Shown one piece after another: positions 1 to 64,000 of a stretch of DNA of 64,000 nucleotides (positions within the stretch are counted from its first letter, which is position 1; each line of letters opens with the position of its first letter). This stretch comes from Mesostigma viride (lineage: Eukaryota > Streptophyta > Mesostigmatophyceae > Mesostigmatales > Mesostigmataceae): positions 106,765 through 170,764 of the forward strand of contig RPFO01001239.1 in assembly GCA_009746045.1 (NCBI GenBank), given 5' to 3'. The notes under the pieces were generated by a model. The model made no database searches. It worked only from the letters and a program-made list of their open reading frames with translations, and was not told the origin of the DNA. The position numbers and the translations under genes were made by a program.

Positions 1-3000
1 GGGAGGTGCAGTCAGCGCTGGTACTTACTTGAGTCTTGACAACAATGGATCCAGGGGCTAGACAGTTTGTCTTATAATCCGTAGCTAAGGGCTCTTGTTT
101 TATACACATCCAGACGTGCTAGCTTTTGTTTGAGCTTGATGCATCAAGTACCAATCACTGACCATTTAAATCTCAAGCTCATTTTGATAATAAAAAATAT
201 TTTGTTGACCTTAGGGTAACTATAATTTGACTGCCCCACCCCCCATCCCCCGGTACATTACTTGAGACCTGAGGGTAGTTCCGCCTTATAGGGAGGCCCT
301 AGCTGGGCCCCGCCCCCAACTGCTATGGGCTGACGCGTCGCCAACGGCGGTGTGTCAGCCGTCCGACGCGCCGCCAACGGCGGCGCGTCAGTCGACTGAC
401 GCGTGCCAAAACCCCCTACTAAAAACACGGGTATAGCTTAAATATATTTGCTAGGTTTTGGCAAGATTTCCGTCATTATCGGTAAGATAATCTCCACGCT
501 CGCGGGATGCACGTCTTATCTTTCCATGGAAGGTTGGTCTTTCTTGCGTCGCTGGGGAAAGGACAATGCTAGTAATGGCACGATGGCGTGCTCAGCACCG
601 CCTTATTAATATTTCGCTTCCTTAACCACTAAATGGTCTGGCTACCGATTTCCCACCAAAAACTGAGTTACAGCCAATTCATCGGCCCTTTCTCGGGCGA
701 CCAAATGCCGCGAAAACTATTGAGAATTAGGAAAAGTTTAGTTGAGAAGATCGAAAGTTTATAATTTTCCTCACAGCATGATACTAGGGTTTGCATACTT
801 CTGACAAAGTTATAGAGGTGTTCTGGCCGGTTTAAGTACAAGGGGGTCAGGGTACTTTTTCACGTACAACGTGCATTCCGGAAAACGACGACCTGGCCAT
901 GGCAGCTTGCGCCCACGCGTGGCTTTGACGTTTGCGATCAAATTTTCTGGCCAAACTTAGGAAATAGATTTTATACGTCCTGAAGATCATACAGCCCAAT
1001 TTTTGGTTCGCGGGAATGCCGTTTGATAGGTGTCGGCAGCGTTCGTGCTGGAAAAACTGCAACAAGGCCGGACGATAGAAACTTTGACAGGCATATTTCA
1101 AGGGCTATATCGGTCTATTCGTTCTTTTTATGATACATCGTAGTCCTAAACGTGCAAGGGTGGCCAGAAATCGCCGAATCTAGCGACCATGCTGCACAAC
1201 TTTGATGTGCCGCAATGCGCCATTTTGCGGCCACCGCCTGGGCCAAGGTAATGCCAGCCATGCCAGTTAAAGCTAAGGCGTTGTTTTCTTATCGATGTAT
1301 GACGTTCATGTATACGTTCTAGCTTGTGTAGCACATTCTTTATTCATTATTCATGCCCTTTCTTGACCATGGCCTGGCCCCTTCCTAAAACACCATTCTT
1401 TGATGCTTCCCTCAGTCACTTGACCTGCCATAGTGTGATGGTGCTAAGTTTCAGAGGCTGTATGGCTTTGAATACCTCCATATATGTTTGTCATACATTT
1501 CCCACACACATATTGCATGAGTGTGAGGCAGTTGGCTGGTCTCTGTGGCATCATCAAGCATGTAAGTGGTGAACTTTCCATTGTCAGGATGTGCCACCAG
1601 GTGTGCTGGCCATCACCTGGCAAGCTGTAGCAGCTTAGGCCTAGTTTAACCTTGCTAGGGCCAGCTGAAATAGGCTTAACATCACTAGTTTGTTGGTGGT
1701 TGCCTCCTAGAATGCATGCCTTGCGTAGGGTATCCGTATCGCGTTACGTACGTGCACGGACAAGGTGGCACCTGCACATAGGTGCCATATAAGGGCAGTG
1801 TGATGATGCAGTTATGTTTCCCCATCATTGTGGAAGGGAAATGTATTGTATGGCATGGTTGGTGGCCATATTAGTAGGTAGTATGCCCACCCCTACCCCC
1901 TTGGTTGCTTTTTACCAACGGTGCCCCTATAGGCTGCACTGGGTGTTACTGCTGGTATACCCAACCGAATGATGACCCCAATGGCTCAATCTGTTCAGCA
2001 ACGAATTGTTTATCATCCCTGAAGTGGTAGGTGCCTAGGTCGTATTACAAAATTCAAAAGGCGCATTCTACCAAAAATGAAAACGCGCGTCTTGACCCCC
2101 CCTGACTTTGACGGTAGTTTTCTATGGTCTACCCTGCAGATATGTGAGGTTGTGATAGCTCACCCCGAAGGGCAAGTCATGGACATGCTTGACCCCGCAG
2201 GACAGCCCTTGGCTGTTGGTAGGTTGGTTGCGGGGTGGTTTACAATATAGTCATATTCACAGCCCATTTATCGGCAGTTTTTCTGCCCATTTAGGGGTTA
2301 AAGGGTTATCAACGCAAGTTTTCGGCTTTTTTTGTGCAATTAACACCAGGTAGCATGCCATTGCGTGCTGCGCATCGCCAGATTCCTGGCACCTTTCAGT
2401 GGTTTTTATGTACGTTGCATGGCTGGGACGTATCAAACCGTGAGCCCTGGCATGTCGGCAACTTGTCAGGGATATGTTGAGTGGTTTCTTTGAAAGAGTT
2501 TGCTAACAGCACTCAGCTTTATGTGAATCTTGACGCAGCCTTTCGCAGCAGCGGCGTCACTGTGCTTAGCGGCTCACATGCTTGAGGCTGTTTCTTAGCA
2601 AACAAATTGCGCTGGAAAGAGAGACAACAGCGGGTGTTCTGAGTGTCATCCTGCATGAGTGGAACTGCATGTAGGTAGGGATTGTCATTGTTTTGTTGGC
2701 CTCTCTCCCACTGAATGATGGGAGAGCCCCATCATATGCTAGCAAGGCATGTAACCATGGTAAGAAGCCCTGACACGCAGCATGTTCGATAAGTATGCTT
2801 TCTCTGTAGACTGTCTGTTGTTCCCCTTGCTCGGGCAATTCGTGGATATGGCTTTCTAGGGTGTATTTGCATGGAACAGCTTGTTTTTGGTATGGTGGTC
2901 ACACCATAAACCTGGGATATGCTTTTGAAGCGTTGGCTAATCATGTAGAGCTACCTGCCTCATTGCTGTGCACACACGCGCAAGCTCGCCCATGGTAAGG

Positions 3001-4275
3001 CAAGGCACATGAGGTGCTCAGCCACCTCCTTGTATGTTGTGGTCGAATCGGGCATGGTGTGGAGCCTCTTGGATGGCATATGAAGTGTGAGTGTGCCTTA
3101 GTACTCACTATTGCCTTCCTTAGCGTCTGCACAGGTGGCCAACTGCCAAACGCTACCTCTACATTTGGAGTCAGAATGAGCTCAAACTTTGTGGGATGAT
3201 ATCTGCCTAGGTCTAGTATTTGATTTGACTCCCTAGCTCTTATCCATGTGGCGTTGATTTGATTAATTTTTTCTAGCTAAAAAAAGTGCGTTTTTTGGGG
3301 GGGGGAATTAAGAACTTCATGAATACTGACTATTTTTCGGTGCCATTTAGGTAGGAAATTAGGCACATACATAGAAAAATAGGCACATACATGGAATTGA
3401 GTTTTGGGGGCCAAATGATGCCCCCATTCTCCTATGCAATATAGCGTATTTTTGCTATTTTTAGCTCAATAGCGGTGTGTAAACAGGGTATACCACCCTG
3501 AACAAGTGGTGGGATGAACCCCAACACATCCCATCAACATACTAAAATTTGTAAAACGCAGCCGTGGCACAAATTTAGCTAACACTCTTTCGAATGGCTT
3601 TCGGCTCAAGCCACTCAGCGGCGCGACTTACAGTCCTCTTGACGAATGAGCTGCGCGTAATTTAATTGCGACCAATCACGAAAATGTCAAAGCACGGCGT
3701 CCATATTATCAGGGTTTTCGTGCGTGACATCCATGTGCGCCATTTGGCAGAGGTTCGTACGCGCAGATTGCGGCAGGAGCAAAACTCTGCGATGTCCTGT
3801 GTTCGCGAGCTCCAGATATAACCGTTGCAAACTTTTGGGCTGTTGCTCAAACTTCGTTCATACGAACCAGTTACAAACGGGCAGGCAGCTCACACGTGGA
3901 TTTTCGTCTGCTCCACCGCCTGTAAGCGGGTTGTTCCCTGCTGTCTGCGGGCATGGCGAGGTCACTGATCCCCGCGCGCATCGCGCTCCAGTGCAGGCGC
4001 ACCAGTCAATTTGGAGCTGAACTCCGCGAGTACATAGCTTGCGAGCTCCACTGCGTGGTTGTGCAAGTAGTCCCTGTATATTAGCTATCTATATATTGTT
4101 TAACTTCGCAGTTTTGGTCTTTTATTTAGATTTCAGGCACTAACGTACGCGTCAATTGCGAAGGATATCAGAGGTTCAAGGTTCGAACCTTGCTAGGCTG
4201 AACGTTTTGCTCGTTTCATTTTTTCTATTCACCCTTCTGCCAAATCTCCATAATTTTGTGCTCGAACCCCTAAAG
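1..4275. other. No gene recognised; AT-rich intergenic DNA
   Basis: I read both strands and found no exon-like segment with recognisable protein motifs and flanking splice sites. Short open frames are scattered and unconvincing. The stretch holds a GC-rich palindromic cluster at 330-400 and a palindrome around a GGTTCGAACC core near 4170. It may be intergenic, or intron of the minus-strand gene whose exons lie at 5.1-10.1 kb and whose 3' end I did not find. Confidence 0.5.
328..402. repeat. GC-rich palindromic cluster with two CGCCAACGGCGG cores
   Basis: Two direct copies of a unit with the core CGCCAACGGCGG, each flanked by GACGCG and GTCAG sequences, lie back to back. Each core can fold into a short hairpin. 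It may be the remnant of a small terminal-inverted-repeat element. No function can be read from it. Confidence 0.5.
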
Positions 4276-4423
4276 CTAGCGCGCGCTCCTTGGCGGGGCT
4301 AGCGCCACCTGGCACTCAGCGGCGGTACGTGGTGTCACGCACCTCCCTAGCGGGGGCTCACCGGCCGGGGACCGGCCACAAAAAAGTACAAGCTCTAATG
4401 TCGCGGGTGAAGCCCGCAAAACT
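4276..4423 (+). repeat. Dispersed repeat, copy 1 (about 150 bp)
   Basis: This segment, from CTAGCGCGCGCTCCTTGG to the CGCGGGTGAAGCCCGCAAA region, recurs in the same orientation at 27941-28091 with only scattered differences. It contains the hairpin CGCGGG...CCCGC. It is probably a short non-autonomous transposable element; I see no coding capacity. Confidence 0.8.
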
Positions 4424-4911
4424 TGTTTACATGCTAAAATCATCGTTTAGGTACCCCCAGGTCAGCCCTGCGTGTTATTCCACGATATGGTTTTAGGGGG
4501 TCTGGCATCGGACCCTCACCTTGAAGTGAGGACTCCGCGTATAGCAGGGTCAAAGCTGACTCCTGCACTTCACATCAAACGCCAGACACAGCTAGCGGGA
4601 TAACCAGAGCGCATTCCCCTCCCTAAAACTAGACGCCGGATCGGCGGGAAGAGTTGCACTCCTGAAACTCTTCCTTGGCGCCGCTTTCAAACATTTTGAC
4701 CACAGCGCGTTCCTTCGCAAAAATTCTGGCGCCGGAGCTATTTTTGCCGGTTTTGGGAGCTCGCTTGACGTCCAGAGGAGCCACACAGGATCACTGCCGG
4801 AGTGTGCCCTTTGGCCTGGAAGCCCCCCCTCCTGAAGGTGCAGACGTATACGGAAGGGTTGGGGAATAATGGGCCACTAGGTGACACAAGTACGTCCACA
4901 AGTACGTCGTA

Positions 4912-5027
4912 CATCTCGACACTACTTCTTATTGTACTTATAGCATCTCGGTACTATTAAATGATATAGCATCTCGACACTACTTCTTATTGTACTTATA
5001 GCATCTCGGTACTATTAAATGATACAA
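4912..5027. repeat. Two-copy 58-bp tandem duplication
   Basis: The unit beginning CATCTCGACACTACTTC at 4912 is repeated almost exactly at 4970. Each unit also contains a weaker inner copy of the AGCATCTCG motif. AT-rich, no coding sense. Confidence 0.85.
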
Positions 5028-5155
5028 TAACACGCCAGCATAATCCTCCACCACGGGCGCGTGCGCGGTTCCTGACCCCATCGAAGCAGGTGAAAACTAC
5101 TATTACTATAACTATGACACTCAAGTGCCGTGAGCATGAGCACGGTATGCCCCAC

Positions 5156-5254
5156 CTCGGCCTTGGCGCGCGCGAGGTTGTCGGCGGCTACCTCCAGCTC
5201 CTTGTTCAGCAGCTGCTTCTCGTTCTCTTTCGTCACCAGGTCCGCATCAAGCGA
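5156..5254 (-). CDS. Coiled-coil protein, exon 5 (last one found)
   Basis: Thirty-three codons in phase 0 follow a TTTCCTCCCAG acceptor and end at a GAG|GTGGGG donor. The peptide starts SLDADLVTKENEKQLLNKEL and is a strongly charged heptad-like helix. It continues the coiled coil of the preceding exon (5908-6036). Translation also stays open past the chosen donor, so the exon end is less certain than its start. Later exons of the gene were not found to the left, so the C-terminus is missing from this annotation. Confidence 0.7.
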
Positions 5255-5907
5255 CTGGGAGGAAAGAAACAGTGGAATAAGTATGCGCATGGAGGGGGGG
5301 GGGAGGGAACCGGCAGCAGCCATTTGAGCAACACGGGCAGGGAGGGGCAGGGGTGAAAGGAAGGCGAGGAAAGGGGGTAGAGGGAAGGGGAGTGAAGGGG
5401 GAAAGAGAGGGAAGGGGATGTCGGCACGTAGAGGGAAGAGGGGCAGGAAATGGGTGGGGGGCAGTAGCCACAAGAGACCAGGAAGCCGGCAGCCCACAAT
5501 GAAAGACAAAATTGTTAGGAAAAGGAGGCAAACAGGACGGGGCAAATAAGCTCTCAGCGTGGCGAGGAGCACGGATAAAGGGGCACAGAGCAGCGTGTGG
5601 TAGCAAAGAGCACATGAAAACGCCGTAGGCAGACTTTCATGGGCAAGGGGCACATATTCATGGGCAAGGCTACGGACGAGCGGGACGAGCATACACAAAT
5701 CAATGTTTTGCTTGCAGTGACCTAGATCATTGAAAACCATCGAGTTCAAAACGGCCTATCTTCATGCGGTCCTTGTCGTGCCTCACATGCGCGCGCGTCA
5801 CCGGCAACACTAGGAACACCTATTGGGGGAATAAAGGATGCCAGATGCCCTACTGATGGCAATGTTGGGCACCACCGTCGTTATTGTGACAAATGCCTAT
5901 GGCCCAC

Positions 5908-6036
5908 CTTCATGCGGTCCTCGATGCGCTTCACGTCCTTGGCGCGCTCCAGCAGCTCCGCCGCCCACTTGTCGCGTTCCTCCTCCATCAGGCGCTTCTC
6001 CTCTTCCAGCTTGGCAACGACAGAGAAGTAGGGCAC
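5908..6036 (-). CDS. Coiled-coil protein, exon 4
   Basis: Forty-three codons in phase 0 between a CCCGCAG acceptor and an AAG|GTGGGC donor. The peptide begins VPYFSVVAKLEEEKRLMEEE and is a continuous Glu/Lys/Arg-rich helix, typical of the start of a coiled coil. GC-rich and codon-like, unlike the AT-rich DNA around it. Confidence 0.78.
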
Positions 6037-6933
6037 CTGCGGGTTGAGATATATAAACAAATTATAATAAATTTACTCAAAGAGTCTGCGTGGTGCCATA
6101 ATTGTGCCAGAATGTGCCACCATATGTCATCATGTGGGAAACTTTGTACACTGAACCCATTGCAATAGAGTTCGGGTGGTGTTGCCAAATTTAATCATAG
6201 CAAACCCGGTGTAGTTTGCAAGAGTCTTCAACGGGCTCCGAGAAGTACGTCTCATGGCGTGCGCTAGCACATGTGGGTGCATGCAGCCGGATGTTACCGG
6301 TTAATACCACTACTCCATGCAAAAGGTTCACCATGAGGCAGAGTGAGGCACATGCATGTCGGGTGAGGGAAACAAGGGAAGCACCCATGGGACCGTGCCA
6401 CTAGGCACCCATTATCTAACCACCACGACAAATCAAGCACCAATGGATTACTAACAACGCCATGCCATGGGATGCACCAGTGGTGCCACCCACAAATGCG
6501 AATAGGTATCCAAAACATGGCCTTTCATGACCAAGGCGGATCGCTGCAAAATCAAGACTGTCCAGCATTGTCCTTCTGACAGACCGCTGAGAAAGACCCA
6601 GGCCCCAGCCCGTCCTTATTAGAGATGCTCCGCGGTTTGATAGCCGCCATGTTAGGGATCCTCCCTTGCCGGAAACCCTCCTTGCGAGAGCGACGCAAAC
6701 GTGCCCCACGACGCTTCGAGCCCATGCATGGCTGCGCGGCCAGCGCCATCCAGCGCCGATTGCAACTACCCCTTTGTGGTAGCATTCTAGTAACAGCACA
6801 TACACATGCGCAGACATGCAGGACACCAGGTCGCCCCACCAAAACCCTTGCACCGCCACCTTGCACCACCAGGATGCAACGCGGTGCCCATCATATTGCT
6901 AATTTCAGCCTGCATCAAGCACACGTTCGGTAC

Positions 6934-7062
6934 CTGTTTGTACGGCTGGTCGCCGTCGTTTGTCACGTAGTAGTCGCTGTACACGGCGCGCGCCAGCTCG
7001 TCGCGTATGCTTGTGAGGACGCCGGAGAAGGGTCCCGTCATCTCGCACATCTCGCTCAGCAG
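6934..7062 (-). CDS. Coiled-coil protein, exon 3
   Basis: Forty-three codons in phase 0 between a CACGTGCAG acceptor and a CAG|GTACCG donor. The peptide begins LLSEMCEMTGPFSGVLTSIR and ends QPYKQ. It reads as a compact helical domain placed before the coiled coil. I do not recognise the family with certainty. The N-terminal helical domain followed by a coiled coil recalls structural proteins of cilia or cytoskeleton, but that is only an analogy. Confidence 0.78.
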
Positions 7063-7083
7063 CTGCACGTGTGTGGGTGCAAG

Positions 7084-7190
7084 GGGGGGGGGGGGGGGTT
7101 GGAATGGTCATGTGCGTGTGCGTGTGCATGTGTGTGTGCATCTGTGTGCGTGGGGGGGGGGGGGGGGGCGTGTGTGTGTGTGTGCGTCCC
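7084..7190. repeat. Poly-G runs and GT microsatellite in intron 2 of the coiled-coil gene
   Basis: Two runs of 15-18 G separated by a GTGTGC-rich stretch, immediately upstream (on the minus strand) of the exon 3 acceptor. Possible G-quadruplex or assembly-difficult sequence. No coding role. Confidence 0.85.
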
Positions 7191-8061
7191 GTGGTGGCGT
7201 AGTGGCCATGGACCAAAGAGATGCCAGGGGCCGGTGGACCAAAATGTGGGGGTGGCCTCAGGAAGAGTGGCACATGGGCAAAGGTATGCGTCGGACCTAG
7301 GGTGCCGTCCAGGTGGCAAGCTACAGTGCTGAGAGCACCAGCTTCAAGGCGTGCTGGCCAAAAGGCTTGCAAGGATCAGCAAGCGTGCGACAAAGACAGC
7401 ATAAAAGAGAGTAATGAAACTGGCGTAGCAATTCACGGCAAAAGATATCGAAAATTGATATATTAAGCTGGTTGAGTATGGAAAATGAAGCTGCTTTATG
7501 GTTTATTCGCAAATGCCATCCAGGGTTACTTGCCTATGGTACTAGTCAAGACGCTACAACAATGCCCTATACTTGATAAGATACTCTGGGGAAGTCACCT
7601 CTAAGGCAGCTTACGGCGACAGATGCATGCACGGATGGCGTACAGGTGCAAGGATGGCGTAACAAAGTCGCAAATAAGACATGGCGGGCTTGGTGATGGC
7701 GGATGGTTGGTGGTGGTTGCTTGATGGCAGTTGCTTGATGGCAGTTGCTTGATGGCAAGCGCGAGGGGCATCCAGCACCCACTGTGGATAGCAACCCACC
7801 ATGGTGGCATGACCTGACAAACCCGTGACGGGCGATGGGAGCCTGGCCCGCGCTGGATGGGCGTTATCAAGCGGGCGCACGTATCTGTGTGGGTGCCCTA
7901 CGCTAGAAACCCGTTGGATGGGAGGCATCGGTATTGCACTCTCTATTGCAGGCGTGTAAAAGTGGCAGCACATGTAGCAGCTTCTGCAACATGGGAGGGA
8001 ACAAAAAGGGGCATTGCGGCCAATCAGGGCAGATATGTGCATGTACACACACATCTTGAGC

Positions 8062-8130
8062 TCCTGCCTGCGCGCACACGTCTCGAGCTCCTATCTGCGC
8101 ACAGACATCTCGTGCCCCTACCTGCGCGCA
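8062..8130 (-). repeat. Three 28-31-bp repeats beginning at the exon 2 splice donor
   Basis: On the minus strand, the end of exon 2 plus its donor (TGTGTGCGCGCAG|GTAGG) is followed by two diverged copies of the same unit, with cores TGTGCGCAGATAGGAGC and TGTGCGCGCAGGCAGGAGC. Only the first copy keeps a usable GT donor at this place. The repeat therefore starts in the exon and runs into the intron. Confidence 0.75.
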
Positions 8131-8235
8131 CACAGAGGTCTTGTACTCGTTGGGCCGCTTGTCCTCAAGCAGCACGCTCCCGTTCCGCTTGCGGTCCTCC
8201 ACCTCCCCGTTGTGCAGCGCTTCCTTCAGCTTGAC
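8122..8235 (-). CDS. Coiled-coil protein, exon 2
   Basis: Thirty-eight codons in phase 0 between a GGGCTGCAG acceptor and a GCGCAG|GTAGGG donor. The peptide begins VKLKEALHNGEVEDRKRNGS and contains LLEDKRPNEYKT. The last five codons lie in a sequence that is repeated into the intron, so the true donor could be slightly earlier. Joins in frame to exons 1 and 3. Confidence 0.78.
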
Positions 8236-8569
8236 CTGCAGCCCCGCGCAGCGTCACCCGCCCAACCCAACATGGTGGCATGTTCAGGGACAGGTGATCA
8301 CGTGCACAGTCATTTACGCGGCAACACTCGTACTGTTTGCGCATTCGTTTGCACACGACGCGGTCATCCCTGTCAAAAACCGTGTCCATGGCCAAGTGAG
8401 CAGGTGCAGCAGCATGTCCAAGCAGCAACTACGAGCAGCATATGCTAGTCATGGGCATATACGTAGTCAGAGGCATCGCTGAATTAACCTAGCTCAGCCC
8501 GGACCCGCGCCAGGGCCATTTTCACAGGGTGCCTCACTGTGCCAGGTCATCACACCCAATGGGGTCTGA

Positions 8570-8712
8570 GATAGTGAGGTCAAAGAATGTGAGGATTAAG
8601 AATGTGAGGTGCAGATGTGTAAGGTGCAGGAGTGTGAGGTGCAGATGTGTGAGGTCGAGTGTGAGTAGTGTGAGGAGCAGGAGTGTGAAGTGCAGGAGTG
8701 TGAGCGCAACAA
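8570..8712 (+). repeat. GTGAGGTGCAG-type short tandem repeat
   Basis: Imperfect 11/22-bp units of the type GTGTGAGGTGCAG repeat about a dozen times. Lies in intron 1 of the coiled-coil gene. It makes short open frames on both strands that are artefacts of the repeat. Confidence 0.8.
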
Positions 8713-9716
8713 GACGACACCTAGTCCGGTCAAATGGGAAAGTCAATGCAGCACGGGCGTCGGCAGAGGCGGTGTGAGAGTTGATGAGCTACAATCGTCA
8801 ATGGCCATACATTACAATACAATTTGTGTGGGGATGGCTCAGAAGGCACGCCTTGCAGGCATCATCTTCTGCCTTCACCAGCAGGCAACCCCTGTTGTGA
8901 CGCCAAGTGCGTATACGTCTGAAAAACACTGTGCAAGAAATCAAGCTATGAGGATGAAATGCGGGCGGATAAAGATGGCATTGAGGGTCTGGACACTAGC
9001 AGAAGTGGACTAGCATTACAGTCATTCATGCCTTAGGTTCGCCGGATAAAATTGGGTCAACCAACTTCAGGCATGAACCCAACCGAACGTGGACGGCTGT
9101 ACTTACTTGTACTGATTTGAACTCAAAATACTAAAATATACTAATCTGAATTAGGTAGAACTAAGCTTTACTAGCATGTTGGAATCCTTGGTGACCCAAC
9201 CTAAGGCATGAACCCAACTTAGGCAACCCCACCATAAGGCGTGAATGACTGTAATAGTTAACACGGGGTCAGGGATGCATGGGCCCATCCTCCATCGCCG
9301 CAAGAATGAGCTGCTCTGCCAGGTCTGATGCAGGTTGGTTGATTTTCCGGTTACGAGGTGCTGGCGCACAATCGCCCCCCATGGGGCTAGCAGTTGGCTT
9401 CGCACCACCGGTATATATTGGGGAATTTCAGACACACTCGCACCGCTTTCCGGTAAAGAGCTTTTTCGCAGTTGGGCTATAGCTTGGGATGCCTTCAGAT
9501 CAGGAGACCCCTATAGTCGCGAAATCGTGAGAGGGGTCCTGTGTTCGAATCCAGTATGCTACCAAGAATAGCACTGTGCCAATCAGTCGCTGTTGCACGG
9601 GACAGACGGCGGGCCCGAGTGCTGACGAAATCCAAGGGTGAAGCTTAATTCTACACAGCTCCATGGCCGAGAGGATGCAAAGCGAACATTGACCTTGGAC
9701 CATTAGAGACACCTAC

Positions 9717-10115
9717 CTCATAATACAAAGCAGAGGACCGGAACTTGGGATCCACGTGCTTGCCGCTCCCCATCCCGGCGCCCCCTTGCTGCCCGGCACC
9801 GAACACTTTTCCCTGCTGCTGCCACGTGGTGGTGGCAATGGACGGTGGATGGAACGGCTCCACCACGTAACCCGGATACCGTCTCCCTCTGGCCTTGCCG
9901 TTACCGGCCTGCGGCTGGTCATCAACGGGACCCTCGAGGTCCAACCAGCCCCCACGCGACTCGCCGCTGGCGTCGTCACCCCGGTTACTGCTCTCGGAAT
10001 ATTTCGGGCTCCCCCCCCCATCTGCCGCCCGGCCAGCATCGCCGCCACTGTTTCTGCCTGAGCGTGAGCCGTCACCTCCAAGTGGCGTAGATGAGATGGA
10101 TGGAAGCTTCAGCAT
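9717..10115 (-). CDS. Coiled-coil protein, exon 1 (N-terminus)
   Basis: Opens with ATG at 10115 (MLKLPSISSTPLGG) and gives 133 codons to a GAG|GTAGGT donor at 9717. The first 90 residues are Gly/Ser/Asp-rich and probably disordered; the last part (HVDPKFRSSALYYE) is more ordered and leads into exon 2. The five exons found (10115 down to 5156) are all phase 0 and together give about 290 residues: a disordered N-terminus, a helical domain, then a long coiled coil. The product is unassigned; a structural or ciliary role is a guess. The gene is divergent from the lysozyme-like gene that starts near 11.4 kb. Confidence 0.75.
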
Positions 10116-11404
10116 GTTTTACTAATATCTACGGGGTTCATCCAGCATTAATAACTGGGTAGTGAGATGCGAAGTTGCAGCACGAGCTCCCGAATCCCGT
10201 TTTCGTTCAGTTGCATCAGAATCGGCTGTTCATGGAGATTTTTCTTCCATCTGCTTGGACGAATCTTACAGGTAACTATGAGGTAACAGTACTACTGGGC
10301 TAGCCTACGCTAGGGCTCATCCTCGTTTTGTAACGGTGTGTAATTGGTTCATTCTCAGTACAGCCGCACTTAAATTGTCTTAATTTCATTTTTTGCTGCC
10401 CCAAAACTCAGGGACATGAATTGATGGTGACAATGCACCCAATTAAGACACGTCGAAAAACTCGTAGTGCCAAAAATCTTTGAAATCCGAATTATAATTA
10501 CCGTTTTCTGCTTTTTTCAAAACAGCGTTACGCCATGTGTGGCGCTGTTCGAGAAGTGCTTTTTGTCATCTAGTGACCCAGACACCGCGTCTGTTTATTA
10601 CACCAAAATAGGCGGGTAGTGTTTCGATTAGTGGCGTTTGCTCGCCATATGTGGCGGTGTAGCGCCTGTTTTAGCAAATTGTGGCGATATCACCCCCAAA
10701 CGAGCTCCCAAACCAGTGTTTTTTTAGTGGCGTTTTGCCGCCAATTGGGGCGGTGTGGCACCAAATTTGGTGATTTGTGACGGTACAACACCCTTTGGCA
10801 AGGGGGTCCATACGCCACAATTTGGCGGTGCTGTTCTACTTTCTCGTTTCCGCTCGCCACAGAGTGGCCGTGCATGTAAGTCGACCCTACTACAGCTGAC
10901 GTGTCAGAACACTCCTCTGCCACCATTCCGCCACAAACCGCCCTCTAGAGTCTAGAAACGAAAACGACGAAAACACCCATTGCGGTACAGTACTGCGGTA
11001 GGGTGTGGCAGACTGGCCGCTGCTCTCGAAACCATCGAGGAAATCAAACTGCGCGCTGCATGCGTGACGAAGTCTACCGAAATAACATAAAAGCGGCAGT
11101 TTTTTGTGCACATTCTCGTGTGACGTTTTGTGACCTTATGTAGATGGCTGCGGCATGCCGACGCTGCGAACCGTGTGGATTTCATAGGTACCAGGCATGC
11201 CTCTGAAACAGGGGAATCGGCTACATCTGTGTTAGTGGCGGGCAAGGGGTCACATCACAGGAAACGTGCTCGAGTAAGGAGTCTAAACGAGGCACAGTGA
11301 TTTCCAGCTAGTCGTAATTTCTGCAATTGGGATGCCTTCGTTCGCGTCAACTGAAAGCAGACACGAGTGCGCGGTTTGCAGCCGCGATTGACCGGTGGAG
11401 AATT
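10116..11404. other. Intergenic region between two divergent genes
   Basis: This 1.3-kb space separates the minus-strand coiled-coil gene from the plus-strand lysozyme-like gene and must hold both promoters if the gene starts are right. Between about 10540 and 10850 several diverged GTGGCG / CGCCAC inverted motifs make a run of imperfect hairpins, probably an old mobile-element remnant. I see no clear TATA box or coding sequence. Confidence 0.45.
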
Positions 11405-11638
11405 ATGCAAAAGTGCAGCCTCGCTGGCTGGTCTCGATCTCAAATGCGATTCCTACCTATTAAATCGGCGCCTGAGGAGAAAAAATGTTCTTGCGGGGTT
11501 CGCCACCCGGAAGGTTTCACGTTCGGCGAATCAAAGAAGGACACCGTGGAGTTACGGAAAAAACTCAAGCCGCTTCTCAAAGCGCTTCGATTCGTGGAAT
11601 CCAGCAATCGCCCCGAAAATGAGATTCCTGATGGAGAT
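11405..11638 (+). CDS. Invertebrate-type-lysozyme-like protein, exon 1
   Basis: Seventy-eight codons from an in-frame ATG at 11405 to a GAT|GTAAGT donor. The frame is also open upstream, so the start is uncertain and an upstream exon is possible. The C-terminal part reads LKALRFVESSNRPENEI, which matches the catalytic-Glu segment of invertebrate-type lysozymes (destabilase family), where the Glu of a V-E-S motif is the proton donor. The rest of the domain is supplied by the micro-exon at 12741 and the exon at 13384. Predicted role: hydrolysis of peptidoglycan-like beta-1,4 glycans. I saw no clear signal peptide. Confidence 0.72.
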
Positions 11639-12740
11639 GTAAGTATCTTTTATTTTCCGGTGCCTTGCTTGCATAAAAAGGCTTTCTAGCACTGATGAGG
11701 TTCCCCGACGGTGGCAAGGCTGCAGCGCTTGACTTTCTACCCTTCATCAATCAACCAACAACGATATTGATGTTGCATTCTATTCCTTTGAGGCTGAAAT
11801 AAATGCCCTGCCGCTGCACGTCGCGTGTTTAGTAGTAACTAAATAATATTGTTATAGTAATCAAATCTGAAACAATTCGACATGTTAACGTACACGTCCT
11901 TATCGGCTGAGAAATGGCTAGTAATTGGACAGGAAACACACGGTGGATGCATTCACTAAGCGACAACTTTCATATACAGATAATGCATTACATGTTTCAT
12001 GTAGTGACTTTGTAGTGCAGAGTCTCTTTTTGTAAATCCCTTGCTCTGTCGCGCATAGTTCAGAGTTTCAGCAAAGCCCTTTTTCGCTGCCAGAGAAAGC
12101 TCTGCCCATTTTGTATCTAACCAGGTACCACTGTATTGCCATCAGGTATCACAATCCCTGTATTGCCATGTTTCCCGTCTCCTGGCCATCCCCACCCTTG
12201 ATGGCGCCGTGTGCTAGACATTTTATTGATTCTATTTTGACATGTTTTTGCAGCGGTCTCGTCAGCTACCCGGGGCGCATGTTCCACCCGCCATGGGGCG
12301 CATGCACCGGTTGCAGTACCTGGGGCCCTTTTTGCTCTTATCCCCTCCACTCATGGCTGATTGCCCTGAAATGAGATGTTGCTTTCTTGCGGCTGCCACC
12401 TGCGTGGTATGGTTGCGGTGAAGCGCGACTCCTTTCTCTCTGTTCATTGCAACAAAGCCTCTTCTCATCATCACACGGGCGCTCGTGTGCACATTTACAT
12501 GCATGTCTGCATGTGTTCCTCTTGGCCTGGTTGGATGGCTGTTTATCTTGCGCGCGTGTTGGACATCCTGCCTGCACCACCGCCCTGGATGACGCCATCG
12601 CGTCCCCCCATCGCCTTGCCCTGCTTGCGTTGCCGACCGGCCTCCCCATGCAACCACGCGCAACCACGCGCACGCCTTGTGATGGACCCACCATGCGTCT
12701 GCGGACCTTGTGATGGATGCGTGGGATCGGCCGACCTCAG

Positions 12741-12767
12741 ATGGGGTCCAGCATCGGGCCCTTCCAG
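12741..12767 (+). CDS. Invertebrate-type-lysozyme-like protein, 27-nt micro-exon 2
   Basis: Nine codons (MGSSIGPFQ) sit between a CCGACCTCAG acceptor and a CAG|GTGCGT donor, phase 0 on both sides. The SxGPFQ motif directly follows the catalytic-Glu segment in this lysozyme family, and it is exactly what is missing between exons 1 and 3. The match of motif, phase and both splice sites makes this small exon convincing despite its size. Confidence 0.72.
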
Positions 12768-13169
12768 GTGCGTCCTCCGCATGATCAATTGTATACTAGT
12801 CTTCTGATTTGGATGTGCTAAGCACTTTTGGACTTTTGGATTGCGTCGCTGCGAGCCAGTGCACACGGAGTATGGGGTGGAGGGCTTTCGTTGTTGATAG
12901 GCGTTCCTTGTGATAGCGGTTTGGTCCCATTTTGTTGCTCTGCAGAATCTCAGGGGGCAAGAGATAAATGAGGTGGCAAGATATCATATGGCCATTCTCC
13001 TATCGGCATGTCACCAGCAAGGATTGCCCCCGCCCTGTGCGCACCAGCCCTTCCCTCTCTCCTCACCCTTAGCCCACTGCCCGCAACCCACTGCACCCGT
13101 GCGTCCCCTTTCTCGCCCACCCCTGAGCCTCACCTGATCCACAACGCACCGCGCATGACACAAAACAGA

Positions 13170-13268
13170 CAAAACACAGAGCCCCACGCACAACGCTCAA
13201 CGCACAACGCACAACGCACAGCGCACAACGCACAACACACAACGCAACACACAACGCACAACGCATAG
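13170..13268 (+). repeat. CACAACG microsatellite
   Basis: Degenerate repeats of CACAACG/CACAACGCA in the second intron of the lysozyme-like gene. Non-coding. Confidence 0.8.
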
Positions 13269-13383
13269 CATGACCCACACGCACGATGTGCACAATGCAG
13301 AATTCTCACAATTCACACCATGTATGACCCTTAACCCAAGACCCAACCAAAAACCAAAAACCCACAACTCACGGCACGCGCAG

Positions 13384-13626
13384 GTGAGCGAGGCCTACCA
13401 CCAAGACGCGTGGCGGATGCCAGCCCCTTGCCTCGAGCTGTACGCCAAGTGTCGCACGTACGCACACGCCGAGGCCACAGTCATGTCCTACTGGATGAAG
13501 TACTGCCCCGACGCGATGGCGGCGGCGGACTTTGAGAAGTTGGCCAAGACGCACAACGGGGGCCCGAACGGGATGGACCGGGAGTCAACGCTCTACTATT
13601 GGGGCAAGGTCAATAGCTACCTGCAG
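13384..13626 (+). CDS. Invertebrate-type-lysozyme-like protein, exon 3
   Basis: Eighty-one codons in phase 0 between a GGCACGCGCAG acceptor and a CTGCAG|GTGAGG donor. It begins VSEAYHQDAW, the continuation of the family pattern SIGPxQ-xxxAYxxDA, and later has AKTHNGGPNGMDRESTLYYW, which closely matches the family signature ARIHNGGPxG...T..YW. Three Cys remain in the exon, fewer than in animal enzymes. Exons 1-3 give about 168 residues. The 3' end of this exon, including its donor, is repeated in the intron that follows. A further 3' exon is expected but not located with confidence. Confidence 0.82.
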
Positions 13627-13757
13627 GTGAGGACAGTGGGAAAAGGTCAACAGCTACCTGCAGGGGAGTATAGGGGCAAAAGGTTGACAGCTACCTGCAG
13701 GGGAGGATAGGGGCAAAAGGTTGACAGCTACCTGCAGGGGAGGATAGTGGGAGTGTA
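13602..13757 (+). repeat. Four 36-38-bp repeats spanning the exon 3 splice donor
   Basis: The unit GGTCAATAGCTACCTGCAG|GTGAGG at the end of exon 3 is followed by three more copies with core GACAGCTACCTGCAGGGGAG. The later copies carry GGGGAG in place of the GTGAGG donor. The array thus started from the coding end plus donor. Confidence 0.82.
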
Positions 13758-13829
13758 GCCAGCACATTCACTCGGTATAGCGGGCGAGTGTCAAGAAAGG
13801 AAGCAGGCGTGTATATACTTCCTTGTGAC

Positions 13830-15080
13830 ATGTGCCGTTGCTTTATCAGTGGATGGGCGCGTATAGCTGTAGCGGCGCCGCATGGAAGCAGGCGTGTACA
13901 GTTGCTGTGTTGGTGGGTGGGCACATATAGCTGTAGCGGCGCCACATGGAAGCAGGCGTGTACAGTTGCTGTGTTGGTGGGTGGGCGCGTATAGCTGTAG
14001 CGGCGCCGCATGGAAGCAGGCGCATCTAGTTGCTGTGTTGGTGGGTGGGCGCGTATAGCTGTAGCGGCGCCGCATGGAAGCAGGCGTGTACAGTTGCTGT
14101 GTTGGTGGGTGGGCGCGTATAGCTGTAGCGGCGCCGCATGGAAGCAGGCGCATCTAGTTGCTGTGTTGGTGGGTGGGCGCGTATAGCTGTAGCGGTGCCG
14201 CATGGAAGCAGGCGCATCTAGTTGCTGTGTTGGTGGGTGGGCGCGTATAGCTGTAGCGGCGCCGCATGGAAGCAGGCGTGTACAGTTGCTTTGTTGGTGG
14301 GTGGGCGCGTATAGCTGTAGCGGCGCCGCATGGAAGCAGGCGTGTACAGTTGCTGTGTTGGTGGGTGGGCGCGTGTAGCTGTAGCGGCACCACATGGAAG
14401 CAGGCGCATCTAGTTGCTGTGTTGGTGGGTTGGCGCGTATAGCTGTAGCGGCGCCGCATGGAAGCAGGCGCATCTAGTTGCTGTGTCGATGGGTGGGCGC
14501 GTATAGCTGTAGCGGCGCCGCATGGAAGCAGGCGCATCTAGTTGCTGTGTTGGTGGGTGGGCGCGTATAGCTGTAGCGGCGCCGCATGGAAGCTGGCGCA
14601 TCTAGTTGCTGTGTTGGTGGGTGGGCGCGTATAGCTGTAGCTGCGCCGCATGGAAGCTGGTGCATCTAGTTGCTGTGTTGGTGGGTGGGCGCGTATAGCT
14701 GTAGCTGCGCCGCATGGAAGCTGGCGCATCTAGTTGCTGTGTTGGTGGGTGGGCGCGTATAGCTGTAGCGGCGCCGCATGGAAGCAGGCGCATCTAGTTG
14801 CTGTGTCGGTGGGTGGGCTCGTATAGCTGTGGCTGCGCCGCATGGAAGCAGGCACATCTAGTTGCTGTGTTGGTGGGTGGGCGCGTATAGCTGAGCGGCG
14901 CCGCATGGAAGCAGGCACATCTAGTTGCTGTGTTGGTGGGTGGGCGCGTATAGCTGTAGCGGCGCCGCATGGAAGCTGGTGCATCTAGTTGCTGTGTTGG
15001 TGGGTGGGCGCGTATAGCTGTAGCTGCGCCGCATGGAAGCTGGTGCATCTATCTAGTTGTGGGTGTTGGTGGGTGGCGCG
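13830..15080. repeat. 64-bp satellite, array 1 (about 19 copies)
   Basis: The unit runs GTTGGTGGGTGGGCGCGTAT... through AGCTGTAGCGGCGCCGC and ATGGAAGCAGGCGCATC. Units differ at a few sites (CAGGCGTG/CAGGCGCA, GCTGG/GCAGG). Because 64 is not a multiple of three and the unit has no stop on the minus strand in any frame, long open frames run through the array in every minus-strand phase; they are not genes. The same satellite recurs at 22393-22770. Confidence 0.95.
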
Positions 15081-15081
15081 T

Positions 15082-15082
15082 A

Positions 15083-15137
<55 letters not shown>

Positions 15138-15320
15138 GGGGGGGGAGGGGGGGGGAGGGGGGGGAGGGGGGGGGGGGGGGGGGAGGGGGGGGGGAGGGGG
15201 GGGGAGGGGGGGGGGGGGGGGGGGGGGGGGAGGGGGGGGGAGGGGGGGGAGGGGGGGGGGAGGGGGGGGGGGGGGGGGGGGGGGAGGGGGGGGGGGGGGA
15301 GGGGGGGAGGAAGGGGAAGC
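15082..15320 (+). repeat. Poly-G / GGGGGA tract, about 240 bp
   Basis: A run of more than 50 uninterrupted G is followed by about 180 bases of G broken only by single A. It directly abuts the end of the 64-bp satellite. It is likely to form G-quadruplexes and its exact length is likely unreliable in the assembly. The Gly/Glu open frames through it are artefacts. Confidence 0.95.
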
Positions 15321-15479
15321 TTTATTTCCTTATAATTAACTTAAGGTCGCTCACACACGCATGTAATGCATGCGGATAAAACACAATGTCACATGGTGGT
15401 TATCAACAACTGCATAAACTATAAAACAATAACTAGTATCAATGCTCTGAATCATCTTCACACCGCTGGGCGCCGTGGT

Positions 15480-15922
15480 CTGTCTGGCCCATTCGTACTT
15501 TCCGTTTTCCCACCACTGCTCCCTGTCCGGCCGCTCCTTGCTATACTGCTTGTTGTACTCCTGTCTCTTCCTTTTTTTCTTGGGAGCTGGCTGCCCTTCT
15601 TCTTCCTCGGCTCAGAGCTACCGCCATCATGGGCCTTGCTCCCTGCTGTCTTGGCCTCCTCCTCGCCAGATTCCATTTCGCTAGATTCCTCCTCGCCAGA
15701 GTTTGAGGCACTGTCAGATGAATAACTCTCGTCAGATGATGTTGACAGTTAGCCATCTTCCTCTTCTTGCGCATTAGACCCATCCTCTTCGTCAAGCTCT
15801 ACTCTTGCGTTTGTCCGGCGCTGCCTGCGCTCCTTTTCATATAAACTGCGACCTAGGTCGACGATAGTTTCCATTGCTTCCGGGACAGTTTCTCCAGCCC
15901 TGTTTTTGAAACAGGGCATCTA
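15480..15922 (-). pseudogene. Acidic Ser/Glu-rich coding-like fragment
   Basis: On the minus strand, after ACCTTAG (a possible acceptor), the frame begins MPCFKNRAGETVPEAMETIV and runs to EDEEDG-type acidic sequence. It meets one TAA near 15750, then continues in the same frame as a Ser/Glu-rich stretch (SGEEESSEMESGEEE) ending in a Lys-rich tail. The composition looks like the disordered acidic tail of a nuclear or transposon protein. The in-frame stop suggests decay. It ends 24 bp before the first terminal repeat of the PAT-like element. Family unknown. Confidence 0.4.
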
Positions 15923-15945
15923 AGGTACTAGTCTTGAAACCTGCC

Positions 15946-16032
15946 AAAAACGCCGTCCGGGCCAAGGCCGCATGACACGCAAAAAAGGACAAAAACAAAC
16001 CCACCTAGCTAAGGTCGGCCTCTTTTCTTTTC
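15946..16032 (+). repeat. Split direct repeat A1 (5' end of the PAT-like element)
   Basis: From AAAAACGCCGTCCGGGCC to CCTCTTTTCTTTTC, repeated as A2 at 21443-21530 in the same orientation. Confidence 0.9.
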
Positions 16033-16119
16033 ACGAGGGCGGCGACAGCAAGCCAGGGGAAACGAACCTCTGGTTTGACGAACCTGTACTGTCGGAGCCA
16101 TTTTTGGCCCTGAGCAGCA

Positions 16120-17160
16120 ATGCCGAAGGGGCGCAAGGCTACAGGAGGGCAGGCAGCGCGCGGGGAGGACGGGACGCCCACACCGCGGGCTGCTGCCGCC
16201 AGTCACGCGCCAGTCGCCTTCACCGCCAAAAAGAAGCAGCTCGGCACTCTGCTCGCCAAGTGCATCAGCCCCGCAGAGGCGGTGGGGGCAGTCGAGCAGG
16301 TCTTCGGTGCCGAGGACTGGGTGACGGACGCCAGCTCGTGGAGCTCGAGCCAGCTGAAGTCTGTCGTGCAGTTGCTGGCCGATCACGTTGATGTTGCCGA
16401 CGTGTTGGACGCACGTGACCCAAACGGAACGTTGGTGGCAAAACTGCTGGCCGTGGCAGATATCGCGGCGGACGAGGAGGAGGATCAGGCGCTGCCACCA
16501 ACGACACCTGCGCAGCGAAAAATGGCCAAGCCGAAAGGCGCGGCCAAGGTTTCGGCAGGTGGGGGGGCTGTCGGAAAGGAAATGAGGGCGAGGTTGGCGA
16601 CATTCGTTGGGGCACCTCCGGAAACCGAAAATCAGGACGACGAGGAGGACGAGGAGGGGGAGGTCGCAGCCGAGAAATTCATGCAAGGTTTGAAGGCAGC
16701 GCTGGGAGGAATGGAGGGGGCGGGAAGCCACTTCAAGGCCTCGAAAGGGGTGGCGCTGCCAAGCCGAGCCAAGAGCGTGAAATATCGGGTTTCGGAGCGG
16801 GTGCTGCCGGGGGTGTTGGAGGACGCCAGCGACAATGGGATGGGAATCCGGTCGTGGGTCATGACGGTAAAGCCTGGAAATTGGCGGAACATGGAGAACA
16901 GGAAAATTGTCATGAACATTGCATTGGCCATGGACACCCTTCTCAAGGAGCTGGGCTCAGCAGCCGGGGAGCTTGTGGGCATGGAGTACCTAATGAGGGT
17001 GGTGGCGGCCTTGCTGCAGGTGGAGGGCAAGGAGGGGGGGGTGGAAGGTGGCCAGCCACCTCCTGCCATTGGGGGAGGAGGCTGCACTGTCAGCCACCCC
17101 GGCTGTCAAGGCAGCTCTCCAAACTGCCATCCTCTTGGACAAGCTCAGCAAGGCTCAACA
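16120..17160 (+). pseudogene. PAT-like element: gag-like protein
   Basis: Starts with ATG at 16120 (MPKGRKATGGQAARGEDG). The basic N-terminus, an acidic stretch (DDEEDEEGEV, about residue 170) and helical segments fit a structural Gag-like protein. At the G-run near 17031-17038 the frame breaks. Upstream is KEGG; downstream the meaningful reading moves to another frame, with EEAALSATPAVKAALQ and ILLDKLSKAQQ as natural helical sequence. The open frame that continues unshifted past 17050 is therefore not the original protein. Confidence 0.65.
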
Positions 17161-17499
17161 AGTAGGGAAATAGAATCCCAGCGGGACCGCTCCCTTTTCC
17201 CGCTGCCATACCCACTTAGGCCAGCGTACACCGCGTGGGGCAGGGTGAGATCGGCACGCCGGCGACAGCGTGCCACGCGCCGCCACCGCGAGTACACACT
17301 GCAATGCAAGGTAGTGCGTTGGCTTAATTGGCTGTGGGGAGGGGGGCAAGACCCTCCTCCTAACCCTAGAGGGGCGTGCTCTAAGGGGAGGGAGGAGGCC
17401 CTTGCGAGGGTCAAGAGGCACTGCACCTGGCACAGTCGCCGCGTAGGGGGCGTTGCGACAGGCCAGGAGCAAGAAGGTGCTGATGCAATATATGGGAAG

Positions 17500-18790
17500 C
17501 AGAATAAGTATGAACAACTGCGCGCGGACGCGGTGAGTCTACCAAAGGCGGAGGTGGCGGGGAAGGCACGGCTGCTCGACCTGTTGGCTATGCGGCCGAG
17601 CTGGCGGGAGATATATGCCAGCGAAGAGAACTGCATCAAGCCAGCGGTCGTGGCGAGCGCAAAGTATTGGAATGTGCCCAAGCCCAGCCGGGGATGCTCC
17701 ATGGCTGAATGGGGCAAGCTCATGAGCCGGGCAGCGGGCGTGGGCATGGTGGCGTTCCGGGAGAGGCGGCCCAAGTGGGTGGATGGCTGCTTTGGAGTGG
17801 CCAAGGGGGTGGGTGAGCTTCGGTTCATCGTCAACAGGAAGCTGGGCAACCTGCTGTGGGTGGACCCCCCCAAGATCCTGCTACCCCACCTGGGCATCCT
17901 CGTGGAGGTCTACATCAAGGCTGGTGCTACTGCGCCAAGAGCGACCTCGTGTCATACTACTACTCCATCGAGGTGCCCGAGTGGTGGTGGGACTACCAAG
18001 GGCTTCCTAGTGTGTGGTCGACTAGCGTAGGTCTGGCAGGGCCCAGGCGGAAGGTGTGGCCCGTGCTCAAGGTGCTGGCCATGGGACATTCCCATGCGGT
18101 GGCGCTGGGGGAGGCCATCCATGAGATGGTGCTCTACATGACCGGTGCCCTGGATCCGAGGCGCCAGGTCAACTACCTCTCAAGCGCAGGTGAGCTCACC
18201 TTGGTGCGCGACGAGTGTGGCCAGCCACTGCGCTTGGCCATCGAGTACAAGGAGGAGCGCGCCGGGGAGCTTCAGATTGACCTGGAAAACCCCCCTGCCC
18301 CCATGCTGTCCATCACCATTGATGACTTGGTGGCCAGCAACGGGCGGACCTGCGAGGCGGTGAACCAGCTCATCACGCGCGCTATTGAGGAAGGCTACCT
18401 CCCTAACAACCTTGTGCCGTCTAAGGAGAAGACTAAGATGGCGAGCCTGGAAGGGGACGAGCTAGAAGCCCTAGGGGTGGTGCACCGACGGAACGGCGTG
18501 CTGGAACCAACGGTCAAGCAGCTCAACCTTGTGATCGCCCACACGCAGGCTATACTCACTCGAGGCCGAGCTACGGCCGAGGGGCTGGCTGCCGTCTTGG
18601 GGCGGTGGTTGTGGCTGCAGATGTTAAGCCGCAGCTGCTTGTCCATTTGGCAGCAATGTTTCAAATTCATCAGCCTGCAAGGGTGGGGGCAGCGATCCTG
18701 GGTGCTGTGGGCCGGGGTGCGGGAGGAGTTAGAGTGTGCCCTGGCCTTGGCTCCCATGCTAAGGGTTGACCGAAGCGCACCTTTGGCCGT
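17500..18790 (+). pseudogene. PAT-like element: reverse transcriptase
   Basis: Reverse transcriptase blocks appear in order in two frames. Frame one to about 17915: fingers motifs GVAKGVGELRFIVNRKLGN. Frame two from about 17920: AKSDLVSYYYSIEVPEW (first catalytic Asp block), GHSHAVALGEAIHE, and SITIDDLVAS at about 18309, where IDD is the catalytic YxDD-type box. Then comes a thumb-like EALGVVHRRNGVLEPT. One frameshift near 17920 and another near 18780 (into RNase H) separate the parts. Copies DNA from element RNA in cytoplasm or nucleus when intact. The 340 bp between gag and this domain (17160-17500) has stops in the expected frame and may be an insertion or an intron. Confidence 0.82.
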
Positions 18791-18793
18791 GAG

Positions 18794-19370
18794 GTGGTTG
18801 CATCTGACGCGTCCACCTACGGGCAAGGTGTCGTGTACGCAACCATGGAGCCGGGCGATGTGACGGAGCTGGCGAGGGCACGAGAGGTGCGGGGGTACCC
18901 GACTTTGCTCATACCAAGTGAGGTGGCCTACGCTGGCCCTAGGCCACTGAGCGCGCGGGCGCAACAAGCAATCACCAGCCAGCAATGGCGGGTTGGGGTC
19001 AGGAGTCGTTGGCGGGATCCGGGGATGCACATCAACGAGAAGGAGGTGCGGGCTGCAGTGAAGGGCGTGGAGAGGAGTGCGCTCAGCTTGGCAAACCGAG
19101 GCAAGCGGGTGGTGAGGTTGGTGGACTCCACCGCGGCATTGGGCTGCTTGGCTAAGGGCCGGTCCTCATCCCACAAGCTCAACAAGCAGTGCCGCCGCTT
19201 GTGCGCGCTGACCCTCGCCACTGGGAGTCGTTCCCAGTGGGTGTGGACGCCGAGTGCACTTCAACCAGCCGATGGCGTTTCTCGCGGCCAATCCATCGCG
19301 ACTTTCTTGGCAGGCTGGGTGCGCGACCTGACAGCGGAAGGCATCCATCCTAACCCGGGGCCCCCTGCAC
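18794..19370 (+). pseudogene. PAT-like element: RNase H domain
   Basis: RNase H-like acidic residues are all visible: ASDAST (first Asp), HINEKEVRAA (Glu), LVDSTAAL (Asp) and LQPADGVSRG (last Asp). It removes the RNA strand after reverse transcription. In the same frame it runs on into the N-terminal part of the recombinase, so the two were one polyprotein. The domain itself has no stop. Confidence 0.85.
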
Positions 19371-20885
19371 CTGTTAGCTACCTTCCATTGCTAGATGGGA
19401 AAGTAAAGCCGGCTACCTTGCTGGCCTACCGTCGTGGTCTTGATTCCCTCTTGACTTGGTGGGATGCTGGTGGGCGGGCGGACAGGTCATCGTCACGAGC
19501 TGACACCCTTGAGGAGACATTTTGGGTGGTCCCACGCGGAATGGGGTAGATTTTTGCAAGAAAAAAACGGTAGTTTCAATCGTCCGAAAATTGGACATTG
19601 CGCCGAAATTCTTGCTGAAAATTTGGCAGCCGAGCGAATTTTCCGCCGGCCGGAAAGGGTCTCTCTGCAGCTAGACCCTTCGCAAATCGTGCGAAATCGC
19701 GCAAAATTTGCTGAAATTTACCAAAACAAGGCCCAAAAAGTGTAAAATCATGCGAAATCTTGAAAATTTTGCTGAAATTGACCAAAAACCGACCAAAAAA
19801 GTGCGAATTCAAGCAAAAAAGTTCGATTGTAAAAAAATTACGACATGTAAGAAAAAGCGTGAATTCATGCGAAAATTTTCAAAGGGTATCTCTGCAGCTA
19901 GACCCTTCGTGTAAAATTATGCGAAATCCTGTGAACTCGTGTGAAATCGTGTGAAGTTGTGCGAAAATTGTTCGAAAATCACGCGAAATTGTGCAAAATT
20001 TTGTGGGCGTTCTCAAATCGCCAGAAAAAAAATTCGAAACAGAAAGTCGAAAACAGCGTTTTTTTCTTGCAAAATGCGCGAAAAACTACCCCATTCCGCG
20101 TGGGACCACCCTTTTGTGCGTATGTCGCCTGGGCTCATTTTCGGGGGTACAGCCGCCAAACGTGTGTCAATGCCTTGATGTGGTTGCAACTTTATTATCC
20201 CGGTATGGTGAAGCGGTGGGACTTGGCCCGTGGCGTCCTCGCTGGGTGGCAAACACTTGTGCCCCCCCGTGCCCCTCCTCCCATTCCATGGGAGGCGGCG
20301 TTTGCACTTGCCAGCACGATGGTCATGCAAGGTCAGCGCCTTGCGGGCCTGCTGGTGGTCATCGTGTTCCGCCATTACCTGCGAATCTCGGAGGCGCTGA
20401 ACCTCCGTGTTGGCCATGTGCGCCTCCAGCCTGACGTTCGGCTTGGGCCGGCTCAACGGGGCGCCCTACTGCTGAGGTCTACCAAGCCCTCTAAGGGCAA
20501 GACTCAGTCAGTGGTGGTAGAAGATGTGATGTCTGAAACCATCCTCCGTCACTGCATCGCGGGTAAGCACGCTTGGGAGGCCGTGTTCCCTTTCACCTAC
20601 CCGCAATTCAGGCGCATTTGGCAGGATGCGACTCAGGCCTTGGGGGTCGCCCAGATTTTCACCATTCACGGGCTGCGGCATGGGGGTGCCACTCATGATT
20701 TCCTCGCGGGTCGCAGCATGGGGGACATCCAGGGCCGGGGGCGCTGGCTTAGCAGCTCCACGGTTGCCCATTATGTGGGCTTGCACCGCAGTTTGGAGGT
20801 GGAGCTGCCTGAGGTTATTCTTCGGGCCATGGCCGCCTGCCCCCCTCGGGCCTGGCGGGCTGTTTTGAAATTGCCCTCCACCTAG
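19371..20885 (+). pseudogene. PAT-like element: tyrosine recombinase, split by a MITE-like insertion
   Basis: The N-terminal DNA-binding part begins near KPATLLAYRRGLDSLLTWW and is cut after LEETF at 19522. After the insertion (19524-20111 plus a 4-bp target duplication) it resumes at CAYVAWAHFRGYSRQ and ends at the stop at 20885. All catalytic residues are present: Arg in RISEALNL, Lys in TKPSKGK, HGLRHGGATH (His-x-x-Arg), RGRWLSS (Trp in the third His position) and the nucleophile Tyr in AHYVG. The 592 inserted bases equal 1 modulo 3, exactly the shift between the two reading frames, so the gene was intact before the insertion. The enzyme integrates circular element DNA, without target duplication. 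Confidence 0.9.
19524..20111. mobile_element. 588-bp MITE-like insertion with perfect 26-bp terminal inverted repeats
   Basis: The ends (19524-19549 and 20086-20111) are exact reverse complements, starting GGGTGGTCCCACGCGGAATG. The flanks are TTTT on both sides, a 4-bp target duplication. The inside is AT-rich, non-coding, and holds two internal copies of a hairpin centred on CTGCAG (near 19659-19682 and 19884-19909, AGGGT...GACCCTT). No transposase is present, so it is non-autonomous. The ends lack the AG needed for a canonical 3' splice site, which argues against a spliced introner. Confidence 0.88.
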
Positions 20886-20957
20886 TTTGGTTGTTCATTT
20901 CTATGTCATTATGCTAGGTTCTTTTCCCCTGGCATGGATTGCCAGGGAGGGATATAA

Positions 20958-21094
20958 GGGTAAGGCTAGCCTTTGCCAAGCAATAAGTGTTCCCATGAGC
21001 ATCGGCGGCCGGGATGTGGCCTGCCTTTTGTATGTGCTCCACTCATTGTTTTAATAAAGAGTCTGGTTACCCTGGAGTTCCACGGTTAATAGAA
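20958..21094 (+). repeat. Split direct repeat B1
   Basis: 137 bp from GGGTAAGGCTAGCCTTTGCC to the CACGGTTAATAGAA region; repeated as B2 with a single difference (AATAAAGAG here, AATACAGAG in B2). It contains AATAAA, a possible element polyadenylation signal. Confidence 0.92.
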
Positions 21095-21442
21095 TCGTGG
21101 TTCTCTGAACATAGTTTCTTTATAGTGAGATGGAAGGGTAGCCGCTATAGCTATGTTATTGGGTTCACGTGACATACCTTTTGAGGCCGGTGCGGCCTGA
21201 TCCGGATCAGTCGTGGCCAAAACTTTGGCCAGTTTTTCTTGGCCAGGTGGCAGGAGCTACGTTGAGATATAAACCTGCCGCTGCCTAGGTTTCTTGGCTC
21301 ATGGCGTAGTGATTAACTAGATCTAGATTCTTTCTCTCTCGCAATATGTGACCTAATAGCCCCGGCAGCCTTACGTAAGCTGCCGGCAATTAGAACGCCA
21401 CATTGCGTCATTTGTTCAGACGCAATTACATTTGCGTGGCGA

Positions 21443-21530
21443 AAAAATGCCGTCCGGGCCAAGGCCGCATGACACGCAAAAGAAGGACAAAAACAAACCC
21501 ACCTAGCTAAGGTCGGCCTCTTTTCTTTTC
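21443..21530 (+). repeat. Split direct repeat A2
   Basis: Copy of A1, in the same orientation, placed between B1 and B2. Confidence 0.9.
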
Positions 21531-21555
21531 CCGCCCACCCTCCCTGCGTGTTTGG

Positions 21556-21692
21556 GGGTAAGGCTAGCCTTTGCCAAGCAATAAGTGTTCCCATGAGCAT
21601 CGGCGGCCGGGATGTGGCCTGCCTTTTGTATGTGCTCCACTCATTGTTTTAATACAGAGTCTGGTTACCCTGGAGTTCCACGGTTAATAGAA
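21556..21692 (+). repeat. Split direct repeat B2 (3' end of the PAT-like element)
   Basis: Copy of B1, same orientation, 25 bp after A2. It defines the probable 3' end of the element. Confidence 0.9.
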
Positions 21693-22392
21693 CCGTTTTT
21701 CTTTGACATTCTCTAGCTCAACGCTACCTAAACATTGCAGACCGCCGCCATTATAGAAACAATGCCGCATGCAATATTTTATTACATCAGCCGCCGGACG
21801 GCCAGAGGTCGGAGGTCCCTGCGTACTTCGTCAATTAAGTTTTCATGCCCTGGTCTTGCCTTTCTCGTCTCACAAGGTTTTGGTACCCGACTGAAATTGT
21901 CCTGAACCGTACTGTCTTTCCAAACCAACTCTAGTATGAACTGTACTGCTGCGTACCTAGGATTCAGCTGGTACGGACTGACAGCCTGATGCCATGCCGC
22001 TGGACCTCAGATCTGGCCTCTCCATGGGAAAACCTGACTTGTGTGGCTGGCAAATACCCTTAACATTTCGTCAAACCGGCTGACAAAATGCGGAACAGAT
22101 TCGTCAATTCGTTGAAGAATTGCCAAGTTGGTTGACGAATGTGGTTGACGCATCGCCCGAAATGGTTGACTTTTTTACGACTAATTTAGAAGTTTGTCAA
22201 CCGGCTGACGAACTCGTCCCGTTAGCAGAAGCGCTGCCAAGTGTTACCTTCACATTGACAATATACATGTTAGGGCCTACCAGAGGGCCTGCCTGGACAG
22301 GCCCCTCTAGAATATACTTTAGCAAAGTACGAACATACGTACTGTTTAAATGATTCCCCAAAGTTAGCGTACACGTGTAAGGGCCACTACGG
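21693..22392. repeat. No gene; cluster of GTTGACGAA / GTCAACCGG motifs
   Basis: Between about 22065 and 22220 several direct and inverted copies of GGTTGACGAA and TCAACCGGCTGACGAA occur. No protein motif is visible. The block separates the PAT-like element from the second satellite array. Confidence 0.5.
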
Positions 22393-22770
22393 GTAGTTGC
22401 TGTGTCAGTGGGTGGGCGCGTATAGCTGTAGCGGCGCCGCATGGAAGCAGGCGCATCTAGTTGCTGTGTCAGTGGGTGGGCGCGTATAGCTGTAGCGGGG
22501 CCGCATGGAAGCAGGCGTGGACAGTTCCTGTGTGAGTGGGTGGGCGCGTATAGCTGTAGCGGCGCCGCATGGAAGCAGGCGCATCTAGTTGCTGTGTTGG
22601 TGGGTGGGCGCGTATAGCTGTAGCGGCGCCGCATGGAAGCAGGCGTGTACAGTTGCTGTGTTGGTGGGTGGGCGCGTATAGCTGTAGCGGGGCCGCATGG
22701 AAGCAGGCGTGGACAGTTCCTGTGTGAGTGGGTGGGCGTGTATAGCTGTAGCGGGGCAGCATGTGCCAGC
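22393..22770. repeat. 64-bp satellite, array 2 (about 6 copies)
   Basis: Same unit and orientation as the array at 13830-15080, with variants such as GCGGGGCCGC and GTGGACAGTTCCTGTGTGA that alternate with the common type. It ends inside a unit at GGGGCAGCATGTGCC. Confidence 0.95.
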
Positions 22771-23415
22771 CTGCCACTGCACAAGCAGGTTAGCGCCTGC
22801 TGCACCGAACAAAGGGGTGTGCAGCGCTTGTTTGGACTAATGGGTGTGCAGCTCGTGTTCGGACTGAGGGGGGGTGGCAAAACGCGGGGGCTCCACGCAG
22901 GGACATGTCAGGCGGCCCAGCAACAGGACAGGACCTGCTGCACAGCCAGAAAGTGCTCGTGCGTGTTTTCACAGAGGCTATCTCCCCGTGCATCCGTTTA
23001 TGGCACCCGGTTGGTGATGCTGTTCCACGTGGCTGTTTTCTGGCACGCGACTCGATGGTAGGTCTTCCACAAGCTGGAAGTGGCTGGAGACTTCCTGAAG
23101 CAGCAGCGGTTGATGTTTGGTGGTGGCCGGACAACAACGGTTCATAGCAGCATAGTTACTAGCTTTAATGTGAACAACATGGAAGGGGCCATTGGTTGTC
23201 TGTAGCGGTGGAGATGGGGCACGGGCCCGCATAACGGGTGGGTGATGCTTGACAGCATTTCACATTTGTGTCCCAGCGGAAATGTGCGTGTGGAAGTGTG
23301 CTTTGGGCGTGCTTGGCCCAACATTGCTTTGCCCGATGGTTGGGCATTGGCCAGCGATGCTTCTTGTTAGTGGATGGGGACCTGGTGGTGGTAGTGTCTT
23401 TAAGATATGGAGGGG
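22771..23415. other. No gene recognised
   Basis: Open frames exist on both strands but none shows splice-flanked coding sequence or a known motif. Confidence 0.4.
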
Positions 23416-24016
23416 AAAGAAACAATTGCGGATCATTGCCAGCCTAGCTTGCTTAAGGCATGGTCCGCCGACACACAAGCTGACATCATCCTAAATTAAG
23501 TAACACTGGCATGCGTCACACGCCGGCCTGAACATTGCTGAAAACGCCACTACAAACAACGTGGCCACGCACCACCAGGCTAGTGCGTTAACCGTACCGG
23601 TAGTTGTACAAGGTTCTCACGACTGACAAACGTAAAACTCGCCCATCGACCCCTTGGGCCGGTCCGAATCCACTATACAATAATTAATCACGACTCACTA
23701 AGGAAAACAAATCAGTCAAAGATTCGTTGAGCAACCAGCCGACCCTAGGTCCCCAGCTAATCTCAGCCGGTGCAACGAAATACGAATCTTTGCAAGCAAG
23801 TCGTATAAACCCTACAATTAATGTTCTCGGACCACTGATTAATGGCCACCGACCCTTATAAACAACCGGGTCATCCAAGGAAAATTCAGGCGAACATGAA
23901 ATTTGTACAGATCGCATTACTCAGCCCTTGTCGCAGACAGCCTTCCACATGCAGCAAGGCATAGCGGCGCTATCTTTCCCACAAGCGTTAATTAAACTAA
24001 ATTCAGAGAAAATCGA
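23416..24016 (-). repeat. 600-bp dispersed repeat, copy A (inverted)
   Basis: Reverse complement of the repeats at 25178-25798 and 26759-27401, more diverged than those two are from each other. Shared landmarks are ACGACTTGC, CGGACCGGCCCAAGGGGTCG and the end TTCTCTGAAT. Confidence 0.88.
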
Positions 24017-24317
24017 TTCTCTAGGTCTGTCTGCCTGAAGGGTGCGATGCCGCTGCTGGCGATTGGGTTTGGGGGGATGGAGTCTCAGCTAAACCGCACA
24101 CTGCAATTAGGGGGTTATGCCCCTCCCCTCTATTGGGTTTGTGTTCTATTTACCTCCCATCGATAAGCATTATTGTTGGAAGCCGTGGTAATTTCTGGAT
24201 GCACGGGTGGCTTCCACTTTCGAGATGGTTCTTGACGTGCATTTCAACTAGGATACTGGTTGCTCCGTATCTCGTGCCCGGTGGGTTGTCCCTCTCTCGT
24301 GTCATTATCGTGCCGCA

Positions 24318-24459
24318 GAATCCGATCAAGAGCTGGCATGAACTGGAGCGCGAGCGTAAGCTGCGGCGCGCGGTTATCCTGGCGCCCGTCGTGTTCGCGG
24401 CAACGCACCAGCTGCTGTCCATCGCGTCTGGTGAAAAGCCGCCACCGTGGCAGCGCTGA
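24318..24459 (+). CDS. Possible terminal exon, unknown product
   Basis: After a CGTGCCGCAG acceptor, the frame NPIKSWHELERERKLRRAVI continues to GEKPPPWQR and a TGA at 24457. It is GC-rich with a balanced helix-like composition, unlike its surroundings. The phase (0) would fit exon 3 of the lysozyme-like gene at 13384-13626, but the link across more than 10 kb of satellite and transposon is only a possibility. It could also be a gene fragment carried by a repeat. Confidence 0.35.
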
Positions 24460-25086
24460 TGCATCGATGAGCGTGCATCTGGTTTATGGTGCAAGGGGGA
24501 TAGTTCCCATGCATGTGGGTTATGGCTCTAGGGGTTTCAAGTGTTTAGTCGCTGGCCGCGCTTGTGTGGAGGTCTTTGTGCCACGAGGATCCTGGTTATA
24601 CACACCGTCGCGTCGCTGCAGCAACACGATGTTTTCTGGCATAAGCGGGCTTTTGGTTCCCGCGGCACATTTGAAAGTGCTGTCGTCCGGCTTTTTGCCT
24701 TTGCACCGTGTGCAGTTCTTGGGCGTTTGGAATCATGGCATGGCTAACGTGATGACTGACTAGCTAGACCTTTTCAGTGGTTTTCCATTTGCGGGTATTT
24801 CCTCGTAAATGGTGGGAGAGCGATCGCAGCAATGGTGCTCACCACTGGACACTCCCGGCCAGTTAGGCTCGAAACACACGCCCTGATCAAGCATGCTGTT
24901 TCCGGCCCCACCGTCTAGGTCATCTAGTCGCTCTACACGTAAGCCAGCCATAATTTCAATGCACCCGCCTACACATTTCCATCACCATTCATCTTCATCA
25001 TCCTGAACGACTCGAACACGCGGACAAGATAACGGCAGGCTCGAGCTACCATGGTCCGGATTCTCCCGATTTCTGGCCTGCGCTGG
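24460..25086. other. No gene recognised
   Basis: Mixed-composition sequence between the possible exon at 24318 and the inverted-repeat-bounded block at 25087. No motif seen. Confidence 0.4.
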
Positions 25087-25177
25087 TTAATTAATTAATT
25101 AATTAGACTCGTGCTCCCGTTGGGGAGTTACGGATCGTCTCTTGGCTCACTTGGACTAAATGTATCATTAAATTAAA

Positions 25178-25798
25178 TTAATCGGCTTTCTCTGAATATA
25201 GTTTGATTAACGCATGCGGGAAAGATAAGGCCGCTATGCCTTGGCCTGGATGTGGAAGGCTGTCTGCGACATGGGCTGACTAATTCGATCTGTACAAAGG
25301 GTTTCCTGCTCGCCCGAATTCTCCTTGGATGACCCGGTTGTTTATAAGGGTCAGTGGCTATTAATTAGCGGTCGGAGAAAATTAATTGTAGGTTTTATAC
25401 GACTTGCATGCTTGCAAAGATTCGTGTTTGGTTTCACCAGCTGACGTTAGGTGGGGACCTGTAGGGTCGGCTGGTTGCTTAACGAATCTTTGGCTGATTT
25501 GGGTTCTTTAGTGAGTCGTGATTAATTATTGTATAGTGGATTCGGACCGGCCCAAGGGGTCGATGGGTGAGTCTTATGTTTGTCAGTCTTGGGAACCTTG
25601 TACAACTACCGGTACGGTTAACGCACTAGCCTGGGGGTGCGTGGCCACGTTGTTTGTAGTGGCGTTTTCAGCACTGCATGTTCAGGCTGGCGTGTGACGC
25701 ATGCCGGTGTTAATTAACTTAGGATGATGTAAGCTTGTGTGTCGGCGGGCCATGCCTTAAGCAAGCTAGGCAGGCAATGATCCGCAATTGTTTCTTTC
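25178..25798 (+). repeat. 600-bp dispersed repeat, copy B
   Basis: Begins TTAATCGGCTTTCTCTGAA and ends CCGCAATTGTTTCTTTC. Direct copy of 26759-27401, inverted copy of 23416-24016. Contains TTTATAAGGGTC and TTATACGACTTGC, which would be TATA-like if it is an LTR. Typical TG...CA ends are not evident. Confidence 0.88.
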
Positions 25799-26758
25799 AC
25801 AATGGCGGCAATGGCCGCCTGTGCAAAATTGCACATTCTAGCGCGTGTTGCATCTGTCTTGTAGCCGAGGCAGATGGTGGCACAACCGCTAAGTTGTCCG
25901 ACCAAGCATAGTATAGTTGGTCGTGCAACGGAAAGAAAATTTAAATTTACCCCCATGTCGTTTTTCCCCAGCTGCGGGTCTTTTTGACATGGGTGAAGGA
26001 TGGGGCGCTACTCCGGCGGTTTGGCCAGCTTCGGCGGAGCTGTTTATAAGTTTCTAAAACAGCTCTAGTGTCACATCGCAGGCTTGCCACCTTGCGATGG
26101 TGCGTGGGACGTGACCTGGACTCAAAAGGTCGATCCTGAACCAGGTTCCTGTCAGCAACGGCCTGTTTTTTTCATAAATTATTTTTTGTGGCGGCAGGTC
26201 AGTTGTCCAGCTGCCCCTGCCGAGGAGGGGTAGTTGGGGACAATAGGAGCCGCGCGAGAGTTGCACTCCGAAGCTATAAATTTCCCTATTGCGAGACTCG
26301 AGTTGGGGAGGGCGTCTTAGGGAGGCGAGGCTACGCCAGACCTTTGTCGTTCCTTTTCGTCTCAGCACCTGCTGCGCGGCTCGGTCTATTATGGTGTCGT
26401 AAAACCTCTTTCCTTTTTGGACGGTTCCGGAATTGCGAAATGCTGGCTCTTTTGGGGGGCTTGCTTTTGGGGTGGTCACCGGCTTGTTGTGTCGCATTGT
26501 AACCAGCGGGCCCCTGCGGGGGTTTATATAGCCTAGCGCGGGCTGAGTCGCCATTTAAGATGTTGCGACACGCTCTTTCGCGCACGGTGGTTATGAGTTT
26601 AATCGGTGCAATGGGGTTGGCGCCAGGGGGGGGTAATTGGGAGGAGGCTTCTTGCTTCCGCATGCGGATTGAGAAACCACTGTTAACTGCTGCATTTGTG
26701 GCAGGGCTCCACTTATTGTATTCAATCAAATGCTGGTCTTCTTGGGAGCTCAGTGATC
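25799..26758. other. Spacer between the 600-bp repeats; no recognised gene
   Basis: A 166-codon open frame on the minus strand (26054-26554) shows no known motif. A 30-bp sequence (GGAGGCTTCTTGCTTCCGC...) at 26643 occurs again just after copy C at 27417, so spacer sequence is present on both sides of copy C. Confidence 0.4.
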
Positions 26759-27401
26759 TTAATCGGTTTTCTCTGAAAATAGTTTAATTAACGCATGCGG
26801 GAAAGATAAGGCCGCTATGCCTTGGCCTGGATGTGGAAGGCTGTCTGCGACATGGGCTGACTAATTCGATCTGTACAAAGGGTTTCCTGCTCGCCCGAAT
26901 TCTCCTTGGATGACCCGGTTGTTTATAAGGGTCGGTGGCTATTAATTAGCGCTAATTAATAGCCACCAGCGCGGTCGGAGAAAATTAATTGTAGGTTTTA
27001 TACGACTTGCATGCTTGCAAAGATTCGTGTTTGGTTGCACCAGCTGACGTTAGGTGGGGACCTGTAGGGTCGGCTGGTTGCTTAACGAATCTTTGGCTGA
27101 TTTGGGTTCTTTAGTGAGTCGTGATTAATTATTGTATAGTGGATTCGGACCGGCCCAAGGGGTCGATGGGCGAGTTTTATGTTTGTCAGTCTTGGGAACC
27201 TTGTACAACTACCTGTACGGTTAACGCACTAGCCTGGGGGTGCGTGGCCACGTTGTTTGTAGTGGCGTTTTCAGCACTGCATGTTCAGGCTGGCGTGTGA
27301 CGCATGCCGGTGTTAATTAATTTAGGATGATGTCAGCTTGTGTGTCGGCGGGCCATGCCTTAAGCAAGCTAGGCAGGCAATGATCCGCAATTGTTTCTTT
27401 C
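26759..27401 (+). repeat. 600-bp dispersed repeat, copy C with a palindromic insertion
   Basis: Nearly identical to copy B except at 26934-26971. There GGTGGCTATTAATTAGC is followed at once by its reverse complement GCTAATTAATAGCCACC, making a perfect 34-bp palindrome. Copy B has only the left half. Confidence 0.88.
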
Positions 27402-27448
27402 CCCTCCCTCCCACCCTGGAGGCTTCTTGCTTCCGCGTGCGGATTGAT

Positions 27449-27700
27449 TTAATTATAACATGACACCGTTGGGAGAGCATCATGTAACACGTATTTCCTT
27501 GCTTGATGGATGGGGGTGAGCGAAGCCGCGAAACCTAAATAAGCTAGCCCTAGTAGGCTAAATTAAATTAAACTATAACATGCCTCCATCGGGAGATCAT
27601 ACATATAGCACATATTCCATGCTGCAGGGTGGGTGGAGGTGGAGAAGCCGCGTAATCTAACTACCTAACTCTAAGCTATCTAAGCTAGAAATTCCCAACT
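27449..27700. repeat. Two diverged tandem copies of a 110-bp unit
   Basis: Two successive segments each contain TATAACATG, CCG/CGGGAGA, CATGTAACACGTATT or CATATAGCACATATT, and GAGAAGCCGCG or GCGAAGCCGCG. Non-coding. Confidence 0.55.
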
Positions 27701-27940
27701 ACACTACTCAGCAAAACGCCCCTTCCTCTTGGGGGGGGGTGGCTTGCCCACAGGGGCTGGCGTGTGAGCCTGGACAATCTTCTGCCACCGCTTCATGGGG
27801 TTAATGCTCCGTGACTCCCCAACGGGAGCACGAGTCTAATTAATTAATCAATTCTTGGGGACAAATCTGAGACGAAATATTGGGCAAATGTACTGCCATG
27901 TTTAGGACAGGCCCTGGACCCGCTAGGAAACTTGAAGCTA

Positions 27941-28091
27941 CTAGCGCGCGCTCCTTGGCGGGGCTAGCGCCACCTGGCCCCCGGCGGCGGTACGTGGTGT
28001 CACGCATCTCCCTAGCCGGGGCTCCCTGGCCGGGGATCGACCGGCCACAAAAAGTACAAGCTCTAATGTCGCGGGCGAAGCCCGCAAAACC
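27941..28091 (+). repeat. Dispersed repeat, copy 2 (about 150 bp)
   Basis: Same element as 4276-4423, same orientation. Confidence 0.8.
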
Positions 28092-29165
28092 TGTACAGAT
28101 CTGTAAAAAACTCAATTAAATTAAATTTGACTAGCGCAATCTACAGATCTCTCCAAGGGAATTCCAAATCTGCCCTGGGGTAGTTGAAAGTCCTTTTCCG
28201 ACCAGGTGATAGATTTGTTACGCGACTGGCAAAAATGGCTCTAACGTCATTCTCTTACGCCAAGTAAGCCAAAGTCGAGTATGGCAAGTACGAGGTAGGG
28301 TGGTCTGATCTCAAGTATGAGTAGCGCAATCGATAGATCTTGGTGAGGGGAGTCAGGATCTGCCATGAAAAAGCCAAACCTTGGTCCAAAATGGAAGATT
28401 GGGGTCGAAATCGGTCGGAATCCGATACATTTTGGGCAAAAAAATAATTAATTCGCCAAAAGGTATCTTTCTGCTACCGTGGACCGTTTTCTCGCCAGTA
28501 GCGTCAGATGGCTAGCCATATATACAGATCTGTTTTTTAATTAAATATCTGTACGTAAACTCCGACGTAATGCCCTTACGTCTTCTAGACTCGTCCCGGG
28601 CCATGCATGCAGGCGGTGCCGCCGGTGCTAGTGGTACAAATACATGAAAATTAGCTAAAATTAGTCAGCCATGGTTAAGTAAGCGAATGGAATTTTAAGG
28701 CACGGTAAAACCAGTCCTGAAAAGCTATCAGCCCAGTTCTCTCGCGTGTAGATTGTTTGCTTTCTCGACATTTTGTTCGGACGCGTAGTGCATTATCACC
28801 GGAAGCATAACGATTGGTAGGCAACGATGTCGACGTACGTGAAGCCTCTGCTCTATGACGGGAAGGCATCTGGCGTTGCTGCAAGTGGAATCAGGCCAGT
28901 GCCATGTTCGGCACCGTGCACGCGGAAATAAGGCGCCGTCACGTTAGATAGCACTGCTGAGGAAGAGCTGCGCCTGCCTGCCCATATTTACCGAGTTCGT
29001 CTCGCATCGCACTGCATTATTGCTGGCCAGACTTTTGCTGCCTTTATGCCCGACAGACTGGTTCACGAACCGTTTTAATTTGCTGCGTGCGTGGCTCCTG
29101 CCCTTCCATTGCAATGTTTGCGATTTCGCACTTTTTTGTTGTGATTGTTGGCACATACTACATAG
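28092..29165. other. No gene recognised
   Basis: AT-rich sequence with scattered short open frames. Nothing supports an exon. Confidence 0.4.
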
Positions 29166-29232
29166 CCATTAATTAATTAATTAATTAATTAATTAATCAA
29201 TTAATAGACACGTGACTACCTAGCCATGCACA
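29166..29232 (-). mobile_element. LINE 3' tail remnant
   Basis: A (TTAA)n tract followed by TAATAGACACGTGACTACC. On the minus strand this is the 3' end plus tail of the LINE family seen at 47.8-49.9 kb (GTCACGTGTCTATTAATT). Only the last bases are present. Confidence 0.6.
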
Positions 29233-29839
29233 TGACATACTGCATGAAGGTCGCAAAGTTAGGTATAGATTCTGTTTGTAAATCGTGACGTTCTTGCTTC
29301 ACACACGGTTCCTTGAAATGATCCTGGCCGAAGCTCGTTGCTTGCCAAAGCCTTCTTGTGTTGAACAGCGGTTCTCAGTGGGCACATGACAGAGACGTTG
29401 CCAGGCATTGTAAGATTTCCAACCACACGCTTGTCCTGTAACCATGCAATGCAATTCATTCCATTTGCGTTATGAAGCTGGCAGCTTGTGAGCCTGCAAC
29501 CATTAATTGCAGTTCGGCACATGTTACAAGAAGTAGGCTACTTGAATTTAGGCTGCTTTCTCGCTTATTTTTGCTGATGCTATAGGCAACATTGGACTTT
29601 ACACGAACTTGAGTCCCACCCGCATCCAGCCCCCCCAATCATCCATCCACTCTGTCCCTACCCACCCAATTATACCACCGTCTTCCCGCCCACTCTTGAA
29701 CTAATCAGCCCAACCCCCCAGCCCAAGACACAGGCAAATGCCCATGTAGCCACCCATGTGCGCGTGCAAACACACACTCAACTAGCTAGGCTGTATATAC
29801 GTGCCATGGGGGCATAATAGGTGCATGGGCGCAGGTGCA
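29233..29839. other. No gene recognised
   Basis: No supported exon. A C-rich stretch at 29620-29730 leads into the microsatellites that follow. Confidence 0.4.
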
Positions 29840-30410
29840 CATGCAGGCCCGCAGGCATGCACACAAGCAGGCAGGCAGGCAGGCAGGCTGACAGATGGGT
29901 GGGCAGATAGGCGGGTGGCAGACATGCAGGCGGGCAGGCGGGAGGATGGGCAGAACGTTGGGTGGAGTCAGGCGAGTAAGAAGGTCGTTGGGTCCAAGCA
30001 ACCAGTTTATTGGTGATGGATAAATGTATGTGGCGCATGTGTGCAAGTCTGCGTGTGTTTGTGTGCGTTTGTATGCATATGCACGTGTGCTCGTGGGTGT
30101 GTGCACATTTGTGTGCATGTGTGTGTTAGTGTGTGCGCATGTGTTAGCGTGCATGTGCGCACGTGGGTGTGTGCATTCGTGTGATATTGTGTGCATACAT
30201 GTGTATGTCATAGTGTGCATGTGTGTATGTGTGCATGTGTACATGTGTGCAAGTGTGCATGTGTGCATGTGTGCATGTGTGCATGTGTGCATGTGTGCAT
30301 GTGTGCATGTGTGCATGTGTGTATGTGTGTGCATGTGTGTGTGAACATTTGTGTGCATGTGTATGTATGTGGGCGTATGTGTGTGCATGTGTGTGTGCTG
30401 GGGGGTAGGA
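29840..30410. repeat. CAGG and GTGTGCAT microsatellites
   Basis: GCAGGCAGGC-type repeats at 29840-29950 are followed by a GTGTGCATGTGTGCATG array to 30410, about 57 percent of which is pure GTGTGCAT-type sequence. Cys/Val/His open frames through it are artefacts. Confidence 0.92.
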
Positions 30411-32032
30411 TGGATAGGGAAAACAAAGAGTGAAAAATGCAAGGTGTGCGGGAGTTGAATGTTTCACCTCGCGGCAAAAGTCATTGTTCCTGCCGCGTGT
30501 AATGACAAGCAGCTGTGGGCACGGTTGCAGCAAGTGAGTACACGCCAAGGGCCTGCACGGTTCATGCACTAGCACATTGCCAGTGGGACGAAACATCTGC
30601 ACAAATTACTTGGGTTCATCAATTCTGCACATTACCGGCTTGGGTTCATCAACTGAATTCTGCACCCGTACACTTGCATGGCTCATGGTTTCAATCGCTG
30701 CTCAATTGACAGAAAATGCACAGGCCATCAACATTCAGATATATTAATCCTGAAAAGTGACCTTCCACACCATGAGAATGAAGGTCGATGCTGCTTTGAC
30801 GCATGAGCCTAATCCACGTGCTCTCGGAGGTCTCCACCTCGGCAGGAGCACCTGCAGGCGTCGTGGCTCGCTTACCTCAAGCAATATGCGCGTGCTGAAA
30901 GCTACCGGGGTCTAGGCAGAGTTACATTATCTGCCCGGACAAAGCACCTCTTAAACCTTTCTCGGCAACGAAGCTCTGAGCAGCGCTGTATTGTCGTGGC
31001 CGGACTTAACAATGTCGCCATTAAAATGTCAAAAGCTGTTTGATTCGTCCAAGGGAAATGCGTGCATGGTAGACAGATCATAAGATGCCCGGGCGTATAG
31101 ACATGACAAGCAACTGCTTAGATGGCGCTCCTCGCGTTTTCCCTCGACTCAGTTCGCCTAATCCAATGCAGCCAATGCACGTGGGTGTGACCTGAACCCG
31201 AACAGCAGGTCATGTTCGGCCGAACATTTTAGGCGACCCGAACACCGAACATGTTCGGTATTCGCCCGAACATGTTCGTGTTCGGTATGCGGCGGATGCC
31301 GGATGTCCCAGCCCTATTCTTATCCCCTATTCCTATGTCTTTTCAGTTTTCTCACGTGTACGGCCTTATAATATATGCTTCGCCAATTCTGGCGAACCTA
31401 ACGGTTCTTCCGAAAATTGGCTCCGCCCCTGCTCCGCCTGAAAATGACGACTGGCATGGCATGGGCCCAGGACACGCGTCGCACGCTGCCGCTCCCATAA
31501 GCCACAGCATCAACAAAATAGGGAAGGCGTTCTGACCATGAAGGACGTCAACTCGACGACCAGGAAATGGTCTCCAATAATTATGCATGCCGTGGCGGAT
31601 TCTAAGGAAACATAAAGGCAACTCAAGGGCTCATGAATTTGGCTCTTTTGGGATAAATTCATAACTTGTGTGAACTAGCGACGCCAGAAAAGTAGTAAAA
31701 CTCCCAGCTTCATCTGCGGAGCCCTAGTTGACAGGCCACGCGGTCCTGGAAGGTAACACCTTTTTTGTGGCTGAGCCAATTGTGCGCTCAATTTCGTCGT
31801 GCACGTTCCAGTGAGAGGCGTAAGGCCACGGATAGACGCAGCAATGGACGCTGATTGGCGGCGGATAGGCGCGGTAAGTGGGGCATTTTTTGGATCGTAA
31901 CGTTGAATTAGTTGCGTCTAATCGTTTTCATCAACTTCCCTTGAAAAACTATACAGGCGTGGTTATTATGTCATACATCGCCCTTCCATTTATTGGAGGC
32001 CGCTGGATGCGATTCGCCCTGCGTTTTACATT
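30411..32032. other. Region upstream of the START-like gene; no other gene seen
   Basis: No supported exon. Contains a cluster of CCGAACATGTTCGG palindromes at 31200-31290. The last several hundred bases must include the promoter and 5' UTR of the gene starting at 32033; no clear TATA box was found. Confidence 0.45.
31200..31290. repeat. Cluster of GAACATGTTC palindromes
   Basis: GAACATGTTC occurs twice with flanking CCG/CGG, together with a CATGTTCGGCCGAACAT palindrome and further half-sites, all within 90 bp. It could be a short repeat or a binding-site cluster. Confidence 0.5.
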
Positions 32033-32440
32033 ATGCAGGCAATCGATGACGCTGGTCGCGCACTCCGCCGTGGAGGCCTGGCCTTACATGGAAAGACGAT
32101 GCATGCGGCGAGGCATTTCTCCAGCCTAACTATGTCGCCACTAGCGGCCGCGCCTTTGGCTGCTTCCGCCGCCGTGCCTACGGTGAATGTTTCCGTGGCT
32201 AATGTGGACGGCTTACGAGACGGAGGGGACCACGTCGTTACCATGGCAGGGATATCAATCATCACGGACCGCCAGCCCCTGCGATTCCTCGCCAATCCTC
32301 CAGCTCCGGTTGTTCGGGTTTCAGCCCCGAAGGGCTTTTTCTGCAAACTTGACGCCCGATTTTACCTGCCCATCCCGCCTGGGGATGTCTTCGCCATGCT
32401 TACCTCTGACGACAACGACCGCGTCTTCAAGAACATTAAG
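32033..32440 (+). CDS. START/COQ10-like lipid-binding protein, exon 1
   Basis: Starts with ATG at 32033 and gives 136 codons to an AAG|GTGGGT donor. The N-terminus is rich in Arg, Ala, Ser and His with few acidic residues, as in a plastid or mitochondrial transit peptide. A second Met follows at residue 34. The core then begins: RFLANPPAPVVRV, then ARFYLPIPPGDVFAMLTSDD and RVFKNIK. These match the first strand and helix of plant START-like (polyketide cyclase / COQ10-like) proteins, whose consensus reads FLxxPPAPxV...VFKNIK. Such proteins bind hydrophobic ligands; the ligand here is unknown. The full gene has seven exons over 15.5 kb (about 525 residues). Confidence 0.85.
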
Positions 32441-33348
32441 GTGGGTCACGGCGTGCAGACCTAAGGGCCATGATCCAACAATTGTAGCTCATTATTTTTC
32501 TTTCTCTTATTCTCCGTCGCATTCTTTCTAGCTGCCATTTCCTCTGTATGTCCCTGTTTGGATCTTGAAGTCAACCATGTGTGACCTCCTTCCTGCAGAA
32601 CCTTTATTATCGTGGGGTAGATCCTGGTGGTCCTAGGAAGCCGCAAACTAAATCAGAACATCGAACGCCCTTTCTATACGCATCCTGTCGATCACAAGGT
32701 CAGCATGGCCACAAGCCCACAACAGGATCCTTTGTCAGTCTATAGTATAAAAAATAACAATCCACATATATCAATACTGCAAGTTTGGTCCGCTGCATGC
32801 CTTGTGCATCTAGCCGCCTGACGGACAGTAGGCACAGTCCCGATCATCTCAAGACGCTTTACACCTCCCCAAGAGCCATGTCATGGCCTTCAATAACGCA
32901 AGAAGTCTGGCACGTTGGCGCCGATCACTGCGAGTATTTTTCCTTTTAAAAAATTAATCTGGCCTTACCGATTGCATAGTTCTGTGGAATGCCAGCAGTT
33001 GCTGGCACCGTGGCTGAAAGCTTGGCAGCCTGGCGTCGTCTTCTGCCCATGTTACATGTATTTGATGTCCACTTCACGCTCATGTGCCTGCACCGATGGT
33101 GTATGAAATCGTAGGCCAAACGAATAGCAAACAATTGAATTCGTAGGCCTAAGCCCCTGAACCCCAGAGGAGGTTGCTTGTGAATTACAGGGCTGCGTTG
33201 GCCCCATAATCGTTGCCTTTTGTCCAACCACTATGAGGCTTCCTTGCCTGGGCATGCACCCAAGCCATCAGCCTGACTTCTGCCATACAACTTCCCCTTG
33301 CCACCTCCGTGGCATGGCACACCATCGCGGCATTGCGTGAGCGAGCAG

Positions 33349-33492
33349 GAGGTCAACTCGCGCACGGTCCTGTCGGTCAACGGCGATGAAGTGACGATGC
33401 GCCTCGTGTCGGTCGCCAGGTGGCAGTTCCTCGTGTTCTCGGGCACGTTCAGCACGGCGCTCATTGTGCAGCAGAACAAGCGGGCGCGCACG
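33349..33492 (+). CDS. START/COQ10-like protein, exon 2
   Basis: Forty-eight codons, phase 0 on both sides, between a GAGCGAGCAG acceptor and an ACG|GTGGGT donor. The peptide EVNSRTVLSVNGDEVTMRLV then SVARWQFLVFSGTF aligns without gap to the plant pattern EVxSRxVL...AxWxFLxWSGT. It joins exon 1 exactly (FKNIK-EVNSR). Confidence 0.88.
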
Positions 33493-33829
33493 GTGGGTGC
33501 ACGCTAGTGTGACCTCCGTGGGTGCCGCCCCACGGTACAGTGACCCCTGCATCTTCTCTTGCCTCTCCTCTGTCTCGCCTCTGTATTGTGTGACTAGTTT
33601 TATGTAGGTTGCTTTTGCTAGTGTTACGTATGTCAGTTTCATCTAGGTTGCGTTTGCCTAGTTTACGTTCGCTGGTTTTATGTAGGTTACTTTTGCCCGT
33701 GTCTCGTTCTTGCCGTCCTGGTTTCTGTCGCTGCCGGTCGCCTCCCCTTGATCTCCCCCAATCGCTGTGACCCGCGCGTCCTCGATCTTGCCCGGTTTCC
33801 CGGTCGCCCGGTCGCCCCACCTAACACCC

Positions 33830-36512
33830 ATTACCCTTCACCCACCACCCACCACCCAGACCCACCACCCACCACCCACCACCCACCACCCACCACCCAC
33901 CACCCACCACCACCACCACCACCACCCACCACCACCCCACCACCCACCACCCACCACCCACCACCCACCACCCACCACCCACCACCCCACCCACCACCCA
34001 CCACCCACCACCCACCACCCACCACCCACCACCCACCACCACCACCCACCACCCACCACCACCACCCACCACCCACCACCCACCACCCCCACCACCCACC
34101 ACCCACCACCCACCCCCACCACCCACCACCCACCACCACCACCCACCACCCACCACCCACCACCACCCACCACCACACCACCACCCACCACCCACCACCA
34201 CCACCCACCACCCACCACCCACCACCCACCACCCACCACCCACCACCCACCACCCACCACCCACCACCACACCACCACCCACCACCCACCACCCACCACC
34301 CACCACCCACCACCCACCACCACCACCACCCACCACGCACCACCCACCACCCACCACCCACCACCCACCACCCACCACCACCCACCACCCACCCACCACC
34401 CAGACCCACCACCCACCACCCACCACCCACCACCCACCACCCAGCACCCACCACCCACCACCACCACCCACCACCCACCACCCACCACCCACCACCCACC
34501 ACCCACCACCCACCACCCACCACCCACCACCCACCACCCACCACCCACCACCCACCACCCACCACCCACCCCCCACCCACCCACCCACCCACCCACCACA
34601 CCACCCACCACCCACCACCACCACCACCACCCACCACCCACCACCCACCACCCACCACCCACCACCCACCACCCACCACCCACCACGCACCACCCACCAC
34701 CCACCACCACCCACCACCCTTCACCCACCACCCACCACCCAGACCCACCACCCACCACCCACCACCCACCACCCACCACCCACCACCCACCACCCACCAC
34801 CCACCACCACCACCCACCACCCACCACCACCACCCACCACCCACCACCCACCACCACCACCCACCACCCACCACCCACCACCCACCACCCACCACCCACC
34901 ACCCACCACCCACCACCCACCACCCACCACCACCACCCACCACCCACCACCCACCACCCACCACCCACCACCCACCACACCCACCCACCACCACCACCCA
35001 CCACCCACCACCCACCACCCACCACCCACCACCCACCCCACACCCACCACCCACCACCCACCACCCACCACCCACCACCCACCACCCACCACCACCACCA
35101 CCCACCACCCACCACCACCACGCACCACCCACCACCCACCACCCACCACACCACCACCCACCACCCACCACCCAGACCCACCACCCACCACCACACCACC
35201 CACCACCCACCACCCACCACCCACCACCCACCACCCACCACCCACCACCCACCACCCACCCCCACCACCCACCACCCACCACCCACCACCCACCACCCAC
35301 CACCCACCACCACCACCCACCACCCCCACCACCCACCACCCACCCACCCACCCACCCACCCCACCCACCACCCACCACCCACCACCACCACCCACCACCC
35401 ACCACCCACCACCCACCACCCACACCACCACCACCACCCACCACCACACCCCACCACCCACCACCCACCACCACCACCCACCACCACCACCCACCACCCA
35501 CCACCCCCCACCACCCACCACCCACCACCCACCACCCACCACCCACCACCCACCACCCACCACCCACCACCCACCACCCACCACCCACCACCCACCACCC
35601 ACCACCCACCACCCACCACCCCACCACCACCCACCACCCACCACCCACCACCCACCACCCACCACCACCCACCACCCACCACCACCACCCACCACCCACC
35701 ACCACCACCCACCACCCACCACCACACCACCACCCCCACCACCACCACCCACCACCCACCACCCACCACCACCACCCACCACCCACCACCCACCACCCAC
35801 CACCCACCACCCACCACCACCACCCACCACCCACCACCCACCACCCACCCACCCACCACACCACCCACCACCCACCACCCACCACCCACCACCCACCACC
35901 CACCACCCACCACCCACCACCCACCACCCACCACCCACCACCCACCACCCACCACCCACCACCCACCACCCACCACCCACCACCCACCACCCACCACCCA
36001 CCACCCACCACCCACCACACCACCACACCACCCACCACCACCCCCACCACACCACCCACCACCCACCACCCACCACCCACCACCCACCACCCACCACCCA
36101 CCACCCACCACCACCACCCACCACCCACCCCACCACCACCACCACCACCCACCACCCACCACCCACCACCCACCACCCACCACACCCACCACCCACCACC
36201 CACCACCCACCACCCACCACCCACCACCCACCACCCACCACCCACCACCCACCACCCACCACCACCACACCACCCACCACCCACCACCCACCACCCACCA
36301 CCCACCACCACCCACCACCACCACCCACCACCCACCACCCACCACCCACCACCCACCACCCACCACCCACCACCCACCACCCACCACCCACCACGCACCA
36401 CCCACCACCCACCACCCACCACCCACCACCCACCACCCACCACGCACCACCACCACCCACCACCACCACCCACCACCCACCACCCACCACCCACCACCCA
36501 CCACCCACCACC
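33830..36512. repeat. CCACCCA heptamer array, 2.7 kb, in intron 2
   Basis: About 380 copies of CCACCCA, with variants CCACCA and CCACGCA, fill most of the 3.2-kb intron. All C and A on the plus strand. Very long open frames of His/Pro/Thr (plus) and Gly/Trp/Val (minus) cross it; these are frames through a 7-bp repeat, not genes. The G-rich strand (TGGGTGG)n could form G-quadruplexes. Confidence 0.97.
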
Positions 36513-36726
36513 CTGAGTATCAGGTAACAGGTGATCCTCAGCCGCCCTGCCTGGCTTACAGCTTCTGACGTACCATTTATGACCGGAACGGGTAATGGTC
36601 TGGCACATGCCGCCATCCCCTGCCCTGGCCCCCCCCCCCTTTCCACCATCCCCTGACCTGCCACCCCCCATTTTCACGATCCCCTTGGCCCCGGTCTCCC
36701 CTCTCCCCCCTTGGCCATGCACACAG

Positions 36727-36839
36727 GTCACCTTCCGACTGGACAAGCCGGGGTTCATGAAGCGGTTTGACGGCGGGTGGGTGGTCAGCGCAGTGACGCC
36801 CCGCAACCTGCAACACGTGCTGGAGGGCGGGTCCCTCAG
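36727..36839 (+). CDS. START/COQ10-like protein, exon 3
   Basis: 113 nt from a GCACACAG acceptor to a CTCAG|GTGGGT donor, entering in phase 0 and leaving with two bases of a codon. The peptide VTFRLDKPGFMKRFDGGWVV is the family's most recognisable block (K-x-GFMKRFEG-x-W-x-V). Confidence 0.9.
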
Positions 36840-37267
36840 GTGGGTCCCTGGTGAAGTGGAATACGGGCTGCCTTGTGCAGCGGTCATCCGCACGCCACAT
36901 CTTGCAGAGCGGCCATCCTCACGCCGCATGGCAGGGGAGGCGCACCGTTGCATGTGCATGATGTACCAGCAGCCCGTCCTCTGCGAGCTCATGCACGCGT
37001 CAAGGGTTGGAGGGGGGCCCTAGGCACGAAAGCGAGACAACTGTAAATGCGAGAAGGGGTCGCCCGAGCCGGGCCGCCAGGGTGAGACAGTTGCAAACTA
37101 AAACAGGGTTGCAGTTTTCTGGGAGGATTATCGAGGCTGTGATGCCCCGGTGCGTGATCTGACGGCCCTTTTATAATTTGGTGCCCTGCTTTGTGTCTTG
37201 GTACTCCTTTATAAGTACTCCCAGAGACTCCTTTTTTTTGCAAGTGTGCATGGTTTCTGCGTCTCCA

Positions 37268-39730
37268 GCTGATGTCATGGATCATTTGGCGCTGATGCAT
37301 TCTAGGAGATGTCGCGGGTCGTTTGGCGCTGATGCGTTCGAGGAGAGGTTGCGGGTCGTTTGGCGCTGATGCGTTCGAAGAGATGTCGCGGGTCGTTTGG
37401 CGCTGATGCGTTCTAGGAGATGTCGCGGGTTATTTGGCGCTGAAGCGTCCGAGGAGATGTCGCGGTTGTTTGGCGCTGAAGCCTCCGAGGAGATGTCGCG
37501 GGTTGTTTGGCGCTGATGCGTTCGAGGAGGTTTTGTGGGTCGTTTGGCGCTGATGCGTTCTAGGAGATGACGTGGGTTGTTTGGCGCTGATGCGTTCGAG
37601 GAGAGGTTGCGGGTTGTTTGGCGCTGATGCGTTCGAGGAGTTTTTGTGGGTTGTTTGGCGCTGATGCGTTCTGGGAGGTGTCGTGGGTTGTTTGGCGCTG
37701 ATGCGTTCTAGGAGATGTCGCGGGTCGTTTGGCGCTGATGCGGTCTAGGAGATGTCACGGGTTGTTTGGCGCTGATGCGTTCGAGGAGATGCCGTGGGTT
37801 GTTTGGCGCTGATGCGTTTGAGGAGGTGTCGTGGGTTGTTTGGCGCTGATGCGTTCTAGGAGATGACGTGGGTTGTTTGGCGCTGATGCGTTTGAGGAGG
37901 TTTCGTGGGTTGTTTGGCGCTGATGCGTTCCAGGAGATGTCGTTGGTCGTTTGGCGCTGATGAGTTCTAGGAGATGTCGTGGGTCGTTTGGCGCTGATGC
38001 GTTGGAGGAGGTTTTGTGGGTCGTTTGGCGCTGATGCGTTCTAGGAGTTGTCGTGGGTTGTTTGGCACTGATGCGTTCTAGCAGGTATTGTGGGTCGTTT
38101 GGCGCTGATGCGTTCCAGGAGACGTCATGGGTCGTTTGGCGCTGATGCGTTCTAGGAGTTGTCGTGGGTTGTTTGGCGCGGATGCGTTGGAGGAGGTTTT
38201 GTGGGTCGTTTGGCGCTGATGCGTTCTAGGAGTTGTCGTGGGTTGTTTGGCACTGATGCGTTGGAGGAGGTTTCGTGGGTCGTTTGGCGCTGATGCGTTC
38301 TAGGAGATGTCGCGGGTCGTTTGGCGCTGATGCGTTCCAGGAGACGTCGTGGGTCGTTTGGCGCTGATGCGTTCGAAGAGATGTCGCGGGTTGTTTGGCG
38401 CTGATGCGTTCCAGGAGACGTCGTGGGTCGTTAGGCGCTGATGCGTTCTAGGAGATGTCGCGGGTGGCTTGGCGCTGATGCGTTCTAGGAGATGTCGCGG
38501 TTGTTTGGCGCTGATGCGTTCTAGGAGATGTCGTGGGTTGTTTGGCGCTGATGAGTTCCAGGAGATGTCGCGGGTCGTTTGGCGCTGATGCGTTCTAGGA
38601 GATGTCGTGGGTTGTTTGGCGCCGATGCGTTGGAGGAGGTTTTGTGGGTCGTTTGGCGCTCATGCGTTCTAGGAGATGTCGCAGGTTGTTTGGCGATGAT
38701 GCGTTCGAGGAGATGTCGCGGTTGTTTGGCGCTGATGCGTTCGAGGAGATGTCGTGGGTCGTTTGGCACTGATGCGTTCTAGGAGATGTCGCGGGTCGCT
38801 TGGCGCTGATGCGTTCTAGGAGATGTCGCGGGTCGTTTGGCGCTGATGCGTTCTAGGAGATGTCGTGGTCGTTTGGCGCTGATGCGTTCTAGGAGATGTC
38901 GTGGGTTGTTTGGCACTGATGCGTTCTAGGAGATGTCGCGGGTTGTTTGGCGCTGAAGCGTCCGAGGAGATGTCGCGGTTGTTTGGCGCTGAAGCCTCCG
39001 AGGAGATGTCGCGGGTTGTTTGGCGCTGATGTGTTCGAGGAGGTTTTGTGGGTCGTTTGGCGCTGATGCGTTCTAGGAGATGACGTGGGTTGTTTGGCGC
39101 CGATGCGTTGGAGGAGGTTTTGTGGGTCGTTTGGCGCTGATGCGTTCGAGGAGTTTTTGTGGGTTGTTTGGCGCTGATGCGTTCTAGGAGGTGTCGTGGG
39201 TCGTTTGGCGCTGATGCGTTCTAGGAGATGTCGCGGGTCGTTTGGCGCTGATGCGGTCTAGGAGATGTCACGGGTTGTTTGGTGCTGATGCGTTCCAGGA
39301 GACGTCGTGGGTCGTTTGGCGCTGATGCGTTCTAGGAGTTGTCGTGGGTCGTTTGGCGCTGATGCGTTTGAGGAGGTTTCGTGGGTCGTTTGGCGCTGAT
39401 GCGTTCTAGGAGACGTCGCGGGTTGTTTGGCGCTGATGCGTTCTAGGAGATATCGTGGGTCGTTTGGCGCTGATGCGTTCTAGGAGATGTCGCGGGTCGC
39501 TTGGCGCTGATGCGTTCTAGGAGATGTCGTGGTCGTTTGGCGCTGATGCGTTTTAGGAGATGTCGCGGGTCGTTTGGCGCTGATGCGTTCTAGGAGATGT
39601 CGTGGGTCGTTTGGCACTGATGCGTTCTAGGAGATGTCGCGGGTCGTTTGGCGCTGATGCGTTCTAGGAGATGTCGTGGGTCGTTTGGCACTGATGCGTT
39701 CTAGCAGATTGGCTGGATCGTTTGGGAGTC
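37268..39730. repeat. 37-bp tandem array (about 66 copies) in intron 3
   Basis: The unit is TTTGGCGCTGATGCGTTCTAGGAGATGTCGCGGGTCG with frequent variants (GAGGAGGTTTTGTGGG, GGAGTTGTCGTGGG). Some groups of variants recur as blocks: 37430-37600 closely matches 38930-39100, so multi-unit segments were duplicated. Confidence 0.96.
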
Positions 39731-39822
39731 CCATGCTCGCTTTCACCGTTGCGGTGGCTGTCTGTGTATGCGCTGGCGGGGCGGGGCTGTCTGCGCATGC
39801 GGGGCATGCACGGGCCCTGCAG

Positions 39823-40124
39823 GTTCGGCAAGGGCGCTACGTTCGAGAGCCCCCCCCACGCCCCCGACACACATCCCGCGCACACGCCCATAGCGCGCGA
39901 GAGCACCAAGCCGGGCCCGGTTAAAGATCAGCAACAACTAGCCAGCATCAACCCTCTTCTGCTGATTGGGCGCAGCGACCTGCCCTTCCAGCCGCGTGAG
40001 GTGCTTGCGGGGTTGCTGCACGCCGGCATGCCCCCCGTGGCGATGGTGGTGCGGCGCGCGCGCAAGTTGCTGCGGGTGGAGCAGTCTGCGATCATCTCAG
40101 AGTCGCCTGCGGTGTTCCTGCAGG
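39823..40124 (+). CDS. START/COQ10-like protein, exon 4
   Basis: 302 nt after a GCCCTGCAG acceptor. It completes the split codon left by exon 3 (AG+G, Arg) and stays open to a CAGG|GTGAGC donor. It encodes FGKGATFESPPH followed by a Pro/His-rich insert, then KDQQQLASINPLLLIGRSDL and a helical RRARKLLRVEQSA. Plant relatives have a shorter linker here, so part is lineage-specific. Confidence 0.78.
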
Positions 40125-40642
40125 GTGAGCGCTTTGTCTACTGTACTCGCCTGTTTGTTGGGCACATTCTTGCCTGGTTGTTGGGTGCCCGCTCGCCTGT
40201 TTGTTGGGTGCCTTCTTGCCTGTGCATTGATATGCCGGTTGCCACTTGGTTGGGGTGTCAAACTGGTTGCGGCTTTGTCGGTTGCACGTGCACCCACCCT
40301 TTTGCCTGCCCACACACGCGTCCACCCCTATGGTTGTTCAGGCCGATCATCCATGTGTGTGCTTTCCACTCCCCACACTACAGCCCACTACAGCCCTCCC
40401 ACACCCCTCCCCACACCCCAGCCCACCCTGCTGGTCTCGGTTCCTATGTGCCCCGCCATTCATACCCCTTTTTTTCCCTCTTCCTTCTCCTTCTGCTTCT
40501 CGGTGGCTGCTGGTGACGTCTGCTGTGTTGCATGCCTGTTCGTGCCATTTTTTGAAGCGTAGACCACTGTGTCGTCAGCCCTACTACCCACTGTTCCACT
40601 TACCACGGGTCCAGCTCCCTGCCACACACAATTATATTGCAG

Positions 40643-40970
40643 GTGGTGAGCCTGGCCCCAGGCATGTGTCCACAGAACCTAGCCAGATAGTCGCCGAGCC
40701 GTCCTCACCGACTATGTCGCCAGCTTCCTCCGAGGCGCTGCGCCTGGCACTGCCCTCTCCCGGCACGGGGCTTGCTTTGCCCAGGGAGGAGGAAGGGTCC
40801 CCCCCCCCCCGCACGCGCACGAGCCGTCGCACGACACGGCCGAGGTGCTGGGCACTTGGGTGGAGCTGCGGCAGAGCGTACAGCCAGCCATCCCTCTCCC
40901 GCCCATGATCAGCGGCTACATGCGCAGCATCATCAGCAAGGTCACGCACGACATGATCGGCGACATGACG
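40643..40970 (+). CDS. START/COQ10-like protein, exon 5, with a homopolymer frame break
   Basis: Follows an ATATTGCAG acceptor and ends at an ACG|GTGCGT donor. The first half reads GGEPGPRHVSTEPSQIVAEP in the frame set by exon 4. The second half reads VELRQSVQPAIPLPPMISGY and IISKVTHDMIGDMT, matching the family block QPAIxPPPxISxYLRxI. The two halves are out of frame by one base, and a run of twelve C (40799-40810) lies between them. One more C would restore the frame, so this is a sequencing/assembly slip or a recent mutation. Confidence 0.8.
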
Positions 40971-41104
40971 GTGCGTGCGCATGAGTGTGCCTTTACGTGA
41001 TGTCGCAAGCGCATGTGGTTGAAGGACGTGACAGTGTGTGCATGTATGTTGAAGGACTTGATGGTGCATGCACGCGCACTCTTGCGCCAGAGCATGCAAG
41101 AGGG

Positions 41105-41410
41105 TTCCTGTCTGCCAGCCTGCCCGCCCGCCCGCCCCCCGCCCGCCCGCCCGCCCGCGCCGCCCGCCCCCGCGCCGCCCGCCCGCCCGCCCGCCGCGCC
41201 GCCCCCGCCGCCCGCCCGCCCGCCCGCCCGCCCGCCCGCCCGCCCGCCCGCCCGCCGCCCGCCCGCCCGCCCGCCCGCCCGCCCGCCCGCCCGCCTGCCG
41301 CCCGCCGCGCCGCCGCCCCCGCCGCCGCCCGCCCGCCCGCCCGCCCGCCCGCCCGCCCGCCCGCCCGCCTGCCCGCCCGCCCAGCCTGCCCGCCTGCCCG
41401 CCCGCCTGCC
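41105..41410. repeat. CCCG (GCCC) microsatellite in intron 5
   Basis: Near-pure CCCG tetramers with a few CCG/CGCG breaks over 300 bp, bordered by CCTGCC variants. Pro/Ala/Arg open frames here are artefacts. Confidence 0.95.
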
Positions 41411-41820
41411 TGCCTCCCTCCTTCCCTCCCTGCCTGCCTTCCTGCTCACTGCGCTGGTGGCCTATGGCTGGAGCCATAGGCGAGCCATAGCGTGTGGGGG
41501 GTCATGGCTGTTGTTCAGCACGTTGCCTGTGCCGTGTGCGTGTGCCATGCAGGCGGGGTGTTCTTTGCTTTGAAACGTGCACCCGTGCCTGACACATCTG
41601 ACACAGCGCTCCCAGCCGGTGCGCTCCACCCAGCCCATCGTTGCCATGTCTACTGCTAGGCCGGCACGCTGTACACCGTTCTTATACCAGGACAAAAATA
41701 CTTTCTCCATACCAGGTGAAACATTGTTCGTTCCTAGTAGCCGCAAGGTTCGTGGTTGCCCGATCAAGGCTTGAAGCGTGTGTAACAAGGAAAACTGAGT
41801 GCGGGTGGTAGGGAAGGTGT

Positions 41821-42146
41821 GGCCATGGCCATGCCACGTTGTCTTCCCCTTGGCCATGCTGCGTTGTCTTCCCCATGGCCATGCCACGGTGTCTTCCCCA
41901 TGGCCATGCCGCGTTGTCTTCCCCGTGGCCATGCCACGCTGTCTTCCCCATGGCCATGCCGCGGTGTCTTCCCCATGGCCATGCCGCGTTGTCTTCCCCT
42001 TGGCCATACCGCGTTGTCTTCCCCATGGCCATGCCGCGTTGTCTTCCCCATCCCTGGCCACGTTGTCTTCCCCATGGCCATGCCACGTTGTCTTCCCCAT
42101 GGCCATGCCGCGTTGTCTTCCCCATGGCCATGCCGCGTTGTGTTCC
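41821..42146. repeat. 25-bp tandem array (about 13 copies) in intron 5
   Basis: Unit CCATGGCCATGCCGCGTTGTCTTCC, containing the palindrome CCATGG. Open frames on both strands are artefacts of the repeat. Confidence 0.95.
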
Positions 42147-42631
42147 CAACTGATGTCATGTTCAGTGTCCTGCCCTGCACCCTTGGTTGTGCTTGCAGTC
42201 AGCGTTTCCAACGCTGTGCTCAACTTGGTTTCAGTAACGGGGTCTTGTCTTACTGTAGTATGCTTGTAGACATGGTTGAGTGTAGATCCATGAATTTTCT
42301 CTGCCCTACCGCCCCCTTTCTCCACTCCAGCTGGGCTTTGCCTAACGTATTAGATCTGTCCTATACTGACTCGGTCATTTTATATTGCTTATTAACCTGT
42401 GGGTATGCGCCCAGTTCAGGTGACCCTATGTCATCATCTCAATCTATCCACGTCGTATCCGCTCCTATCCCAGGTGGTATTTACTATTTGCTTGGCTGAA
42501 TAGTGCTTCTATGAATATGCCTATCTATGAACAAGTCCTTGGCATATTTAGTTAGCTGATCTGCCTGCACAACCGCAAGTCCTCACGTTCTGCCCGATGG
42601 CTGCGCTGGGCCATCCGGCGCACCCTGGCAG

Positions 42632-42781
42632 ATGGAGGCCAAGCGCATCCAGGAGGGGCGTCCCATCCCTGAGCCAGCAGTGACGGCCGCGGCGCCCAAC
42701 AAGGACGCGAGCTGGAGGAGCTTACAGAAAAGCACGGCTCGGAAGAGGAAGGACCGTGCGGCGGCGAAAGCAGCGCGAAGG
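42632..42781 (+). CDS. START/COQ10-like protein, exon 6
   Basis: Fifty codons in phase 0 between a CACCCTGGCAG acceptor and a CGAAGG|GTAAGG donor. It begins MEAKRIQEGRPIPEP, which continues exon 5 (DMIGDMT) as in plant relatives that end DLLAE...RI. A basic segment follows (TARKRKDRAAAKAARR). Its donor is the first unit of the 58-bp array. Confidence 0.75.
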
Positions 42782-45700
42782 GTAAGGGGCCAGGATCACG
42801 AGGGCTGCCTCCAAGCAAGGGTAAGGGGAGCATAAAGCATGCGTGAGACAGGATCACGAGGGCTGTCTCCAAGCAAGGGTAAGGGGAGCACAAAGCATGC
42901 GTGAGACAGGATCACGAGGGCTGTCTCCAAGCAAGGGTAAGGGGAGCATAAAGCATGCGTGAGACAGGATCACGAGGGCTGTCTCCAAGCAAGGGTAAGG
43001 GGAGCATAAAGCATGCGTGAGACAGGATCACGAGGGCTGTCTCCAAGCAAGGGTAAGGGGAGCATAAAGCATGCGTGAGACAGGATCACGAGGGCTGTCT
43101 CCAAGCAAGGGTAAGGGGAGCATAAAGCATGCGTGAGACAGGGTCACGAGGGCTGTCTCCAAGCAAGGGTCAGGGGAGCATAAAGCATGCGTGAGACAGG
43201 GTCACGAGGGCTGTCTCCAAGCAAGGGTCAGGGGAGCACAAAGCATGCGTGAGACAGGGTCACGAGGGCTGTCTCCAAGCAAGGGTAAGGGGAGCACAAA
43301 GCATGCGTGAGACAGGGTCACGAGGGCTGTCTCCAAGCAAGGGTAAGGGGAGCATAAAGCATGCGTGAGACAGGATCACGAGGGCTGTCTCCAAGCAAGG
43401 GTAAGGGGAGCATAAAGCATGCGTGAGACAGGGTCACGAGGGCTGTCTCCAAGCAAGGGTCAGGGGAGCACAAAGCATGCGTGAGACAGGGTCACGAGGG
43501 CTGTCTCCAAGCAAGGGTCAGGGGAGCATAAAGCATGCGTGAGACAGGATCACGAGGGCTGTCTCCAAGCAAGGGTAAGGGGAGCATAAAGCATGCGTGA
43601 GACAGGATCACGAGGGCTGTCTCCAAGCAAGGGTCAGGGGAGCATAAAGCATGCGTGAGACAGGATCACGAGGGCTGTCTCCAAGCAAGGGTCAGGGGAG
43701 CATAAAGCATGCGTGAGACAGGGTCACGAGGGCTGTCTCCAAGCAAGGGTAAGGGGAGCATAAAGCATGCGTGAGACAGGATCACGAGGGCTGTCTCCAA
43801 GCAAGGGTCAGGGGAGCACAAAGCATGCGTGAGACAGGATCACGAGGGCTGTCTCCAAGCAAGGGTAAGGGGAGCATAAAGCATGCGCGAGACAGGATCA
43901 CGAGGGCTGTCTCCAAGCAAGGGTAAGGGGAGCATAAAGCATGCGTGAGACAGGATCACGAGGGCTGTCTCCAAGCAAGGGTAAGGGGAGCACAAAGCAT
44001 GCGTGAGACAGGATCACGAGGGCTGCCTCCAAGCAAGGGTAAGGGGAGCATAAAGCATGCGTGAGACAGGATCACGAGGGCTGTCTCCAAGCAAGGGTAA
44101 GGGGAGCACAAAGCATGCGTGAGACAGGATCACGAGGGCTGTCTCCAAGCAAGGGTCAGGGGAGCACAAAGCATGCGTGAGACAGGATCACGAGGGCTGT
44201 CTCCAAGCAAGGGTAAGGGGAGCATAAAGCATGCGTGAGACAGGGTCACGAGGGCTGTCTCCAAGCAAGGGTAAGGGGAGCATAAAGCATGCGTGAGACA
44301 GGATCACGAGGGCTGTCTCCAAGCAAGGGTCAGGGGAGCATAAAGCATGCGTGAGACAGGATCACGAGGGCTGTCTCCAAGCAAGGGTCAGGGGAGCACA
44401 AAGCATGCGTGAGACAGGATCACGAGGGCTGTCTCCAAGCAAGGGTCAGGGGAGCATAAAGCATGCGTGAGACAGGGTCACGAGGGCTGTCTCCAAGCAA
44501 GGGTCAGGGGAGCATAAAGCATGCGTGAGACAGGATCACGAGGGCTGTCTCCAAGCAAGGGTAAGGGGAGCATAAAGCATGCGTGAGACAGGATCACGAG
44601 GGCTGTCTCCAAGCAAGGGTAAGGGGAGCATAAAGCATGCGTGAGACAGGATCACGAGGGCTGTCTCCAAGCAAGGGTAAGGGGAGCATAAAGCATGCGT
44701 GAGACAGGATCACGAGGGCTGTCTCCAAGCAAGGGTAAGGGGAGCATAAAGCATGCGTGAGACAGGGTCACGAGGGCTGTCTCCAAGCAAGGGTCAGGGG
44801 AGCACAAAGCATGCGTGAGACAGGATCACGAGGGCTGTCTCCAAGCAAGGGTAAGGGGAGCACAAAACATGCGTGAGACAGGATCACGAGGGCTGTCTCC
44901 AAGCAAGGGTCAGGGGAGCACAAAGCATGCGTGAGACAGGATCACGAGGGCTGTCTCCAAGCAAGGGTCAGGGGAGCATAAAGCATGCGTGAGACAGGAT
45001 CACGAGGGCTGTCTCCAAGCAAGGGTCAGGGGAGCACAAAGCATGCGTGAGACAGGGTCACGAGGGCTGTCTCCAAGCAAGGGTCAGGGGAGCACAAAGC
45101 ATGCGTGAGACAGGATCACGAGGGCTGTCTCCAAGCAAGGGTCAGGGGAGCACAAAGCATGCGTGAGACAGGATCACGAGGGCTGTCTCCAAGCAAGGGT
45201 CAGGGGAGCATAAAGCATGCGTGAGACAGGGTCACGAGGGCTGTCTCCAAGCAAGGGTAAGGGGAGCATAAAGCATGCGTGAGACAGGATCACGAGGGCT
45301 GTCTCCAAGCAAGGGTAAGGGGAGCACAAAGCATGCGTGAGACAGGGTCACGAGGGCTGTCTCCAAGCAAGGGTCAGGGGAGCACAAAGCATGCGTGAGA
45401 CAGGATCACGAGGGCTGTCTCCAAGCAAGGGTCAGGGGAGCATAAAGCATGCGTGAGACAGGATCACGAGGGCTGTCTCCAAGCAAGGGTCAGGGGAGCA
45501 TAAAGCATGCGTGAGACAGGGTCACGAGGGCTGTCTCCAAGCAAGGGTCAGGGGAGCACAAAGCATGCGTGAGACAGGATCACGAGGGCTGTCTCCAAGC
45601 AAGGGTCAGGGGAGCATAAAGCATGCGTGAGACAGGGTCACGAGGGCTGTCTCCAAGCAAGGGTAAGGGGAGCACAAAGCATGCGTGAGACAGGATCACG

Positions 45701-46468
45701 AGGGCTGCCTCCAAGCAAGGGTAAGGGGAGCACAAAGCATGCGTGAGACAGGATCACGAGGGCTGTCTCCAAGCAAGGGTCAGGGGAGCATAAAGCATGC
45801 GTGAGACAGGGTCACGAGGGCTGTCTCCAAGCAAGGGTAAGGGGAGCACAAAGCATGCGTGAGACAGGATCACGAGGGCTGCCTCCAAGCAAGGGTAAGG
45901 GGAGCATAAAGCATGCGTGAGACAGGATCACGAGGGCTGTCTCCAAGCAAGGGTCAGGGGAGCATAAAGCATGCGTGAGACAGGGTCACGAGGGCTGTCT
46001 CCAAGCAAGGGTAAGGGGAGCATAAAGCATGCGTGAGACAGGATCACGAGGGCTGTCTCCAAGCAAGGGTCAGGGGAGCATAAAGCATGCGTGAGACAGG
46101 GTCACGAGGGCTGTCTCCAAGCAAGGGTCAGGGGAGCATAAAGCATGCGTGAGACAGGATCACGAGGGCTGTCTCCAAGCAAGGGTAAGGGGAGCATAAA
46201 GCATGCGTGAGACAGGATCACGAGGGCTGTCTCCAAGCAAGGGTAAGGGGAGCATAAAGCATACGTGAGACAGGATCACGAGGGCTGTCTCCAAGCAAGG
46301 GTAAGGGGAGCATAAAGCATGCGTGAGACAGGATCACGAGGGCTGTCTCCAAGCAAGGGTAAGGGGAGCATAAAGCATGCGTGAGACAGGATCACGAGGG
46401 CTGTCTCCAAGCAAGGGTAAGGGGAGCATAAAGCATGCGTGAGACAGGATCACGAGGGCTGTCTCCAA
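42782..46468 (+). repeat. 58-bp tandem array (about 63 copies) starting at the exon 6 donor
   Basis: The first unit (42782-42823, 42 bp) begins with the exon 6 donor GTAAGG and lacks 16 bases. All following units are 58 bp with core GGATCACGAGGGCTGTCTCC. Units vary at three nearly two-state sites: GTAAGG/GTCAGG, CATAAAG/CACAAAG and GGATCAC/GGGTCAC. A rarer CTGCCTCC variant appears at 42804, 44022, 45704 and 45878, spaced by exact multiples of 58. Most units with GTAAGG resemble a 5' splice site. Confidence 0.97.
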
Positions 46469-46681
46469 GGGTGCGTAACTTGCGCTAATAAATATTTGTT
46501 CAGAAGAGTTACAGGGCGTGTTTGCAACCCTATACCTGAAGGGGTGCCCAGGAGCTTCTTGTACTGGTTTGTCCCTACTGTTTCAACTGTTATGTCCTGT
46601 ACGGCTTTATGTCCTGTACTGCTTTAACCCTGGTATGTCTTGTACTGCTTTATCCTGTTATTTCCTGTGCTGCTTTAGCTG

Positions 46682-46803
46682 AGTAGCTTTTATAGCTATT
46701 ACTGTTTGTCCGTCCACTCAAGGTTGACGCACATCCTGCGCAGGATGTGCGTCAACCTTGAGTTGCAACACAAAAAGTAATAGCTAAAAGCTATTCAACT
46801 TAA
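46682..46803. mobile_element. Hairpin element 1 (about 120-bp palindrome)
   Basis: Near-perfect palindrome centred on CCTGCGCAGG at 46739/46740 with arms of about 58 bp (AAGGTTGACGCACATCCTGC...). It is a close copy of the palindrome at 47034-47163. Probably a fold-back MITE. Confidence 0.82.
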
Positions 46804-47033
46804 AACCTTTGCGCGTGGGGCGAAATCTTTTTGCGGCTCCCTAACTAGGGCTCTAAGTCCGCATCGAATTACTAATTCGATATTAATCCCGGGCGGGTTT
46901 GATACCTACCCCGTGCGGCGATTCATTAGGCTCAGCCGGCGGTGCTCCGCTATTACGCCGGTTTTCCCCAAATAATCCCGCTTGGCACTGTCCGCACGAG
47001 GTTTCGAACCCGGGGCCTCACTTGCTCTAAGTT
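46804..47033. other. Spacer between two hairpins, with a B-box-like motif
   Basis: 230 bp, GC-rich. On the minus strand it contains GGGTTCGAAACC, matching the RNA polymerase III B box, but no well-spaced A box or tRNA fold. It may derive from a tRNA-related SINE. Confidence 0.35.
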
Positions 47034-47163
47034 CTAAGTTGAATAGCTTTTAGCTATTACTTTTTGTGCGTCCACTCAAGGTTGAGGCACATCCTGCGCA
47101 GGATGTGCGTCAACCTTGAGTGGACACACAAAAAGTAATAGCTATAAAAGCTATTCAACTTAA
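47034..47163. mobile_element. Hairpin element 2 (about 130-bp palindrome)
   Basis: Palindrome centred at 47097/47098 with ends TAAGTTGAATAGCTTTTAGC and GCTATTCAACTTA. Second copy of the fold-back element at 46682. Confidence 0.85.
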
Positions 47164-47267
47164 CCCTGTCATGTCCTGTGCTGCTTTATCCCTGTTATGT
47201 CCTGTACTGCTTCATCATTGTCATGTCCTGCTGAACCCCTGCAATGCGTCTCAAAGCTCTTTCTCGT

Positions 47268-47420
47268 AAAACTAGCCTTGCTTTGGTGCTCACAGGCTTG
47301 TAAGTTTTGCACTCGTGCCCTCACAGGCTTGTAAAACTTGCACTCGTGTGCTCACAAGCTTGTAAAACTTGCACTGGCGTGCTCACAAACTTGTAAAACT
47401 TGGGCTCGTGTGCTCACAGG
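47268..47420 (+). repeat. Four or five 31-35-bp repeats ending at the last splice acceptor
   Basis: Units of GTGCTCACAGGCTTGTAAAACTTGCACTC type run up to the final exon. The last unit supplies the acceptor GCTCACAG|GCC. Two earlier units keep CTCACAG and two have changed to CTCACAA. Confidence 0.85.
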
Positions 47421-47554
47421 CCCGGAGGAGAAAGCAGCCCGATTCCCGGGCAGGCGCTGCATCGCCAGACGGTCTATCTTCGAAACCTGCTGAGGAGGGT
47501 GGTTCCCAGGCTTCGGAGAGGCTCGAGGAAATTGGCTTGGCAGTTGCCCAGTAG
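47420..47554 (+). CDS. START/COQ10-like protein, exon 7 (C-terminus)
   Basis: Forty-four codons and a TAG, entering in phase 0 after GTGCTCACAG. It reads ARRRKQPDSRAGAASPDGLS and ends EEIGLAVAQ, a basic then acidic disordered tail. It follows naturally from the basic end of exon 6. It has no conserved domain, so support comes from phase, splice site, composition and the TGTAA signal 55 bp after the stop. Confidence 0.65.
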   Translation, partial: ARRRKQPDSRAGAASPDGLSSKPAEEGGSQASERLEEIGLAVAQ

Positions 47555-47608
47555 TAGTTTGTCTAAAGTTCACAAACCACTGTGGGACAGTTCTGTGCTC
47601 AGCCTAGC

Positions 47609-47613
47609 TGTAA
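47609..47613 (+). terminator. TGTAA polyadenylation signal of the START-like gene
   Basis: TGTAA is the usual chlorophyte polyadenylation signal. It lies 55 bp after the proposed stop codon at 47554. Short motif, so chance occurrence is possible. Confidence 0.45.
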
Positions 47614-47805
47614 CACCCAGCGCCCAGCTGCTGTGAAGTGCCCAGCTGAGATGGGCCAGCTGCGTTTATCGATTTGTTGTTGGGCAGGTCATCAAAACTA
47701 AAAAATTCTATTTGCGCTTAGTAGAGATGGCGTTTACTAGAGATGTTTTAGATGGCTTGCCGGAGTATTAAGTAATACAAAGGGTGACTCTGTCATCTGG
47801 AGGCA

Positions 47806-48048
47806 GATGGTTTGCAAGAATAGGTGGCAGGTAGTAATGAAGGAGACCACCCCCAACTCAGTGGGGGCTCCGCATCTGACCAAGTATGGCATTCACAGTG
47901 ATTCGGGCCGTGGTGCCCACAACCCCGTAACTAGGTCTAAGATAGCTAGCTCCATCCATCCCATCCCATCCCATCCCACTCCACTGTACTGAGGACTTAT
48001 GCTCACGTAACGCTGTTACGTGTTAATTAATTAATTAATTAATTAACC
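47806..48048 (+). mobile_element. LINE fragment 1, 3' end only (plus strand)
   Basis: Begins in the last codons of the LINE protein (NRWQVVMKETTPNSVGAP) and runs through the 3' UTR (GATTCGGGCCGTGGTGCCC, CTTATGCTCACGT) to a (TTAA)n tail at 48023-48048. Strong 5' truncation. Confidence 0.82.
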
Positions 48049-48193
48049 CGTGTTTTTTTTTAGAACGCGATATATTGCGTTGTGAGCTATTTATAGAACA
48101 CGTCATAACATCTAGGGAGATTTTGTTTTCATAGTCATGTGTATACTTTTCTGAAAGCCCATAAATCAAAGGATTTTTTGAGCTTCTCAGACC

Positions 48194-49585
48194 TGCAAAT
48201 TAATTAATTAATTAATTAATAGACACATGACTGCGTCACGTGAGCATAAGTCCTCAGTGGGAGGGGAACATGGAATGGGATGGAACGGATTAATTTATTA
48301 ATTAAGTAATAGACACGGATGGAACGGATTGTGTAAGCTATCTAGGTCCTAGTTACAGGGGTGTGGGCACCGCGGCCCGAATCCCTATGGAGCCCCCACA
48401 GACTTGGGGGTGGTCTCCTTCATCACTACTTGCCATCTATCCTTGCGTACCATCGGCCTCCATATTACAGACAAACCAGGAGGCTGCCCGGGCGTGAGCC
48501 CGTCGCGTCTAGTGTAGCACATGTCCATGCCGAGTCTATCACGAATTAAACGTCCACGGGTGGCGGCCCTGCCGCGCGCGGCCGGGGGCACGCCAGGTGA
48601 GGACATATTGCCCAGGCTGGGCGGGTTTGGTGCCAGCTAGTCTATCTGATGTGTCTACCTGATCTGTGCGGGCCAGGTGCCCGGCTAGGCCCAGGCGCCT
48701 GTGCCTAATAATGTGGGAAATATAGGGCAAATCAGCGTACGAATCCTCATTACTAATGTGCAAACCAAAGGGGATGTTAAGGGCCTTGCGCAGCATCTTG
48801 GTGACGGTGCCGTCGAGTCGTTGCTCCAGCTCCTGCGTCAGTGTCCAGGTCTCGGCGCCGTAGGTCAGGATCGTCAGAATGACGACCTTGAAGAGGTCAC
48901 GCTTGAAGATCCGGGGTAGGGCGGGGTTGCTCCACCAACTGCGGTGGTCATGGAGGTGCGCCCACGCCATGCCGATCCGTGTCGTCAGGTCGTCCTCGCA
49001 GTCGGGAAGCCAACTGCCGAGCAGCTTGAAGCGGCCTGAAGTAGGGTAGGGGACCTCGGTGTCGTCTAAGAGGCGGAGTGTGGGTGGGGGCCCTCAGTGC
49101 CATGCCGAGGGCCAGGGCCTCCGTTTTGGGGCTGATTTCTAGACCAACCGCCTGAGCCTCGAGCGCCAGGCAGTCCAGCCAAAGTTGGGCAGACTCCGGC
49201 TTCTCGATGAGCGTGATGTCGTCGGCATAAATGAGGTCAGCTAGTAAATTCTGCTTGTTAGTCGGCCCCCCTTCTCCAAGCTCGTTCGTGATCGCTAGGC
49301 CGGGGACACGGCCTGCAATGCTAGCAAAGCGAGCACGTGCCTGGCGCATAACATAATCCACTACAATAATAAACAGGTACGGCGACAGGACGCAACCCTG
49401 CCAGACGCCGTTCTGCAGTGGGCATGGCGGGGTAATGCCGTGTTGAGTGCGCACCGAAGTGGTCGACCCCTCATACAGCGTGCGGATGACGGTAATCAGG
49501 GGAGTGGGGACGCGAGCGCAAGCAAGTACAGCCCATAGAGCGTCCTAGAGGACAGAATCAAAAGCCTTGATGAAGTCGACCTACA
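48194..49585 (-). mobile_element. LINE fragment 2 with truncated reverse transcriptase (minus strand)
   Basis: Runs from 49585 down to a (TTAA)n tail at about 48194-48216. The 5' end is cut inside the reverse transcriptase, as usual for target-primed insertion. The 3' UTR matches fragments 1 and 3 and contains a short internal duplication with TTAATTTATTAATTAAG near 48290. Confidence 0.88.
48385..49585 (-). pseudogene. Non-LTR (LINE) reverse transcriptase, truncated
   Basis: Reading the minus strand: VDFIKAFDSVL (catalytic Asp block) with a stop right after, then GVWQGCVLSPYLFIIVVDYV and LLADLIYADDITLIEKPE, where YADD is the active-site box. Then follow the C-terminal markers LTYGAETWTLTQELEQRL and RRLGLAGHLAR, and after a frameshift RPMVRKDRWQVVMKETT. 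At least two frame breaks and one stop make it inactive. The endonuclease and ORF1 are absent. Confidence 0.92.
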
Positions 49586-49744
49586 AAATGCTAATTCATT
49601 AGAGAGATACACTGGTTTGAATACAGGGGGGTCTGACCATGACCCCGATTTGTTGACCCTATGTAGGTCACAAGTCATGTGCTCATTCACAAATGGTTCA
49701 TGAAAAAATATCTGGCTTCTTGCACGAGCTATGGTGTCAACCTT

Positions 49745-49912
49745 CCGCGCCATGACCGCGTATGGCATTCATAGCGATTCGGGCCGCGGTGCCCACACCC
49801 CTGTAACTAGGACCTAGATAGCTTACACCATCCATTCCATCCCATGTTCCCCTCCCACTGAGGACTTATGCTCACGTGACGCAGTCACGTGTCTATTTAT
49901 TAATTCATTAAC
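49745..49912 (+). mobile_element. LINE fragment 3, 3' UTR only (plus strand)
   Basis: From TATGGCATTCATAGCGATTC through CTTATGCTCACGTGACGCAG to a degenerate tail TATTTATTAATTCATTAA. Same family as fragments 1 and 2. Confidence 0.82.
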
Positions 49913-51339
49913 CCATAGTCCGTAAACTACCCGACAGGTCGGGTAGTTCGACTAACGGTCGAATTTCGCGCCGCGCCGTGAGCGCCGCGCCACTTGTGAC
50001 GGATGTCAGTGGTCCGGTGGGTCGGGGAACACTTAGGGACTGTCAGAAGGATCGATACACCTGCCCAGGAATAAGTAAATAGTTTGATCAAAGTATCTAC
50101 ATTTGTGGCAGAAATTAGATACTGACTAGACTAGATGTTGTGGAGTTTTACGGAATGAGTTTTCCGTCAAGGAATAATTAGTCCTTGTGTTAGCTGGTTT
50201 GCTACTTGGACAATTTTGTTGTGATTGGTCATAACTTGTGTAGACCACGTGGTGGACACGCAGTGAACACACATGGCGTGTGGCATGCACACTCTGCTAC
50301 TGTCCGCTAGCTCGTCATTTGTATATAATGATGTGACCATGTTCATTCGGGCTTTCTTACTATCTCGCACTGCTTCCAGCAGCTGGTCCTCTGGCCGAGG
50401 CCAACATTTTCGAGGATGAGCAAGTTTGCCGTATGATATTATAAGGAATAATTTTTTGTTATTCTGACAGGGACGAAGCCGATGCATAGGTTTGGGGGTA
50501 ATATTCGCCATAGCCTGGTAATTACAACGTGCATTGAGAATGTATCACGTGACTTTGGCGGGAAATTTTCGCTCGCGCGCGCGTAATGAGATATGGCTGC
50601 CAACATGCCGCTGTTACGAAATTTTTGCGTCTCACGGCTTGAAGCGGTTCAGAATGTTGCTCAGAATGACGATGCATAATTTTCGTATGTAGGTCAGGCA
50701 CGGCCAGATTTATAGGGTTGGGAAAATACAGGTAGGAAAATATAACTTTCCTGGTCGTCAGGTGAAGATGAGTCATAACTTATCATAGGTCGATTTTCTC
50801 CCTATGGCTGGGCAATCTGCGCCAGCCCGGGCATCCAGTTTGGGTAAGGGACGTCAGCTGCAGCGTTTGCTGAGAATGCGGACTAGTTTAGTAGCCATCT
50901 TTGCACGGAACATCGACCTGGTAGTCATGGCGGATCATGAAGTATGCGGCTATGGCGGCCTTTGCATGTAGAGCATCCGAGTATGTGTGAGATATGAGGG
51001 TCCCGGCCAGCGAAATACGGATAGGGCATGAACGAGCCAGGTACGACAACGTATTTGCGTGTTGTTTGCAGCGGAATACGTATCCCATGCATTATAAATG
51101 ACGATTTTATACATGCATATTTCAGCAAGTTCCATGCCTGTTGTAAAGAGTGGTATTAGCCCTGAAAGTGCCCAGTTTTTGGCATTTCTTTGGAGTACAC
51201 CACTCCGTCAGTGCAGGTAGGCAACGTGTTTGTATTCCAGCACTTTTGGCAGCCTTGGATAGCTAGTTGTTATAATGCATTATTGTGTTGCATGTCATAG
51301 ATAGCTGTTTACACGCACGTAACCCACACACATGTATTA
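49913..51339. other. No gene recognised
   Basis: Open frames are short and lack motifs or convincing splice sites. Confidence 0.4.
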
Positions 51340-51437
51340 ATAAATAAATAAATTAATTAATTAAAATTAATTGATTAATTAAAATTAATTAATTAATTAA
51401 TTAATTCATAGACACGTGACTGCGTCACACATGTATG
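51340..51437 (-). mobile_element. LINE 3' tail remnant with long (TTAA)n tract
   Basis: TTAATTAA repeats of about 65 bp followed by CATAGACACGTGACTGCGTCAC, the reverse complement of the LINE 3' end (GTGACGCAGTCACGTGTCTA). Confidence 0.7.
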
Positions 51438-51726
51438 AGCACGTTTTATTACGGGTAATGGCCTAATGGGTTATCTGGGTGGTCTGACCCAAGGAAACCA
51501 CCATTGGACTATCCAACTAAGTTGTCCAAAAGTGTTGGTATTGAGATTCCCTGCCCTCCCTGGGAAGTTAGGGGGGGGTAGACTTTTCCTTGGGGAAAAG
51601 AGATCGTCTTTTGGCCAACTTTGACTGGAACTATCATCCAAATGCTTTGATAAAGCCAAGGTATTATTGAATATTCTGAAAGCCCTTGAAGTGTAGATAC
51701 TCCTAGCATCTTGGTTGGGGGTATTG

Positions 51727-52397
51727 TTACGGCCCAGACCTTTGTATGGGCGTAACAATGCCTTCAATAAATAAGTCGAAAGTCATTTGTTATTCGTTTG
51801 GGACTTTCGATAACTCGCTTTCATAGTCCGCCGGAATATAGGACTCAATTCGGGAGTTATTTGGGAATTGGTCCTAAGTTCGGGACTTTGTGTGTTTATT
51901 TGGTACTTTGTGTGTTTCGGACCAGTTATTTTGGGCCTAGCCAGAAGTACGAGATCTTCTAGGGGCCGGGCCGGCCCTAGACGTCAGACAGAACCTATTG
52001 GGGCCTGACGGCAGTCTCTGGAAGATCGGCGCGCATGTCGGCGCGCCTGCACACCAACTTGCCAGCTTGGTAGCGCAGCTAGGTGAAATTGGTCTGAGGA
52101 CGATGGACTCGCTCTCTTTGGTTTGATGATTATAATGAAACGAGTGTTGACGACTCTCTCAGACCAAGGGGCACTAATCCGGATGTCAGTTGCCTCGATC
52201 ATGACATGCCGTGTTATATAGCTAGATTAATTAATCATGCTATAAGGCCTAGCTGAGGATAAACCGCGGCTCAGTTAGTCAATTTACTGCAATCTTTGCT
52301 TGCTGTCGCGGTACGCGGATACGCGGCTATGCTGTCTTATTAAACTGCACCTTATACTAGATTAGATCTTTCGCACTGTCCGGATCGGGATGTAACA
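51727..52397. mobile_element. Possible solo LTR
   Basis: Bounded by TGTTACGG at the left and TGTAACA at the right, a short terminal inverted pair typical of LTR ends; 671 bp, with AATAAATAA near the left end. No second copy and no clear target duplication are visible, so this is tentative. Confidence 0.3.
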
Positions 52398-53419
52398 CTG
52401 GATCGGAGGTAGTTCTAGAGGTTTTCCACCGGTGCTCGCGAAGAGCCCTTGTGCTTAAGTCGCAAGGTGCATTCTTAATAGCGCACTGAGGGCCTGCGCT
52501 GGGCCGGCCCAATATTTAGCGAGATAGAAAGCCGAGTTCGACCCGCCAGCCTGGGAAACTGGCCGTGGCGAACGGCGGCATCGTCTAGCTTAAAGGGCGG
52601 TCATAGTGTAGGGCTTAGAAGCATCCTGTCGACTGGGCACCGACGGGGAGATCGGCTCTGCACAACACAAGGAATCGGCGCCAAGCCAGGAAGGAAAGTC
52701 GGCTGCGCAACGCCAAGGTATGTTTTGTCATGCAGTATGTGGTAGTCGCTTAATTGCAGCCAACTGCCTTGCTCCGTCCCTCTTGCCTGCACGCGTAGGA
52801 GGCGATGTTATGTGTGCCCATCCTTGTTGTTTTGTTTGTGAATTGTCGTTTCTTGTGACGTGTTGTAAGCGTCCTGGCTGCGAAAGCCGAGGACGTCGTT
52901 AGGGTGGTTTCCGTGGCTTCGTCCTTGCGAAAAGGCGGGCAGTTATCACAGAGGCTACCCTCTTGTATGGAATTAGGAGCGCGAAGCTCGTGATTTCTGT
53001 GATAGTGATTAGATTAGAGCCAGTTGGCATTCCCCCCCCTGTGACAGGTCACACAGTAGAGGTAAAAAGGTTCCTTTCTCTTTTCTATCTCTGTCTGCTG
53101 GCAATAGACGACGTGTGTGATGATGGCTAATACTAATAATATACTACTATAATACTAGATATAATGAAGCACTTGGGGGTTGGGATAGTGATGTATCTAG
53201 GCAACTTTACTATGCTGTGGCACATGATAGAGGCACCACCTCAGGAGATTAGGACTCGCCCAATGCCTAGGGGCCGTAGCTGTGCACCCAATAGTGCGAC
53301 AGTAGAGAGCAGGACGGGGGACACACAGGCTGTCACAGTCACGTTCAGCCAACTCACTGTCAGCACCCCACCTAGGCAGCCACCTAGTTTCTAGAGGAGT
53401 ATAGTAATAATTATAGCCT
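52398..53419. other. No gene recognised
   Basis: No supported exon. The DNA just before 53420 is the left flank of the Ty3/gypsy element. Confidence 0.4.
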
Positions 53420-54473
53420 TGTCACGGACGCGAGCTGTGTCATCCGGGCGCCCACTATGCATGCACAAGACCGGTGACGTGCGCAAGGAATTTGTTTTCT
53501 GCGCATTTTCGACAAAGGCTAGTGACCGGGGGGGGGACACTAGCACTTACAGCATAAGAGCGGACGAAAGTGCACGTGCGCGCGCGCCGGGCCAGGCACG
53601 GCTGGGCGCGCAGCACTGACGTACTTGAGCGGACGGCAGCACAAGTGCGCAGCGTCGAGAGAATCATACGCGAGTTAGTGGACAGCTGGAGCTGGAGCTG
53701 GAGCTGGAGCTGGACTGCTGGACTTCAACAGCGCCGAGGCTATTGACAGGCCAGGTGTCTTTGTGGTGTAGAATAGCGGGTCAACGTTATGAGGACTGGA
53801 CAGAAAATGGAAAAGCACAATTTGCGGTGCGGAGCCAGATCGCTGGAATGAATGCGAAATCGCTGGCAGCCCTACAAAGGGATTTCTTCTAGAAAGGAAA
53901 GATTAGAAGCAATGTTTGCTGGGCCACTCACACGCAAGGTGTGAGCGTGCAGATTGTTTGAAGGATATTATGCTTCGACCTTGGTGGTCGTGACTCAATG
54001 CCGGATCCTCTAGGAGATGAGATCGGCAACAGGGTAGCAATTTAGATTTGTCGGGATGCCTTCCTGCTTTTGTTGGCATGTGTGGTAGAAAGCCAGGACG
54101 GCAACTGGAATGCAGTTTCTATTTGCATGGTTCAGGCAGCAAGATAGTTTGGGCATTCCTGGCTGGACTGACAAGTGTGGCGTGTGTCATGCGTGTGGCA
54201 TGACGAATGGTTTGGTTCATATAGGACTCTCACGTAGCGTGTAGTCTCTTCGAGTCTCTCGTTAGTGGCCTTCGTGTTTCTCCCTTTCCTTGGGAGCAAG
54301 GCCGGTAGCATGTCATGGAGCGCTGCCTAACTGCGGGCTCGTGAGCATGGAGTGCATCGATATTGAGACTATCAACGTGTTGTAATTGTATTAACTTTCT
54401 CAATAAATTCCGCATGTGCGGCTTCATCATCAGACTGTGCAAAGTGTGTGTTTGAAAGCATTATTCTATAGCA
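53420..54473 (+). repeat. 5' LTR of the Ty3/gypsy element (3' limit uncertain)
   Basis: Starts TGTCACGGACGCGAG, a usual gypsy LTR start. The part 53420-54155 is repeated inverted at 61007-61751. It contains (GGAGCT)n at 53685-53712. A possible AATAAA lies at 54401 and a possible CA end at 54472, but the second copy is truncated before these, so the 3' limit is inferred. No convincing primer-binding site was found. Confidence 0.68.
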
Positions 54474-54841
54474 GGGGAGGCAATAAGGTGGTCATCAGGC
54501 ACGAGGGACAGTTCCTTGTCCTCGGCTGAGAGCCCTCCTTTCTTTACTCGAAGAGACTACCCGGTAGTCTGCTTCCTTCTGTTCGAAGCCAAGACGTTGG
54601 CTTTAGTGTTTATCAACCATCAGCAGTACAGGGAACGGCCTGGCTGACAGTTTGTAAAGGAAGTGTCTTGAGACAGATTTTAAGAAAATAGAACTAGCCA
54701 GAATTTGCTGGCTCTTGTCTTTTTCTGGCAGGCTAGTCGAGTCGTTATCCTTGACGCCTGTTATAAAGCCTTTGGTTGTTGCTTCTTCTCAGCGAAACCT
54801 AGGCTTGTTGGTTCTTGTTTTGCCCATCGGTCAGCTGGTGC

Positions 54842-57800
54842 ATGCCACTGACGCGAGCGCAGACTCGAGCCATGGCGGATGCAAATAGAGCAGATGCCGA
54901 CACGTCCGCTCCGGGGTCGAATGGCGGGATTCCTCCCGCCGTACCCGCAGTGGGTGAGAGTCGCGACCAAGAAGCGCCGCTGAGTATGGTGGCGCTGTTC
55001 GCGCAGATGCAAGCGCAGATGCAGCAACAGTCGCAACAGTTGCAGCAGCAACTGGCGCTGCAGATGCGGGAAGTGACCGACAGATTGGTGGCCGTAGAGG
55101 GTCGTCATCTGCAGTCCACACCATGGGACGGGCAGGCATCGATGCCGGGCCCAAGTGGTGTTGCCGCGGAGCCGAGGGAGCGGGACCAGCCGCCAACCTC
55201 AGGTAATGCGGCGGGAAGGGCTCCGATGGAACCGGGGGTTTTGGCTGGGTCGCTAACCCAACACGACTTGCTTGGTGAGGCGGATGGTCAGCCACGGGGC
55301 GAGTATACGCTGGCGCCCAGGCGCCTGCCTTTCGATCAAGCGCGAGACGGATTGCACGAGGAGAACGGGGCAGGGCTGGCGCGCGCGATGGACCCACGCA
55401 GGGGTGCACCAGGACGCATGCTGCCAGGCGGGGTCTCAATTCCGTTTGGGCGAGGCGGTGGGGCGCTGACCGGCGGGTCGACTGCACGGTGGTCAAGTGT
55501 GCCAATCGGGCGCATTCCGCCCATGGAGGACATAACCACGCCGCTGGCTTTCCGAGTACGGGAGGCAGCACGCCCAAGCACGCTGGCGCAGGGACGCGCA
55601 GCTCAGCGACCGCCGGAGGATGCCGATGGGGTGCAGTACCCGCAAAGGGTGCGCCTCATACCTGAAGGCGCGAAGATGCCCACCCTACCACGGGTGGACA
55701 TGCGCGAGAAGTTCTCCACAACCGGCAATCTGGCCACGCTGGCGCAGGCCTACAACGCGTACAAGTCATGGATTGATCTGCAATACATGACTACGCAAGG
55801 CGCTGTAATGCATGAGTTTGTGATGAACAACATGCATTTCTTCTTTCACGGCCTTACGCTGAGGCGAGTGGCTAGGCTGGTGGAGCAGTGGAGAGAGGTC
55901 TCGCTGTACACGCGTCACACGGACGTGTGGTTCGGCTTCGACGGGCGTGGCCAGCCCGACTATGACAACATCATGTATGGTGTCGACCCTGCCGAGGAAC
56001 TGTGGGGCCTCCTTCGCCAGGAATACCCGGTGGAGACCATCAAGGCAGAGCGTGAGTGGCGCAGTTTCAAGATAGCCGAGGGTGAAACCCCGGAGCAATC
56101 TTACGAGCGCCTCATGGAGTTCGCCGGCGAAGTGGAGGACTGGTCCGAAAAGCTGGCGTGTCAGAAATGGCTGCAAGCGCTAGGCTCCAAGGAGATGGAG
56201 CTGCCCACGCCGCCCAACGGCCAGCCGTGGCGATTGCGGTCACTGTGCATTGAGGTCAGGGCCATGATGCGACGACACGCGCAAGGCCGGATCTCGGTAA
56301 GCACGGTGGTGGCCGAGCTGCAGGCCAAGGTCGACGCGCTGACCAAGGCCAAGTCGGGTGAGTCGTCTGCCACAAGACAAGCGCGCCCGCAAGGCGGCCA
56401 CGGTGCTAGCAGGAACCAAGGGGGGTCTCGCAACGCCTCATCGCATGATGCAACCCAGGGTAACGCCGCTGGCGGCAACAAGGACGCTGCCGCTCCGCCG
56501 ACGCGAGCTGGGGGGGGCACGTCCTCACAGACGGGTAGGACGGATGCGCGCAAATCGGGCTGCTTCCTGTGCGGTCAGGATGGGCACATCAAACGTGATT
56601 GTCCCAAGGCGTGTAAGAAGTCACACCCGGCAACGGTCCGCACCCATCTGGCGGGGCAGTGCCCAGCGCCGGGGGTGCACTTTGCGGACGTGGAGGACAA
56701 GAAGGTGGACGCGGGGGTGGTCATCATTCAGCCGACGGGCGAGGCGGGGGGACGTGAAAGGGAGGATGGGGGATCGCAGGTTCAATACAGGGACGAGGAC
56801 TTCTGGCGGCCAGCCGACGTGATGGCGTTGGACATCCACGCAGTTGGCGCGCGAGGGAAGCAAGCACGTGCACCGCCGTCGTTTCAGGTGGGGCAGCCAA
56901 GTGAGACTGTGGGGCAGCTGCCTCAGTCCTTTCGCATGGCTCCCGCTCGGACCGGCTCCACCCTGGAACACGACAATCCTGCTGGGGCAGAGCAGCGGCG
57001 CAGGTTGTTGCCATTATACCCTATGCCGTCGGTCGTGGACACGCCTGCATACACTCCCCGGCAAGTGGTCGAGTGGTTCGGTCAGCGGGCCGTGGAGGTG
57101 CTCGGGTCGCATGCGTCAGAGGTACAGCGGTACGCTGACACAATGGACGCCCGTAGGTTGCACAACGCTGAGACAGCCACATTTGTCGGGCATCGCCCTG
57201 CATCGGCTTCGGTAATCGTGGGTCATGTCGCTCATGGTGTCTTGGACAACGCGCAGCGGGCGTGCGTAGTGCCTAGGGCACCCACTGTCACCTCATATCC
57301 GGATGGCGAGCCAGCAATGGCGTTTCAGGCGCAGGGGCACGGGGAGCCCCTGAGCAACGTGGTCTACAGTACTGACCATGAATTGGTCGTGAAACTGGAC
57401 AGCGGGGCCCAGCCACTCGTTATCAGTGCTCGGCTGGCCCAGTTGCTCAACCTAACCAGGGAGAATGGCGGGCTGCGGGACAGTCATGTGTCCGTGGCGG
57501 GCTGGCAGGGCCCTGCCGCTAAACCCTTTGCCATGACTGCGGTCCAGGTAATGGTCATCCTCAACCCGCTCAGGCCATCCGACATGGCCTGCATCCCTGT
57601 GAATGCCCTTGTGACCGAGCAGTCATCGTATGACGTGCTGGTCGGCATGGAGGTCATGTTTCCCATGCGGCTCGAGGTACGCATGTGGGAAGGCCGCGCG
57701 GTGTACATCGTTGACAGAGACGGTGACGCCATGCGCCAAGCAAGCATCCCGGTGAGCTGCTACAGCTCGGACACTGGGGCAGTGCGTGTCTCGACGGTCA

Positions 57801-58135
57801 ACCGGGTCGAGGCTGGCTCGCACGACGCGGTGGTGGAGGTACGGATGGGGGAGGTCACGGCAGCTGGGGGGGCTGTGCGTGATAAGCATCGGCCGTGCAT
57901 CCCAACAGCGCTGGTGGGACGGGCCTCATTGCACAGCACGTGGGCGGCGCGACAGCAGCCGCAAGCGCGGCAGGCCCTTTTGCGTCAGCACGTCACCAAC
58001 GCGGTGCGGCAGCAACAACTCTCTCATCTCCCGCGGCAATCGCAGTCCAAGTGGCTGTCGCGACAACCGAAGGTAACTTCTGTGCCGATGTTGTGGCAGA
58101 GTCGCGGGTCTTGTCCGAAGGGGTTGTATTGCTAG
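54842..58135 (+). CDS. Ty3/gypsy Gag-protease polyprotein
   Basis: ATG at 54842 (MPLTRAQTRAMADANRADAD); about 1,097 codons to a TAG at 58133. Residues about 50-90 are a Gln-rich coiled coil (AQMQAQMQQQSQQLQQQLAL). A retrotransposon Gag capsid region follows (about 290-480, with EWRSFKIAEGETPEQSYERL). A CCHC zinc knuckle CFLCGQDGHIKRDC is at 56561-56602. The aspartic protease has its active-site DSGA at 57398-57409 and a downstream hydrophobic YDVLVGMEVM block. The frame is intact throughout, so this part is young. The last 60 codons overlap the start of the methyltransferase in another frame. Confidence 0.93.
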   Translation: MPLTRAQTRAMADANRADADTSAPGSNGGIPPAVPAVGESRDQEAPLSMVALFAQMQAQMQQQSQQLQQQLALQMREVTDRLVAVEGRHLQSTPWDGQASMPGPSGVAAEPRERDQPPTSGNAAGRAPMEPGVLAGSLTQHDLLGEADGQPRGEYTLAPRRLPFDQARDGLHEENGAGLARAMDPRRGAPGRMLPGGVSIPFGRGGGALTGGSTARWSSVPIGRIPPMEDITTPLAFRVREAARPSTLAQGRAAQRPPEDADGVQYPQRVRLIPEGAKMPTLPRVDMREKFSTTGNLATLAQAYNAYKSWIDLQYMTTQGAVMHEFVMNNMHFFFHGLTLRRVARLVEQWREVSLYTRHTDVWFGFDGRGQPDYDNIMYGVDPAEELWGLLRQEYPVETIKAEREWRSFKIAEGETPEQSYERLMEFAGEVEDWSEKLACQKWLQALGSKEMELPTPPNGQPWRLRSLCIEVRAMMRRHAQGRISVSTVVAELQAKVDALTKAKSGESSATRQARPQGGHGASRNQGGSRNASSHDATQGNAAGGNKDAAAPPTRAGGGTSSQTGRTDARKSGCFLCGQDGHIKRDCPKACKKSHPATVRTHLAGQCPAPGVHFADVEDKKVDAGVVIIQPTGEAGGREREDGGSQVQYRDEDFWRPADVMALDIHAVGARGKQARAPPSFQVGQPSETVGQLPQSFRMAPARTGSTLEHDNPAGAEQRRRLLPLYPMPSVVDTPAYTPRQVVEWFGQRAVEVLGSHASEVQRYADTMDARRLHNAETATFVGHRPASASVIVGHVAHGVLDNAQRACVVPRAPTVTSYPDGEPAMAFQAQGHGEPLSNVVYSTDHELVVKLDSGAQPLVISARLAQLLNLTRENGGLRDSHVSVAGWQGPAAKPFAMTAVQVMVILNPLRPSDMACIPVNALVTEQSSYDVLVGMEVMFPMRLEVRMWEGRAVYIVDRDGDAMRQASIPVSCYSSDTGAVRVSTVNRVEAGSHDAVVEVRMGEVTAAGGAVRDKHRPCIPTALVGRASLHSTWAARQQPQARQALLRQHVTNAVRQQQLSHLPRQSQSKWLSRQPKVTSVPMLWQSRGSCPKGLYC

Positions 58136-59531
58136 AATTGTTTGCTGGGATGGGAGGGGGGCTGGCTGGCTTTCTCGCTGCAGGCGGTACGTGCCACACG
58201 TTGATCGCCGTAGAGCCGTCTCCTACCGCTCGGGCAGTGTATAGGCATCACTGTGCCCAGCTGTCTGCCCTGTATCCATCTCAGTTCCTCCGTCTGCGTG
58301 GACAGATCCGTTTGGGGAGTGCCCTCAGGATATCCGTGCTATTGGGGAGGTTCATGTGCGAGGCCTTTTGAGGCGGCACAAGAGGATAGACCTCGTCCTC
58401 GCGGGCTGGGAATGTCAAGGGTTGAGTCAGGCCGGCGTAGGACGCGGGCTTGCGGATCCTAGGAGCGGGTTGTTTTGGGATCTGCTTCGAGTCGTTGGAC
58501 TCTTGCAGCAGCTGCAGGACCAGCCACTAGCGTATCTTTTTGAGAACGTGGTGGCCGACGACAGCCCTCACGAGGTAGTGAGGAAGGACTGGGCCCAGAT
58601 CGTGGACATCTTAGGGGCACCAGTCACGTGCGACAATGCAGGATTGGGCGGGCTCACCCACAGGTACCGCGCATTCTGGACCAACCTTGCACTCACCACC
58701 ACCATCCAGGCAGTGGTAGATGCGATCACACGACAGCACGACGGCATGCCCGCGGAGGTGGCGCTGCCACCACATTTGGTCACGCAGCGGGTAGACGTCG
58801 CCGATCGGCACCCTTACGCGCCCGTCAATCACGTAGGTAAGCCTATGTGCGCTCTTCCCACCTTGGTTAGTTACCAGGGGTCATCGGCCTACAGGGACCG
58901 GGGCAAGGGTTTGGTATGGGACACCGGTACGGGTTTGTTGGTGCAGCCGCCCGCTGAGTTTCGGGAGGTGAGCATGGGGTTCCATGTGGGGGCGTCCGCC
59001 GCTGAGGGGGTTTTAGAGGCCACTAGGTGGTCTCTCGTTGGGCAAGCCATGTCAGCCTTCCAGGTTGGGTATGTTCTGCGGGCCGCAATGCAAGTGCGCC
59101 AGGGTGGGGGAGATATCCCCACACCGCCACCGCCTGTCAGTGCCCACGCGGCTGGTGTCCGGCCAACAGCGTCCGGCGGCACTGGGTCGCCATGGAGATC
59201 GCGGCTGCTTCAACTATGGAGCGTTATCCTCATGACGTCCTTGTTGTCCAGCACGGTGTTCGCTGGAGCGCCCACCCTGCAGCAATCGGTCGGTCGCGCA
59301 GTCCGTGCCATTCAGCAGGTGAGCGTCACACCCGGTGTAGCCGCATTTTCCCTTTTCCACGATGCCGCTGTCCGGGGGCCTTGTCTCGACAGTAGGAGTG
59401 CCGCAGTCGCAGATCCTGCTGCCTCTCACATATGGGCCATAGGTGAGCACCTCACCGCCACGCAACGCAAGGCTATGGAGCACTGGTTGCATTCTGCACG
59501 CTCAGTTTCGCTTTCAGCAGTGAAGAACTAG
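58077..59531 (+). CDS. C5-cytosine DNA methyltransferase domain of the retrotransposon (one frameshift)
   Basis: Motif I is LELFAGMGGGLAGFLAAGG at 58132 (SAM binding). An acidic VEPSPTARAVYRHH follows, as in motif II. Motif IV is LAGWECQGLSQAG with the catalytic Cys codon at 58413-58415; the family normally has PCQ, here it is ECQ. Motif VI is LFENVVADD at 58542. Motif VIII-like NAGLGGLTHRYRAFWTN follows near 58640. The C-terminal motif X-like part is RWSLVGQAMSAFQVGYVLRA near 59025. One frameshift near 58285 separates motif I from motif IV; from there to the TAG at 59529 the frame is open. When intact it would transfer methyl from SAM to C5 of cytosine. It lies between protease and reverse transcriptase, so it is part of the pol region. 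Confidence 0.92.
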
Positions 59532-59551
59532 GGTGCTACAACGGGGGCTGC

Positions 59552-60888
59552 ATGGGGGTCCCACTAGATACGGATCAGCCCTTATTCAGGCGGCAGCATA
59601 GGCTGAGCTTGGCTGAGCTGGAATTCGTAGATGCTAACTGTCGAGAGCTAGAGGCAGCTGGGATCATCCGCGCTTCATCCTCCAGTTATGCAGCTGCCAC
59701 GGTGGTCGCACCCAAGAAGGATACCATCACAGGCGAGTGGACAGGTATGCGCATGGCCACTGACCTGCGTCAGCTGAACGCGCACACTCCTGTTGATAGG
59801 TACCCCATGCCTCGGGTCGATGATGTTTTGGATAAAATATCTCCCCAGGTCAAGTATGTGTCGTCGCTAGATTTGCGTAGCGGCTTCCATCAGATCAAGG
59901 TCGTAGAGGCAGATCAGCGCAAGCTGGCCTTTTGGGGTGGGACCCGTCTGTACGAGTGGGTTCGCATGCCATTCGGACATCGCAACGCTAGTGCGGTGTT
60001 CCAACGTGCCATGGACCAGGTGCTGGCAGGGTTGCCATTTGCAGCCTGCTACATAGACGATGTCATTGTCTTTAGCGAGACATTTGACCAGCACTTAGCT
60101 CACCTCGATCAGGTTCGGATCGCCCTAGATAAGGCCAACCTGCGGCTGCACCCTGAAAAGTGCAAGTTCGCCCAACAGACCATAGGGTTTCTTGGTCATC
60201 AGATTGTACCAGGTGGCCGGACCCCTGAGGCAGCCAAAGTGGAAGCCATCAGCAACGCCGCAGTGCCCATCGACATCTCGGGGGTGCGCGCGTATCTCGG
60301 GCTAGCTGGCTATTATCGAGGATATATTCAGAATTTCAGCACCAAAGTCAAACCCCTGACTGAGTTGTTGAAGAAGGGCAATGTCTGGGCGTGGGGTCCG
60401 GCTCAGCAGCGAGCCATCGATACCATCAAACAGGAACTGACTGCCGCTCCTATCCTACGCGCCCCCGACTATGCTCTGCCCTTCATTCTTTACACCGATT
60501 GGTCCAAGGTAGGCCTAGGGGCTGTGCTAGCACAAAAGGACGATGCGGGGCGCGAGCATGTTATCGCGTACGCTAGTCGGAGTAACAACTCTGCCGAGAG
60601 TCGGTACTCTTCCTACGAGGGGGAAGCGTTAGCCGTTGTGTGGGCCATCAAGCACTTCAGGCCATATCTCTTTGGGCGGGTGTTCACACTTGTCACTGAT
60701 CACCAGCCCTTATTGTGGTTGATGACCAGCGACAAACCACGGGTAAGCTGGCCCGGTGGGCAATGATCATTCAGGAGTACCACCTGACAATCGTCCATCG
60801 GCCAGGTGTGGATCACTCCAACGCGGACGTCCTGTCCAGGTATGCTCCCTACCAACCACTGTTGACAACACTGGTGCGCGGGCCCTAG
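59552..60888 (+). CDS. Ty3/gypsy reverse transcriptase and RNase H (one late frameshift)
   Basis: From ATG at 59552 (MGVPLDTDQPLFRRQH) the reverse transcriptase reads without a break: RMATDLRQLNAHT, SSLDLRSGFHQIKV (first Asp), MPFGHRNASAVFQRAMD, and ACYIDDVIVFS (YIDD at 60050). Then KCKFAQQTIGFLGHQI and YLGLAGYYRGYIQNF follow. RNase H has its acidic residues in LYTDWSKVGLG, YEGEALAVVW and LVTDHQPLLWL. At about 60738 a single-base frameshift occurs; the true continuation is GKLARWAMIIQEYHLTIVHR and SNADVLSRYAP, stopping at 60886. No integrase follows on this strand. It copies element RNA into DNA. Confidence 0.95.
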
Positions 60889-61006
60889 GGGCCGAGAGCT
60901 CGCCTGGGTCTGTGGTTTTGTTAATGCTGCAGGCTTCGCTGACGCGACGCCGAGGCAGACTGGCGCGCAGTCGAGTATACAGTCGCAGACTTTGCGGCAA
61001 GCTGCA

Positions 61007-61751
61007 ATGTGCCCAAATATCTTGCTGCCTGAACCATGCAAATAGGAACTGCTTCCGTTTGCCGTCCTGGCTTTTACCATACACATGCCAACAAAAGCAG
61101 GAAGGCATCCCGACAAATCTAAATTGCTACCCTGTGCCATCTCACTCCTAGAGTCCGGCATTGAGTCACGACCACCAAGGTCGAAGCATAATATCCTTCA
61201 AACAAATCTGCACGCTCACACCTGCGTGTGAGTGGCCCAGCAAACATTGCTTCTAATCTTTTCCTTTCTAGAAAGAAATCCCTTTTGTAGGTCTGCCAGC
61301 GAGTTTCGCATTCATTCCAGCGATCTGGCTCCGCACCGCAAATTGTGCTTTTCATTTTCTGTCCAGTCTCATCAACGTTGACCCGCTATTCTACACCACA
61401 AGGAGACCCTGGCCTGTCAATAGCCTCGGCGCTGTTGAAGTCCAGCGTCAGCTCCAGCTCCAGCTCCAGCTCCAGCTGTCCACTAACTCGCGTATGATTC
61501 TCTCGACGCTGCGCACTTGTTGCTGCCGTCCGCTCCAAGTCGTCAGTGCTGCGGCCCAGCGTGCCTGGCCCGGCGCGCGCGCACGTGCACTTTCGTGCCC
61601 TCTTATGACTGTAAGTGCTAGTGTCCCCCCCGGTCATATTTTAGCCTTTGTGTCGAAAAATAGCGCAGAACAAACAGAATTCCTTGCGCAGCAGTTCACC
61701 GGTCTTGTGCATCATGTGGCGCCCGGATACACATGCTCGCGTTCCGTGACA
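61007..61751 (-). repeat. Inverted LTR copy, truncated at its 3' end
   Basis: On the minus strand it starts TGTCACGGAACGCGAGC at 61751 and matches 53420-54155 with moderate divergence up to 61007, where homology stops abruptly. It lies downstream of the integrase on the same strand, as a 3' LTR should. Confidence 0.85.
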
Positions 61752-62270
61752 GCTGGCGTCTGCGTACCCACAATCTCCGCGCCACCAGGCGCTGGCATGC
61801 TCAGCTTTGGTAAAACCCCAAATGAGCTGAGCGGACGTGCTGCCTACTGCGATGCCCGTGGGGGGCGAGGCTCTGTCCATGATTCCCCCCCTCGTCAGCA
61901 CAGTGGTCAGCTGCTGCGCGCCCAGCCGTGGCCTTGCCGGCCCGGCGCGCGCGCACGTGCACTTTTCGTCCGCTCTTATTGCTGTAAGTGCTAGTGTTCC
62001 CCCCCCCGTCATAAGCCTTTGTCGAAAATGCGCAGAAAACAAATCCTTGCGCACGTCACCGGTCTTGTGCATAGTGGGACGCGCCGGATGACACAGTCGC
62101 GTCCGGGACAAGCTGTCCGTCTGCGTTACCACAATCTCCAGGCCGCCACATGGCGACTGGCCATGCCTCAGCTTTTTGTAAACCCAAATGAGCTGAGCTT
62201 GACGTGCCTTGCCTTAACTCATGCCCGGGGGGTGGGCGAGTAACCATGTCCCATGATTCCCCCCCTCGCT
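61540..62270 (-). repeat. Tandem duplication (unit about 372 bp) across the start of the inverted LTR
   Basis: Two direct copies (61540-61905 and 61910-62270). Each carries the LTR start (at 61751 and 62110), about 180 bp of LTR, and about 190 bp of sequence upstream of it, including a GGGGGGGAATCATGG purine-rich tract. Both copies contain CCCGGCGCGCGCGCACGTGC. Confidence 0.85.
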
Positions 62271-62989
62271 GGCTATCATGGCTCCTCACATGGCCAAGCC
62301 GACGTGCCACACCACAGCAGCTAAGGAAATGGTGACGCTAACTGGTTGCAACGGGGCAGCGACAACAAACTGGGCAAAACCACTGGGCCCGCATGGCCAC
62401 GGTGTGAGCGCTTGGCTGCAAGCAGTGCATGTGCCACCCACAATTCAGTGATCACACAGCAAACATTGGGTATCCCCCTGGTCTACGCGATGGGCAAACC
62501 TGACCACTGGTGCATCTTGACCGCCTGGCCGTTGTGCGGGGCGACGGTCAGGCATTAAGTTGTGGCAACGAACACGGACTGAGGTTTGCTTACGTTATCG
62601 GTGGTGCGACTTGCCGTCGACGGCCCTCCAAAATGGCGACCCCAGATGGCTTGGATGGCGACGAATCCGCAGATGGTCGCCCCGCAGTCACGTCAGAGTG
62701 TCGGTCAGCTCGTGCGGAGAATGCGAACTGCCCGGACGAAATGGCAAGCTGACGGGCATGTTTTAAGCGCCCCCCCGCGCTGAGCTAGCGCAGGGATCTC
62801 GGTGCCTGGGGCGATGAACAAGTTTGTTCATGGCGTGGGCATACCTTGCGGAAAGAGCCGCTCCGTAGGGTTCACCCTCAGCCAGAAACTGAACTGGCGT
62901 TTGTCAAAACGCCATAGGGGTGGGGTGTGCACTCTGCGCCTCCGTGGGGAGCAAGGGCGCGCCCAACAACAGGAAATACGGGGAGAAAC
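62271..62989. other. Between integrase and LTR; no domain recognised
   Basis: Expected to hold the integrase C-terminus and 3' UTR of the minus-strand segment. The reading is too decayed to assign. Confidence 0.4.
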
Positions 62990-63720
62990 AGTGCGAGCGA
63001 ACTCTGGGTGTGACATTCGGTAACCCCCATGGCTATCCCGCCAGTTCACGATGCCACATAGTGAATGATGCTGACTGCAGGCTCCCCACTTGCGCAAAGC
63101 CGCTTGACAGTCTGAACCAATTCTCTCAGCCAAACCATTGGCCTGAGGATGCTCCCGAGAAAGTGCACGTGATCAATGAGACTGCATTCCAAACAATCCT
63201 TAATTCCCCCCGAAACTCCCGCCCGGTCGGTGACCCGCTCCGCGGGCGGCCAACCTTGCGATATGTCGGCGAAGTGCTCATGGCGTGATGGCGGCGCTGC
63301 TTGTCAGCAATTTGGGGATGAGCTCGACCACTTGCCTAAAACTTCGACACACACCATGACATTACTTGTGGCCATCTGCACTTTCATCAAAGGGCCCACA
63401 CAGGTCTACGTGCCAGCGCGTAGAAGAAAGCCCTCTGAGCATGGGTTAGTAGGCTCATAATTCTTTCGCTCGTGGTCCACATTGAACCGTGCCTTCACCG
63501 GGCACACTGCGCGCGACAGCGAGCGACAACCTGCGCGACGTGGCACGCTGCCGTTCCACCAATAGAGGCGCGCCTTAGCGCCAAAGTGCGGTTACCACCC
63601 CAGGTGGCCTACCCGCCTCATGGCGTTGCTGGGACGATGGCGACGCTTGTAGGGCGGCGGGCCACCACCACTTGCGCTTGCCGTATCATTTTGTGGAGGA
63701 CCCGGCATCCCACGAGTAGG
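62990..63720 (-). pseudogene. Ty3/gypsy integrase, decayed (minus strand)
   Basis: Reading the minus strand across several frameshifts: GHLG and RLYWWNGSV, then AVCPVKARFNVDHERK (zinc-binding HHCC region). TRWHVDLCGPFDESADGHK carries the first catalytic Asp, then VMVCVEVLGKW. PPAERVTDRAG carries the second Asp, then LIDHVHF, and HPQANGLAERI the catalytic Glu, followed by VQTVKR. All three DDE residues are still visible but at least four frame breaks prevent expression. It is clearly more decayed than the gag and pol on the plus strand, which favours a separate older copy. Confidence 0.88.
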
Positions 63721-64000
63721 TGACCGCCCTATGTTGCACCCTATTCAAACTCAGCGTCACGCTGGGCTTGAGGACCAATCAACCGGGGTGGGGGGGAGCT
63801 ATCCTTGGACCTGCTCCCAACACACGCCCCATCGAGCCACACATCACCCATGTTGCATTCCACTGTGAGGATGGCCAAAAACAACAACCACCTAGAGTGC
63901 TAGGTTATCGTGCCAAGGTTTGTCATGTCAAAGGACGGACAATTACCTCCTCCAACGCGAGGAGGCCAGCTGCAGGGCGTGAAGGGAGAAGGGTGAACTG
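63721..64000. other. End of window; possibly upstream pol linker
   Basis: On the minus strand this lies just upstream of the integrase zinc region and may be the RNase H-to-integrase linker. No motif is clear. Confidence 0.3.

What the first reader, a model, noticed from the sequence alone, without database searches (positions are those of the whole stretch)
58077..59531. A cytosine-5 DNA methyltransferase built into a Ty3/gypsy polyprotein
Motif I (FAGMGG), the catalytic Cys loop, ENV and C-terminal motifs are seen in order between a gypsy protease and reverse transcriptase. Retrotransposon-encoded methyltransferases are known from dinoflagellates and charophyte algae only, as far as I recall. 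One in a genome with chlorophyte-like features could be an independent gain or extend the known group. Such an element could methylate its own DNA copies or alter the host methylome.
Basis: partly seen in the sequence, partly recalled or inferred. Interest (0 to 1): 0.92.

Follow-up and report, generated by a model that had tools for sequence, protein, structure and literature searches.

The report
DNMT3-carrying gypsy retrotransposons in Mesostigma
The window holds a damaged copy of an abundant jumping element from the green alga Mesostigma viride whose polyprotein carries its own DNA-methylating enzyme, and related elements with that enzyme occur in other green algae and in many metagenomes.

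Summary
A cytosine-5 methyltransferase domain (window about 58132-59105) lies between a gypsy protease and reverse transcriptase. The window copy is frame-broken and 3'-truncated, but 98 other rows of the same genome match the domain, 27 of them in an uninterrupted 2074-aa frame. The one such frame scanned with Pfam reads CCHC-DNMT-RT-RNaseH-integrase-PHD. The host is Mesostigma viride, a streptophyte: a Mesvir1 gene model matches four subfamily-C loci at 98.9%. The domain is DNMT3-class by profile and by the fold of a relative and under purifying selection. Relatives occur in Chlamydomonas (catalytic Cys lost), Haematococcus, Monoraphidium and unnamed or metagenome sources, mostly with the DNMT after RNase H. 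DNMT3 in a Gypsy Pol was already known from Klebsormidium (PMC5890265), so this is a new variant of a known kind. Further result: split A-coding-B-A-B repeats, TGTC...GACA ends with 4-bp target duplications (7 of 7 loci with both ends), an invariant B|A and a variable A|B junction fit integration from circular cDNA opened at an internal palindrome. What the methyltransferase does for the element remains inference.

The parts
53420..54549 (+). 5' terminal repeat A1 (starts TGTCACGG), 93% to repeat A of subfamily B
54803..58135 (+). gag-CCHC-protease open frame (CCHC about 56558-56608, protease about 57377-57655)
57886..58371 (+). DNMT piece 1 frame, with motif I (Pfam match about 58132-58248)
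58245..59531 (+). DNMT piece 2 frame: catalytic Cys loop, ENV, C-terminal part (domain to about 59105), then linker with hydrophobic segment
59447..60766 (+). reverse transcriptase (about 59711-60205) and RNase H (about 60392-60736)
61009..61010 (.). break: first copy stops (no integrase, no PHD) and an inverted copy begins
61010..62258 (-). inverted terminal-repeat pieces A-B-A-B of a second copy (61010-61751 A, 61756-61884 B, 61906-62110 A, 62112-62258 B)
62469..63999 (-). inverted 3' Pol part (integrase region) of the second copy, 90% to L033 with many indels; runs to the contig end

Best explanation
The window carries a broken copy of subfamily A of a multi-copy Ty3/gypsy-type retrotransposon family of Mesostigma viride. 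Its Pol polyprotein includes a DNMT3-class cytosine-5 methyltransferase between protease and RT, and a PHD finger after the integrase. SHOWN: the architecture in unbroken frames, many copies, catalytic residues kept, purifying selection, split repeats, 4-bp target duplications. INFERRED, fairly strongly: reverse transcription gives a linear cDNA with LTR = B-A; its ends are joined into circles (one-LTR, two-LTR, or mixed circles); the DDE integrase opens the circle at the fixed palindromic B|A site inside the LTR and inserts it. INFERRED, weakly: the methyltransferase, as part of Pol, methylates CpGs in the element's own new DNA (the circle and/or the fresh insertion), so that it is tolerated, protected or marked by the host; the PHD finger helps to choose the chromatin target.
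For: Domain order in a 2074-aa open frame (L009); a second contig gives the same residues over the 2043 aa compared, and 27 of 71 subfamily-B rows show a 2074-aa frame. DNMT profile against the PDB: DNMT3A 5e-17, DRM2 1.5e-12, best bacterial-type entry 2.7e-9, DNMT2 2e-5, DNMT1 0.035. Predicted fold of relative P0014: DNMT3A/B catalytic domains with target-normalised TM about 0.8, plus foamy-virus and Ty3 integrase. Catalytic Cys in 123 of 124 and Glu-Asn in 122 of 124 polyproteins. DNMT dN 0.20-0.32 (NG86) with dS saturated or not computable among subfamilies A, B, C. TGTC...GACA ends with perfect 4-bp duplications in 7 of 7 loci with both ends in hand, of 8 contigs fetched. Forms A-coding-B, A-coding-B-A-B and a composite of two elements all occur. 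B|A junction identical in 19 of 20 (subfamily C) and 90 of 90 (subfamily B); A|B junction has 10 variants in 27 copies of subfamily C, some with nucleotides from beyond the A end or a polypurine-like run; 13/27 against 1/20 variant in subfamily C, Fisher p=0.0014.
Against: The window copy itself cannot make the enzyme in one frame. No methylation data were examined for these copies; published M. viride 5mC is CG-dominated (PMC6947507, section 14) but not broken down by element in what I read. Motif IV is WECQ, not the usual PCQ, so activity is not certain. DNMT is less constrained than RT-RNase H (dN 0.20-0.32 against 0.10-0.13). The A|B junction could not be tested genome-wide in subfamily B (requests did not complete); the two in-hand subfamily-B joints are alike, which neither shows variability nor excludes it. 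The commonest A|B joint makes up 14 of 27. The structure is of a relative found in public data (P0014), pTM 0.43 overall, not of the Mesostigma protein.
Confidence: 0.75

Rival explanations
1. A host methyltransferase gene landed in one gypsy copy by chance.
For: None found; the window copy alone, being broken, could suggest it.
Against: 99 rows of the genome match the domain; DNMT, RT, RNase H, integrase and PHD share one frame in subfamilies B and C, and DNMT, RT and RNase H in a subfamily-A copy; related elements exist outside this genome.
Confidence: 0.01
2. The domain is kept for a non-catalytic (structural or nucleic-acid-binding) role or as an RNA methyltransferase.
For: Motif IV Pro is replaced in most members (WECQ in 78 of 124); the Chlamydomonas member lost the Cys loop yet still matches RT, RNase H, integrase and PHD models.
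Against: Cys kept in 123 of 124 and Glu-Asn in 122 of 124; closest structures are DNA enzymes of the DNMT3 class.
Confidence: 0.15
3. The Mesostigma elements captured a DNMT3 independently of the chlorophyte elements.
For: Different position in Pol (before RT versus after RNase H); Mesostigma DNMTs form their own clade (100/100) and the after-RNase-H DNMTs another (99/99). Four proteins of unknown context (P0123, P0124, P0126, P0127) match the profile strongly, and any of them that is free-standing would weaken the case for a purely element-borne lineage.
Against: Apart from those four and two Mesostigma gene models (E 4e-54 to 9e-121), the next protein of the 34 in the profile search is at 1.2e-8; shared unusual WECQ motif; DNMT distances track integrase distances (Mantel r 0.50-0.57 over 28 rows).
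Confidence: 0.35
4. The terminal structure is a rearranged ordinary LTR element or a DIRS element moved by a tyrosine recombinase, not circle integration by the DDE integrase.
For: The repeat order A-coding-B-A-B is that of DIRS elements, as PMC5890265 says for KnitGypsy.
Against: Pol has H2C2 and rve integrase, and no tyrosine recombinase hit in the gag and pol frames scanned (other frames and strands not scanned); 4-bp duplications and TG...CA ends in 7 of 7; B|A nearly fixed, A|B variable.
Confidence: 0.12

Closest known systems
KnitGypsy-Dnmt3 of Klebsormidium nitens (de Mendoza et al. 2018, PMC5890265; sections 6, 9, 11 and passages read)
   Same: DNMT3-class methyltransferase inside the Pol of a Gypsy element of a streptophyte alga; purifying selection; repeats arranged as in DIRS with Gypsy domain content.
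   Different: Host is Mesostigma; three subfamilies; a PHD finger after the integrase (the term PHD does not occur in that main text); WECQ motif. The domain order and copy number of KnitGypsy are in figures that I could not see, and no direct sequence comparison was possible.
SymbioDIRS-Dnmt3 and SymbioLINE-Dnmt of Symbiodinium (PMC5890265)
   Same: Retrotransposon-borne DNMTs; the DIRS type has DNMT3 in Pol.
   Different: Tyrosine-recombinase or LINE elements; here a DDE integrase.
PHD-finger Gypsy polyproteins of chlorophytes (P0003 Chlamydomonas, P0061/P0101/P0102 Haematococcus, P0075 Monoraphidium)
   Same: RNase H, H2C2-rve integrase, PHD (RT in all but P0101 by the listed Pfam domains) and a homologous DNMT region.
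   Different: DNMT lies between RNase H and integrase; in Chlamydomonas P0003 the catalytic Cys loop is gone.
Foamy-virus two-LTR circle cleavage by integrase (PMC1180852, abstract and outline read)
   Same: Integrase cuts a palindrome at a circle junction.
   Different: There the palindrome is the LTR-LTR end joint; here the fixed palindrome lies inside the cDNA LTR (B|A) and the end joint (A|B) is elsewhere.

Membership tests
Ty3/gypsy (Metaviridae-type) LTR retrotransposon | Pol order PR-RT-RNaseH-INT with H2C2 and rve integrase after RNase H | tested here: met
   RT-RNaseH-INT (L009, L012); protease by a weak Pfam match in the window copy and a DSG stretch seen in L009
Ty3/gypsy (Metaviridae-type) LTR retrotransposon | two full identical LTRs flanking the element | tested here: not met
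   split repeats A-coding-B-A-B or A-coding-B; TG...CA ends and 4-bp duplications are met. Called gypsy-type by its domains, not by ordinary LTRs
DIRS / tyrosine-recombinase retrotransposon | tyrosine recombinase, no DDE integrase, no target duplication (recalled definition) | tested here: not met
   rve integrase present, no PF00589 hit in the gag and pol frames scanned; duplications in 7 of 7
DNMT3-class cytosine-5 methyltransferase | best profile and fold match to DNMT3, motifs in the canonical order (not rearranged as in DRM) | tested here: met
   (fold of relative P0014)
DNMT3-class cytosine-5 methyltransferase | Pro-Cys in motif IV (recalled as near-universal in cytosine-5 methyltransferases) | tested here: not met
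   WECQ in Mesostigma; Cys kept, Pro replaced
DNMT3-class cytosine-5 methyltransferase | methylates DNA cytosines | not testable with these tools
   needs an assay
KnitGypsy-Dnmt3 lineage | common descent of DNMT and RT with the Klebsormidium element | not tested

The most novel reading that the evidence does not exclude
DNMT3-bearing, PHD-tipped gypsy elements are an old and widespread lineage of green algae on both sides of the chlorophyte-streptophyte split. The methyltransferase was moved once inside the polyprotein, and the elements integrate as circular cDNA opened at a CpG-rich internal palindrome (CGCGACAG|CTGTCGCG). The element's own methyltransferase could mark that circle, including the cut site, and so couple self-methylation to integration.
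Probability: 0.2. Interest if true: 0.88.

Novelty: new variant of a known kind. Interest (0 to 1): 0.7.

Why it matters
It extends retrotransposon-borne DNMT3 from two reported lineages to the streptophyte Mesostigma and to chlorophytes and metagenomes. This makes the question 'what does a retroelement gain from its own DNA methyltransferase?' testable in a species with many near-identical copies and a published bisulfite data set (PMC6947507). The junction data add a second testable point: a Ty3-type integrase that appears to use a circle junction inside the LTR, which would explain why such elements look like DIRS elements yet carry a DDE integrase.

Tried and rejected
Rejected: chance insertion of a host gene; tyrosine-recombinase mobility; reading the -1 frame changes of the window copy as programmed frameshifts, because a sister copy is open through DNMT and RT and the differences are an excess of indels. 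Inconclusive: PsbO of the host against the PDB lists no organisms and does not place the host; the host was placed by the Mesvir1 gene models instead.

Led nowhere: integrase-PHD profile in viral contigs and genome contigs, no relative; DNMT profile in viral contigs gave 427 relatives, the best 80 kept, with best segments of 26-41% identity, not used further; no rooted RT tree, since no DNMT-free relative was in hand. The Mantel test of DNMT against RT is weak without the Mesostigma rows (r=0.34, 30 of 2000 permutations as high), so some module exchange is possible. YN00 dN/dS failed for all but one pair; NG86 is quoted. The quick DNMT tree (54 rows) left the element clades unresolved among each other; the careful tree (31 rows kept of the 65 prepared, most free-standing and many long-branched or similar rows dropped, P0003 among them; bootstrap not fully settled) places P0002 and P0126 outside a weakly supported group (85/76) of Mesostigma, P0127 and the after-RNase-H clade. 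The genome-wide A|B junction search for subfamily B did not complete.

Paper searches behind 'not found in print': (open-licence PubMed Central only; one search was about the assembly). Among the listings and the passages that I read, none describes DNMT-bearing gypsy elements in Mesostigma or chlorophytes; PMC6338049 (passages) speaks in general of DAM/DCM-encoding Ty3/gypsy and DIRS elements, green algae included; PMC12344493 (section 5 and passages) mentions DNMT3 in retrotransposons of streptophytes and dinoflagellates, as 'Copia and DIRS'. PMC12477816 and PMC8226300 (passages) mention no cytosine-5 methyltransferase in gypsy elements.

Full report
WHAT WAS CHECKED. The window is the last 64 kb of contig C1010 of a 439.9-Mb assembly in 2243 contigs. 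Translation and Pfam confirm, in order, a CCHC zinc knuckle, a weak aspartic protease, a cytosine-5 DNA methyltransferase in two overlapping frames, RT and RNase H. The domain proper is about 58132-59105; 59106-59531 is linker.

THE COPY IN THE WINDOW. It starts with terminal repeat A at 53420 (TGTCACGG..., 93% to repeat A of subfamily B) and stops at 61009, after RNase H, without integrase or PHD. At 61010 an inverted second copy begins (repeat pieces, then inverted 3' Pol) and runs to the contig end. Its 5' 3.2 kb is 96% identical to a subfamily-B copy but its Pol only about 70%, so the copy or its subfamily is a mosaic. Against sister copy L033 it differs by 4 substitutions and 8 indel events in 3.86 kb, and the inverted stretch is 90% identical with more gap positions than substitutions (116 against 40). 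I read the frame breaks as indels of this copy or of the assembly. The published assembly used PacBio (SMRT) reads and is 441.8 Mb (PMC6947507, passages), which fits both size and error type.

THE FAMILY. A protein search with DNMT piece 2 lists 99 rows (98 of 561 first-look candidates scored, so a lower bound): 27 rows of the window's subfamily A, the window included (89-100% identity), 71 rows of subfamily B (70%) and one short fragment. 27 of the 71 subfamily-B rows lie in an uninterrupted 2074-aa frame. One of these scanned in full reads CCHC, DNMT, RT, RNase H, H2C2 and rve integrase, PHD (L009); a protease-like DSG stretch is visible before the DNMT. The Pol read from a second contig shows 0 differences over the 2043 aa compared. 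A subfamily-C copy has a 1642-aa frame from DNMT to PHD (L012). A subfamily-A copy has DNMT, RT and RNase H in one 1247-aa frame (L033). So the methyltransferase is a fixed part of Pol.

HOST. Two Mesostigma viride gene models (EukProt labels jgi/Mesvir1/17751 and 2372) came up in the profile search; the first is 98.9% identical to four subfamily-C loci. The host is Mesostigma viride or a close strain: a streptophyte, not a chlorophyte.

WHAT KIND OF METHYLTRANSFERASE. A profile of 10 element DNMTs finds DNMT3A first in the PDB (5e-17); entries named DRM2 follow at 1.5e-12 (and 4onj, named only 'DNA methyltransferase', which I recall to be a plant DRM, at 3.6e-15), a bacterial-type enzyme at 2.7e-9, DNMT2 at 2e-5 and DNMT1 at 0.035. 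A predicted structure of relative P0014 (DNMT region pLDDT mostly 80-95, whole-model pTM 0.43) matches DNMT3A/B catalytic domains with target-normalised TM about 0.8, and foamy-virus and Ty3 integrases for the rest. The Pro of motif IV is replaced by Glu (WECQ) in Mesostigma. Of 124 polyproteins examined (122 from the database, 2 from Mesostigma) the Cys is kept in 123 and Glu-Asn in 122; WECQ in 78, WPCQ in 19, eleven other forms in the rest. The exception for the Cys is the Chlamydomonas reinhardtii protein P0003. Between Mesostigma subfamilies the DNMT has NG86 dN 0.20-0.32 with saturated dS (2.7 or not computable), against dN 0.10-0.13 for RT-RNase H and 0.35-0.56 for the linker: constrained, though less than RT.

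RELATIVES. The first search found only three proteins; a second, with the DNMT of P0001, gave 122 proteins at E <= 0.001, 120 of them listed, from the 7984 candidates that shared most words. Orders over the 124: 103 have RT and/or RNase H before the DNMT (one by a weak RNase H match); 18 are fragments with DNMT directly followed by integrase; 2 (Mesostigma B and C) have DNMT before RT; 1 (P0002) has only the DNMT model hit, after a protease. In the careful tree the after-RNase-H DNMTs are one clade (99/99), Mesostigma another (100/100), P0002 and P0126 a third (100/98). By parsimony on that rooting the before-RT place is older and the domain was moved once, but two captures are not excluded, and P0126 and P0127 may be free-standing.

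ENDS AND INTEGRATION. Eight contigs were read on both sides. In the seven with both ends in hand (C111 shows only the 3' end) the element begins TGTC and ends GACA, flanked by a perfect 4-bp duplication in 7 of 7 (GGCC, TCTC, CATA, GGGG, AACC, TACT, AGCC). Three forms occur: A-coding-B (C224, C1579); A-coding-B-A-B (C1613; C777 and C1, whose first A carries an insertion or a deletion; C1690, whose last B is split by an insertion); and at C133 a composite in which B-A-coding-B-A of subfamily B sits inside the repeats of a short non-autonomous element, with one duplication around the whole. A polypurine tract (GCGAGGGGGGG) directly precedes B1, so the cDNA LTR should run B-A. Joining the cDNA ends gives an A|B joint; opening the circle at the palindromic B|A site gives the genomic order. 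The predicted contrast was found: B|A identical in 19 of 20 (subfamily C) and 90 of 90 (subfamily B); A|B in subfamily C shows 10 different joints in 27 copies (14 of one kind, 4 of a second, 2 of a third, 7 singletons), with TCCA additions from beyond the A end in 3 copies and a T-run plus G-run, the latter like the polypurine tract, in 1; Fisher p=0.0014 within subfamily C. The exact flanks demanded by the patterns mean that diverged copies are not counted. Foamy-virus integrase cutting two-LTR circle junctions is a precedent (PMC1180852, abstract). PMC5890265 notes DIRS-like repeats with Gypsy domains for Klebsormidium; in the sections I read it gives no mechanism for that.

FUNCTION. The shown part ends at conserved, selected catalytic residues inside Pol. 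Self-methylation of new element DNA is the suggestion of PMC5890265 for other elements and the most likely one here (my estimate 0.4 for this specific step). Published M. viride 5mC is mainly CG (PMC6947507, section 14), which suits a DNMT3-type enzyme but is not specific evidence.

NOVELTY. DNMT3 in Gypsy Pol is known from Klebsormidium. New here, as far as nine searches of open-licence papers show: the Mesostigma family, the chlorophyte and metagenome relatives with a second domain position, the Cys-less Chlamydomonas copy, and the junction evidence for circle integration.

Noticed in passing
G000: C35, C47, C64, C79, C340, C389, C815, C1517, C1809, C1935 (L002-L008) and others: Other multi-copy PF00145 genes: 10 rows with a 364-aa frame (in L002 next to a second ORF without a Pfam hit) and 17 rows with a 313-aa frame; they score far better against PF00145 than the gypsy DNMTs and look like further mobile DNMTs.
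   Followed up: no
P0003 (Chlamydomonas reinhardtii CHLRE_09g398141v5): DNMT region between RNase H and integrase has lost the catalytic Cys loop and the ENV motif while RT, RNase H, integrase and PHD models still match: a probably dead methyltransferase kept in an element.
   Followed up: partly
window 62469-63999 and contig end: Indel-rich sequence at the contig end compared with a sister copy, probably unpolished assembly in one or both; gene breaks there should not be over-read.
   Followed up: partly
G000:C133 about 12190-14671 and 25403-25493: A short non-autonomous element with the same kind of ends and polypurine tract surrounds a subfamily-B copy, the pair sharing one 4-bp duplication.
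   Followed up: yes
polyproteins, up to 260 aa before RT (window about 59200-59270): A hydrophobic, membrane-like segment precedes RT in 36 of 62 polyproteins against 48 of 419 random stretches.
   Followed up: partly
window 53420-56620: The 5' part of the window copy is 96% identical to subfamily B while its Pol is about 70%: mosaic origin of subfamily A or of this copy.
   Followed up: no
window 48021-51428: Six copies of a TTAATTAATT-rich 42-nt repeat upstream of the element.
   Followed up: no
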